Source: Candidatus Sulfotelmatobacter sp. (lineage in GTDB: Bacteria > Acidobacteriota > Terriglobia > Terriglobales > Acidobacteriaceae). From it: DNA of 43,974 nucleotides. Under the pieces are notes generated by a model. The model saw only the letters and a list, made by a program, of their open reading frames with translations, ran no database searches and was not told the DNA's origin. The stretch lies in the NCBI GenBank assembly GCA_030041215.1, contig JASHOH010000229.1, forward strand, positions 1 through 43,974. Reading direction: 5' to 3'. Of this stretch, positions 1 through 43,974 are shown piece by piece (position 1 is the stretch's first letter; each line of letters opens with the position of its first letter). The position numbers and the translations under genes were made by a program.

Positions 1-390
1 GCGAACGTAGTTTTTCAGTTCCCCAAAGGATCGCTTGCGAACGCCGATGCCGGGCAGGTCGAGGACACCATCGGGCAACTGCTCTCCATCAGCAATGACG
101 ATTCGCAGCAGGCTGGCGATCAAGGCGGCCAGCAGCAACAAGGCGGAGATCAGGGCGGTCAAGCGCAGGCCATGCCAGCGCAGGCCGCGCCGCAACAGCC
201 TGCCGCGCAAGACCAGCCTCCGCAGCAGCAAGCTGAGCCCGCAAGCATTGATAAGGGCATGACGCCCGATCAGGTCGAAGCGGCTCTCGGCAAGCCGGAC
301 AAGAAAGTGACGCTCGGGCCCAAGATGATCTACTACTACAAAGACATGAAGATTATCTTCATGAACGGCAAAGTGAACGACGTGCAGTGA
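1..390 (+). CDS. C-terminal part of a secreted-type protein with SmpA/OmlA-like tail (partial, 5' end outside window)
   Basis: The reading frame is open from the first base and ends at TGA 388-390, so the start lies to the left of the window. The visible 129 residues begin with a short folded-looking stretch, then a Gln/Ala/Gly/Pro-rich linker (about residues 38-80). A compact C-terminal segment contains GMTPDQVEAALGKPDKKV followed by Tyr- and Lys-rich strands. That pattern (a helix with GM-x(2)-Q-V-x(4)-G-x-P, then beta strands) is typical of the SmpA/OmlA/BamE-like small domain found at the end of envelope proteins. The linker suggests an exported protein. The function is unknown and the family assignment rests on this one motif. 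Confidence 0.7.
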   Translation, partial: ANVVFQFPKGSLANADAGQVEDTIGQLLSISNDDSQQAGDQGGQQQQGGDQGGQAQAMPAQAAPQQPAAQDQPPQQQAEPASIDKGMTPDQVEAALGKPDKKVTLGPKMIYYYKDMKIIFMNGKVNDVQ

Positions 391-915
391 GCTGGCTCAG
401 AGTTTCGGTTCGTCAGGTCATCGGGAAAATTTTTTCAGTTTTGCCATGTGGGTGCCGGGGGAGGTATTTGTTTTTTTGGAATGCGCTATACCTACCCCCC
501 TTCTGTTAAATTCTTTGCTCTCATCGCTTTAGCGCGCTTTTCTTGGCAAATACCTGCGCCAAAAGCACTTAGATATCAAGATCTTTGTAATCAATGCTTT
601 TCAAGGCTATGTTTTGACGTGGGGCTGGCTCGTTTCGCGTCTGGGCACTGCCTGTTCCAGGAGAATGATGGAATAAGTTGTGAGCTGTGGACAAGTGTAG
701 ATGTCACACGGTTAGGCTGTGGAAAAGTGATCCAGTGCCCAGGCTCCCAACGGAGTTGCTAAAGGCTTGGATTGCCGGGATCGAGGTCCGTGCGGCGGGC
801 CATCCGTCGGTCGGGATGACAATGATACGGAACGCTCGACGCGGCGCTAAAGCGCCGCTCTTCCACGGTGGTTGACGCTCGGCGGCGGCTAATTTCCCCA
901 ATAAATCTTCTCCAG
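391..915. other. Intergenic stretch without a supported gene
   Basis: No reading frame here has a convincing ribosome binding site or a recognisable product. It holds two DnaA-box-like 9-mers (686-694 and 718-726, each one mismatch from the consensus on the minus strand). It also holds a small palindrome around 841-856 (GGCGCT AAAG CGCC core) followed by CTCTTCC, which resembles the longer dispersed repeats at 17761 and 41482. Around 470-560 the sequence is T-rich. I see no clear terminator for the gene ending at 390. Confidence 0.5.
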
Positions 916-1107
916 TCAATCGGCGCTGGCGCTGGCTGCGACCGGAAGACGCCATGCTTCACATTCGGTGCAGGGCTCGGCTATTTCAACAAGACGTGGT
1001 CGCGATCTTTCCTTTTTCTCGTTGTGGTTCTGCATAAAGATGGCTCCGGCATACCAACCGAGCACGAACATCCACGAGCCAGCCACGAAACAATCAAATT
1101 GTGTCAT
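916..1107 (-). CDS. Small single-pass membrane protein with CxxC motif (63 aa)
   Basis: An ATG at 1107 (minus strand) is preceded by a perfect AAGGAGG at 6 nt spacing, the strongest ribosome binding site in this otherwise empty region, and this is the main reason to believe the gene. Residues about 7-25 (FVAGSWMFVLGWYAGAIFM) form one hydrophobic helix. A charged stretch (NEKKERSRPR) follows, and then a CTEC (CxxC) motif near residue 48. The polarity suggests an N-terminal anchor with a cytosolic, basic, Cys-bearing tail. I do not recognise the family. It stands alone, more than 500 bp from any neighbour. It could be a stress-type or regulatory small membrane protein, but nothing in the context indicates a role. 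Confidence 0.6.
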   Translation of the reverse strand: MTQFDCFVAGSWMFVLGWYAGAIFMQNHNEKKERSRPRLVEIAEPCTECEAWRLPVAASASAD

Positions 1108-1751
1108 TTAGAACCTCCTTATCGCCGCACCGCCTTTTGTCGTTCCCTCCGCAAAAAGCTTGCTGTCTGATGGTGAAAAAACGCGTGAAAACATTTCAGG
1201 CAAGACAACGAAAAACTCGGGCGGATAGACTGCCCCTTACATCCCCTTCGGGCGAGCATCACTTTGCCGTCACTCCTGCTGTGAGCACTGCTTCCAGGGT
1301 GATCATCGAATCAGTGCTTCTCCCCAGTCGAAGCCCATCTCACCCTCGAATCTAGTCCTGATCGGCATTTCCAGCAGTTGGCTTTAAGCTCTGTTTTCAT
1401 ATCAACTTGAGCGTCCGGGTTAGTACTTCCGTACCGTCTGTAGTACTTCAGTTATGGGTGCTTGCGTGACGGAAGATTGCTCCTGCTTTGACTACTGCTA
1501 ATTGTGTGTTTTGTTACCAGGACTACAACATATAGACATTCCGCCGATTCCGCCTTCCTCGCTATTCCAGAAAACCCGCAAAAATGCCCATAAAACGCGG
1601 AGATTCGCTTTGAGCCGGGGCTTTTCCTCGCTGATATATGCTCGGCTTACCGAGTCCTCCGCAGCAGGACGGAGTGGACGATTCGGCGAGCAATTCCGCG
1701 GGCCGGAAATTCGGCGCGGAGGTTCTGAGAGAGGCAAGGAAAGCAGCAACT
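1108..1751. other. Intergenic region upstream of the pilus operon
   Basis: No gene is supported on either strand. The region includes the direct repeat at 1421-1449. A weak promoter-like TTGACT starts near 1489 without a good -10 partner. The pilus operon promoter presumably lies here, but I cannot place it. No sigma-54 -24/-12 match with correct spacing was found. Confidence 0.4.
1421..1449. promoter_or_regulatory. Direct repeat TAGTACTTC x2, 20 bp apart (operator candidate)
   Basis: The 9-mer TAGTACTTC occurs at 1421-1429 and again at 1441-1449, a spacing of 20 bp or about two helical turns. Each copy contains the palindrome AGTACT. Same-face direct repeats upstream of an operon are typical of response-regulator binding sites. 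The pilus operon begins about 300 bp downstream. The regulator is unknown. Confidence 0.35.
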
Positions 1752-1985
1752 ATGGCCGACTCGCGGGAAGTGATGAACATTCGCCAGGCTTCGCAGTACC
1801 TGGGAGTGAGTCCGGACACGCTTTACAAGTACGTAGGCGAGCAGAAGATTCCAGCTTTCAAGCTGGGGAATCGCTGGAGATTCAAGAAGTCAAAGCTGGA
1901 CCAGTGGATGGAAGAGAAGTCGAGCCAGATAGAAGTGGGAGCGAGGAAACAGAAAGCAGCAACGAAGGCTGCGGGGACGCAGTAG
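1752..1985 (+). CDS. Excisionase/MerR-type helix-turn-helix DNA-binding protein
   Basis: A 77-residue protein from ATG 1752, preceded by an AAGGA-like site; a longer frame reaches back to 1638, but its extra residues do not resemble the domain. Residues about 7-53 are a classic winged HTH of the excisionase type. The order is MNIRQASQYLGVSPDTLYKY, then a turn, KIPAFKLGNRWRF and KSKLDQWM. The tail (about 55-77) is Lys/Ala-rich. The gene lies 84 bp upstream of pilM in the same direction and may be the first gene of the pilus operon, acting as a local transcription factor. Such HTH proteins are also found in mobile elements, but no integrase or phage gene is nearby. Confidence 0.75.
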   Translation: MADSREVMNIRQASQYLGVSPDTLYKYVGEQKIPAFKLGNRWRFKKSKLDQWMEEKSSQIEVGARKQKAATKAAGTQ

Positions 1986-2020
1986 CAAAGCTGGCAGGCA
2001 GGAATGCCGGCACAAAGCGA

Positions 2021-2040
2021 CGCGGGCAAGAGTGCCCGCG
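2021..2040. repeat. REP-like hairpin just upstream of pilM
   Basis: CGCGGGCA (2021-2028) and TGCCCGCG (2033-2040) form a perfect 8-bp stem with loop AGAG, ending 29 bp before the pilM ATG. A similar CGCGGGCC/GGCCCGCG hairpin lies just before pilQ. Confidence 0.7.
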
Positions 2041-2069
2041 CCACACAAGGAAGGAACAAAGGCGGGCAC

Positions 2070-3125
2070 ATGTTTGGAATGGGATCAAAGTCGATCGTAG
2101 GTCTGGATGTGGGCTCTTCGAGCATCAAGGCTGTGGAGTTGAAGAAGAAGGGTGGACAGATTGAAGTCGCGCATCTCGGACTGGAGCCGCTGTCGTCTGA
2201 CATCGTGGTTGATTCGATGATCGTCGACTCGGGCACAGTTTCGAGCGCGATCTCGAAGTTGTTTGCCGATTGCCTGATCAAGACGAAGGCAGTAGCGACG
2301 GCGGTTTCCGGTCACTCGGTGATCGTGAAGAAAATCTCACTGCCTTCGATGAGCGATCAGGAGCTGGCGGAGACGATTGAGAAAGAAGCGGCGCAGCACA
2401 TTCCGTTTGATCTCGCTGACGTCAGCCTCGACTATCAGATTCTTTCCGAAGAAGCGGGCAGCCCGCAGATGGATGTTCTTCTTGTCGCCGTAAAAAAGGA
2501 CAAGATTTTGAACTACACCAACGTACTCTCGATGGCGGGACGTACCCCGGCTATCGTCGATATCGATGCGCTCGCGCTGCAGAACTGCTACGAGTACAAC
2601 TACCAGCCAGCGCCCGGCCAGGTGGTGGCGCTTTTGAACCTTGGCGCCAGCGTGATGAACATCAATATTGTGAAGGGAACGACACCGCTGTTTCCGCGCG
2701 ACGTCAGCGTGGGCGGACATCAGTACACCGACTCGTTGCAGAAGGAACTCGACCTGAACTTCGAAGATGCCGAGAAGCTGAAGCTGGGCCAGAAGGTGGG
2801 CACCGTTAGCGAGGACGCGAAGGGGCCGATTTTGCAGCAGGTGACAGAAATTATCGTGCTGGAAATTCAGAAGACGTTCGACTTCTTCCGCGCCAGCGCC
2901 GCGGGCGAGCACATCGAGAAGATTTATCTCGCCGGCGGTTCGGCGAAAGTGCCGGGATTGATGGAAGCTCTGCGGCAGGAATTTTCCATGCCGGTCGAGC
3001 TGCTGAATCCGTTCCAGCGCGTGGTGCCGCCGACCGAAGGAATGGGAGCGGAGCTGGTGGAGCAGAATCCGGGCCAGCTAGCAGTGGCAGTGGGCTTGGC
3101 CTTGAGGAGTTTTGAATCCCTATGA
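2070..3125 (+). CDS. pilM: Type IV pilus assembly protein PilM
   Basis: PilM is the cytosolic actin-like ATP-binding protein of the type IV pilus alignment subcomplex and binds the N-terminal tail of PilN. From ATG 2070 the protein has 351 residues, the usual length. The phosphate-1 loop reads IVGLDVGSSSIKAVEL at about residues 8-23. A second actin-like segment, KIYLAGGSAKVPGLMEALR, is near the C-terminus. An upstream in-frame ATG at 2004 would add 22 residues encoded by the hairpin repeat, so 2070 is preferred. The stop overlaps the pilN start (ATGA), indicating translational coupling in a pilM-pilN-pilO-pilP-pilQ order. Confidence 0.95.
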   Translation: MFGMGSKSIVGLDVGSSSIKAVELKKKGGQIEVAHLGLEPLSSDIVVDSMIVDSGTVSSAISKLFADCLIKTKAVATAVSGHSVIVKKISLPSMSDQELAETIEKEAAQHIPFDLADVSLDYQILSEEAGSPQMDVLLVAVKKDKILNYTNVLSMAGRTPAIVDIDALALQNCYEYNYQPAPGQVVALLNLGASVMNINIVKGTTPLFPRDVSVGGHQYTDSLQKELDLNFEDAEKLKLGQKVGTVSEDAKGPILQQVTEIIVLEIQKTFDFFRASAAGEHIEKIYLAGGSAKVPGLMEALRQEFSMPVELLNPFQRVVPPTEGMGAELVEQNPGQLAVAVGLALRSFESL

Positions 3126-3712
3126 TCAGAATCAACCTGCTGGAAACCGCAAAGGGAAAAAATAAGCGCGGCGGCGTTGCCGCGGCAATGCCCACGATCG
3201 AAATGGGCGATATGGGTTCGCCCAAGTTGAAAGTGCTGATCGTGCTGGTGCTGACAGCGGCAATCAATTACGGCTACTGGTACCGGCTCGACAAGCAGGG
3301 CAGAACCATCGCTGCGCAGATGCAAGCGGCCGAACAGAAAAACCGCGAGCTGAGCGACGTGAAGGCGAAGTATCTGGAGCGGCAGAGGCAGGCCGACAAT
3401 TACAAGCGGCGCGTCGACGTGATCGATTCCCTGCGCGCAAGTCAGGCCGGCCCGGTCAATCTGCTGGCCATGCTGGGGCAGACCGTGAACGAAACGGAAG
3501 CTGTCTGGCTGAACAAGATGGATGATACCGGTCCCGCGGTGAACCTGGAAGGTACTGCGCTGAGTACTGACGCGGTAGCCAACCTGATCGCGAACCTGCA
3601 AAAGACAGGATTTTTCTCCAGCGTGGAGATCAAAGAGACGTATCAGGATGATCAGATCAAGGACATGCAGGCGTTTCAGTTCACCCTGACCTGCGCGAAA
3701 GGGAAGTCGTAG
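3122..3712 (+). CDS. pilN: Type IV pilus inner-membrane protein PilN
   Basis: PilN is a bitopic inner-membrane protein that links PilM in the cytosol to PilO and PilP in the periplasm. The protein begins MIRINLLET, the conserved PilM-binding N-terminal tail (INLLE/P motif). A transmembrane helix follows at about residues 37-55 (LKVLIVLVLTAAINYGYWY), then a coiled-coil segment (about 60-105) and a ferredoxin-like periplasmic domain. Between the tail and the membrane helix there is an extra stretch (about residues 12-36) rich in Lys, Gly and Met. The 196-residue length is normal. It is coupled to pilM by a 4-nt overlap and lies 10 nt before pilO. Confidence 0.93.
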   Translation: MIRINLLETAKGKNKRGGVAAAMPTIEMGDMGSPKLKVLIVLVLTAAINYGYWYRLDKQGRTIAAQMQAAEQKNRELSDVKAKYLERQRQADNYKRRVDVIDSLRASQAGPVNLLAMLGQTVNETEAVWLNKMDDTGPAVNLEGTALSTDAVANLIANLQKTGFFSSVEIKETYQDDQIKDMQAFQFTLTCAKGKS

Positions 3713-3722
3713 AGGCGGAGCT

Positions 3723-4355
3723 ATGGACACAAATTTCACTCAGTTGTCGGGCTTAAAGCAGTGGGGAGTGGTGATTTTGGGAGGGGCCCTGGTCACTGCC
3801 GCGCTGTATTTCACCATGTTCAAGAGCCAGAGCGAAAAGAACGTGGCAGCCGAGAAAGCGCTCCAGACGAAGGTCCGAGAGAACAATGAGTTGGAATCTT
3901 ATCGCCCCAAGCTGAAAGACATAGATCGGCAACTGGCCAACCTGAAACAGCAGTTGGATATCGAGCGGCGCATTGTGCCCGATGATCCGCAGGTAGATGG
4001 CTTCATCGAGATGATGGACAGTGAGGCGCAGAAAGCAGGTGTGTGGTTGCGGCGTTATTCCGCCAAGCCAGGGGCAACGAAGGAGTACTACTCCGAGCTG
4101 GCCTTCGATATGGATCTGGACGGCCCGTACTACGGGATGCTGAATTTCTTTGACCGGGTGGGACATTTGGATCGCATCGTGAACATCGGCGGTCTGCTGG
4201 TGGCTTCCACCAAGAAAGCGAACGAGGCGAAAGTAAAGCATAGTTATCAGTACGCGCCCAATGAGAGTGTGGCGGCAAGTTTCACCGCGACCACGTACTT
4301 CAGCCACGATGCAGCACCGGCCGCGGCGCCGATTGCTCCCGGGGCGAAGCGATAG
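3723..4355 (+). CDS. pilO: Type IV pilus inner-membrane protein PilO
   Basis: PilO pairs with PilN in the periplasm as part of the alignment subcomplex. The 210 residues show one N-terminal transmembrane helix (about 14-33, WGVVILGGALVTAALYFTMF), a coiled-coil (about 38-85), and a PilO ferredoxin-like domain containing the F-D-x-D-L-x-G-x-Y-x-x-M-x-x-F-x-D segment typical of the family (about residues 123-142). The C-terminal tail is Ala/Pro-rich. An AGGCGGAGCT ribosome site precedes the ATG. The stop is followed after 29 bp by the pilP-like gene. Confidence 0.93.
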   Translation: MDTNFTQLSGLKQWGVVILGGALVTAALYFTMFKSQSEKNVAAEKALQTKVRENNELESYRPKLKDIDRQLANLKQQLDIERRIVPDDPQVDGFIEMMDSEAQKAGVWLRRYSAKPGATKEYYSELAFDMDLDGPYYGMLNFFDRVGHLDRIVNIGGLLVASTKKANEAKVKHSYQYAPNESVAASFTATTYFSHDAAPAAAPIAPGAKR

Positions 4356-4384
4356 TGGCAGGGGTGAGCAGACAGGAATCGCTT

Positions 4385-5773
4385 ATGAAGCTGACGACAA
4401 GCATTCTGGCAGTGGCAATGATAACGGGGGCAGCCGGGGCGCAGAATCCGGATGTCATCGACAACACGCGCAGTACGATGAAAGCGCTTCAGCAAATACA
4501 GACCAACAATAGCAATGCTGCGCTGGCGGCGACTACGCCGCAAACCGCCAAGCCGACGGCGGGCGCTCCCGCTCCGGCAGTGAAGCCAGTGGCGATTCCA
4601 GGAGCAAAGGCTGCAACCACTCAAGCCAAACCAGCCGCCGCTCCTCCCGCGAGCCGCAACAATGAATTGCAGAGCGTGAATGTCAAACACAGCGGTGAGG
4701 ACGTTCAGATCGAAATCAAGTCGCGGGAAGCGGTGACGCCGAAGGTCAGCAAACTAAGTTCTCCGGCACGCGTGCTGGTGGAACTGCCCGCGACGGTCAT
4801 GGAGACCGCGCAGAGCAAAGTTCCGGTAGGAAGTAACGGAATAAAAGGTGTGCGCATCGGCATGGACGGCAAGACCCCTCCAACAACCAGCGTGGTTGTC
4901 GATCTTGAGCAGCAATGCGGTTATGAGTTGACGCCTGGGCCGGGAAACAGTTTCGTCCTGACGCTGCACACGCAGACGGCGGCGACAAAGAATGCTTCAG
5001 CGCCCGCACCCGCTAAGAACATGACGGCTAAAGCAACGGCTCCTGCACCTACACCCGTGCCCGTGAAGACCGCAACGGCCAAAGCACCGGTTCCGGCATC
5101 TTCACCTATCCAGACGGCACAAAAGACTGCACCCACTCAGGCGCGGGCTGCACAGGCGAAACAGAATCCGGCTCCTCCGACTGCAGCGGCCAAACCGCAC
5201 GATGCATTCATGCCCAAGCCGACTGCGGCCGCTCCGGCCATGACGGCCAAGGCAATGCCTCCGGCAGCGACTTCAGCCAAGCCTTCAGCTCCCGCAGCAA
5301 CTAAGGTTGCGGCCAACGAAAAACCGGGCAAGCCCGGAGACTCAGCCAAGCCGGCCACTTCCTCAACCGCCAAGACTGTGGCTGAAACAAAACCATCCGA
5401 GCCGGCCAAGACTGCGGAAGCTCCAAAGCCGAAGCCGGAAGAAAAGAAATGGGCGATGTCTGGCAAGCGGGACCCATTTTTCAGCCCTGTGGTGGAGCAG
5501 CCTACCGGCTCCGGTTGCTCGACCGGTAAGAAATGTCTCGATGTCGCAGAAATCAGTCTGCGCGGAGTCGTCAAGGCGGAGAGCGGATTCATCGCTGTGG
5601 TGACGAACAGCTTGAACAAGGCGTATTTCCTGCATGAGAACGACCCTGTGTTCAACGGATACGTGTTGAAGATCACCGGCGATTCAGTGGTGTTCCAGCA
5701 GACGGTGGAAGACAAGCTGGGCAAGCCGTTCACGAAAGAAGTGGTGAAGCGGATCTCTGTGCCCGCAGTTTAA
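4385..5773 (+). CDS. pilP: AMIN-domain/PilP fusion lipoprotein-like pilus protein
   Basis: This gene sits in the pilP position and ends in a PilP-type domain. From ATG 4385 (preceded by AGGAAT; an in-frame GTG at 4355 is less likely) the protein has 462 residues, much longer than ordinary PilP (about 170-180). The order is a signal peptide (about 1-20), an AMIN domain (about 91-200, NELQSVNV...VRIGMDGKTPPTTSVVVDL), a long Ala/Pro/Lys/Thr linker (about 200-355) and a C-terminal PilP domain opening with GKRDPFF. PilP bridges the PilN/PilO inner-membrane complex to the PilQ secretin. The AMIN domain is normally in PilQ and binds peptidoglycan. No lipobox Cys is seen. Confidence 0.85.
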   Translation: MKLTTSILAVAMITGAAGAQNPDVIDNTRSTMKALQQIQTNNSNAALAATTPQTAKPTAGAPAPAVKPVAIPGAKAATTQAKPAAAPPASRNNELQSVNVKHSGEDVQIEIKSREAVTPKVSKLSSPARVLVELPATVMETAQSKVPVGSNGIKGVRIGMDGKTPPTTSVVVDLEQQCGYELTPGPGNSFVLTLHTQTAATKNASAPAPAKNMTAKATAPAPTPVPVKTATAKAPVPASSPIQTAQKTAPTQARAAQAKQNPAPPTAAAKPHDAFMPKPTAAAPAMTAKAMPPAATSAKPSAPAATKVAANEKPGKPGDSAKPATSSTAKTVAETKPSEPAKTAEAPKPKPEEKKWAMSGKRDPFFSPVVEQPTGSGCSTGKKCLDVAEISLRGVVKAESGFIAVVTNSLNKAYFLHENDPVFNGYVLKITGDSVVFQQTVEDKLGKPFTKEVVKRISVPAV

Positions 5774-5818
5774 GGCACAAAGTTAGCAGCAAGGAAGCGA
5801 GTTCAAAAAGGAAGGACA

Positions 5819-5835
5819 CGCGGGCCAGGCCCGCG
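5819..5835. repeat. REP-like hairpin just upstream of pilQ
   Basis: CGCGGGCC (5819-5826), one A, and GGCCCGCG (5828-5835) form a perfect inverted repeat 16 bp before the pilQ ATG. Because it lies between pilP and the pilQ ribosome site, it could affect the relative expression of the two genes. It resembles the hairpin before pilM. Confidence 0.65.
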
Positions 5836-5851
5836 GGTGGGGAGAAGCGAA

Positions 5852-7912
5852 ATGCGAAAGCACTTGCTAATTACAATCATGACGTCGCTGGCGCTGGGAC
5901 TGATAGCGTCAGCGGCTGAGATGCCGGCGTCACAACCGGCGAGCCAGCGCAACGAACTGCAAGCCGTTAAGGTGGTTCGCGACGCCAATGAGATCCGTGT
6001 GGAAGTCAGCACTCGGGGCAATGTGGCGCCGAAGCTCACGACGGCGGACTCGCCAGCGCGTCTAGTGCTGGATCTCCCCGAGACCGTCATGGCGACCGGG
6101 CAGAGCCGCATCCCTGTGGGGGATGCAGACGTCAAGGGCATCCGCATCGGCATGGATGGCCAGACGCCTCCGACCACGCGTGTGGTCGTAGATCTCAAGC
6201 ATGTCTGCCGCTATGAATTGAATCCGCCGGCAAATGGGAAGATCGTGCTCACGGTTTACCCGCAGCAGGCGATGGCAAGCGCTCCTGCGGCCAAAACTCC
6301 GAGCACGGAGACAGCGGTGAGTGCGGAGACACCGAAGACGCCTGTGGATACCGCTCCGCTAGAAAAGGCCGACTCGACAGCAGCGCCGTCTAGCGACTTT
6401 GTGTTCGTCGAGCCGAAGTATGAGCCCAAGAAAGACAGCTCCGATGCAAGTGCTGATCCTGCCGCGCGTGCGCAGGATGCGGCAGCGAAATTTTCCGACA
6501 AGACCGCTCCGGAATTGCTGCCCGTCAGCATGAACGCGGCGCAAGCCGGGCAGAACCCGCCTTCCGGCGCTGCGATCACTCCGGCAGTGAATCTTGCCGC
6601 GGAGCAGAAGGCGCAGATTGGACAACAGTCAGCCTCCGCGGGACCCAAATATACGGGTGAGCCGATTTCGGTCAACCTCAAGGATGTGGACCTGAAGGAT
6701 TTCTTCCGCCTCATCCATGAAATCAGCGGCCTGAATGTAGTTCTCGATCCCAACGTGCACGGCAATCTGACGGTCGTGTTGGATGATGTGCCGTGGGATC
6801 AGGCGCTGGACATCGTGCTGAAGAACAACGATTTGGCGCGGGAGCTGGAAGGTAATGTTCTGCGCATCGCAACTGTCGATACGTTGAAGAAAGAAGCCGA
6901 TGCGCGGCGCGCTCAGGTAGAAGCGGAAGCTTTGGCAGTGGAAAAAGTCTCTGTGACGCGCTTCCTCAGCTATGCCCACGCCAAAGACGTGATCATGACG
7001 TTGAAGAAGTTCATCTCTGTCCGCGGCGATGTGGTCGCGGATGAACGCACCAATGCCGTGATCGTCAATGACATTCCCAAAGTGATTCCGGTGATCGATC
7101 GCCTGCTGACGCAGCTTGATCGCAAGACGCAGGAAGTCGAGATCGAGGCGCGTGTAGTGGCAGCGACGCGCCAGTTCGCGCGCGACATTGGAACCCAGCT
7201 TGGTTTCGGCTGGGGCAACGGACACAGTGCGGTCGGGGGCGCCAGCGCGGTCGGCAGTTCGCCCACTACAGTCAGCAATCTGACGCCAGGCTACATTACG
7301 GTTCCGGGAGCCAGCGGGTCAACCGGTTCGTCGATCCCACTCTTCTCGAACCTAGGCTCAACTTCGCCGACCAGCGGTCTCACCTTCCTGAACGCCAGCA
7401 ATACCGTGCGAATCGACGCCATTCTGACGATGGCGGAATCGCGCGGCTTGCTGAAGGTGCTGTCCCGTCCGCGGGTGGTGACGCAGAACAACATTCAAGC
7501 CCTGGTTCGCCAGGGCGTGCGGGTGCCCATCGTGACGCAGGCGCAGTTGGGCGGCCCGCCGACTGTGACATACGTCGATGCTTTTCTGAGATTGACGGTA
7601 ACTCCGCAGATCACTTCGGAGAACACGATCTTCCTGAACGTGGACGTGGAGAATACAACGCCCAACTTCGGTCAGGAAGTGCAGGGCAACCCCGAATTGA
7701 TCACGCAACAGGCAACGACGCAGGTGCTGGTGACCGACGGCGGCACGGTGGTGATCGGCGGCGTCATCCAGACACAGAACTCGATCAACATTACGCAGGT
7801 ACCGCTGCTGGGCAACATTCCCATGCTGGGCAACCTGTTCAAGCATACTGTGGTCAATACTTCGAATCAGGAGTTGATCTTCTTCATTACGCCGCGGATC
7901 ATTCAGACATAA
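5852..7912 (+). CDS. pilQ: Type IV pilus secretin PilQ
   Basis: PilQ is the outer-membrane secretin through which the pilus passes. ATG 5852 (after GGGGAGAAG) gives 686 residues. The domains are a signal peptide (about 1-23), an AMIN domain (about 30-125), a variable Ala/Pro-rich linker, and a secretin N0-type domain (about 270-345, VNLKDVDLKDFFRLIHEISG). A NolW-like domain (about 365-420) and the secretin pore domain (about 423-686) follow, the latter containing VPLLGNIPMLGNLFK and ending in ELIFFITPRII. A Gly/Ser-rich insertion (about 455-505) lies in the pore domain. Only one AMIN domain is present here; a close relative sits in the preceding gene. It is followed by a strong terminator. 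Confidence 0.96.
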   Translation: MRKHLLITIMTSLALGLIASAAEMPASQPASQRNELQAVKVVRDANEIRVEVSTRGNVAPKLTTADSPARLVLDLPETVMATGQSRIPVGDADVKGIRIGMDGQTPPTTRVVVDLKHVCRYELNPPANGKIVLTVYPQQAMASAPAAKTPSTETAVSAETPKTPVDTAPLEKADSTAAPSSDFVFVEPKYEPKKDSSDASADPAARAQDAAAKFSDKTAPELLPVSMNAAQAGQNPPSGAAITPAVNLAAEQKAQIGQQSASAGPKYTGEPISVNLKDVDLKDFFRLIHEISGLNVVLDPNVHGNLTVVLDDVPWDQALDIVLKNNDLARELEGNVLRIATVDTLKKEADARRAQVEAEALAVEKVSVTRFLSYAHAKDVIMTLKKFISVRGDVVADERTNAVIVNDIPKVIPVIDRLLTQLDRKTQEVEIEARVVAATRQFARDIGTQLGFGWGNGHSAVGGASAVGSSPTTVSNLTPGYITVPGASGSTGSSIPLFSNLGSTSPTSGLTFLNASNTVRIDAILTMAESRGLLKVLSRPRVVTQNNIQALVRQGVRVPIVTQAQLGGPPTVTYVDAFLRLTVTPQITSENTIFLNVDVENTTPNFGQEVQGNPELITQQATTQVLVTDGGTVVIGGVIQTQNSINITQVPLLGNIPMLGNLFKHTVVNTSNQELIFFITPRIIQT

Positions 7913-7932
7913 GTTCTGCGTGGCGCGTCCTA

Positions 7933-7960
7933 AGTCCCGAGTCGCGAGTCCCCAGTAAAC
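7933..7960. repeat. Degenerate 7-bp tandem array
   Basis: Four consecutive heptamers (AGTCCCG, AGTCGCG, AGTCCCC, AGTAAAC) lie between the pilQ stop and its terminator. The pattern recurs at several other gene boundaries in this window. Confidence 0.6.
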
Positions 7961-7962
7961 GA

Positions 7963-8002
7963 CCGCTGGTCTGGAGAAACTGCCAGGCCGGCGGTTTTGT
8001 TT
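7963..8002 (+). terminator. Rho-independent terminator of the pilus operon
   Basis: A 12-bp stem (7963-7974 with 7983-7994, two G-U pairs in the RNA) with an 8-nt loop is followed directly by TTTTGTTT. It lies 50 bp after the pilQ stop. Confidence 0.85.
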
Positions 8003-8008
8003 GGCCAT

Positions 8009-8036
8009 GAGCAGTGAGTGGTAGGCAATGAGGAAT
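8009..8036. repeat. Degenerate 7-bp tandem array upstream of pepP
   Basis: Four consecutive heptamers (GAGCAGT, GAGTGGT, AGGCAAT, GAGGAAT) lie 63 bp before the pepP start. A partly inverted counterpart (GCTCATCGCTCACTGTTCA) follows near 8063-8081. Confidence 0.5.
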
Positions 8037-8099
8037 TGAGGTTTGAGGGCTCCATGCTGATTGCTCATCGCTCACTGTTCACCTGCTAGACTCTTTCGG

Positions 8100-9200
8100 A
8101 TGGACTTCCACTTGCGCCTGAAAAAATTGCGCGAGCAAGTCGCCGCAAAACGGCTCGATGCCCTGCTGGTCAGCCATCTTCCCAATATCCGTTATCTCTG
8201 CGGATTCACCGGCGGCGCGGGATTTCTTCTCCTCTCGGATTCTGGTTTCGTCTTCTTTACCGACGTTCGCTACGACATGCAATCGCGGACGGAGGTGAAA
8301 GGGGCGCGTGTGATCATTGCGCGCAAGGCATTGTTGGCTGCAGTCGCGGAATGGCTTTGGACCCATCGAAAACGGGCACGCCAGTGGACAATCGGCATTG
8401 ACGCCGAACACCTGACGGTGGCGGAAAAGAAACGGCTTGCTGATCTGCTGCCTTCCGGCGTGAGATTGCGTAATGCGCCTGCTTTGGTCGAGCAGGCCCG
8501 CATGACCAAAGATGAAGATGAATTGGAACAGATTCGCCGAGCGGTGCAACTGGGCGCCAGCCTTTTCGATCGCGCGGTGCAGGTCTTACGTCCGGGAGTA
8601 AAAGAATCTGAAGTGGCAGCGGAGATGGAATACGCTGCTCGGCGCGCGGGAGCGGAGGAGATGTCGTTTCCCACGATCATCGCTTCGGGGCCGCGATCGG
8701 CCCTGCCGCACGGCAGAGCTTCTGACCAAGCTATCGCGGCCGGCTCATTCGTTGTCTGCGACTTCGGTGTTATACTCCATGGTTATTGCTCGGATGAGGC
8801 GCGCACCGTGTGGGTCGGCGATCCGTCCGGGGTCATCGCGAAAGACGCCCGTGACGCGTACGAAGCAGTGAAAGAAGCGCAGCAGACGGCGATGGCAGCA
8901 GTGCGGTCGGGCGTTACCGCTGGGGAAGTCGATGCTGCCGCTCGCAAGGTGCTGCGCAAGACCGGGCTGGCGAAGTATTTCAGGCACTCGACCGGGCACG
9001 GGGTTGGTTTAGAGATTCACGAAGCGCCGCGAATTGCGGTGAGTCAGAAAGAAGTGTTGAAGCCGGGAATGGTCATTACCATTGAGCCCGGAGTATACTT
9101 TCCCGGCAAGTGGGGCGTCCGCATCGAGGACATGGTGGTGGTTAAAGAAGGCGGATGCGAGGTGATGACGCCCACGAGCAAGGATTTTACGGCGGTTTAG
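8100..9200 (+). CDS. pepP: M24-family Xaa-Pro aminopeptidase
   Basis: A cytosolic metallopeptidase removing N-terminal residues that precede proline. ATG 8100 gives 366 residues; a frame from 8061 is longer but its extra residues come from repeat DNA. The N-terminal creatinase-like domain (about 1-130) is followed by the pita-bread catalytic domain. The metal ligands are visible as two Asp in [20 protein letters not shown], His in [14 protein letters not shown], Glu in TIEPGVYFP and Glu in VRIEDMVV. It lies upstream of accB-accC, the conserved pepP-(efp)-accB-accC neighbourhood, but without efp between. No good ribosome site precedes the ATG. Confidence 0.92.
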
Positions 9201-9318
9201 TCTTCTTACTTCAGTTCACAGGCGATCTGCCTCGAGAAAGTTGGTTTTGACCACTCGGTTTTCCCCAAGGTCTGCCAGGCGAGGGGAAAGAAGGTCGCAG
9301 CAGTCCCACCGAACGCGA

Positions 9319-9804
9319 ATGAACCAAAAAGAGATCAAGGAACTGATCGAGTTCCTCATTGAAAAGGACATTGCCGAATTTGAGTTGGAGCGCGGCGATG
9401 TCAAATTGAGGGTAAAGCGAGGAGGCGCGCATACAGTTGCGCACGCGCGCCCGGAAGTGCCTTACGTTGTCCCTGCCGCGCCGGTCGCTGTACCAGCTTC
9501 TCAAGCGGCACCAACTTCATCGCCTGCCGCGCCCGAAGCGGCTCCGCCTCCGGCGGAAGAGAAGCTTCATATCGTGAAATCTCCGATTGTGGGAACGTTC
9601 TATGAAGCTCCGTCGCCGGGCGCGCCGCCGTTCGTCAAGGTGGGAGACACCGTGGAGCTGGGGCAGGTTCTCTGCATCGTGGAAGCGATGAAACTGTTGA
9701 ACGAAATCGAGTCCGATGTGGCGGGCGAAATCGTCAAGAAAATGGCCAGCAACGGCCAACCAATCGAATATGGCCAGGAATTGTTCGCCATAAGGCCGAA
9801 GTGA
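9319..9804 (+). CDS. accB: Biotin carboxyl carrier protein of acetyl-CoA carboxylase
   Basis: AccB carries the biotin that AccC carboxylates and the carboxyltransferase uses to make malonyl-CoA for fatty acid synthesis. ATG 9319 gives 161 residues, beginning MNQKEIKELIEFLIEKDIAEFELE, the usual AccB N-terminus; a frame from 9241 is rejected because its extra residues are unlike the family. An Ala/Pro linker (about 50-85) is followed by the biotinyl domain (about 86-161). The biotinylated Lys is about residue 125 in VEAMKLLNEIE. The gene is about 240 bp upstream of accC, a wider gap than usual, filled by a palindromic repeat. Confidence 0.96.
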   Translation: MNQKEIKELIEFLIEKDIAEFELERGDVKLRVKRGGAHTVAHARPEVPYVVPAAPVAVPASQAAPTSSPAAPEAAPPPAEEKLHIVKSPIVGTFYEAPSPGAPPFVKVGDTVELGQVLCIVEAMKLLNEIESDVAGEIVKKMASNGQPIEYGQELFAIRPK

Positions 9805-9926
9805 GTGCGCTGTTCGATCAATTCATCTGCCGATTCGGGTATGGGAAAATTTTCCGGGTGGCCGTTCCTGAGTGCTCCGAGAAATGCAATGGTGCGGTTT
9901 GTGCATGCGACTGTTCCGATACACGC

Positions 9927-9971
9927 GAGATCCCTCGCCCCGCTGGCGAAAACGCGGGGCTTCGGGATGAC
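9927..9971 (+). repeat. 45-bp dispersed palindromic repeat, copy 1
   Basis: The core is GCCCCGC (9937-9943) pairing with GCGGGGC (9954-9960), flanked by GAGATCCCTC on the left and CGGGATGAC on the right. A second copy, in the opposite orientation, is at 21413-21456; by my alignment the two differ at five positions plus one indel. It fills the accB-accC gap. Confidence 0.8.
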
Positions 9972-10009
9972 GCCGGTCATCGACCCGCATGCCGCACCCT
10001 TTCGCAACA

Positions 10010-10037
10010 AGCTGGGAGCTGACGGCTGAAAGCTGAT
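10010..10037. repeat. Degenerate 7-bp tandem array upstream of accC
   Basis: Four consecutive heptamers (AGCTGGG, AGCTGAC, GGCTGAA, AGCTGAT) end 5 bp before the accC ATG, where a ribosome binding site would be expected. Confidence 0.65.
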
Positions 10038-10042
10038 AGGTG

Positions 10043-11413
10043 ATGTTCAAGAAGATTCTGATTGCCAATCGCGGAGAAATTGCGCTGCGCATCATTTGCG
10101 CCTGCAAAGAACTGGGAGTGCGTACGGTCGCGATTTACAGCGAGGCCGACCGTCATTCATTGCCTGTGCGCTTTGCAGATGAAGCAATCTGCATTGGGCC
10201 GCCGCAGCTGGCATTGAGTTATCTCAACATTCCAGCGGTGATCAGCGCAGCGGAAATTGCCAATGTGGAGGCAGTCCATCCCGGCTACGGTCTTTTGGCC
10301 GAAAACGCCAACTTCGCCGAAGTCTGCGAAACCAGCGGCATCAAGTTCATCGGCCCGCGTCCGGAAGTGACGCGGCTGATGGGAGAAAAAGAAAAGGCCC
10401 GTGCCGCCATGGAAAAAGCGGGCGTGCCGATTCTGCCGGGGTCAGATGGAATTATCGCGTCGGAAGGCGAAGCCCTGGAGTGGGCGCGGCAGGTTGGCTT
10501 TCCAGTGATCCTGAAAGCCTCAGCCGGGGGCGGCGGGCGCGGCATGAGAATCGTTCGCAGCGAGCAAGAATTGCCGGGATTGTTTCTCGCTGCGCAATCG
10601 GAAGCTGCGGGCGCCTTCGGCAACGGCGATCTGTACATGGAAAAGTACGTGGAGCACCCGCGGCATATTGAGTTCCAGGTATTGGCCGATGAGCACGGCA
10701 ACGTCGTCAGTCTCGGCGAGCGCGAATGCTCGATCCAGCGGCGTCATCAGAAGCTGTTGGAAGAATCACCTTCGTTGCAGGTGACCCCTGAGCTGCGTGA
10801 GCAGATCGGCCGCGTGCTGTGCAAGTCGCTGGCGCAGGTTGGATACACAAATGCCGGAACGGTTGAGTTCCTGATGGATCAGGACCGCCGTCTGCACTTC
10901 ATCGAAATGAATACGCGCATTCAGGTGGAGCACCCGGTCACAGAAATGGTGACCGACGTGGACTTGGTGAAGTCCCAGATCATGATTGCCGCGGGCGCCG
11001 AGATGAAGGATGTTCTGCATGGGCCGATCGAGCGCCGTGGACATGCCATCGAATGCCGCATCAATGCCGAACATCCGGAGAAGTTCACTCCGTCGGCGGG
11101 GAAGATCACCGCATTCAATCCGGCAGGAGGGACGGGCATTCGCGTAGATACGGCCGCGTTCACTGAAGGCATCATTCCGCCTTACTATGATTCCCTCATC
11201 GCCAAGCTCGTCGCTTATGGACGCGATCGTGAAGAGGCGCTTTCGCGCATGGCGCGGGCGCTGGATATGTTCATTGTTGAAGGCATTCACACGACGATTC
11301 CGCTGCACCGGAGGATTGTGGCCGATCCCGATTTCCGAGCTGGGAAGTTTGATACGGGATTTATTGAACGGTTTCTGGCGGAGAACGGCGCGAAAAAGGA
11401 CTCTGCGGCTTGA
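10043..11413 (+). CDS. accC: Biotin carboxylase subunit of acetyl-CoA carboxylase
   Basis: AccC uses ATP and bicarbonate to carboxylate biotin on AccB. From ATG 10043 (a GTG directly precedes it at 10040) the protein has 456 residues and begins [18 protein letters not shown], as usual. The ATP-grasp glycine loop [14 protein letters not shown] is at about residues 158-171. [14 protein letters not shown] (about 287-300) carries catalytic residues, and the C-terminal biotin-carboxylase domain is complete. The stop codon overlaps the TTG start of thiE by four bases (TTGA), so the two are probably translated together. Confidence 0.97.
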
Positions 11414-12147
11414 TTGTTGTCCCTCGTCTTTATCCTATTGCCGATGCGGCGTGCTTTTCCTCGACTTATGACTTAATTTCATTTGCACAAGACCTGATTG
11501 CCGCGGGCTGCACGTTGCTGCAGTACAGGAATAAGTCGGGTAACGCGCGCGTGATGTTGGAGCAGGCGCGGGAACTGAGGAGACGCCTCGGTTTTCATTC
11601 CCACTTCCCCCAAAACAGGGGAGAAGTGGGGCACCTCACATTAGAGAGGATCCAGAGTCAAAGTCCCCACCCTGTCGCAAAAAGCGCGACAAGGGTGGGG
11701 CAACCCCGTTTTGAGAATTCCGTTCGGCTCATCATGAACGACCGTGCCGACCTTTGCCTCATGGCTGATTTCGATGGCGTTCACGTCGGGCAGGATGACT
11801 TGTCGCCAGAATCGGTTCGCAAGATCATCGGCCCGGATCGCCTGCTCGGGGTTTCGACGCATAATCCTGAACAGGTCGCCGAGGCCGCTAAGACTTCAGC
11901 CGACTATCTTGCCATCGGCCCCGTTTTTGCGACGGCAAGCAAAGAGAAGCCTGATCCTGTCGTGGGTCTTGAAGGGGTGCGCCGGGCGCGGCAGTTGACC
12001 CGCAAGCCGCTGGTCGCGATCGGCGGCATCACGCGGGCGAACGCGAAGTCGGTCATTGAGGCGGGAGCGGATTCGGTGGCGGTGATATCTGACTTGATAC
12101 GGGATCCGCGCAAATCAGCAGAGGAATTTTTTCGCATATTGGGGTAA
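11410..12147 (+). CDS. thiE: Thiamine-phosphate synthase with an in-frame repeat insertion
   Basis: ThiE joins the thiazole and pyrimidine moieties to form thiamine monophosphate. The TTG at 11410 overlaps the accC stop and gives 245 residues; about 205-215 is usual. Family motifs are QYRNKS (about 37-42), [17 protein letters not shown], the GPVFAT region and [26 protein letters not shown]. The excess is explained by about 40 residues (roughly 62-101, between RRRLG and SVRLIMNDR) encoded by a double palindromic repeat. The frame stays open through it. The insertion falls in the loop before the strand carrying the substrate-binding Asn-Asp, so the enzyme may still fold. Confidence 0.9.
11600..11704 (+). 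repeat. Palindromic repeat pair inserted inside thiE
   Basis: Hairpin 1 pairs CCCACTTCCCC (11600-11610) with GGGG and AAGTGGG (11618-11630, two-base bulge). Hairpin 2 pairs CCCCACCCTGTCGC (11665-11678) with 11686-11700 (one extra A) around an A-rich loop, and is followed by CAACCC. The layout closely matches the intergenic hairpins at 37453-37486, 37506-37533 and 41351-41381. It is translated in frame within ThiE. Confidence 0.8.
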
Positions 12148-12163
12148 AGTCAGGGGCGTATAG

Positions 12164-12184
12164 CGGCCAACGGCCAATGACGAA
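12164..12184. repeat. Degenerate 7-bp tandem array upstream of permease gene
   Basis: Heptamers CGGCCAA, CGGCCAA and TGACGAA lie in the 55-bp gap between thiE and the first permease gene, 18 bp before the proposed start. Confidence 0.5.
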
Positions 12185-12202
12185 ATCAGCCCTGGAGGCA
12201 TC

Positions 12203-13762
12203 CTGAGCACACCGGCAACTGCTGCACGCAGCGATTGGGAAATTCACAGCCATCAAGACCAGGAGCTGGTCAAGGGACTCGGCCTGACCAGCGCCACTAT
12301 GCTGGTCATGGGGTCGATGATCGGCTCGGGCATCTTTATTGTTTCAGCCGAGATTGCGCGCGAGGTGGATTCTCCCGCGCTTTTAATTGCCGCCTGGGCT
12401 GTCGCAGGTTTCATGACCATCGTCGCCGCGCTCAGCTATGGTGAGCTGGCGGCCATGATGCCGCGGGCCGGCGGGCAGTATGTCTATTTGCGCGAAGCGC
12501 TGGGCCCGCTGTGGGGCTTTCTTTATGGCTGGACATTATTCCTGGTCATCCAGACCGGCACCATCGCAGCTGTAGGGGTGGCATTCGGCAAGTTCCTGGG
12601 CGTTTTCTTTCCATCAATTTCCTCTACGAACTGGATTCTGCATCTCTGGAAAGTTCCGCCGATTCCGATTGGCCCCATGGTGCTCGGCAACATGGAAGTT
12701 GGTATCAACACGCAGAATCTGGCGGCCATCCTGCTGGTGATTTTTCTTTCGGTCGTGAATATTTTTGGGGTGAAAACTGGCGCGTTCATTCAAAACATCT
12801 TTACAACGGCTAAAGTCTCGGCGCTGTTCGGTTTGGTTGTATTAGGTCTTGCCCTCGGCCGCAACGCGCAGGCTATCGCCGCCAACTTCAGCGGGCATTT
12901 CTGGCGCAACGCGGCCCTCTCGGCGCAACATGCAGTTCAGGTGGGCGTAGGCGGGCCAATCGTAATGGTTGGGACATTGACCATCCTGGCCGTGGCACAG
13001 GTTGGCTCGCTTTTTTCCGCCGACGCCTGGAACAACGTAACGTTCACCGCGGGAGAAGTGAAGAATCCGAGCCGCAATCTTCCGCTCTCGCTTGCGCTCG
13101 GCACGGGCGTGGTGATCGCTCTCTACATCGCCTGCAACTTCATTTATCTGAACGTGCTTCCTCTCGATGGAATCCCAACCGCAACCACGGTTCTAGGGCG
13201 CGGGATCAAGTATGCTGCCGAAGACCGCGTCGGCACTGCCGTCATGACACAAATGTTCGGGGCTGCCGGCGGCTGGCTGATGGCCGCAGCCATTCTGATT
13301 TCCAGCTTCGGCTGCAACAATGGACTGATTCTTTCGGGCGCGCGCGTCTACTATGCGATGGCCAAAGACGGCCTGTTCTTCCGCGGCGTCGCAAAACTGC
13401 ATCCTACATATAAAACCCCTGCCGTTTCGCTGATGGTGCAGATGATCTGGACCTGCGTTCTGTGCATCTCCGGCAGCTACGGCCAATTGCTCGACTACAT
13501 TATTTTTGCGGTGCTGGTCTTTTATATTTTGACCATCGTGGGATTATTCGTGCTGCGCCGCACTCATCCGGACGCCGAAAGGCCATATAAGGCGGTTGGA
13601 TACCCGGTGCTGCCGGCGATTTATATTGTGATGGCGTTGTTCATCGATGTCGTATTATTGCGCTACAAGCCACAGTACACGTGGCCGGGGTTGATTGTGG
13701 TGCTGCTGGGAATACCGGTATATTACGCGTGGTCGGCGAGGGCGAGTACGCGTTCCGCCTAA
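12203..13762 (+). CDS. APC-family amino acid permease (start uncertain, possible CTG)
   Basis: An inner-membrane amino acid transporter of the APC superfamily with about 12 hydrophobic helices. The family signature near the N-terminus is intact (TMLVMGSMIGSGIFIVSAEIA), as is the helix 2-3 region (ALSYGELAAMMPRAGGQYVYLREA). The first in-frame ATG (12299) falls inside helix 1, so the true start must be upstream. The frame is open further back and a GGAGG at 12194-12198 precedes CTG at 12203, giving 519 residues with a polar 30-residue N-tail; ATC 12200 is the other option. The substrate cannot be read from sequence. It is followed after 21 bp by a second permease. Confidence 0.85.
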   Translation: MSTPATAARSDWEIHSHQDQELVKGLGLTSATMLVMGSMIGSGIFIVSAEIAREVDSPALLIAAWAVAGFMTIVAALSYGELAAMMPRAGGQYVYLREALGPLWGFLYGWTLFLVIQTGTIAAVGVAFGKFLGVFFPSISSTNWILHLWKVPPIPIGPMVLGNMEVGINTQNLAAILLVIFLSVVNIFGVKTGAFIQNIFTTAKVSALFGLVVLGLALGRNAQAIAANFSGHFWRNAALSAQHAVQVGVGGPIVMVGTLTILAVAQVGSLFSADAWNNVTFTAGEVKNPSRNLPLSLALGTGVVIALYIACNFIYLNVLPLDGIPTATTVLGRGIKYAAEDRVGTAVMTQMFGAAGGWLMAAAILISSFGCNNGLILSGARVYYAMAKDGLFFRGVAKLHPTYKTPAVSLMVQMIWTCVLCISGSYGQLLDYIIFAVLVFYILTIVGLFVLRRTHPDAERPYKAVGYPVLPAIYIVMALFIDVVLLRYKPQYTWPGLIVVLLGIPVYYAWSARASTRSA

Positions 13763-13783
13763 TTCAAGGAGAAACCCAAGCGA

Positions 13784-15409
13784 ATGGCCAATCTGCTGGC
13801 AACCAAGCCACTGAACCTGCTCATGCAAGAGGCCCACGAATCGGGCGAGCACAGTCTTAAACGCACATTGGGAGTGTTTCAGCTTACTGCGCTGGGCGTG
13901 GGCGCGATCATCGGCGCAGGAATTTTTGTGATGGTCGGCTTGGGCGCGCAGTATGCAGGACCGGGGTTGACTTTATCGTTCGTGCTGTCTGGCCTGGGAT
14001 GCGCTTTTGCCGGCCTCTGCTATGCCGAGTTTGCCGCCATGATTCCGCTGGCCGGCAGCGCTTATACCTATGCATACGCCACCCTGGGCGAACTGCTGGC
14101 ATGGATCATCGGCTGGGATCTCACTCTCGAATACGCCATGGGCGCCAGCACGGTTTCTTCAGGATGGTCGAATCACTTCATAGAACTGCTTAAAATATTC
14201 CACCTCAGAATTCCGCTATGGATGTCCTACGATCACTGGACCGCACTCAAAACCGCCGAAATGACGATTGGCCGCGAGATGGCTCATGCAGCTGATCCGA
14301 CGTTGGTGCCGGGGTCGCAGGGGTTTCTCGACAAAGTCAGCGCGATTTGTGGTTCGCAGTCGCCGGAGTTGTTGCAGCGCGCGCACGAATTGCTCGGAGC
14401 GCCACATCTGTTCGGAATGGAGATCGGCTTCAATCTTCCTGCCTTTATCATTGCGCTGGTCATCACCTTGATCCTGGTAATCGGAATCAAAGAGAGTGCA
14501 CGCTTTAACGCGACGATTGTAACCATCAAAGTTTCGGTGGTGTTGTTCGTGATCGCTTTGGGTGCTCGTTACGTGAACCCCGGCAACTGGGGCGGCGATT
14601 GGTCGTCGTACGCTCCTCATGGGTTCGCTGGAATTGGAGCGGGAGCGGCTTACATCTTCTTTGCGTATATCGGTTTTGATGCTGTATCCACGACAGCTCA
14701 GGAGGCGAAGAATCCGCAACGCGATCTGCCGATTGGCATGATCGCTTCGCTGGCAATTTGCACTGTCTTGTACATTGCTGTTGCCGCTGTGTTGACGGGC
14801 ATGGTGCGCTGGCAGCAGATCAACATTGAAGCTCCGGTCGCCCTGGCCTTTCTGGATCGCGGGCTCTCGACTGCCTCGCACATTATCACTCTCGGCGCGC
14901 TGGCCGGGCTGACCAGTGTGATGCTAGTGATGTTACTGGGCCAGACTCGCGTGCTCTATTCCATGGCCAACGACGGCCTTCTGCCCAGGAAGTTCTTTGC
15001 TGATGTTCATCCCAAGTTCCGCACGCCATGGAAAAACACGATTCTCGTGGGGTTGCTGGCCGCGATCGTAGGTAGTCTGACGCCGATCGAGGATATCGGA
15101 AAAATGGTGAACATCGGAACGCTGTTGGCTTTTGTGATCGTGTCGCTCTCGGTCATGGTGTTGCGTTACACAAATCCCACATTGCACCGGCCATTCCGAA
15201 CTCCCTGGGTGCCGGTGGTGCCGATTCTGGGCGTGGTTTCTAACGGCTACATGATGTACAAGCTGGGCTGGGTGAACTGGGCGCGGCTGATTATCTGGCT
15301 GATCATAGGGCTGATTGTGTATTTCACCTACAGCACCAAGCACAGCCGCGTGCAGGCGATGCAATCGGGTGCGGCGCCCGCCAAGGCATCGCCTTCCATG
15401 GCCGATTAG
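13784..15409 (+). CDS. APC-family amino acid permease, cationic amino acid transporter type
   Basis: A 541-residue membrane protein with an AAGGAGAA ribosome site. The start region (LKRTLGVFQLTALGVGAIIGAGIFVMVG) and FAAMIPLAGSAYTYAYATLGELLAWIIGWDLTLEYAMGAS match the CAT/YfnA-like branch, which moves basic or branched neutral amino acids. Compared with the standard 14-helix plan there is a polar loop of about 75 residues (roughly 142-215) between helices. It forms a tandem transporter pair with the previous gene and ends in a strong terminator, so the transcript beginning near accC or thiE may end here. Confidence 0.9.
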   Translation: MANLLATKPLNLLMQEAHESGEHSLKRTLGVFQLTALGVGAIIGAGIFVMVGLGAQYAGPGLTLSFVLSGLGCAFAGLCYAEFAAMIPLAGSAYTYAYATLGELLAWIIGWDLTLEYAMGASTVSSGWSNHFIELLKIFHLRIPLWMSYDHWTALKTAEMTIGREMAHAADPTLVPGSQGFLDKVSAICGSQSPELLQRAHELLGAPHLFGMEIGFNLPAFIIALVITLILVIGIKESARFNATIVTIKVSVVLFVIALGARYVNPGNWGGDWSSYAPHGFAGIGAGAAYIFFAYIGFDAVSTTAQEAKNPQRDLPIGMIASLAICTVLYIAVAAVLTGMVRWQQINIEAPVALAFLDRGLSTASHIITLGALAGLTSVMLVMLLGQTRVLYSMANDGLLPRKFFADVHPKFRTPWKNTILVGLLAAIVGSLTPIEDIGKMVNIGTLLAFVIVSLSVMVLRYTNPTLHRPFRTPWVPVVPILGVVSNGYMMYKLGWVNWARLIIWLIIGLIVYFTYSTKHSRVQAMQSGAAPAKASPSMAD

Positions 15410-15423
15410 TGGTTTTACAGTCG

Positions 15424-15456
15424 GGCCCTCCGCACTGCGCGGAGGGCCTTTTTGTT
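15424..15456 (+). terminator. Rho-independent terminator after the permease pair
   Basis: GGCCCTCCGC (15424-15433) pairs perfectly with GCGGAGGGCC (15439-15448) around a 5-nt loop, followed by TTTTTGTTTT. It lies 14 bp after the stop codon. Confidence 0.92.
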
Positions 15457-15530
15457 TTATAGTGCAGATGGTCGTTAGTCCTTCGGCTATCGAAACTGGA
15501 ATCCCAGTTTGGACTGCGGCTCCGAGGCTA

Positions 15531-15572
15531 ACGACTGACGACCGACGACCAACGATCAAGGACCAATGACTC
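15531..15572. repeat. Degenerate 7-bp tandem array upstream of nnr
   Basis: Six consecutive heptamers (ACGACTG, ACGACCG, ACGACCA, ACGATCA, AGGACCA, ATGACTC) end 4 bp before the nnr ATG, where no conventional ribosome site is seen. An 8-bp inverted repeat GTCGTTAG (15471-15478)/CTAACGAC (15528-15535) overlaps its left end. Confidence 0.65.
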
Positions 15573-15576
15573 TTTC

Positions 15577-17133
15577 ATGAAAATCGTTTCCGCGGAAGAA
15601 ATGCGGGCCATCGATCGCGCTACCAGCGAGCGCTTCGGCGTGCCTTCGCTCACCTTAATGGAAAATGCGGGCGGAGCTGTTTCCGATTACGTTCTATCGC
15701 ATTATTCGACAGCGGCCCGCATTCTGATTTTCTGCGGCAAGGGAAATAATGGCGGCGATGGCTTCGTGGCCGCACGGCGATGGCACGAGCGTGGGAAGAA
15801 TGTTCAGGTCATCGTACTGGCCGATCCGAAGGAATTGCGCGGCGACGCAGCGGTAATGTTCGCAAAACTGCCGGTCGCGGCTACTGGCGTGCGTTCCAGC
15901 GAAGAGTTACAGCAGCTTGGGCAATCGCTGCAAGCTGATTTATATGTAGATGCGATTTTGGGCACCGGGTTCAAGCCTCCTGTGACCGGGCTTTATGCAG
16001 AAGCCATTGCTTTGATGAACGGCGGCAAGGTTCCAGTGGTCGCGGTTGACATTCCATCCGGAGCGGATGCCGATGCGATGGGAGCGCAAGCGGGGACGAT
16101 TGCGCGCGCGGATGCTGTCGTCACGTTTACTGCGCCGCGTCCCGCGCATGTGTTCAGCCAGCTAACTTCAGGACCCACCGTTGTCGCCCCAATCGGCTCG
16201 CCGCCAGAGGCGATCACGTCTGCGCTGCAACTCAATGTGACTACCGCGCCCGATCTTGCCGCATTTGTTGCGCTGCGCCCGGCGGATTCGAACAAAGGGA
16301 ATTACGGGCATGTGTTGGTCGTGGGAGGATCGCTGGGCAAGGCGGGAGCGGCTGCCATGGCCGGATTGGCCACGCTTCGCGCCGGAGCGGGTCTTTCCAC
16401 GGTTGCGACGGCGAAATCGATTCTGGGGACCGTGGCCTCATTTCACCCCGAAGTGATGACGGAGCCGTTGCCCGAAACCGATGGGGGCGCGATTTCTATC
16501 AGCGCGCGCGACAGGATTGAAGATCTAGCAGAGGGGAAGAGCGTAATCGCAATCGGGCCCGGGATTTCCCGCGATCCGCAAACCGCAGAGCTCGTGCGTA
16601 CTCTGCTCGCCGAACTTCAATCGGCATTTGTTGTCGATGCAGACGGCCTGAATGCGTTCGATGGGCGCGCCAGTGAATTGAACGGGAATGACAGATTCGT
16701 TGTCATTACGCCGCATCCCGGAGAGATGGCGCGGCTTGTGGGATCGAGCGTTGCGGATGTTCAGAAAGATCGTTTGGGCGTGGCGCGCCGCTTTGCGCGC
16801 GAACACGATGTCATCGTGGTGCTGAAAGGCTATCGCTCGCTCGTGGCAAAGCCAGATGGTGAAGCTTGGGTGAATACGACAGGGAATCCCGGGATGGCGA
16901 CCGGGGGCACAGGCGACGTGCTGACTGGGATCGTCGCGGGGATGATGGCCCAGCATCCGAAAGATGCATTCAAAGCAGTGCTTGCGGCAGTTCACCTGCA
17001 CGGGTTTGCCGGCGATGTAATGAAAGCGATTGTGGGCGAGCACGCGATGGTGGCAACCGATCTGCTGCAAGGGCTGCCGGTGGCATTTAGGGTCATGCGA
17101 CAGGCGGCGCAGGAAAAACTTGTGCGCTGGTAG
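15577..17133 (+). CDS. nnr: Bifunctional NAD(P)H-hydrate epimerase/ADP-dependent dehydratase
   Basis: A cytosolic metabolite-repair enzyme. The N-terminal YjeF_N domain epimerises R- to S-NAD(P)HX, and the C-terminal ribokinase-like domain dehydrates S-NAD(P)HX back to NAD(P)H using ADP. At 518 residues it has the normal length of the fused form. The epimerase motif CGKGNNGGDGFVAAR is at about residues 53-67. In the C-domain one sees TPHPGEMARL and NTTGNPGMATGGTGDVLTG, the nucleotide-binding signature, near residue 440. The start ATG 15577 gives the canonical MKIVSAEEMRAIDR. The gene is often next to tsaE in bacteria, and tsaE follows here after the PilZ gene. Confidence 0.96.
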   Translation: MKIVSAEEMRAIDRATSERFGVPSLTLMENAGGAVSDYVLSHYSTAARILIFCGKGNNGGDGFVAARRWHERGKNVQVIVLADPKELRGDAAVMFAKLPVAATGVRSSEELQQLGQSLQADLYVDAILGTGFKPPVTGLYAEAIALMNGGKVPVVAVDIPSGADADAMGAQAGTIARADAVVTFTAPRPAHVFSQLTSGPTVVAPIGSPPEAITSALQLNVTTAPDLAAFVALRPADSNKGNYGHVLVVGGSLGKAGAAAMAGLATLRAGAGLSTVATAKSILGTVASFHPEVMTEPLPETDGGAISISARDRIEDLAEGKSVIAIGPGISRDPQTAELVRTLLAELQSAFVVDADGLNAFDGRASELNGNDRFVVITPHPGEMARLVGSSVADVQKDRLGVARRFAREHDVIVVLKGYRSLVAKPDGEAWVNTTGNPGMATGGTGDVLTGIVAGMMAQHPKDAFKAVLAAVHLHGFAGDVMKAIVGEHAMVATDLLQGLPVAFRVMRQAAQEKLVRW

Positions 17134-17309
17134 GAGGCAAACTTAGTTTCCCGATTGGCCTCCCGTACGTTGGCGAGACAGTAAACCTTAATATTGTGCT
17201 TGAGCCTGCGTTTGTTAGGCGTTGAAACTCCGTGTCCCGCGCGGGAATTCGGCCATCGGCTTCCGTAACCTGTTACCTGCGCCGATCCCGTGTCATAGTT
17301 CCGTCAGTT

Positions 17310-17705
17310 ATGACCCACTTCCCCCAACCGCACCCTTCGCGGCGAGCGGCCCGGGTCCAGCTAGGAGAGAACGTTCCGGCTGCGATTCGCCTGGAAGACG
17401 GCCGCCAAGCCAAAGCCAAACTGCAAACCATTTCCACGACTGGCGGCCTGCTGCAATTGCCGCGTTCCCTCAGCCGGGGAGACTTTGTCGAAGTTGCATT
17501 CCAGACCCAATCGGGCCCGGTGAGGGCGATGGCGGAAATTCTAAGTCCGATGCGCAAAACGAATGACGGCGTGTTCCAGCCTTTTCGGTTTGTCGCGCTC
17601 GAGGATGAGGACCACCGCCGGTTGCGCACCTCGCTCGATCATGTAGCGACGCGCAATTCTCTGGGACTGAAATCCGCCATGCTGAGCACGGTGGGCACGA
17701 TCTAG
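17310..17705 (+). CDS. PilZ-domain-like protein
   Basis: A 131-residue cytosolic protein resembling PilZ domains, which bind cyclic di-GMP. An N-terminal arginine cluster (SRRAARVQ, about residues 10-17) matches the RxxxR element. The second motif, usually D/NxSxxG, reads TISTTGG here, so the Asp/Asn is replaced by Thr and binding is uncertain. Beta-strand-like alternation follows. ATG 17310 is chosen over an in-frame start at 17232 because the extra residues are not domain-like; the ribosome site is weak. It may act on pilus or envelope functions, but nothing nearby shows a partner. Confidence 0.7.
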   Translation: MTHFPQPHPSRRAARVQLGENVPAAIRLEDGRQAKAKLQTISTTGGLLQLPRSLSRGDFVEVAFQTQSGPVRAMAEILSPMRKTNDGVFQPFRFVALEDEDHRRLRTSLDHVATRNSLGLKSAMLSTVGTI

Positions 17706-17760
17706 CAATTGGTATAGACTTCAGTTCCGCAAAACGCTGAACGATAAGGCAACAAGAACG

Positions 17761-17830
17761 CGACCTCAACGGCTGAAGCCGTGCCTATGTGGTCGCCATC
17801 ATGCACACGAGTGAAACTCGTACCCTTCCC
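17761..17830 (+). repeat. Dispersed repeat (GGCTGAAGCC / CACGA-TGAA-TCGT type), copy A
   Basis: A small palindrome GGCTGAAGCC and a second stem CACGAGTGAAACTCGT are followed by ACCCTTCCC. The copy at 41482-41552 has the same order and spacing. It lies between the PilZ gene and tsaE. Confidence 0.65.
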
Positions 17831-17866
17831 AGTGCGGACTATTTCCATCTCTTATACTGATGGTTC

Positions 17867-18328
17867 ATGCCCTATTCCTCGAAGGTGTCAAAGGCGATCA
17901 CCAGCGAGATCACTACACACTCAGCCGAAGAAACCATCGCCTTTGGCCGCACGCTGAGTGAAATACTCACGCCGCCGAAGCTGGTATTGTTGCGGGGCGA
18001 TCTGGGCGCGGGGAAGACCACGCTGGTGAAGGGAATCGCCGCCGGATTCGAAGCCGCCAAAGAAGAAGACGTCACCAGCCCCACTTTCACGTTGGTGCAT
18101 GAATATCGTGGACCCAAGGCAAACTTGTATCACATCGATTTGTATCGCGTAGATACGCAGCGTGAACTGGAAACTCTAGGCCTGGATGATCTGCGATCGG
18201 AAGACAGTATCTTACTCATCGAGTGGGGAGAGAAATTTCCGCGGTTTCTGCGCGAGCGGGATGTGGAGATTGCCCTGGAGCGACAAGGCGACAGCGTACG
18301 CAAGATCAGCATTGCGAGCAAAAAATGA
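17867..18328 (+). CDS. tsaE: tRNA threonylcarbamoyladenosine biosynthesis ATPase TsaE
   Basis: TsaE is the small ATPase that, with TsaB and TsaD, installs t6A37 on tRNAs reading ANN codons. The 153 residues carry a Walker A motif RGDLGAGKTT at about 43-52, then TSPTFTLVHEY and YHIDLYR, both typical, and LLIEWGEKF. The length is normal. The last codon and stop overlap the next ATG (ATGA), so the metallo-beta-lactamase gene downstream is translationally coupled. Confidence 0.95.
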   Translation: MPYSSKVSKAITSEITTHSAEETIAFGRTLSEILTPPKLVLLRGDLGAGKTTLVKGIAAGFEAAKEEDVTSPTFTLVHEYRGPKANLYHIDLYRVDTQRELETLGLDDLRSEDSILLIEWGEKFPRFLRERDVEIALERQGDSVRKISIASKK

Positions 18329-19230
18329 AGCGACTTTTCATCGTGTCGCTGATTATCGTCTTTGCAATCTCGCTGGCTGCGCAGCAGCCAGAGTGGTGCA
18401 AGAAGCTGCCGCGTCCTGCCTACGCGAAGCTGGAACGCGTGCCCAATGCCGATGGCTGGTTTCAGGTGTACCGAATCCGTCCCGGAGTGTTTGCCATTTA
18501 CGAACCGTGGCAGCTGGAAGAGGTCATTTCTTATCTCATTCTCGGCAGCAACAGAGCGTTGCTGTTCGACACCGGCATGGGCATCAGTAATATTCAGGCG
18601 GTCGTGGCAGGACTGACCAGGCTTCCGGTAAGCGTAGTGAACTCTCACACGCACAATGACCACGTCGGTGATAATTGGCGCTTCAATGACATCTATGGCA
18701 TGGACACGGACTTCACTCGCACCAATGCCCGCGGTTCAAAGGATGATGCGCAGGCTGAGCTGGCGCCGGGCCAACTCTGCCGAAGTTTGCCGGAGGGATT
18801 CGACGCCAAGGCGTATTCAACGAAGCCATTTCACATCACCCACTCGCTGCATGATGGCGACAAAATCGATCTCGGCGGCCGCAGATTGAAAGTTATCGCC
18901 ACGCCCGGGCACACGCCCGATGCGATCGCTTTACTCGACGAGAAGAATGGCCTGCTATTTACGGGAGATTCGTTCTATCTGGGTCCGATTTATTTGTATC
19001 GCCCGGAAACTGATTTGGATGCCTACGTCGCATCTATGCAAGAGCTGGCGGCGCTTACGCCTCATCTTCAACTTCTTCTGCCGTCACACAATGTGCCGGT
19101 TGCCGAACCCGCATATTTGCCGAAGGTTGTAAGTGCGATTCAGCAAGTGCGGCGCGGTCAGGTCAAAGCAATTATCACGGACGGAAAGCACGAGTACGTG
19201 TTCGGGGATTTCTCGTTCCTGATGAGATGA
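18325..19230 (+). CDS. Secreted metallo-beta-lactamase-fold hydrolase
   Basis: A 301-residue protein with an N-terminal signal peptide (MKRLFIVSLIIVFAISLAAQ), so probably periplasmic. The zinc-binding HxHxDH motif is SHTHNDHVGD at about 107-116, with a later TPGHTPDAIALLD and LLFTGDSFYLGP giving the remaining ligands. This places it in the broad MBL-fold hydrolase family; the substrate is not determined, and beta-lactamase activity should not be assumed. The start ATG 18325 overlaps the tsaE stop; a longer frame reaching 18223 would run through tsaE and lacks the signal peptide at its N-terminus. Confidence 0.88.
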   Translation: MKRLFIVSLIIVFAISLAAQQPEWCKKLPRPAYAKLERVPNADGWFQVYRIRPGVFAIYEPWQLEEVISYLILGSNRALLFDTGMGISNIQAVVAGLTRLPVSVVNSHTHNDHVGDNWRFNDIYGMDTDFTRTNARGSKDDAQAELAPGQLCRSLPEGFDAKAYSTKPFHITHSLHDGDKIDLGGRRLKVIATPGHTPDAIALLDEKNGLLFTGDSFYLGPIYLYRPETDLDAYVASMQELAALTPHLQLLLPSHNVPVAEPAYLPKVVSAIQQVRRGQVKAIITDGKHEYVFGDFSFLMR

Positions 19231-19306
19231 TCGCTATGTGGGTAGCCTTCAGTGAGCAGGTGTGCCGCGGGCAAGAAGGGATTGCTAGGCTGATAAAATT
19301 CCCTCA

Positions 19307-20551
19307 ATGTTGCTAGCCGAGGGCAGGTTTCCGGTCAGGAGCAAGAGCGGGACCATGAGTTGTCTTTGTCGGGTCACGTTCGACTTGAGACGAGAGCACT
19401 CGATTCAGGTCGACTGTCTCAGGCCCTTGCCCCCACATAGGCCCGTGCTCATTCCAGATGGCCCATACCTACTTGAGGCATCACCGGGCCAGGCCCCTAT
19501 AGAGTGTTTTGTTTTGGGAATGGACGCCCAAGCCGAGAACAACATCCTCCGCGTTACGCTGATCCCGGCGTCCCGTGTCGTGGTCGAGAATGGCTCGCCC
19601 ATTGTCCGGGTAAATGCTGCAGTCGTTAACTTCAACCAGTATTGGTTTGGCGGCCCCAACAAATTGCACTTTTGTCTCGAGGATGGCGTGTGGATTTTCG
19701 AATTCACCCCGGTAGGCGAGAAAACCGTCCTCTATCCTCCCGAGATCCAGAGCGAATCCTATTCATTTACTCACCACCTTGTGGTTCGCAGAGCTGACGG
19801 AGCGGCGTTTTCCTGCGCAGAGGCGGAGAGCGTCATGGACACGCTCGCTATTTTTTTGCGATTTTGTGCAGAGCGATGGGTCGCGCCAGCCCTGATCGTC
19901 GGCGTGGACACTTCGGGCGCGGTTGCGATGCAAGAGTGGGGCGCTCCAAAGGTCGATGTCCGAGACAGTCCAAGCAACTGGCTGGATGCTTACCATGGGG
20001 AACCAATGTTGGAGATATTTCCAGAATACTCACGGCTAATGGGAGACCCAGATTGGAGGGAGGCCATTCGGGCCGCGGTGTACTGGTATATCCGCGCAAA
20101 CACGAACCACGTGGGACCGGACGGCGGGATAGTCCTGCTGCAGGCGGCCCTCGAACGCCTGGCCTGGCAACTGCTGGTTCAACATCGCGGTGCCATCTCC
20201 GTTGATGGTTTTCTCAAGCTACCAGCCGCGGATCAGTTGAGGCTACTTCTCGACTCCTGTGCCGTGCCACTGGCGATCCCCGCTCTTCTTGAACAAACGC
20301 TACAATCCGCCAAAGAGTTTAACTGGAACGATGGTCCCCAGGCGTTTGTCGAGGTGAGAAATGGACTTGTCCATCCTCAGAGGCGAAGAAAGTTAGAGGG
20401 CTCCCGTGCGTATTTTGAGGTCTTTCAGCTTGGAAAATGGTATCTGGAGTTAGTCCTACTTCGAACGTTCGGATTGAAGGGGAAATACGCGAACAGGCTC
20501 AAAATCCCGCGCTCCGTCGGAGATGTTGAACCCGTGCCTTGGGTGCATTGA
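19307..20551 (+). CDS. Putative HEPN-domain protein (RNxxxH motif), possible defence ribonuclease
   Basis: A 414-residue soluble protein of no certain family. The N-terminal half (about 1-165) alternates hydrophobic and polar residues like a beta-sandwich. The C-terminal half is helical and contains RNGLVHP at about 351-357, the RNxxxH signature of HEPN ribonucleases, inside an alpha-helical context (FVEVRNGLVHP). The segment WYIRANTNHVGPDGGIVLLQAALERLAW (split here as WYIRAN... and ALERLAW) resembles large ApeA-like or other stand-alone HEPN proteins. The start is uncertain: ATG 19307 has no ribosome site but lies just after a GATAAAAT -10-like box; ATG 19355 follows AGGAGC. It sits alone between housekeeping genes and is convergent with fabI, fitting an acquired single-gene cargo. 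No toxin-antitoxin partner is seen. Confidence 0.6.
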   Translation: MLLAEGRFPVRSKSGTMSCLCRVTFDLRREHSIQVDCLRPLPPHRPVLIPDGPYLLEASPGQAPIECFVLGMDAQAENNILRVTLIPASRVVVENGSPIVRVNAAVVNFNQYWFGGPNKLHFCLEDGVWIFEFTPVGEKTVLYPPEIQSESYSFTHHLVVRRADGAAFSCAEAESVMDTLAIFLRFCAERWVAPALIVGVDTSGAVAMQEWGAPKVDVRDSPSNWLDAYHGEPMLEIFPEYSRLMGDPDWREAIRAAVYWYIRANTNHVGPDGGIVLLQAALERLAWQLLVQHRGAISVDGFLKLPAADQLRLLLDSCAVPLAIPALLEQTLQSAKEFNWNDGPQAFVEVRNGLVHPQRRRKLEGSRAYFEVFQLGKWYLELVLLRTFGLKGKYANRLKIPRSVGDVEPVPWVH

Positions 20552-20554
20552 CAT

Positions 20555-20570
20555 ACGCGAGGCGTCGCGT
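20555..20570. terminator. Hairpin in the 24-bp gap between convergent genes
   Basis: ACGCGA, loop GGCG, TCGCGT is a perfect 6-bp hairpin filling most of the gap between the HEPN-like gene and fabI. It may act as a two-way terminator although it has no T tract. Confidence 0.35.
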
Positions 20571-20575
20571 TCGTC

Positions 20576-21346
20576 CTAAAATCCCATAATGTTATACCCA
20601 CAATCGACGTAAATCACTTCGCCGGTGATGCCGCTGCTTGCATCCGACGCGAGAAAGACCCCGGTTCTTCCGACTTCCTCGACTTCGACGCGGCGGCCGA
20701 GCGGCGCGCGCTCTTCATGTTCCTTCAGCATGTCGCCGAAGCCGGCGATGCCCCGCGCGGCAAGGGTTTTAATTGGACCAGCCGAAATCGCGTTCACTCG
20801 AATCTTCTTCTTTCCCAATTCGTATGCGAGATAACGCACGCTGCATTCGAGTCCCGCCTTGGCCACGGCCATTACGTTGTAGCGCGGCACGACTTTTTCG
20901 GAAGCGTAATACGTCATCGTCATGATCGAGCCGCCATCTTCCATGAGCACTGCGGCCCTTCGCGCAACTGCAATCAGCGAGTAGACGCTCACATCCATCG
21001 CGACGCGAAAGCCTTCCCGGGTGGTGTTGACGAAGTCTCCTTTAAGTTCGTCGGCGGGCGCAAAGGCGACGGAATGCACCAAGGTGTGCAGCTTGCCGTA
21101 GCGTTCTTTGAGCATGACGAATAAGCGGTCGATTTCTTCGTCTTTGCTCACGTCGCACATGTAGGCTTCAGCGCCAGGCAGCGACAGGATAAGGTCTTTA
21201 GCTTCCTGCTCCAGCCGCTCGTTCTGGTAGGTGATGGCCAGCTTCATTCCCGCGGCTTGCAACCCCTGGGCGATCGACCAGGCGATCGATCGCTTGTTGG
21301 CGACTCCGAAGACGACGGCGTTACGGCCCTGCAAGTTAGAGAACAT
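20576..21346 (-). CDS. fabI: Enoyl-[acyl-carrier-protein] reductase (NADH) FabI
   Basis: FabI catalyses the last reduction step of each fatty acid elongation cycle, and is the target of triclosan-type inhibitors. The 256 residues begin with an AAGGAGCACTC-ATG start. The short-chain dehydrogenase fold has the divergent FabI glycine motif GVANKRSIAWSIA (about 14-26). Tyr146, Tyr156 and Lys163 fall at the same numbers as the catalytic residues of E. coli FabI. The gene is transcribed away from the TPR gene upstream, with a dispersed repeat in the spacer, and is not clustered with other fatty acid genes. Confidence 0.97.
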   Translation of the reverse strand: MFSNLQGRNAVVFGVANKRSIAWSIAQGLQAAGMKLAITYQNERLEQEAKDLILSLPGAEAYMCDVSKDEEIDRLFVMLKERYGKLHTLVHSVAFAPADELKGDFVNTTREGFRVAMDVSVYSLIAVARRAAVLMEDGGSIMTMTYYASEKVVPRYNVMAVAKAGLECSVRYLAYELGKKKIRVNAISAGPIKTLAARGIAGFGDMLKEHEERAPLGRRVEVEEVGRTGVFLASDASSGITGEVIYVDCGYNIMGF

Positions 21347-21412
21347 GAGTGCTCCTTGGAAGGGGAAGAATAACAGCGGAGAGGTGTTGATTACTATGCA
21401 TGTTGTCGCGGC

Positions 21413-21456
21413 GTCATTCCGAGCCCCGCGTTCTCACCGGCGGGGCGAGGAATCTC
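21413..21456 (-). repeat. 45-bp dispersed palindromic repeat, copy 2 (inverted)
   Basis: This is the reverse complement of the repeat at 9927-9971, with the same GCCCCGC/GCGGGGC stem. A further GATCCTTC...AGGATGACGCC-type element continues to about 21530. It lies between the divergent fabI and TPR genes. Confidence 0.8.
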
Positions 21457-21629
21457 CTATCCAATGACCTGTAGGCAAGGAGATCCTTCACTTCGCCTGA
21501 AAAGCGGCTCCGCTCAGGATGACGCCATGCAACGATCCGGTGACCCCTGCCCTTGCGTGCCGCCGCGTTCGGCGCTACGATTCGCCTGCTAGCGAAAGTG
21601 GATTCCGACTTCCAGGGTTGAGGTGCCCT

Positions 21630-22778
21630 ATGAATCGCCAGGCATTTGTCCTGAAAACGCTCCTCTTTTGTCTTCTTCTCCCTGCGGCGCTCGCTTTCGG
21701 GCAAATTGACAAGATTGTCATCCCTGCGGGCACGCCCGAAGATCACGATCTGCAAGCCATTTCGGCCGAGCAGGACGCCGCGAAAAAGCTCGCCATGTAC
21801 CAGGATTTCGTGCAGAGGTATGCATCCAATCCGGCCGCCGTGGCCTACGGGAACTGGCAGCTTTCGCAGGCGTATCAGACCTCTGGAGATCTGAACAAAG
21901 CGCTCGAGTACGGAGATAAGGCACTGGTCGGTTCTCCGCGCAATCTCGACATACTGGTCTTGCAGGCCACCATTGCGCAGCAGGAAAAAGATAATTCGCG
22001 CCTCATGACTTATGCCGCCAAGGGCGGGGAAGTGTGCGCTTCGATCGCGAAACAGAAGAAGCCTGAGGGTATGGGCGACGAGGACTTCAACCGCCAGATT
22101 GAAGACGAGAAGAACGCGTCCAAAAATAATTGCGACTTCCTCGAATCGGCAGGCTTCAACGCTATCGTCAGCGAGCAGGATGCCAAGGCCCGCATGGCGG
22201 AAATCGAAAGTTTTTCGGCTGCATTTCCCGACTCGAAATTTTCGAACGACGTGGCCAGCTATGCCATGTATACACTGGGGCCCGGACAATTGAATGATCA
22301 GGCGAGACTGTTCAGCTACGGCGAGAAGACTTTGGCTGCAAATCCTAATTCACTTCCGGCGCTGCTGTTGCTGGCCGGCACGTACGTCGACGACCCTCAC
22401 CCTGGCAGTCTGGCCAAAGCTGTGACGTATTCGCAAAAAGCCATCGCGGTTGCCAAAGCCGATGCGCCCGATGCCGACAAGAGCCGCAAACTGTCGGCCG
22501 GCACTGCGCATTCGATTCTGGGATATGCCTACATCAAGCAGGACAAAACGCAGGCGGCCATTCCAGAATTAAAGTCAGCGGTGGCACTGCTGAAGGGGCA
22601 AGATGAGCAGCAATACTCAATTGCGCTGTATCGCCTGGGATTTGCTTATGCAAAGCTGAATCGCATCAACGAAGCCCGCGATGTGTTGACGGAAGCAGTA
22701 AAAATAAACGGTCCTGTGCAGTCACTGTCGCAGGATTTGTTGGCGAAGGTGAATAGCGCGAGAGCGAAGGGGAGATGA
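21630..22778 (+). CDS. Secreted tetratricopeptide-repeat protein
   Basis: A 382-residue protein from ATG 21630 with a clear signal peptide (MNRQAFVLKTLLFCLLLPAALAFG, cleavage after about 24). The body has helix pairs of the TPR type, for example PAAVAYGNWQLSQAYQTSG and a C-terminal YSIALYRLGFAYAKLNRINEARDVL. It is presumably a periplasmic scaffold for protein-protein contacts; no enzymatic motif is seen. A start at 21519 is rejected because the signal peptide would be internal. It is convergent with the following hypothetical gene, 13 bp apart. Confidence 0.85.
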   Translation: MNRQAFVLKTLLFCLLLPAALAFGQIDKIVIPAGTPEDHDLQAISAEQDAAKKLAMYQDFVQRYASNPAAVAYGNWQLSQAYQTSGDLNKALEYGDKALVGSPRNLDILVLQATIAQQEKDNSRLMTYAAKGGEVCASIAKQKKPEGMGDEDFNRQIEDEKNASKNNCDFLESAGFNAIVSEQDAKARMAEIESFSAAFPDSKFSNDVASYAMYTLGPGQLNDQARLFSYGEKTLAANPNSLPALLLLAGTYVDDPHPGSLAKAVTYSQKAIAVAKADAPDADKSRKLSAGTAHSILGYAYIKQDKTQAAIPELKSAVALLKGQDEQQYSIALYRLGFAYAKLNRINEARDVLTEAVKINGPVQSLSQDLLAKVNSARAKGR

Positions 22779-22791
22779 GCAGCAAATCTGA

Positions 22792-23475
22792 TTATTTGGA
22801 ATTCGCCAACTCTTCTGATAGCAACTGGGCTTTTTGTGCGAAATTGTGCGCCAGCTCCAGGTTGCCGGCTGCGGTTGCTGCCTTGGACTGCTGTAGGAAC
22901 TGCTGAATCTGATTTACCATTTCCTTCTGACTTGGTTTCAGTTCGCGTTCGCTGATCTTCTTCAAGTTGGCTTCGGCTGTGCTGGTCAGTTGCTCAGTGG
23001 AGCGTTGTTGGGCAGCTTCTCCTCCTCCCACCGTGTCGCCGGTGAGTTTTATGGCGGGTTCGTCTGAGCCTCCGTTACGGACTACTTTTTTCGGAGGGGG
23101 GCAAGATTTGGCCGCTGCGCTGTTGCTCACGCTGGCATCCGCTGAGGCGCCTTGCTTTGCGTTGCCATTGTTGTCTGTGCTCGCTGGCTGCGGTGCGTTG
23201 CCAGGATTAACAGCATCGTTCGTCGAGGCTGATGAATTGCCCGGTTGCGGATTTAGCGCAGCAGGTGCATTTGTGCAATCCGGAGGAAGCGGTTTCTTAT
23301 GCCGACGGGGTTTGCTTTGCTTTGGGGCTTGGGTGGAGGAGTTCGCGGACGAGTTTGCTGAGCTTTGTGCGGAGGGTGTCTGTTGCTGCACGAAGTCAGG
23401 AGTCTCAGGTGGCGTTTCGGCGGTAGCTGATCCAAGAAACAGCAAGAACGACCCGAGGATTGCGGGTAGATTCAT
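22792..23475 (-). CDS. Secreted low-complexity hypothetical protein
   Basis: A 227-residue protein of unknown function. ATG 23475 has AGGA at 6-nt spacing; a TTG two codons earlier is possible. The signal peptide is MNLPAILGSFLLFLGSATA. A long Ser/Asn/Ala/Gln/Pro-rich region (about 25-150) has patches of Lys-Pro and two Cys-Pro/Cys-Thr sites. A helical C-terminus (about 155-227, TAEANLKKISERELKPSQKE onwards) looks like a coiled-coil. This layout suggests an envelope protein with a flexible tether. It lies 86 bp downstream of the sensor kinase gene on the same strand. Confidence 0.75.
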   Translation of the reverse strand: MNLPAILGSFLLFLGSATAETPPETPDFVQQQTPSAQSSANSSANSSTQAPKQSKPRRHKKPLPPDCTNAPAALNPQPGNSSASTNDAVNPGNAPQPASTDNNGNAKQGASADASVSNSAAAKSCPPPKKVVRNGGSDEPAIKLTGDTVGGGEAAQQRSTEQLTSTAEANLKKISERELKPSQKEMVNQIQQFLQQSKAATAAGNLELAHNFAQKAQLLSEELANSK

Positions 23476-23514
23476 AATCAATCCTTAGGCAAAAATTGTG
23501 TGTTGTACATGGTT

Positions 23515-23556
23515 GGTTGCATGACGCAGGTCTTCGGTTGCAAGTGCCGGGTTGCA
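23515..23556. repeat. 7-bp phased array with three GGTTGCA copies
   Basis: GGTTGCA occurs at 23515, 23536 and 23550, all separated by multiples of 7 bp, with other heptamers between. The array begins about 40 bp upstream of the start codon of the minus-strand hypothetical gene. Confidence 0.55.
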
Positions 23557-23560
23557 AATT

Positions 23561-25432
23561 TCAAAAATTGGAGTGCGCTTCAGCTTCGTGTTCGGCCGGC
23601 AGATTCGCTGTTGTCAATGGGAGGCGAAAACGGAAGGTAGTGCCCTCACCTTCAGTCGATTCGAATTCCACCGAGCCGTAATGCCATTCGAGAATTTGAT
23701 ATGTTTGCGCCAGGCCGATACCGCTGCCTTCCTTCTTTGTGGTGAAGTACAGCTCAAAAATTTTGTCGCGCACGTCCTGGGGAATGCCGGCGCCATAGTC
23801 GCGGACCTCAGCCACGGCTGAATGATCGTCGCGGCGCGCGGTAATCTCCAAAGCGCCTCCCTGTGGCATAGCCTGGATTCCATTGAGGACCACGTTGAGC
23901 AGCGCCTGCTTCATGAAATCCAGATCGGCCTTAATGTGCAAAGTTTCCTCCGGCAGGTTGCGCTTGATAATGACGCCGTGTTGCTCGGCATCGGGCGCGG
24001 CCAGCACCGCGACATCGTCGAGCAGACGGCGCAGATCGACATCGACGAGACGCAGTTCCCGGGCGCGCATGAAATCGATCAACGTTTGCACGACGCGGTC
24101 CAGGCGATGGATTTCATTGCCAATGATATCCATGTGGCGGCGCGTGTCGGGATCGAGTTGCTTGAGCTTGCTCTGCAAGAGCTGCAAGTGGAGCACGATA
24201 GAGTTGATCGGATTTTTGACTTCGTGCGCAACCCCGCCGGTTACGCGTCCGCTTGCCGATAGCCGCCGCGACATTTCGATTTCGTCGCCAATGCGCCGCA
24301 CGGACTCGGCATCGCGTATGGTGAGAAGTGCTCCGATATGCGTGCTTTTCTCCTGAATGAAATCCAGAGACACTTGCACGCGCCTGCCGCCCGTGGCGGC
24401 AAACTCGCGCTGCGCCAAGGGAGTGCGGCGCTCGAACGCACGCAGCACAGCAGCGCCGAGCAGATCGCCGGGCGAGAAGATCTCACGGGCAGTTTTGCCT
24501 AGCAATTCGCCTCGTGACCGCGCCAGAAAGCGCTCCACCGGAGCGCTTACCAGCACGACGCGAGAATCGCGCGTGAACAGCATCAAGCCGTCCTGGAGCT
24601 TCGACATGAGCTGGTCTACGTTATTTTTCAGGGCGGAGAAGATTTCGCGGCTGTCGCGCATCTGGCGTCCGAGATTTGCGATCTTCAGGGTGACCAGTCC
24701 CAGTTCGTCGTGCTCCGATTCATTCCCTGCCAACGTTTCAGGCTGTCCGAAACTGACGCTATCGAGGTTGCGGCTGATCTCGCGCAACGGGCCGAGCGCC
24801 AGGTTGGAAACGCCGGCCGCCAGAAAAAAGGAGATCACAATGGCCGCTATCGAGAGATAAAGTGCACTCATCAGCGGTGGGGTAATCTCGCTTTTGAGAA
24901 GCACAGTGGAAACGCCGACGCGGACTGTGCCGAATGGAGCTCCATTGAGAAATAGCGGAGAGCTTATGTCGTAGACGGTCGCCGGACTGTAAACAAGCCG
25001 GAATTGCTTTCTAAAGTGAGCCTTCTTCACCGTCCAGAAGGGTGGACGTTCGGCAACCTGTTTGCCGAGCAACTGCGAGTTTGTGTGAAACAACGCCTTT
25101 CCGCTTGAATCAACAATCGACACATCATAGACGTAGGGCCAGAGCGCAATATCCGATTGCAGATTGTTCAGAATATTTGTATCCATTGGCAGGTATTCGG
25201 TGAGTGCGCGCCGTATAGCCTCTGGATTGTTGGTATCGATTTTTGTGCTGCTCAAATCCGGCAGATCGTTTTCGGCAAAGTAAACCAGCTGCTTGGCCAG
25301 GCGGTCGGCGCTGTCGTAGGCGTCGGCAATATGCTGGCCGAGAATCTGCTGAAGATAAAAATAGGAAAACGAAACGGCCATCACGGTAACCAGCAGGGTG
25401 ATGGCAAGAACGATAGTGGTTTTACGTCGCAT
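23561..25432 (-). CDS. Membrane sensor histidine kinase (NtrB/AtoS type)
   Basis: The 623-residue kinase has an N-terminal transmembrane helix (about 7-26), a periplasmic sensor region (about 28-187), and a second helix (about 188-208). A HAMP-like linker (about 209-265), a PAS domain (about 270-380) and a HisKA domain follow, with the phospho-accepting His at about 403 (GGVAHEVKNP). The C-terminal HATPase domain shows QALLNVVLNGIQAMPQGG, DYGAGIP and GSGIGLAQTYQI. All catalytic boxes appear intact. It is cotranscribed with, and 41 bp downstream of, the NtrC-type regulator. No ribosome site is visible; a heptamer array takes that place. The signal is unknown. Confidence 0.93.
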   Translation of the reverse strand: MRRKTTIVLAITLLVTVMAVSFSYFYLQQILGQHIADAYDSADRLAKQLVYFAENDLPDLSSTKIDTNNPEAIRRALTEYLPMDTNILNNLQSDIALWPYVYDVSIVDSSGKALFHTNSQLLGKQVAERPPFWTVKKAHFRKQFRLVYSPATVYDISSPLFLNGAPFGTVRVGVSTVLLKSEITPPLMSALYLSIAAIVISFFLAAGVSNLALGPLREISRNLDSVSFGQPETLAGNESEHDELGLVTLKIANLGRQMRDSREIFSALKNNVDQLMSKLQDGLMLFTRDSRVVLVSAPVERFLARSRGELLGKTAREIFSPGDLLGAAVLRAFERRTPLAQREFAATGGRRVQVSLDFIQEKSTHIGALLTIRDAESVRRIGDEIEMSRRLSASGRVTGGVAHEVKNPINSIVLHLQLLQSKLKQLDPDTRRHMDIIGNEIHRLDRVVQTLIDFMRARELRLVDVDLRRLLDDVAVLAAPDAEQHGVIIKRNLPEETLHIKADLDFMKQALLNVVLNGIQAMPQGGALEITARRDDHSAVAEVRDYGAGIPQDVRDKIFELYFTTKKEGSGIGLAQTYQILEWHYGSVEFESTEGEGTTFRFRLPLTTANLPAEHEAEAHSNF

Positions 25433-25439
25433 GAAAGAA

Positions 25440-25467
25440 ACTGAGTGCTGGGAACTGAGTACTGGGG
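25440..25467. repeat. Degenerate 7-bp tandem array upstream of the kinase gene
   Basis: Heptamers ACTGAGT, GCTGGGA, ACTGAGT and ACTGGGG fill most of the 41-bp gap between the regulator stop and the kinase ATG. Confidence 0.65.
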
Positions 25468-25473
25468 TACTGC

Positions 25474-26874
25474 TTAAGCCTCCTCTTTTTCAGAGGCCGA
25501 ATCGGCGGCAGCACTGCCGTACTCCTTCAACTTATTATGCAAGGTTTTCAGGCTGATGCCGAGAATTTCTGCGGCCTTCGTCTTGTTGTTGTTGGTGGAC
25601 TGCAGGGTCTTTAAAATCAGCATCTTCTCGGCCTCGCCAACGGTGGTGCCCACGCCTAGACGGACTGCGTCCGGGTCATTGCTGGCTGCGCGCAAGGGTG
25701 GTTGGCCGAAGCCCGGCGGCAGATGTTTGGTTTCGATCATGCCGCTGTCGCAAACGATGATGGCCCGTTCGATTGTGTTGCGCAACTCACGCACATTTCC
25801 CGGCCACGAATAGTTATTGAACTGGTGCATTACCGCTTCGCTGACGGCCGCAACTTTGCGTGAGTGCTTGGCGCTCATTTCTGAAAGCAGCAACTGCACC
25901 AGTTCAGGCAGGTCTTCCTTGTGTTCCCGCAAGGGAGGCATGTGGATGTTGAAAACATTGAGGCGGTAATAAAGATCGCTGCGCAACTGGCCGCTGGCGA
26001 CCGCTTCTTCGGGAACTTTATTGGTTGCGGCGAGCACGCGAACATCGACTGCGGTCTCGACTTTGCTGCCGAGGCGGCGCAGCTTGCGATCTTCGAGAAC
26101 TCGCAGCAGCTTGGCCTGCGTTCCGACTGGCATCTCCCCGATTTCATCGAGCAGGATCGTTCCTCCCTCAGCCAGCTCGAAGCAGCCTGTGCGCCTTTCG
26201 AGAGCGCCGGTGAAAGCGCCCTTTTCGTGTCCGAAGATTTCACTTTCGATAAGTGTTTCTGGGATGGCGGCGCAGTTGATGGGGACAAAGGGACGGTCGC
26301 GGCGCGAGCTTAGCTGGTGAATCGTGCGCGCAACCAGCTCCTTGCCCGTACCGCTTGCCCCCGTGATCAACACTGATGCGGTGCTGGGCGCGACGAGCTC
26401 GATCAGCCGGAAAATCTCCTGCATTTTGCGAGACGATCCCCGCAATTGGCCGAGTGAGCCGCTGTCGCGCAGCTTGCGGCGGGCGGTTTCCAGCTCCGCT
26501 CGCGTTCCCACCAGCGTGGATGCGTTTTGCAGCATCGTGCGGAGGCGGTTCGTGTCGATGGGCTTGGTGATGTAGTCGTAGGCGCCCATGCGCATCGCCT
26601 GCACGGCACTGTCAATGGTGCCCTGGGCGGTAACCAGGATGACAGCCATGGCCTGCGATTGTTCGGCAAGATGCCCCAACAATTCGATGCCGCCCATGCG
26701 GGGCATTTTGAGGTCGGTGACCACAATTGCGGGGGACCACTGGGCAACTTTGCTTAATCCTTCTACGCCGTCACGGGCAGTTTCAGCCTTGTAACCCCAG
26801 GAGGAAACCAACTCGGCCAGCCCTGTACGTTCGTTTTCTTCGTCTTCGACGATTAATACTTTTTCGGCATTCAT
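25474..26874 (-). CDS. Sigma-54-dependent response regulator (NtrC family)
   Basis: A 466-residue activator of sigma-54 promoters. The receiver domain (about 1-120) has the acidic pocket EDE and the phospho-acceptor Asp54 (VVTDLKMPRMGG). The AAA+ domain (about 145-380) has Walker A GASGTGKE (172-179) and an intact GAFTGA loop (about 219-224) that contacts sigma-54. A Fis-type HTH lies at about 420-455 (KTKAAEILGISLKTLHNKLK). It is first in an operon with the sensor kinase just downstream. Targets are unknown. Confidence 0.95.
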   Translation of the reverse strand: MNAEKVLIVEDEENERTGLAELVSSWGYKAETARDGVEGLSKVAQWSPAIVVTDLKMPRMGGIELLGHLAEQSQAMAVILVTAQGTIDSAVQAMRMGAYDYITKPIDTNRLRTMLQNASTLVGTRAELETARRKLRDSGSLGQLRGSSRKMQEIFRLIELVAPSTASVLITGASGTGKELVARTIHQLSSRRDRPFVPINCAAIPETLIESEIFGHEKGAFTGALERRTGCFELAEGGTILLDEIGEMPVGTQAKLLRVLEDRKLRRLGSKVETAVDVRVLAATNKVPEEAVASGQLRSDLYYRLNVFNIHMPPLREHKEDLPELVQLLLSEMSAKHSRKVAAVSEAVMHQFNNYSWPGNVRELRNTIERAIIVCDSGMIETKHLPPGFGQPPLRAASNDPDAVRLGVGTTVGEAEKMLILKTLQSTNNNKTKAAEILGISLKTLHNKLKEYGSAAADSASEKEEA

Positions 26875-27186
26875 CCGCTCGTTCGTGCCCGCAAGTGATT
26901 CTGTTGAATCCCAGCCTGGTTCTACCTCATTCTACTAACGATACGCGGCCAGCTTCCTGTGGAGCAAGCCAGTGCGCCAATGCGCGGCCTTTTCGAAGTT
27001 CCAAAACCGGCCATGCCGTGTTGAGGCGCTCGTATCGAACGTCACTGTATGGTAAACATCTGCGTTTCGTCCTCTGTTGGCAATGGGTTGCGGTTCTCTT
27101 ACAGTTTTCCTGTGGATTGTTCGGTCCTTCGTTATGGTTTGCAACGCGGGCCGGCGCGGGTCGGTGCGCAGGCAACGGTGGAATCG
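26875..27186. other. Intergenic region between divergent genes
   Basis: This 312-bp spacer separates the regulator (leftward) from the OmpA-like gene (rightward) and should hold both promoters. No clear -35/-10 or correctly spaced -24/-12 pair was found. Near-matches to sigma-54 sites around 27078 and, on the minus strand, 26970 have one-base spacing errors. Confidence 0.4.
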
Positions 27187-28989
27187 ATGGACTCGGAAAT
27201 GTCAGTCCTTCCTACTCGGGGCTCGTTGTGCAGAAGTGTTTTGCTTTTGCTGGCTTTAGGGCTGATGAGCAATGCAACCCTCGCGCAGAGCGATTCGAAT
27301 CCGAAGTGGGATCTGTTTATCGGTTATCAATGGCTCCATCCCGGCGGCACGGTGCCGGCGCCGGGCGGTGACCCGAGTAATCCAACCCCGTTCAAGATTC
27401 CTGATATGCCGGCCGGTCTGGGGGAAGATCTTACATACAATTTCGATCCACACTGGGGCACGGAATTCGACGTTGGCCACAATTGGGGCAGCAGCAACAA
27501 CGAGTGCACATACTCTGTGGGTCCCCGGTTCATCTGGCGCACAGACAATGGAAGTTACTTTTTGCACACGGTGGTGGGCCTGAATCGAGCAAATGTAAAC
27601 GGGTTGAACTCCAGCAATGGAATCGGCGCCATTCTAGGGGGCGGAATGGACCTGCCCGTGACCCACGAGATCGCGTGGCGCGTTTTTCAAACCGACTACG
27701 TGTGGGGACTGCACAATTATGCGGATTTTGCCGCTCCCGAGTTCCCCGATCTGCGCCGTCCTTCGTTCCAAGGAGTTCGACTGCGCACCGGTCTCGTATT
27801 TAGTTTCGATGTTGCGCCACCTGTTGCTCCCGCAGCCACTTGCACCGTTCAACCCGCCGAGGTCATGGTCGGTGAGCCGATTGCGGCCACAGTCACAACC
27901 AGCAATTTCAGCTCGAAACACACTCTGACGTACTCCTGGAGCGCCTCAGGTGGGGTGGTGATGGGCAAAGATACGACCGCGCAGGTTGATACCGCGAACG
28001 CTGCGCCCGGCCGCTACGCTGTCAGGGTGAACGTAAGCGATCCCAAAGAAAAGAAGAACAACGAGGCAAGTTGCTTGGCGAACTTCACCGTCAAGCCGTT
28101 GCCTCCCAGGAACCCGCCGATCATCTCGATTTCGGCGAATCCCACAGCTGTGCTCGCAGGCGGAACCGTGAATCTATCCGCAAACTGCTCCAGCCCGGAT
28201 GGCGTCTCGACTTCGGTTGCCAACTGGACTGCCAGTGCAGGAACAATTTCCGGCAGTGGCAGTTCGGCCACTTTGGAGACCGGAGGGGCTGCTCCCGGCG
28301 CAATCACGGTCAACGCCACCTGCACTGACATCCGCGGATTAATTTCACAGACTTCGACCCGGGTGACCGTAATTACTCCTCCACCACCTGAAATCGTACA
28401 TCTCGAGCAACGGCTGTCCCTGCACAGCATCTATTTTCCGACCAACCAGCCTCGCCCGGGGGACATGAAGGGTGGCCTGCTACCCGGCCAGCAGAGGACA
28501 CTGATCGCGCTCGCGGCCGACTTTAAACAATACTTGCAGAACAAACCGGAGGCCCACCTGATTCTCGGTGGCCGCGCCGATATGCGAGGCACGGCCGAAT
28601 ATAATCAGAAACTTTCGGAGCAGCGGGTCGCCCGCGTCAAGAGTTTCCTGGTCGAGCAAGGTGTTCCCGAGGGCAACGTGGACACCAAGGCATTCGGGAG
28701 GGAAAACAGCCTCACTGACGCCCAGGTACGGGATGCGATCGTGAACAACCCCGAACTTACAACGGAAGAGAGGCAACGGGCTCTCAAAAATGTCGGGGTG
28801 ATCCGGTTGGCCAGTCATCGCCGGGTAGACATTACTTTAAGCACAACGGGGCAAACCTCGGTGCGGCAGTTCCCGTTCAACTCTACCGATGCATTGACTT
28901 TAATCGGGGGCAGGGAAGGCGAGAGGAAGAAACCAATCCGACCTGCCAGGAAGCCGGGGCTAATACGACCCAAAAGCCCTAAGAACTGA
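27187..28989 (+). CDS. OmpA-family outer-membrane protein with Ig-like modules
   Basis: A 600-residue envelope protein from ATG 27187 (after GGTGGA); ATG 27199 is an alternative. A signal peptide ends near residue 32. Residues about 35-205 look like an eight-stranded beta-barrel (alternating aromatic strands, WDLFIGYQWL to TGLVFSFD). Two Ig-like/PKD-like modules follow (about 210-305 and 310-400), each with a conserved Cys pair, and then an OmpA peptidoglycan-binding domain (about 410-545, with ILGGRADMRGTAEYNQKLSE and RVARVKSFL). The C-terminus is Lys/Arg/Pro-rich. It probably anchors the outer membrane to the cell wall. It is divergent from the two-component operon. Confidence 0.85.
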   Translation: MDSEMSVLPTRGSLCRSVLLLLALGLMSNATLAQSDSNPKWDLFIGYQWLHPGGTVPAPGGDPSNPTPFKIPDMPAGLGEDLTYNFDPHWGTEFDVGHNWGSSNNECTYSVGPRFIWRTDNGSYFLHTVVGLNRANVNGLNSSNGIGAILGGGMDLPVTHEIAWRVFQTDYVWGLHNYADFAAPEFPDLRRPSFQGVRLRTGLVFSFDVAPPVAPAATCTVQPAEVMVGEPIAATVTTSNFSSKHTLTYSWSASGGVVMGKDTTAQVDTANAAPGRYAVRVNVSDPKEKKNNEASCLANFTVKPLPPRNPPIISISANPTAVLAGGTVNLSANCSSPDGVSTSVANWTASAGTISGSGSSATLETGGAAPGAITVNATCTDIRGLISQTSTRVTVITPPPPEIVHLEQRLSLHSIYFPTNQPRPGDMKGGLLPGQQRTLIALAADFKQYLQNKPEAHLILGGRADMRGTAEYNQKLSEQRVARVKSFLVEQGVPEGNVDTKAFGRENSLTDAQVRDAIVNNPELTTEERQRALKNVGVIRLASHRRVDITLSTTGQTSVRQFPFNSTDALTLIGGREGERKKPIRPARKPGLIRPKSPKN

Positions 28990-29174
28990 TCAGTGTAAGG
29001 ACATAACACTCACGAGGTGGATGTCAGCCATCCTCCGCTATTTTGTTTTTCTGGAGATGAAATACGCAAGTTCTACATGGATGCGTCGGCTGGCACCCGC
29101 TATGTAGCTGATTTTATTGGATGTATCTCTGGTACTCCAGTTGCCACTCCCATTTGCGGCGAGGATGGGCGACG

Positions 29175-29798
29175 ATGCGTTCAATGGGGAGAATTTTTCA
29201 CTGCTGTCATTTGTCCGCTCTGTTGGCCACAGGACTAGCCTTTGGTCTGGCATGTGAGCGCTCTCAGCCCGATCAGCCCGCCGATTCCGCTCTGCCACCC
29301 GCTGAAAAAAAGATTCCATTTCACGAGGGAGATGATCAAGCCGCCCCTGCCGATGCCCAGGCCTCGCCGGTTGCTAATCCGTTGTCAACTGGCACCGTGC
29401 CCTTCCGCGGTTCTCCCGCTCGTATCGTGCCTCCCGGGATGCTTGTGACCGTGCAGCTGCAGCACACGCTTTCCAGTATGAAGATTCATCCCGGTGACAC
29501 ATTCACGGCTGTTGTGGCAGCGCCGCTGACTGTCAATGGAGACACCCTCATCGATCGTGGTGCGCCCGTTACGGTACAGGTTGAATCGGCGCGATCACTG
29601 CGCTACCAGCCGGGTTCATTCCCAGTCTCGGGTTACATCCGGTTAAGTCTGAGCGCGATCAATGTTGATGGCAAACAACTCCCGCTGCAGACGTCGAGCC
29701 TGTTTGCCCGGGGCTTGCAGCAAAAGTCAGATGGTGTCCGGATCCCGAAAGGCCGGGATCTGACTTTCCGTTTGACAGCTCCGCTTGGTCTGGATTAG
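29175..29798 (+). CDS. Putative lipoprotein with conjugative-type beta domain, unknown function
   Basis: A 207-residue protein from ATG 29175 (GAGG upstream; ATG 29184 is an alternative). The N-terminus has a hydrophobic export signal ending LAFGLAC, a possible but imperfect lipobox. A Pro/Ala-rich linker (about 40-85) leads to a beta-rich domain (about 90-207) containing PPGMLVTVQLQHTLSS and GDTFTAVVAAPLTVNGDTLIDRG (shown split). This resembles the pilus/TrbI-like surface-associated fold seen in many acidobacterial hypothetical proteins. The function is not known. It ends 133 bp before the left direct repeat of the transposon. Confidence 0.7.
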   Translation: MRSMGRIFHCCHLSALLATGLAFGLACERSQPDQPADSALPPAEKKIPFHEGDDQAAPADAQASPVANPLSTGTVPFRGSPARIVPPGMLVTVQLQHTLSSMKIHPGDTFTAVVAAPLTVNGDTLIDRGAPVTVQVESARSLRYQPGSFPVSGYIRLSLSAINVDGKQLPLQTSSLFARGLQQKSDGVRIPKGRDLTFRLTAPLGLD

Positions 29799-29930
29799 TC
29801 GGAAGTCATGGCAGGCCATCAAGGTGGAAGTTCCACCACAGATTAAGCTTTTCGAATTCTTCTCGTTCCTCCCACACATAAAGGTGCCTATCGCATACAA
29901 AAGCGGCACACTTGCCGAGTTTTCCACAGG

Positions 29931-29938
29931 CATTTTTC
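29931..29938. repeat. Left 8-bp target-site duplication
   Basis: CATTTTTC, identical to 32183-32190 on the other side of the element. Confidence 0.75.
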
Positions 29939-29939
29939 C

Positions 29940-29962
29940 ATGATTATTCACTTGACAAAAGT
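29940..29962 (+). repeat. Left terminal inverted repeat of the transposon
   Basis: ATGATTATTCACTTGACAAAAGT; the right copy differs only at position 18 (A versus T). Confidence 0.85.
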
Positions 29963-29981
29963 TATAGGCTTGTGCCATGAT
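29952..29981 (+). promoter_or_regulatory. Transposase promoter candidate
   Basis: A perfect -35 TTGACA (29952-29957), part of the inverted repeat, is followed after 18 bp by CATGAT (29976-29981, four of six matches). It lies about 160 bp before the transposase start. A 7-bp inverted repeat (CGTAAAT 30052-30058 / ATTTACG 30080-30086) stands in the leader. Confidence 0.45.
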
Positions 29982-30143
29982 GTCTCACATGGAAGCTAAC
30001 TGCTATTTCGGCTTAGGTTTAGAGGCTGCCCGAGCCGCGCGCAATTGCTTCCGTAAATCGCGTTTTATGCTCGCCAGCAATTTACGTGTTGGTACTCGTT
30101 TCAACTGCTCCCGTTTTCCTTTCGCGTCCAATGGAGAACTCCT

Positions 30144-31052
30144 ATGACCCTAGTTGACGTGATTACCCACTTCGATACCGATGAGCGTTGCCGGGAGTTG
30201 CTTGTCCGGCTCCGTTGGCCAAACGGGGTTGAATGCCCACGGTGCAACATGGCTGCCGTAGAACTGGCTACCGAAAAACAATTGTTCTACTGCAAGGGCT
30301 GTGATTACCAGTTCTCCGTAACCACTGGCACTGTGTTCAATGATACGCACGTTCCGTTGCAAAAATGGTTTATGGCTACACTGCTGCTCTGCGAAGCAAA
30401 GAAGGGCATGAGCGCACTGCAACTGAAGCGCACGATCTGGGGAAAGAACAAGGGCTCCTACAAGACCGCTTGGTATCTCTGCCACAGAATCCGCTTTGCC
30501 ATGACTGAAGTTCACAAGATGCTCGACGGGACTATCGAAATCGATGAAACTTATATCGGCGGAAAAAATTGGCACAAGGGAATAGCAGCCGGGCGCGAGA
30601 ATAAATCGGTCGTAATTGGAATTATCAAGCGCGGCGGCGAACTGAAGTTCGTCCACGTCAAAGAGGCTACTTCTGCCGCAATCCGCGAAGTGATGACCGA
30701 ACATGTCAGCGAAGATGTGGATATGATCGTTACCGACGAATCTGTGCTTTATCCTCGCGGCCTTCCCAAATCCCAAGTATCGAAGCGTAAGACGGTCAAT
30801 CACAGCGCCGATGAGTACGTACGGTATGAGGATGGATTCTGCGTAACCACAAACACAGTGGAATCGGCATTCTCTCTGTTCAAGCGCGGGATTGTGGGAA
30901 GCTGGCACCGCGTCAGTCCCAAGCACCTCGCGGCTTACCTGAACGAAATGACATTCCGTTTCAATCGTCGCAAGTCTCACACGCTTTTCCTTGATACGTT
31001 GCGCCATATGGTCACAGCCCCGGTGCTCACATTTGAACAATTGACGGCCTAA
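30144..31052 (+). CDS. IS1595-family (ISXO2-like) transposase
   Basis: A complete 302-residue DDE transposase. The N-terminal zinc ribbon is CPRC (31-34) and CKGC (50-53). The RNase H-like catalytic core shows Asp134 in IEIDETYIGGK, Asp198 in MIVTDES, and NTVESAFSLFKRG with Asn237/Glu240, the third acidic position. SWHRVSPKHLAAYLNEMTFRFNRR is the usual C-terminal signature. GGAG at 30133-30136 with 7-nt spacing supports ATG 30144. No frameshift or truncation is seen, so the element may be active. A 12-bp palindrome GTCCA-AA-TGGAC follows the stop. Confidence 0.95.
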   Translation: MTLVDVITHFDTDERCRELLVRLRWPNGVECPRCNMAAVELATEKQLFYCKGCDYQFSVTTGTVFNDTHVPLQKWFMATLLLCEAKKGMSALQLKRTIWGKNKGSYKTAWYLCHRIRFAMTEVHKMLDGTIEIDETYIGGKNWHKGIAAGRENKSVVIGIIKRGGELKFVHVKEATSAAIREVMTEHVSEDVDMIVTDESVLYPRGLPKSQVSKRKTVNHSADEYVRYEDGFCVTTNTVESAFSLFKRGIVGSWHRVSPKHLAAYLNEMTFRFNRRKSHTLFLDTLRHMVTAPVLTFEQLTA

Positions 31053-31087
31053 TTCCGTCCAAATGGACAGCGCCCTTTAGTAATTAG

Positions 31088-31318
31088 CCTGATTCCGAGT
31101 TTTACCCCATAATCGCCTTGTTTGTTACCGCCCCCTTCGTACAACGGAATCAGGACACTACTTTGGCGAAAGTTGAGATGTCGGTTCGAATCCGACAGGG
31201 GGTACCAGAAACCCTGCATCCGTCTTTACACTGTAGTGTCTTGACCCCATGCATTCATCCCCCATACAATTCATATCGCCAAAGTAGGCGGTTTCCTTCG
31301 GGGAACCGTTCTCAACTT
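31088..31318. repeat. Inverted copies of tRNA-like arm segments flanking the tRNA-like sequence
   Basis: CCTGATTCCG (31088-31097) is the reverse complement of the D-arm segment at 31145-31154. TCGCCAAAGTAG (31276-31287) is the exact reverse complement of the anticodon-arm segment 31158-31169. Shorter matches GTAGTGTC (31233-31240) and TCTCAACTT (31310-31318) also have complements in the tRNA-like sequence. The 12-mer and perhaps the 10-mer exceed chance expectation; the shorter ones may not. Confidence 0.5.
31130..31207 (+). tRNA. tRNA-like sequence with abnormal anticodon arm (tRNA or tRNA pseudogene)
   Basis: A 7-bp acceptor stem (GCCCCCT with AGGGGGT, one G-U), encoded CCA end, a perfect 5-bp T stem around TTCGAAT, and a D arm with GG and one mismatch give a tRNA of 78 nt including CCA. 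The 5' part resembles tRNA-Glu (CCCCTTCGT...CAGGACAC). The anticodon arm is the problem: with a normal 7-nt loop the stem has four mismatches (anticodon would be GGC). With an 8-nt loop TTGGCGAA the stem pairs at four of five positions and the variable loop shrinks to 4 nt. It lies inside the transposon, 77 bp after the transposase. Confidence 0.5.
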
Positions 31319-31350
31319 GAAAGGGCCCTGGCGCGAGTCGGGGCCTTTTG
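31316..31350 (+). terminator. Terminator-like hairpin between tRNA-like sequence and Ntn-hydrolase gene
   Basis: AAAGG(G)CCC pairs with GGGGCCTTT with one bulged G, followed by TTTTGTTATT on the plus strand. It suits a plus-strand transcript of the tRNA-like region and ends just before the stop codon of the convergent gene, so it may serve both. Confidence 0.6.
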
Positions 31351-31353
31351 TTA

Positions 31354-32076
31354 TTAAACATCGTCTAATTCAGGCGGGCTAGCCAATATCCTATCGGCAA
31401 GCGAATGGCTTTTCCCGAGATGTATACGTCTGTATTTTTCTTCGCAGGCTTTTACTTCTCCTGCGTAGATTCGCCGGGTCTTGCCGTCGCTTCGCAGAAT
31501 AACCACATCCGTGTTGCCTCCGCATGTTTCTACCGTGGCTTTCGCTTGGCTAATGATGTAAATCGCCAAACCTGCAACTTTGTGGGTCTCGTTTGTGAAG
31601 AAAGTTGAGAGGCCAAAACCACGAGCTAGATGAGAACCCATTTGTTCGCCCGCGCCGATAAATTTGAACGGAAAGTAAGAGACGAATGATGTCCCATTCC
31701 ATTCGATCAATTCTTGACGGCCATTTTTCTCCTGTATCGCAATTAGCATGTCGGCGATAGGACGGTCATCCCGAGGATAACCACTAAAGGGTAAAAAATG
31801 TCGGCTGAATATTTCCATGCCTAGCGCTTGGATCACATCAAACCGGGGGTAAGGGGAATCGTGCGTAATCGCGCAGGAGCGGAGAATTTGTTGGGCGCAC
31901 ATCTCGACATAATTGCTGTCTCCGGCTCCGGCAATGGCGATTGACCACGTGCTCTGCTGAGAGTAATCGATCTTGAATTTCTCGCCTTTCATGTAGCCAG
32001 CATAGCCAGTGGATTCTTGGGTGTCGGCAGCTATCACAATTCCATCTCGACAGATGAATCCTGCGCCAATCGTCAC
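31354..32076 (-). CDS. Proteasome/HslV-like Ntn-hydrolase, transposon passenger
   Basis: A 240-residue N-terminal-nucleophile hydrolase resembling the 20S proteasome beta subunit and HslV. The chosen start is GTG 32076: it has GGAGG at 6-nt spacing and the next codon is Thr. Removing Met would expose Thr1, as in HslV. Counting from Thr1, Asp falls at 17 (GIVIAAD) and Lys at 34 (MKGEKFK), matching the Thr1/Asp17/Lys33 triad. A later CGGNTDVVIL resembles the Ser/Gly-Gly strand of the family. Longer frames (ATG 32181, GTG 32211) would bury Thr1 behind a Pro/Arg-rich leader and begin in or outside the transposon end. No HslU/Mpa-type unfoldase is nearby. Confidence 0.75.
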   Translation of the reverse strand: MTIGAGFICRDGIVIAADTQESTGYAGYMKGEKFKIDYSQQSTWSIAIAGAGDSNYVEMCAQQILRSCAITHDSPYPRFDVIQALGMEIFSRHFLPFSGYPRDDRPIADMLIAIQEKNGRQELIEWNGTSFVSYFPFKFIGAGEQMGSHLARGFGLSTFFTNETHKVAGLAIYIISQAKATVETCGGNTDVVILRSDGKTRRIYAGEVKACEEKYRRIHLGKSHSLADRILASPPELDDV

Positions 32077-32158
32077 GTATTTCCTCCGGGGCAGCCGCTT
32101 CGGAGTCGGACGCGGTCTCGGTTGCGGCGGCTTAACCGCCACTGTGCGCCAGTTTTCC

Positions 32159-32181
32159 ACTTTAGTCAAGTGAATAATCAT
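32159..32181 (-). repeat. Right terminal inverted repeat of the transposon
   Basis: On the minus strand it reads ATGATTATTCACTTGACTAAAGT, the inverted partner of 29940-29962. Its TTGACT could be the -35 box for the passenger gene, although the -10 is poor. Confidence 0.85.
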
Positions 32182-32182
32182 C

Positions 32183-32190
32183 CATTTTTC
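32183..32190. repeat. Right 8-bp target-site duplication
   Basis: CATTTTTC, identical to 29931-29938. Confidence 0.75.
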
Positions 32191-32240
32191 GATTCTTAGT
32201 GACAACTGCACTTTCTTTGACCCAGACCCTGACTCCTATA

Positions 32241-32267
32241 GTGGAACCGCCGCTGAACGAGTGGAAC
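32241..32267. promoter_or_regulatory. Direct repeat GTGGAAC x2, 20 bp apart (operator candidate)
   Basis: GTGGAAC occurs at 32241-32247 and 32261-32267, about 120 bp before the second sensor kinase. The 20-bp spacing is the same as for the 1421-1449 repeat, but the sequence differs. Confidence 0.25.
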
Positions 32268-32382
32268 GCGATAAACGCGGATCGCTTGCCGTAGAGCGGC
32301 TCTCCCATTTTGGGAACACCGAGGTATCAGAGCGACCGTGCTGGGCTTTCTTCCGGGATTTGTCCAGCGCGATAGTAGAAAC

Positions 32383-33621
32383 ATGAGTACGGCAACTCCA
32401 TTTCCGTGGCCAGCAGTTCCGTCGCGAGACGATTCCCGCAGTGAATTTCGCGCCGTTTTTGAACATGCTCCCATTGCGGTAGCACGCTGCAACTCGCAAG
32501 GTTCCATCGTGGAAATGAATCCGGCTTTCGAGGAGATTTTTGGGCTGGAAGGGATTAATCGGAGAGCGTTGCCGATCGGCGAGCTGGCTGGGGCGGAATG
32601 CGCTGAGATGCTCGAATCCGGTATGCGTTCTGTTTTGGATTGCGAAAGAGACTGGATCGAGGTCGAGACGCGTAGTTCGGTGCGCCCCAGTGAAAAAATC
32701 AAATGGAAAGCGTGGCGGGAACCCGGAAGCCGCAGTGCGGGCGATCATGCACTGCTCATGGCGGAGCGGGTGAGCAGCGCGGATGTTGTATGGGTAAAGA
32801 ATCAGCTTCAATCTGAACGGTGGCAGGCCATCGGCCGACTAGCTGGGGGCGTGGTGCATGATTTTAATAACCTGCTCACTGGCATCACGCTGTACTGCGA
32901 TCTGTTGCTGTTGAGCCTGGATGGACGTGACCGCCGACGCCGGTATACGAGCGAAATCCGCTCCGCGGTAGCGCAAGCCACGGCGCTGGTGGGACAGTTG
33001 CTCGTGTTCGCCAGTCCAAAGACGACTCCCGTTCGTCCCCTGAATCTGAATGAAATTGCCAGTTCCATGTGCGAACTGCTAACGCGTCTGCTCGGCGAGA
33101 ACATTCAGCTCCATCTCGATCTTGGCTCCGATCTGGGGCAGGTAAAGATCGACGCACCCCAGGCTCAGCAGGTGCTGCTCAATTTAGTTCTCAATGCACG
33201 CGATGCGTTGCCAAACGGTGGACGCATCATCATCGAAACGAGCGCCTGCAAATTTCAGCCACTCACGAAGGAAGCGCGCGGCAATTCCACCGCGTTTGCC
33301 TGCGTCATGCTGGCCGTCACCGATAACGGTGTCGGAATGTCGGCCGAAACGCGCCAGCGGCTGTTTGAGCCATTTTTCACAACCAAGAATTCCGGTCAGG
33401 GAACGGGGCTCGGATTAACCACGGTCCGCAGCATAGTTACCGCGCATCACGGGTTGATCCACTTCGACAGTGCGCCGGGGCAGGGAACGCGCGTTATGGT
33501 TCTCTTCCCCCGGGCGCTGCCGGAAGCGCCGGTCCAGCTTCCCTCGAGTTCAGCAATTTCCAGCTCTGCAATATTGAAGATAAATCCATTTCAAGAAGAG
33601 AAGAAGGAAACACAATTATGA
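32383..33621 (+). CDS. Soluble PAS-domain sensor histidine kinase
   Basis: A 412-residue cytosolic kinase from ATG 32383; a GTG at 32338 is less likely. There are no membrane helices. A PAS domain (about 20-130) precedes a HisKA domain with the phospho-His at about 159 in GGVVHDFNNLLTGI, the HDFNN class often seen in hybrid or NtrB-like kinases. The HATPase domain is complete (VLLNLVLNARDALPNGG, VTDNGVGMS, GQGTGLGLTTVRSI). The stop overlaps the regulator start (ATGA), so the pair is coupled. It probably senses an intracellular cue. Confidence 0.93.
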   Translation: MSTATPFPWPAVPSRDDSRSEFRAVFEHAPIAVARCNSQGSIVEMNPAFEEIFGLEGINRRALPIGELAGAECAEMLESGMRSVLDCERDWIEVETRSSVRPSEKIKWKAWREPGSRSAGDHALLMAERVSSADVVWVKNQLQSERWQAIGRLAGGVVHDFNNLLTGITLYCDLLLLSLDGRDRRRRYTSEIRSAVAQATALVGQLLVFASPKTTPVRPLNLNEIASSMCELLTRLLGENIQLHLDLGSDLGQVKIDAPQAQQVLLNLVLNARDALPNGGRIIIETSACKFQPLTKEARGNSTAFACVMLAVTDNGVGMSAETRQRLFEPFFTTKNSGQGTGLGLTTVRSIVTAHHGLIHFDSAPGQGTRVMVLFPRALPEAPVQLPSSSAISSSAILKINPFQEEKKETQL

Positions 33622-35039
33622 CGTCCGCCGCTGTAAGCCACTCCGTCGCTGTTGCTCCCCAGATGATGGGCGCCAACTTTCTGAACCTGCTTATTGTCGA
33701 CGACGAGCGTTCGATTCGCGACGCTTGCCGCGAGGTGGCTCTTTCTCTGGGATTCGTCACTCACGTTGCCGATTCCGCGGAGCATGCCTATCGCCTGCTC
33801 CAGACTCAAAACATCGATGCGGTCTTGCTCGATCTCCGCCTGCCCGGAGCGAGCGGGCTGGAAGCTTTGCGGCACATCAAATCGCAGCGCCCCGAAGCGC
33901 TGGTCGTTGTCGTGACCGGCTATGGAACCGTGCAATCGGCGGTGCAGGCAATGAAAAACGGCGCTTACGAATACGTAACTAAGCCTTTCAGCATCGATGA
34001 ATTGAAGCTGCTGTTGGAGCGCGTCGCGAACCACCTCAAGCTCAAGAGCGAGAACCGCATGTTGCGCGAGAAGCTGAAGTCGAAACAGGGCTATGGCGGC
34101 ATCGTGGGCCGCGCTCCCGAAATGGAAAAGCTCTATCGAATTATCGCCAAGGCAGCCAACAGCACTCATCCCGTGCTAATTCTTGGCGAAAGCGGCACGG
34201 GCAAGGAACTGGTTGCCCGCTCCATCCATTATTCCGGCCCATTCCACGATAAGCCGTTCATTCCGGTCGATTGCGGCTCGCTGGTGCCGTCGCTCATCGA
34301 GAGCGAGTTATTTGGCTATGTCAAAGGCGCGTTCACTGGTGCGAATCAGGCCAAAGATGGTTTGCTTGCCATGGCAGAAGGCGGAACGGTCTTTCTCGAT
34401 GAAGTGGGCGAATTGCCCATCGATTTGCAGGCGAAACTTTTGCGCGCTATTCAGGAGAAGGAAATCCGCCCCGTCGGCAGCACGCGGCGCATTCCCATCA
34501 ATCTCCGCATTCTGGCCGCAACCAACCGCGCGCTCGAGCAGGCAGTGACGGAAGGCTCGTTCCGCCGCGATTTGTATTTCCGCCTGAACGTGCTCAGCCT
34601 ACGAATTCCAGCTCTGCGCGAGCGCCGCGAGGACATTCCTCTGTTGATCACACACTTTATGGAGCGAGCAGCGCGCGCTTCGGGTCAGGAAAAGATTCTT
34701 TCTGACGAGGCCATCAAAGTACTGCTGGCCTATGATTGGCCGGGGAATGTCCGCGAGCTGGAAAACTGCCTGGAACGCACCTGTGCTTTCACCAGCGGGC
34801 CAGTCATAAATGTCGCCGATCTTCCGCCGGCTATTGCTGGAGCGCAGAGTGCGGTTCCCGGCAACGGCCATGGAAACGGGCGCCCCAAGATCGTTCCCAT
34901 GGCAGAGCTGGAAAGGCAGACGATTCTCAATACCATTGCCGAACTCAATGGTGACAAGCTGCAAGCGGCCCGTTTGCTCGGCATCGGGAAAACTACGCTG
35001 TATCGCAAGCTGAAAGATTACGCGGCTCAAAGCGTGTAG
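33618..35039 (+). CDS. Sigma-54-dependent response regulator (NtrC family), second copy
   Basis: A 473-residue activator. The receiver domain (about 22-140) has the VDDE acidic pocket and phospho-Asp72 (LLDLRLPGASG). The AAA+ domain has Walker A GESGTGKE (190-197), GAFTGA (237-242), and the R-finger region in FRRDLYFRLNV. The C-terminal Fis HTH is LQAARLLGIGKTTLYRKLK. An extra 20 N-terminal residues precede the receiver. It differs from the first regulator in linker and HTH, so the two probably control different promoters. A sigma-54 site occurs 210 bp downstream of its stop. Confidence 0.95.
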   Translation: MTSAAVSHSVAVAPQMMGANFLNLLIVDDERSIRDACREVALSLGFVTHVADSAEHAYRLLQTQNIDAVLLDLRLPGASGLEALRHIKSQRPEALVVVVTGYGTVQSAVQAMKNGAYEYVTKPFSIDELKLLLERVANHLKLKSENRMLREKLKSKQGYGGIVGRAPEMEKLYRIIAKAANSTHPVLILGESGTGKELVARSIHYSGPFHDKPFIPVDCGSLVPSLIESELFGYVKGAFTGANQAKDGLLAMAEGGTVFLDEVGELPIDLQAKLLRAIQEKEIRPVGSTRRIPINLRILAATNRALEQAVTEGSFRRDLYFRLNVLSLRIPALRERREDIPLLITHFMERAARASGQEKILSDEAIKVLLAYDWPGNVRELENCLERTCAFTSGPVINVADLPPAIAGAQSAVPGNGHGNGRPKIVPMAELERQTILNTIAELNGDKLQAARLLGIGKTTLYRKLKDYAAQSV

Positions 35040-35072
35040 GGGTCATTCGGGCGCTTGCGCTCCCTGAGGCCA

Positions 35073-35115
35073 GGCTCCATCGGCGCATGCTCTCGCTCAG
35101 AGCACGAATGGAGCC
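35073..35115. terminator. Two-tier hairpin downstream of the regulator gene
   Basis: GGCTCCAT (35073-35080) pairs with ATGGAGCC (35108-35115), and inside it TGCTCT (35088-35093) pairs with AGAGCA (35099-35104). There is no T tract, so it may be a transcript-end stabiliser or a repeat rather than a simple terminator. Confidence 0.4.
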
Positions 35116-35250
35116 GGCCCAGCAAGCTAAGTGGGCTAACCGAAGATGAACAGTCCCGTCATAGAACGAGTTCAGGGTTATCCGTTTCATGTCGGGAGTC
35201 GCCGGTTTCTTGGCTCAGGCTAAAGCCTGTATTTTCAGTCACACGATCCT

Positions 35251-35265
35251 TGGCGACCAGGTTGC
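35251..35265 (+). promoter_or_regulatory. Sigma-54 (-24/-12) promoter match
   Basis: TGGCGACCAGGTTGC has the invariant GG and GC at the correct 10-bp separation, preceded by T and followed by T, close to the consensus TGGCACG-N4-TTGC. It points at the gene starting at 35278, and the upstream gene encodes a sigma-54 activator. Confidence 0.6.
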
Positions 35266-35277
35266 TATGAAAACTAC

Positions 35278-35763
35278 ATGATCTTACTCATAACCCCTTC
35301 GGCGCGGGGTCAGGAATGCGCTGGCATGCTGAAAGAGGCAACCGGGGAAGACACTCGGTGGGTGGAAGATTTGCCCCAGGGGCTTTCCCGGTTGCGCGAG
35401 CAAGTTTACTCGGCCGTGGTGCTCGATCAGTTTTTGCTGGAGAATGAACCCAGCGAAAGCGATCAGTTGCTTGAACATCTGGGCACGGCCTATCCCGTCT
35501 ATGTCAACTTTGCAATTAGCGGCAAGCAGCGGCTGTTGCGCGAGGTGCGCTCGGCCCTGCATCGGCGCAGACGGGAAGAGGAACAGGCGCGGCTTTCAGT
35601 GGAGCAACAGATCCGTAGCGAAATGTGTGAGTCGCTGACGGCCTTGCTGCTATCCTGCGAACTAGTCATGGCTGTGCCACAAGTCCCGCCGCCGGCTGCG
35701 GAAAAAATTCGCATCATCGACGACCTTGCCCGCGGCATGCGGGCGCGGCTGGGGGCAGGGTGA
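35278..35763 (+). CDS. Degenerate receiver protein with HisKA-like C-terminus
   Basis: A 161-residue protein. Residues about 1-100 follow a receiver-like pattern with Asp50 at the end of a beta strand (SAVVLDQ). The acidic pair after strand 1 is lost (LLITPSA), so phosphorylation is doubtful. Residues about 105-160 form a long helix pair (EQQIRSEMCESLTALLLSCE) resembling a kinase dimerisation domain, but without the phospho-His. It may bind a kinase or regulator partner rather than signal by itself. A sigma-54 promoter ends about 13 bp before the ATG, which would place transcription start at or next to the start codon; no ribosome site is seen, so the transcript may be leaderless or translation may begin further in. 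Confidence 0.65.
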   Translation: MILLITPSARGQECAGMLKEATGEDTRWVEDLPQGLSRLREQVYSAVVLDQFLLENEPSESDQLLEHLGTAYPVYVNFAISGKQRLLREVRSALHRRRREEEQARLSVEQQIRSEMCESLTALLLSCELVMAVPQVPPPAAEKIRIIDDLARGMRARLGAG

Positions 35764-35968
35764 AACTCCTGACGCCCTAGGGGACTGGCAGCGCGATGGT
35801 GCCTCCTGCACCGTGTGGGCCTTTCTGTCGGTGGTGCGCCCCCTCCGAGCCCTGAGTGGTGTTCTTCCACTCAAATTTAATCTGCACAACGGAACCCCAT
35901 CCGCATTAAAATGAGCCAACGTTGGGTGATGCCACTCTAATGGCGGCGACCCGCTCCCGGAGGTTCTG

Positions 35969-37087
35969 TTGCACGTTCTGGTCACGACCGATACGCTCTC
36001 GAGTTCATGGACCTACACCCGTGAGCTGGTCACAGGGTTGGTCAGCCGCGGCTTGCGCGTGACCCTGGTCAGCTTCGGCGAGATCCCATTACCTGACCAG
36101 ACAGCGTGGATGGATCTTCTGCACGGCCTTGAATACCGGCCTACTGCGTTCCGCTTGGAGTGGATGGACGGCGCACCCAGCGACCTCGCAGAATCATCGG
36201 ACTTTCTTGTTAACCTCATCCGCGAAGTCGACCCCGATCTGCTGCATCTGCATCAGTTCTGCCATGGTGACCTGAAAGTGGAAGTGCCTCGCGTGATCAC
36301 GGCACACGGCGATCTCATCAGCTGGACACAGGCGGTGCAGGGCCGTACCCCGCGCCCCAGCCGCTGGTTGCAGTGGTATCGCGAAACCGTGATTCGAGGC
36401 ATTGCCGGAGCCGACGTCGTGGTTGCGCCGTCTGCCTGTATGCTCGACACGGTTATCTCGACCTACCGCCGGCCGCGTCGCGCAACCATTATTTATCCGG
36501 GGCGGAATCCCATATTCTTTAACCCGTACGTGAGCAAAGATGATTCGGTACTGGCTGTTGGACGCCTGGTAGATGCCGGCAAGCAGGTTTCGTTGCTGAC
36601 GCAACACGCGCACCCGTTTCCGGTGTGCATTGTTGGGGCGGAGCAGACGCTGCCTGTACTGCGCATTCCCATCCGCGCCGACGTGCAGGTTGCGACCGAA
36701 AAGAGTCGCGTTGCCATTCGCGGGCCGCAGACGGAAGCGCAATTACGCGCTCTCTACAGCCGCGCTGCCATTTACGCGGCCACTGCCCGCTACGAACCGC
36801 TGGGCATCGCGCCCCTGGAAGCGGCATTTTCGCGCTGCGCAATCGTTGCCAATGACATCCCGAATTTTCGCGAGATGTGGGGCGATGCTGCGCTTTACTT
36901 CCGCACCAACGATGGCGGGAGCCTGGCCGAAAATCTGCGCCGTCTCGATGCCGATCGCGGACTCCGCCAGGCCTACGCCGATCGCGCTTACGCGCGTGCC
37001 CGCCAGCGCTTCACCGCGAAACGCATGATCGATGACTATATCGATCTCTATCGGGGTCTGGTTCCCAAAGGCTGCCTGGCAGCCTGA
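35969..37087 (+). CDS. Glycosyltransferase family 4 protein
   Basis: A 372-residue GT-B-fold retaining glycosyltransferase. The TTG start has GGAGG at 5-nt spacing. The N-domain opens HVLVTTDTLSSSWTYTRELV, the usual donor/acceptor groove. The C-domain has YEPLGIAPLEAAFSRCAIVAND, carrying the E-x7-E motif of the GT4 family. No membrane segment is seen. Sugar donor and acceptor are unknown; it may build an exopolysaccharide, but no other polysaccharide genes are adjacent. The gap before it (35764-35968) shows nothing of note. Confidence 0.88.
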   Translation: MHVLVTTDTLSSSWTYTRELVTGLVSRGLRVTLVSFGEIPLPDQTAWMDLLHGLEYRPTAFRLEWMDGAPSDLAESSDFLVNLIREVDPDLLHLHQFCHGDLKVEVPRVITAHGDLISWTQAVQGRTPRPSRWLQWYRETVIRGIAGADVVVAPSACMLDTVISTYRRPRRATIIYPGRNPIFFNPYVSKDDSVLAVGRLVDAGKQVSLLTQHAHPFPVCIVGAEQTLPVLRIPIRADVQVATEKSRVAIRGPQTEAQLRALYSRAAIYAATARYEPLGIAPLEAAFSRCAIVANDIPNFREMWGDAALYFRTNDGGSLAENLRRLDADRGLRQAYADRAYARARQRFTAKRMIDDYIDLYRGLVPKGCLAA

Positions 37088-37618
37088 GTTTTTTCGCGTT
37101 CTCCGCGGCAGTTCTTAGCGTTGTCTGCGGTTTGAGATTTGGACTTTCAACCGTTGCCTGACCTACCTCACGCAGCTTTCTGACGCGATCTGCCGATTCG
37201 CTCCGAGTTTTACTATCTGGTTACTTCCCCTCCCCCTATGTCCTCGTTTAGTTTCATCGAGTTAGGGAGTTTAGGGGGCTGGCCCAGCCTTTCCGAATAA
37301 TATTACTCCCGCGGCTGCCCCGGCCCTTCGGCTCCCCCTTCCTTGCGTTCGGGGTCGCTTAGGGCAGGCTCTTGTCTCTGCGCTCTTTGCAGAGACAGGG
37401 CGGGGTAGTTGACTTTTGTGCTGTCTCGCTGTCGTGAGTCAAGATCAAATTGCCCACCCTCCCGCAAAAGGCGCGGGAGGGGTGGGGCAACCCGGCACTC
37501 TGCCGCCCACCCTTCGAAAACCGCGAAGGGTGGAGCACCCTCAGTTGTGAGAGTGCCCGCTAAGACGCCCGAAAGGTTGGGCCAGCCGGCCCAGCCCCGG
37601 CCCCTTCGGGTGCCTTGC
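37088..37618. other. Repeat-rich intergenic region
   Basis: No gene is supported. It carries a perfect 9-bp hairpin (TGTCTCTGC 37373-37381 / GCAGAGACA 37389-37397). Two hairpins of the CCCACCC...GTGGGGCA family follow, at 37453-37486 (CCCACCCTCCCGC with GCGGGAGG-GGTGGG) and 37506-37533 (CCCACCCTTCG with CGAAGGGTGG). A small TGGGCC/GGCCCA stem is near 37578-37593. The second and third resemble the repeat inside thiE. Confidence 0.65.
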
Positions 37619-38182
37619 TTAGTAGTTCGGTACGCCGATCGCGGCGTTGAGAACCGTGCGGTGGCGAACTTCATCCACCAGCACGTTCGCACCAAAGTTC
37701 AGCACCGCTTTGGTCAGGATGTTCGACGCCAGCGTGCCATAAGCAAGGACGGCGCCGTTTTCCCGGTCCCGGGCCAGCCGCAGAATGTCCTTTTCGCTGC
37801 GCAGATGCCCGAAATCGTATTTTTTCTCTGGCCCTTTGGGCTCAACCCCCAGCGACTTCAGCACCCCGCTGATTCCATCGCGGTGATACTTGTGGTCACT
37901 TTGGAAGGCGACCGCAACCTTGAATACGCCCGGCGACAACAGTTTGCTCTCGGCTCCGGCCTGGTAAGCGGCGACGGCTTCGTGCTCAAGATAGAGCGCG
38001 GCCGTCAGAATGCCCACGTCGCCCTGCAGAGATTGCCCATAAAGCTCCTTCGTTTTGCCGGTTAGCAGGAAAAGGATGGCTCCGGCACTCGCCGTGCCCG
38101 CGAAACGGAGCCACTCTCGGCGCAAGTTTTTCTCCGCGAGAAGGGGCTCCATTAAGTTCACTTCCGGTTTTTCTGCCTTCAT
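37619..38182 (-). CDS. Ferritin-like domain protein with Tat-like leader (paralogue 2)
   Basis: A 187-residue ferritin-like (four-helix bundle) protein. ATG 38182 follows AGGAGG. The N-terminus carries RREWLRFAGTASAGAILFLL, a Tat-like signal or anchor. Helices show YLEHEAVAAY, SDHKYHRDG, and VDEVRHRTVLN, the Glu/His pattern of the ferritin-like (DUF4439-like or Ferritin_2) group. The bridging carboxylates for metal are only partly identifiable, so ferroxidase activity is not certain. It lies 21 bp downstream of a close paralogue and after an outer-membrane protein gene. Confidence 0.82.
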   Translation of the reverse strand: MKAEKPEVNLMEPLLAEKNLRREWLRFAGTASAGAILFLLTGKTKELYGQSLQGDVGILTAALYLEHEAVAAYQAGAESKLLSPGVFKVAVAFQSDHKYHRDGISGVLKSLGVEPKGPEKKYDFGHLRSEKDILRLARDRENGAVLAYGTLASNILTKAVLNFGANVLVDEVRHRTVLNAAIGVPNY

Positions 38183-38203
38183 GAACTGTTCCTCCTTCCG
38201 CCT

Positions 38204-38758
38204 TCAGTACTTCAGCCGCTCGGTCACATCCATGCCGAGCAGCTGTTTGAAGACGGTGTTGTGGCGCACTTCGTCCTCAAGGATGGGAACCGCGGCGTTC
38301 AGGATCTCGCGGTTCTCGAGCTTGCCGGCATTGGCCAGATATGCGCCCATGGCACCATCTTCCAGGCTTTGGGCCAGTTTGACGATGTCCGTTGCCGACG
38401 TGATCGCGCCGAAGTCGTAGCTCGTCTTGGGCGCGACAGGCGCGCCGCCGAAACGCTTAATGAAGCTGGTCAGTGCGTCGCGGTGGCGTTTGTGGTCGTT
38501 TTGAAAGCTGACGGCCAGTTTGAGCTGGTCCGCGTTCAGCAATTTGCTCTTGGCGCCAGCGTCGTAGGCGGCAATGGCCTGATGCTCCAGTCCCAAGGCC
38601 ACATTCAGAATTGCCAGGTCGCCCGCAAACCGGACTTCTTTGGCGGCCGCAGGCGTGACCGAAGCCACAACTCCCGCCGCCACCGAAAGTCCGCCTGCCC
38701 GCAGAACCTGCCTTCGCGAGATCGCCTCCGGATTTGCTCTGTCATTTTTCCTGGACAT
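38204..38758 (-). CDS. Ferritin-like domain protein with Tat signal (paralogue 1)
   Basis: A 184-residue protein. GGAGG upstream of ATG 38758 supports the start. The Tat signal SRRQVLRAGGLSVAAGVVAS (about 14-33) ends in an Ala-rich cleavage site, so the protein is exported folded. The mature part has LGLEHQAIAAYDAG, NDHKRHRDALTSF and LEDEVRHNTVFKQ, matching the next gene at the same positions. The common ancestry is clear from the parallel helices and lengths. Placement downstream of a porin-like gene suggests an exported iron-binding or peroxide-protection role. Confidence 0.85.
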   Translation of the reverse strand: MSRKNDRANPEAISRRQVLRAGGLSVAAGVVASVTPAAAKEVRFAGDLAILNVALGLEHQAIAAYDAGAKSKLLNADQLKLAVSFQNDHKRHRDALTSFIKRFGGAPVAPKTSYDFGAITSATDIVKLAQSLEDGAMGAYLANAGKLENREILNAAVPILEDEVRHNTVFKQLLGMDVTERLKY

Positions 38759-38776
38759 GTTTCCGCCTCCGGTTTC

Positions 38777-39925
38777 TTACCAGTGTAAGCCCTGCTTGAA
38801 AGCAAACGTGTTGAAGGTGGCGTCCTTGCCTTCCACCTGGTTGTGGCGGAAGTCACCTCCGAGCGACAGTCTGGGCGTGATCCGAATCTCAACGCCGCCG
38901 CCAAACTGGCCGCCGAAGAGCAGATTGCCCTGGCCATGCGGCACGCCACGCGCAGCCAGTTCCGGCGCTGTGGGGGCGAGGCCGCCGATCTGCGAGCCTT
39001 GCAGGATTGAATTAAGGGTAGCGCCAAGGGTCGAAGTTCCCACTGGCAGGCTTGCCAGCGACCCGAGGGCAGTCGCCGCGTTGAAGGTTTTGATGTTGTT
39101 GTCCGAGCCAATCCACACGTACGTGCCAAGACCGACCACGCCGTAGGGGCGGAACCTGCCCATCTTGGTTAGTGCGTACTTCAGTTCAAACGGCGCTACC
39201 GTGAGTACCCTCGCGCGCTCTTCCACTGTACTCGTGACGGGCAGCGGAGTGGTGAGGTAGCCGGTAACGCTAGGGAGCGGCTCCAACCCGGCACTGACGA
39301 GGTAGTTGTTGAGGGCTGTATTCACCAGCACGTTGACGCCAGATGTTGTCTGCTGCGTCGTCACCGACCGTTGCAGGCCGATCATGATTTCGTAGGAGAG
39401 TTTGCCTCCAGGAACATTCCTCCAGGGCAAATCGATGAAGCCGCCCGTGGCAAAGCCGGTGTCATCCTTGTACGGGAAGGTGCCGCCGCCCGCAAAGAAA
39501 CCAAGCTCGGCGCCTATCTGGCCAATGTCGGGCAGCAGTTCCCGCGGCGCCGTGTAGCCGGAAGACTGCGCCGGCGGTGCCGGAGACGGCGCGGGCGAAG
39601 GTGTCGGCGAACCACCGGGAGGCGAAAAGCCGACGCTCGTATTGGGCAGGATGGGGCTTGTCGAAGCGACCAGTTCCTGCCTCGCCTCGAGTTTCTCCAC
39701 CAGTGCGGTAAGCTTGTTGATCTCCTGCTGCTGGGCGTCAATGCGGGCCTGCAGCGCGGAAATTGATGGTGCGATATTTGCCGCCGGCCTGGAAACAGCC
39801 GGAGCATCGGTGTTGGCAGCGACTTGTACGGGCCCCGCAGCCTGCCCAAAGGCAGATGGGCCAATAACAGCGATCACGAGCAACAGCGCGCCCGCGGTCA
39901 GAGACCTTTCCATTTCTCTACTCAT
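38777..39925 (-). CDS. Outer-membrane beta-barrel protein with coiled-coil N-terminus
   Basis: A 382-residue exported protein. AAAGGAGG precedes a GTG-ATG pair; ATG 39925 is chosen, but GTG 39928 has good spacing as well. A signal peptide ends near residue 30. A coiled-coil (about 50-85, ISALQARIDAQQQEINKL) and a Pro/Ser linker precede a beta-barrel of about 250 residues with amphipathic strands ending in a C-terminal aromatic (GLHW). The coiled-coil suggests attachment to the cell wall. It heads the operon with two ferritin-like genes; the cargo is unknown. Confidence 0.8.
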   Translation of the reverse strand: MSREMERSLTAGALLLVIAVIGPSAFGQAAGPVQVAANTDAPAVSRPAANIAPSISALQARIDAQQQEINKLTALVEKLEARQELVASTSPILPNTSVGFSPPGGSPTPSPAPSPAPPAQSSGYTAPRELLPDIGQIGAELGFFAGGGTFPYKDDTGFATGGFIDLPWRNVPGGKLSYEIMIGLQRSVTTQQTTSGVNVLVNTALNNYLVSAGLEPLPSVTGYLTTPLPVTSTVEERARVLTVAPFELKYALTKMGRFRPYGVVGLGTYVWIGSDNNIKTFNAATALGSLASLPVGTSTLGATLNSILQGSQIGGLAPTAPELAARGVPHGQGNLLFGGQFGGGVEIRITPRLSLGGDFRHNQVEGKDATFNTFAFKQGLHW

Positions 39926-40049
39926 CACTATTTCCTCCTTTGTGATTTATTCACGACAATGTCTTGAAGGATCACAGGCGACTCGCGATATCCAGTCAGC
40001 TGCTGGCCGCTGTCCCTCAGGTCTGGCTCCGGCGCCGGACACTGGCAGC

Positions 40050-40330
40050 TTAGGAAGAACCAGGCACGTTTGTCACTGAACCGTCAGAGTAATCTGAACC
40101 TGATGGGAAAAGAGAGTTCGGTCCCGACGTGGTTGCAGTGATTGTCAACTCGACTCGTTCCCGCGGGGTCCCCGGATTATGGTTTCCGCTGCCGCCGCAC
40201 ACTGGCAGCCAAGGTATCGTCAGAGTCAGAGCCAAAGATCAGGATCACGACTGCTCCCCGCGTCCTCTTCTGAATGCGTCCCATCGTCACGGATCCCAGA
40301 AAGCTGAGCAACAGCACGGCATAGAACAGT
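40050..40330 (-). pseudogene. Frameshifted C-terminal remnant of an Ig-repeat surface protein
   Basis: On the minus strand one frame reads LLLSFLGSVTMGRIQKRTRG and then AVVILIFG. After a shift near 40230 another frame continues ALTLTIPWLPVCGGSGNHNPG and TPRERVELTITATTSG to a stop. Joined, these match the sorting/anchor tail common to large acidobacterial Ig-like repeat proteins (hydrophobic segment, Arg-rich stretch, CGG, NPGTP, then TVTATSG). Only the tail is present and it is out of frame, so it is probably a relic. Confidence 0.5.
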
Positions 40331-40414
40331 CGGAAACAACATGCAGTCTTCGCAGCCGCCTCCTCAACGCGATTCGGATAATTGGCAATAATCGAGCAGC
40401 GTTTCTATACTGTC

Positions 40415-40430
40415 AGTGATTTACATCACA
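40415..40430. promoter_or_regulatory. Crp/Fnr-type binding site candidate
   Basis: AGTGATTTACATCACA differs from the dyad TGTGA-N6-TCACA only at the first base. It lies 141 bp before purQ and about 490 bp before the porin operon on the other strand. No Crp/Fnr-family gene is in the window. Confidence 0.45.
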
Positions 40431-40570
40431 ACTTACGCTGACCGACTTGCCCCGGACGCTACCAAACCTGAGGCTGCCTCCCGGCCATATCTCCTCCTAT
40501 AGGCTCAAATCGATTGCGCAGCGGGAAGGCAGTGCTAAACTGAGTTATCCCACACCAACAAAGGCAGACA

Positions 40571-41266
40571 ATGAAATTCGGAGTCATCATTTTTCCCGGT
40601 TCCAACTGCGACCATGATGCTTACTGGACCGTTCAGCAGGTAGCCAAACAGCCGGTGACGGGTCTCTGGCATGAATCGCATGATCTGCAAAATTGCGATG
40701 CCATTATCGTGCCGGGAGGTTTTGCCTTTGGCGACTATCTGCGGACCGGCGCGATTGCGAAGTTTTCTCCGGTCATGGAGTCGGTTCGGCGATTCGCGGA
40801 TTCCGGTGGCCTGGTGCTGGGTATCTGCAATGGATTTCAAATTCTGTGCGAAGCCGGCCTTCTGCAAGGAGCGCTGATGCGCAACACAGGGCTGAAATAT
40901 GTCTGCAGGCCGGTGCAGGTGCGGGTTGAGAACGCTGCCACTCCTTTCACCAATGCCTGCTCGCAAGGCGAAGTGCTGACCATTCCTATTGGACACATGG
41001 AAGGAAATTATTTTTGCGATCAAGCGACGCTTGATCAGTTGAAACGCGAGAAGCGCGTGGTGTTCCGCTATTCCACTCCGTCGGGAGAAATTTCAGCGGC
41101 GGCCAATCCTAACGGCTCGCTCGACAACATCGCTGGAATTTGCAGCCCAGGAGGCAATGTGGTGGGAATGATGCCTCACCCCGAGCGCTCGTCTGAAGCC
41201 GTGCTCGGCGGCGTTGATGGCATGAAGATTTTTCAGTCCATGATCGGTGCGATGGTAAGCCGTTAG
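40571..41266 (+). CDS. purQ: Phosphoribosylformylglycinamidine synthase glutaminase subunit PurQ
   Basis: PurQ supplies ammonia from glutamine to PurL in step four of purine synthesis. The 231 residues have the class I glutamine amidotransferase catalytic Cys86 ([10 protein letters not shown]) and a His203/Glu205 pair ([10 protein letters not shown]). The opening [18 protein letters not shown] is canonical. The length is that of the short PurQ that works with PurS and small PurL, but neither purS nor purL is adjacent. ATG 40571 has no strong ribosome site. Confidence 0.96.
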
Positions 41267-41350
41267 CGTCTTTCGGTAGTGGGCTACTTTGAATTTTGGA
41301 GGGCCCTCGGGCAAAAAGCAGGTTCCCTTCGACTTCGCTCTGTCGAAGCT

Positions 41351-41381
41351 CCCACTTCTCGCAAAGGCAGCGAGAAGTGGG
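41351..41381. repeat. Hairpin of the CCCAC...GTGGGGCA family
   Basis: CCCACTTCTCGC pairs perfectly with GCGAGAAGTGGG around a 7-nt loop and is followed by GGCA. It resembles the repeats inside thiE and at 37453-37533. Confidence 0.75.
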
Positions 41382-41481
41382 GCACGCCGGATTCATTTCT
41401 TTCGGTGACCGAAGGCCCATGAGTACTCAAGGCAGGCCCTCAACTGCCCAAGGGAACTAGAGACGTTCTGGTGGAATATAA

Positions 41482-41552
41482 CGCGGCCCTCAGCGGCTGA
41501 AGCCTGGAATTCGTGGCGGCCTTATGCGGCACGACTGAAGTCGTGCCCTTCC
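41482..41552 (+). repeat. Dispersed repeat, copy B
   Basis: GGCTGAAGCC, then a GTGG-GCC segment, then CACGACTGAAGTCGTG and CCCTTCCCC, in the same order and spacing as at 17761-17830. Confidence 0.65.
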
Positions 41553-41591
41553 CCTTCTTGATTCGCACGCTACAGCAACTGGAGAAACGCT

Positions 41592-43974
41592 CTACCGTAC
41601 GCCCGAGATGATGTAGAGCACGGAGAGGACCTGAGAATAACCGTACGCAAAGCGGGACGCATCACGGGTCATTACCACGGGGGCGATAGTTACTAGTCCA
41701 GCCGAAGAGTCCGGCCGTATTTCCTGCACCAGAGTCTCCTTACCCGTCGCCAGTTCCACCTTGTATACGTTGGTCGGAATGTGGCCTGGGTGATAGCCAT
41801 AGACCGAAGAATTATCTTCAGACCATTGCAGCGCAACGAAGCGGGCTTCTAAATCAGGGATACGGCGAGGCTCACCGCCGTTTACCGGATATACGGAAAC
41901 TGCTCCGGCATTATCTTCGTGGATAACGTACCGTCCGTCGGGTGATACCAAACCATTCGTAATTCCTTCGGGCGTGATGGGCACAGGTTTTCCGCCTTCG
42001 AAATCTACGATGTAGCAGCGAACGCCATGTCCTGGTTCGTTGGCATTGATCGTGATGTGTTTCCCATCCGCTAGAAAATGCGCTGTGCCATTGTTAATTT
42101 GCTCGATCCCCGGCAGATTAATTGTGCGCGTCTGGCCGGCGCCGATGGGAATCAGCCTGAGTTGTCCCGGCTTTCCCGGCACGATGGAAATCGCCCAACT
42201 GCCGTCGGGAGAAAGGCTGCCCCCGCTGCCTTCACCGAGTTGAATCGGAGGTGTGCCATCAATTTTGCGAATGGCGAGGGAATAATGGGCACCGGCTGCT
42301 TCACTGGCATCCTCGAACAATATTGACTGTCCGTCGGGCGAGATATCCTTGGCGACGCTCCAATCGTGCCAGGAAAGATCGCGCGGTTTGCCATTTCGCG
42401 TCATGGTCGCCATGGCAAGGCGCTCCGAATCCAGGCTAACGAGGACACGGCCATCACTTGCTACATCCTCAAGTGTCATCCCAGTTGGCAGATCGAGAAT
42501 GTGGCGAACATCTCCGGAAAGCTTCATTGCCAGCAAGGTCCGATTGCTGCCTGTTTCCGCTGCGGTGAACCAGATCTCTTTGCCGTCGGGCTTCCAGGCC
42601 AGTCCAAAATCGGAATTCCACTCGGGAGAAGTCAATCTGACATTGCCGTTCAGATCAAGCACGTAGACCGAGCCGCGGTCATCCCATAAGGAAGGGTGGT
42701 CCATGAAAGCGATCTTGTCGTTCTGAGGAGACAGCCGAACATGGCTGATCCAACCATTGCTCTGGAACAGCACATGCCCGATTGGATACTCAATTCGGTC
42801 CCGTCCCTCCGCATGATGAACGACCGCCAGTTCGCCTTTTGAGTCCCAGTCAGCCCACAGAACATTTTCCAGCACTTCGCGCGGCGATCCTCCTGCGAGC
42901 GGACTGCGCGCCAGAGTGGCCCCTTCGATTTCCAGATGCGCGCGACGCGATCCGTGCAGCGCCAGAGCCAGTTCGCCGGTCCGAGAAACCGCGAGCAGGT
43001 TTGCGTCTGAAAGATTGAGGGGCTGCGTTAAATGGGATTCGCCAACAGTGGAAAAGATGTGGAGCGGATCACCGTTCCACGCCGCACCGTAGAGGACGCT
43101 GCGAAAGTCGGGGGCGAAGCGGGCCGAGTAAATCGTGCCCTGCTCGAAGGTCAGGCGCTGGTACGAGGGTGGATTACGCTTCCCGCTTACTTGGAGCACA
43201 AGCAAGATCGCTGCCGCAACCAGAGGCACTGCTACCAGGGCCCAAGGGATGATTCTTGCGTGTAGAGGTTTGGTTCTCGGGGTTTGTATTCTGCCGGGCG
43301 TGGCATTTGCCATTGTCGAGAGAGCAAAGGCCAGGTCGCGAGCGGACTGAAAACGATTCTCAGGATCCTTCTCCAGGCAGTGTCGAACAATTTCGCGGCA
43401 AGATTCAGGAACTCGAGCTTGCTTAAAGTCATTGTCGGGAGGTTCTTCGCGCAGGACTGCCGTAATCGTATCGACCTCGGTTTCTCCGTGGAAAGCGCGG
43501 CGGCCGGTCAGCATTTCGTAAAGAATCGCGCCCACACTAAAGATGTCGCTGCGATGATCGACGGCCTTGCCTCGCAGTTGCTCAGGAGACATGTAGGCGA
43601 CGGTGCCAATTAGGCTGCCGCTCTTGGTCACTGTGGTCAGCTGTTCTACTGGGCGTGCGGACTCTTCAGGCGACGATTGCAGCTTGGCCACACCAAAGTC
43701 GAGGATTTTTATGCGGCCGTCTGTAGTGACGAAAAGATTTTCCGGCTTCAGGTCGCGATGAATGATGCGATGGCTGTGGGCCGCGACCAGCCCCTGCACG
43801 ATTTGCTGCGCATAGTCGAGGGCAACTCGTGTGGGCAAGGCCCCGCCGGCCAGCGCCGTACGCAGAGTCTTGCCTTCGAGCAACTCGCAAACGATGTAGG
43901 GCGAGCCTTCGTGCACGCCAATGTCGTATACAGCCAGGATGTTGGGATGATTCAATGATGCGGCGGCACGGGCT
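41592..43974 (-). CDS. Ser/Thr protein kinase with beta-propeller C-terminus (partial, start outside window)
   Basis: The minus-strand frame is open to the right edge, so the N-terminus is missing; 794 codons are visible. The kinase part shows ASLNHPNILAVYDIG, the catalytic HRDLKPENL, the DFG of ILDFGVAKL, and the APE-region equivalent in YMSPEQLRG. A transmembrane helix follows (IPWALVAVPLVAAAILLVLQ), then about 500 residues of TolB/WD40-like beta-propeller repeats with SPDG motifs. Such proteins are abundant in Acidobacteriota and are thought to couple an extracytoplasmic propeller to cytosolic phosphorylation. The substrates and signal are unknown. No ATP-binding Gly-loop can be checked here. 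Confidence 0.9.
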   Translation of the reverse strand, partial: ARAAASLNHPNILAVYDIGVHEGSPYIVCELLEGKTLRTALAGGALPTRVALDYAQQIVQGLVAAHSHRIIHRDLKPENLFVTTDGRIKILDFGVAKLQSSPEESARPVEQLTTVTKSGSLIGTVAYMSPEQLRGKAVDHRSDIFSVGAILYEMLTGRRAFHGETEVDTITAVLREEPPDNDFKQARVPESCREIVRHCLEKDPENRFQSARDLAFALSTMANATPGRIQTPRTKPLHARIIPWALVAVPLVAAAILLVLQVSGKRNPPSYQRLTFEQGTIYSARFAPDFRSVLYGAAWNGDPLHIFSTVGESHLTQPLNLSDANLLAVSRTGELALALHGSRRAHLEIEGATLARSPLAGGSPREVLENVLWADWDSKGELAVVHHAEGRDRIEYPIGHVLFQSNGWISHVRLSPQNDKIAFMDHPSLWDDRGSVYVLDLNGNVRLTSPEWNSDFGLAWKPDGKEIWFTAAETGSNRTLLAMKLSGDVRHILDLPTGMTLEDVASDGRVLVSLDSERLAMATMTRNGKPRDLSWHDWSVAKDISPDGQSILFEDASEAAGAHYSLAIRKIDGTPPIQLGEGSGGSLSPDGSWAISIVPGKPGQLRLIPIGAGQTRTINLPGIEQINNGTAHFLADGKHITINANEPGHGVRCYIVDFEGGKPVPITPEGITNGLVSPDGRYVIHEDNAGAVSVYPVNGGEPRRIPDLEARFVALQWSEDNSSVYGYHPGHIPTNVYKVELATGKETLVQEIRPDSSAGLVTIAPVVMTRDASRFAYGYSQVLSVLYIISGVR

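Follow-up and report, generated by a model that had tools for sequence, protein, structure and literature searches.

Why should a selfish genetic element need an ever-changing protease? The question is raised by a stretch of 43,974 nucleotides from an acidobacterial genome (Candidatus Sulfotelmatobacter sp., contig JASHOH010000229.1; hereafter the window), in which positions 29939–32182 form a complete IS1595-family element of 2,244 bp. The element consists of two convergent genes, viz. a transposase and, on the opposite strand, a 240-aa hydrolase whose gene ends 301 nt past the transposase stop codon, and it is present as a single copy in its own genome. Its features are as follows.

29931–29938, unstranded: left copy of the target-site duplication, CATTTTTC (from the sequence)
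29939–32182, unstranded: whole IS1595-family element, 2,244 bp (ends set by the repeats and the duplication, a rule shared by 53 of 71 loci)
29940–29962, + strand: left terminal inverted repeat, ATGATTATTCACTTGACAAAAGT (repeat comparison; similar ends in relatives)
30144–31052, + strand: IS1595 (ISXO2-like) DDE transposase, 302 aa (Pfam/NCBIfam)
31053–31353, + strand: inter-gene region of 301 nt, strongly structured (z = -4.56), within the putatively replaced cassette
31130–31207, + strand: tRNA-like sequence regarded as degenerate, closest host tRNA Gln(CTG), 8-nt anticodon loop
31320–31349, unstranded: terminator-like hairpin with a T-run at its end, between the convergent genes (fold and sequence)
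31354–32076, - strand: proteasome-like Ntn-hydrolase, 240 aa, GTG start abutting Thr1, Asp17 and Lys33 kept
32077–32181, - strand: Pro/Arg/Lys-rich leader, open and in frame 5' of the GTG and containing GGAGG, a ribosome-binding-like motif
32159–32181, - strand: right terminal inverted repeat (repeat comparison)
32183–32190, unstranded: right copy of the target-site duplication, CATTTTTC (from the sequence)

The 23-bp terminal inverted repeats are identical at 22 of 23 positions, and CATTTTTC abuts both ends of the element as a perfect (8/8) target-site duplication; both lie exactly where a preliminary description of this DNA had placed them, as the boundaries of a 2.24 kb unit flanked by an identical 8-bp direct repeat. 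The same description had assigned the enclosed transposase to the IS1595 family, and the profile scores agree (99 bits for Pfam PF12762, DDE_Tnp_IS1595; 43.6 bits for PF12760; 156.8 bits for NCBIfam NF033547, IS1595, against a cut-off of 75). The protein is an ISXO2-like DDE transposase with an N-terminal zinc ribbon, which, together with terminal inverted repeats and an 8-bp duplication, is characteristic of the family. It had also been expected that genomes lacking the insertion would retain a single copy of the 8-bp sequence. The two flanks, joined so as to retain one CATTTTTC, were aligned to 14 loci in related genomes. The alignment spans the junction at 11 of them, in five without a break (about 310–330 nt of left and 340 nt of right flank, at 60–63% identity) and in six with just 18–30 nt of the left flank; the other three gave no alignment to the joined flanks. 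Hence, relatives keep the same neighbours without the element, whereas the single CATTTTTC is unreadable letter for letter at 60–63% identity. None of the loci compared carried the hydrolase at the same place without the transposase and repeats.

The hydrolase has the fold of the proteasome-like N-terminal-nucleophile (Ntn) hydrolase superfamily. Anbu is the top row in a Foldseek comparison (13–19% identity) and the protein shows fold kinship to Anbu and to 20S beta subunits; no Anbu model gave a match. Against Pfam Proteasome (PF00227) the window protein scores 19.1 bits, below the gathering score of 22.4, and matches to this model at E ≤ 0.1 were obtained for 21 of 34 such transposon-borne proteins (hereafter passengers), the best at 5.2e-10. 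Identification with HslV of the HslVU system was rejected, as no gene for the partner ATPase HslU was found among the ORFs of the element and none of the 34 passengers matched an HslV NCBIfam model at E 0.01; four of the 34 have weak matches to the phage HslV-type family PHROG 1040 (best E 0.00063). The phage protein PPH, of about 140 residues and found in a phage context, was likewise rejected, since the present hydrolase has 240 aa, lies in a transposon and has no relative in the viral contigs searched.

The active site of these proteins is conserved. Of 53 passengers, 52 have Thr or Ser at position 1 and all retain Asp17 and Lys33 (T, D and K in the window), where the counts for Thr1 are partly a product of the rule by which the sequences were trimmed (M, V or L followed by T, S or A, with an Asp required in range) and the count for Lys33 is independent of it; one passenger (L206) has Ala at position 1. 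In HslV, Thr1 is exposed by removal of the start Met. The GTG start codon of the window gene stands immediately before the catalytic Thr1, and we infer that this residue would be exposed in the same simple manner, through loss of the start Met. The passenger is predicted to be catalytically active, either as a peptidase or, like connectase, as a protein ligase. A C-terminal 'TSEDQ' tail common to several passengers was considered as a protein motif and discarded; it is largely the antisense of the transposase 3' end, because most such frames end inside the opposite-strand transposase gene.

To what extent is this association a property of the transposase lineage? With the window transposase as query, 166 of 398 genomes of the family gave matches at E ≤ 1e-40, and 60 loci were taken from these (the majority of the top rows, plus a selection by hand from the lower ones); together with earlier loci these gave 71 oriented loci, 53 of which show perfect 8/8 duplications. 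An iterated passenger profile detected a passenger in 36 of the 40 sampled IS1595 loci whose transposase shares 54% identity or more with that of the window (frame-broken copies in L096 and L098 and a partial one in L123 included), in one of two loci at 53–54%, and in none of 29 below 53%, five of which have less than 750 nt of downstream sequence. Two of the four passenger-negative loci lie near contig ends: L055, with 285 nt remaining, gives a weak hit (E 0.0016), and for L100 891 nt remain; the other two are L120 and L056, described below. In a hold-out sample of 13 elements, drawn from two additional families of the same class, the hydrolase is carried by all eight elements at or above 54% transposase identity (in part in L213) and by none of the five below it. 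A transposase tree of 70 rows, without the short L041, contains a group of 39 rows, 36 of them with the Ntn-hydrolase, whose support of 91/97 falls below the strict mark. A proteasome-like hydrolase as a transposon passenger, which the preliminary description had pointed out for this single element, is therefore the rule in its transposase clade among related soil bacteria. The window hydrolase alone as a query found no relative in genome contigs, a scan of such contigs with the passenger profile found four loci, all from Acidobacteria, and plasmids yielded no Ntn relative, although 33 plasmid records hold transposase relatives, all below 60% identity.

This near-universal presence in one transposase clade, in a fixed place and direction, could suggest that the hydrolase is an accessory of transposition, which degrades or processes its own transposase or a host factor and thereby limits copy number or resets the transpososome. 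The single copy in the genome of the window would fit such a role, as would locus L120, in which the slot is occupied by an unrelated ClpP-like SDH-type serine protease (53.9 bits against a cut-off of 31.3), as if proteolysis as such were needed. However, in the sister group of 16 rows, 12 have convergent passengers resembling membrane proteins instead (of eight scanned, seven lack a Pfam match and one has a weak EpsG match below the cut-off), and L056, placed by the tree in this sister clade, is a bare element of 1,579 bp with no passenger at all.

A second line of evidence bearing on this reading comes from comparing the two halves of the elements. Among 33 elements (the short L041, the frame-broken L096 and L098 and the partial L123 being left out, the last three also from the codon and residue counts), median identity is 67% for transposases and 24% for passengers, and a Mantel test of the one against the other found no correlation (r 0.019; 706 of 2000 permutations as high). 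For example, identity between L124 and L122 is 94.6% for the transposases and 29.9% for the passengers, and the window, L039 and L040 share 83–86% between transposases and 25–26% between passengers. At the DNA level, similarity falls to chance at the transposase stop codon in all ten plotted pairs and is visibly restored (≥ 76%) in the last block, the right repeat, in four of them; the passenger frame reaches 4–62 nt into the opposite-strand transposase gene in 16 of 36 elements. Of the 397 other genomes of the family, 394 show no match to the window cassette DNA, and three contain only scraps of 26–38 nt. The absence of correlation and the break at the stop codon fit exchange of the right half and do not fit drift in place. 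We conclude that the cassette has very probably been exchanged between elements, although no exchange step between near-identical cassettes was caught. The sole possible fossil of such an event is a 24-nt piece in L112 that resembles a transposase end (E 0.003), and exchange in place at one insertion site was not seen for L111, L122 and L124, which have a common duplication and not longer common flanks.

The restriction of divergence to the cassette could also be produced by targeted hypermutation of passengers in place. This we regard as highly improbable, since the best passenger matches adjoin distant transposases (L124 and L117: passengers 49.7%, transposases 69.9% identical) or even a different IS group (the passenger of the IS1-like element L229 is 56.6% identical to that of the IS1595 element L124), and since passenger lengths and inter-gene gaps differ wholesale between elements.

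The other IS group became apparent from the neighbours of seven hydrolase loci that lack an IS1595 transposase. In four of them (L004, L007, L046, and L050) an IS1-like transposase is convergent to the hydrolase; all four transposases score above the Pfam DDE_Tnp_IS1 cut-off (26–33 against 24.1 bits) but reach only 52–55 bits with the NCBIfam IS1 model, for which the cut-off is 100. L050 is a complete element of 2,349 bp, bounded by perfect 15-bp repeats and flanked by a duplication of 8 bp, and L007 has matching ends with no duplication found. In 30 IS1-like loci retained from a longer list, the hydrolase is present in 12, viz. 10 of the 11 closest (that of L050 included) and two of the 19 others. 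In a passenger tree of 53 rows, from which L213 and L240 were left out, as were L004, L046, and L050 (presumed to duplicate L225, L229, and L220, whose hits are the same), the 12 IS1-borne passengers are interleaved with 41 IS1595-borne ones. The tree implies nine changes of vehicle, at least four of them forced by well-supported branches; shuffled labels give 11.0 changes on average and as few as nine in 42 of 500 trials, so that IS1-borne passengers are slightly clustered in a tree many of whose branches are long and weak. The adjacency of related passengers to an IS1-like transposase, like the lack of co-variation between transposase and hydrolase, speaks against a transposition accessory, which we consider a possible but doubtful explanation.

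The remaining three loci (L043, L045, and L048) have no transposase neighbour in the scanned stretch, and thus not every relative of the hydrolase is now transposon cargo; the L045 hydrolase adjoins RecA-like and SRAP genes, and that of L043 adjoins a uracil-DNA glycosylase gene and has a right-repeat-like site upstream. Such relatives outside recognisable transposons, and the fold kinship to Anbu and 20S beta subunits, would agree with the passenger being ordinary hitch-hiking cargo of housekeeping benefit to the host, in protein quality control or peptide turnover, and transporter IS with passenger genes are reportedly a known class. This explanation appears unlikely, as extreme turnover combined with conserved catalytic residues is atypical of housekeeping genes, and as the window cassette is unmatched in nearly all other genomes of the family.

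The inter-gene region of the window cassette contains a further feature, a tRNA-like sequence that had been noticed together with the hydrolase. The likeness is real, in that positions 31130–31207 match the Rfam tRNA model at 37.6 bits, above the gathering score, and end in CCA; the closest tRNA of the host genome is tRNA-Gln(CTG), with 60 of 78 positions matching. As allo-tRNA-like genes occur in IS1595 elements of other clades, it might be supposed that the sequence encodes a functional tRNA, for instance one whose 8-nt anticodon loop suppresses frameshift or missense mutations, and forms a unit with the hydrolase. We consider this very improbable. The anticodon loop has 8 nt (anticodon read ggcg) in place of the canonical 7, and the cloverleaf is not the best fold, either alone (-19.2 against -25.8 kcal/mol) or within the 301-nt region (-78.2 against -105.6 kcal/mol, a cost of 27 kcal/mol). 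This region folds better than every one of 100 shuffles (z -4.56), and perfect complements of at least 8 nt in the flanks match the middle of the tRNA-like sequence and cover 34 of its 78 nt, where shuffles average 1.8 nt and none of 1000 is as high. Neither ARAGORN, in the other Ntn elements scanned, nor Rfam, at ten loci, found a tRNA partner inside any Ntn element, a tRNA-Glu at L108 lying outside that element. Odd tRNA-like genes, the allo-tRNAs, are also known from Acidobacteria (PMC7609411); their 12-bp acceptor domain is of the 8/4 or 9/3 type (PMC7609411), whereas the window sequence is 7/5 with a short variable region. Hence, the sequence, found only here and with no general link to the hydrolase, is taken to be a degenerate tRNA of captured origin that lies within a different RNA structure, and it is not a conserved part of the transposon–hydrolase system.

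Taken together, the repeats, the duplication, the clade-wide linkage, the conserved Thr1, Asp17 and Lys33 and the decoupled histories of passenger and transposase may be considered jointly established with near certainty at the level of sequence. They are probably best explained by a modular transposon with an exchangeable protease cassette. The left half, comprising the left repeat and the IS1595 transposase, would be the vehicle, coupled to an exchangeable right half that nearly always holds one proteasome-fold Ntn-hydrolase read towards the transposase; exchange would perhaps occur by recombination between elements alike in the 3' end of the transposase and in the right repeat. The decoupled histories speak against the protease being adapted to the transposase of its own element, although it is possible that the hydrolase recognises something common to all transposases. 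With its strict fold, intact active sites and fast turnover, the slot most resembles one for cargo that works on variable targets, and our leading inference favours variable non-self or host targets over the element's own transposase. The cargo may accordingly be imagined, with less than even confidence, to act outside the element's own transposition chemistry, on phage, competing mobile elements or host proteins, and to be kept diverse since novelty itself pays. A more specific and tentative proposal is a mobile, diversity-driven weapon or shield, i.e., a rapidly exchanged set of stand-alone proteases or protein ligases common to acidobacterial transposons of two transposase groups, in which each version would recognise a different target, elements would gain from a version that their neighbours lack, and the protease cassette would be the unit under diversifying selection, like polymorphic effectors. 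No known PADLOC defence family matches the 34 passengers (sole hit at E 0.016), and a defence role is therefore without support from homology.

The IS1595 family, including members with passenger genes ('transporter IS'), was reportedly described by Siguier and co-workers in 2009. The elements described here resemble transporter IS in their transposase domains, terminal repeats, 8-bp duplication and a passenger beside the transposase, and differ in that one enzyme fold is linked to an entire transposase clade, with versions of this fold being replaced far faster than the transposase. The transporter IS class is thus already known, and what we regard as new is that the cargo consists of an enzyme fold both clade-locked and freely exchanged; in the open-licence literature searched, no paper was found that joins a proteasome or protease with a transposon. 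Transposons with exchangeable cargo are also represented by the Tn7-like elements, with which the present ones share a variable cargo region on a mobile element; unlike them, they are tiny, have mostly two genes and keep their cargo within one fold. A large and divergent group of proteasome homologs here has a clear context, as cargo of small transposons, in which the active site is conserved, yet exchange is so fast that the transposase says nothing of its protease. This context makes the function of the hydrolase testable in elements of mostly two genes, which also offer a source of diverse single-gene proteases. A 2021 survey of proteasome-like homologs lists HslV, Anbu, BPH, connectase and 22 further groups, and reports the phage-borne PPH and AAH (PMC8665760). 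It reports finding no genomic context that would point to a specific function, and its main text contains neither 'transpos' nor 'acidobacter' (PMC8665760). The hydrolases of the present elements share with the homologs treated there the fold, the Thr1-Asp17-Lys33 active site and the character of single-gene prokaryotic proteins (PMC8665760), and they are distinguished by a genomic context that consists of two transposase groups.

The place downstream of and convergent to the transposase, which in elements of the Ntn clade nearly always holds the proteasome-like Ntn-hydrolase, is occupied in one Ntn-clade element (L120, a locus from a related genome) by a protease unrelated to the Ntn-hydrolase:

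L120:1739-2872, (-) strand, ClpP-like SDH-type serine protease, replacing the Ntn-hydrolase

In the sister clade, the DNA similarity of the pairs L126/L128 and L131/L141 likewise breaks at the transposase stop. The convergent passengers of this clade resemble membrane proteins in L126, L128, L129, L131, L132, L134-L138, L140, and L141, and those of the sister-clade hold-outs L214, L215, L217, and L218, which served as new data, were also membrane-protein-like as judged by eye.

The hydrolase gene of the window is preceded by a leader, as are those of relatives at the corresponding position, and the frame there is open in 30 of 34 cases:

window 32077-32181, (-) strand, Pro/Arg/Lys-rich leader that precedes the internal start codon in the same reading frame

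Homologous flanks are common to L056, L119, L126, L127, L128, and L136, elements that carry different passengers and lie in different genomes; these flanks represent an insertion hot spot. The target duplications of L108, L111, L112, L121, L122, and L124 are near-palindromic (viz. ACTGAAGT, ACTTCAGT, ACTAAAGT, and ACTTGAGT), which suggests a target preference.

RNA genes or matches were identified in or near several further IS1595 elements:

L057 (own genome, C172), 831-3071, second IS1595 element, with a tRNA-Sec-like gene
L143:1324-1369, (-) strand, Acido-Lenti-1 RNA (50.1 bits vs. gathering score 37), ~50 nt beyond the element's right end
L142:2019-2094, (-) strand, SymR antitoxin-RNA-like match (47.3 bits, under the gathering score of 61)
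L143:1769-1859, (-) strand, allo-tRNA-like gene within the element
L146:205-295, (-) strand, the same
L149:1940-2026, (-) strand, the same
L150:1822-1912, (+) strand, the same
L152:1992-2076, (+) strand, the same

The tRNA matches in the window's element and in this second element of the same genome, L057 (37.6 and 32.3 bits), are the lowest two among that genome's 48 tRNA matches. L057 and L143 share similarity downstream of the transposase, in contrast to the Ntn elements. The five allo-tRNA-like genes have a long variable arm and the anticodon TAT, TAA, or TTA; their elements are bounded by repeats and a duplication, and the neighbouring transposases belong to clades other than the Ntn clade. 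Weaker, tRNA-Sec-like matches are present in L057, L145, and L151. The occurrence of allo-tRNA-like genes inside IS1595 elements is relevant to the guess, made in the literature, that UAU allo-tRNAs accompany transposable elements (PMC7609411).
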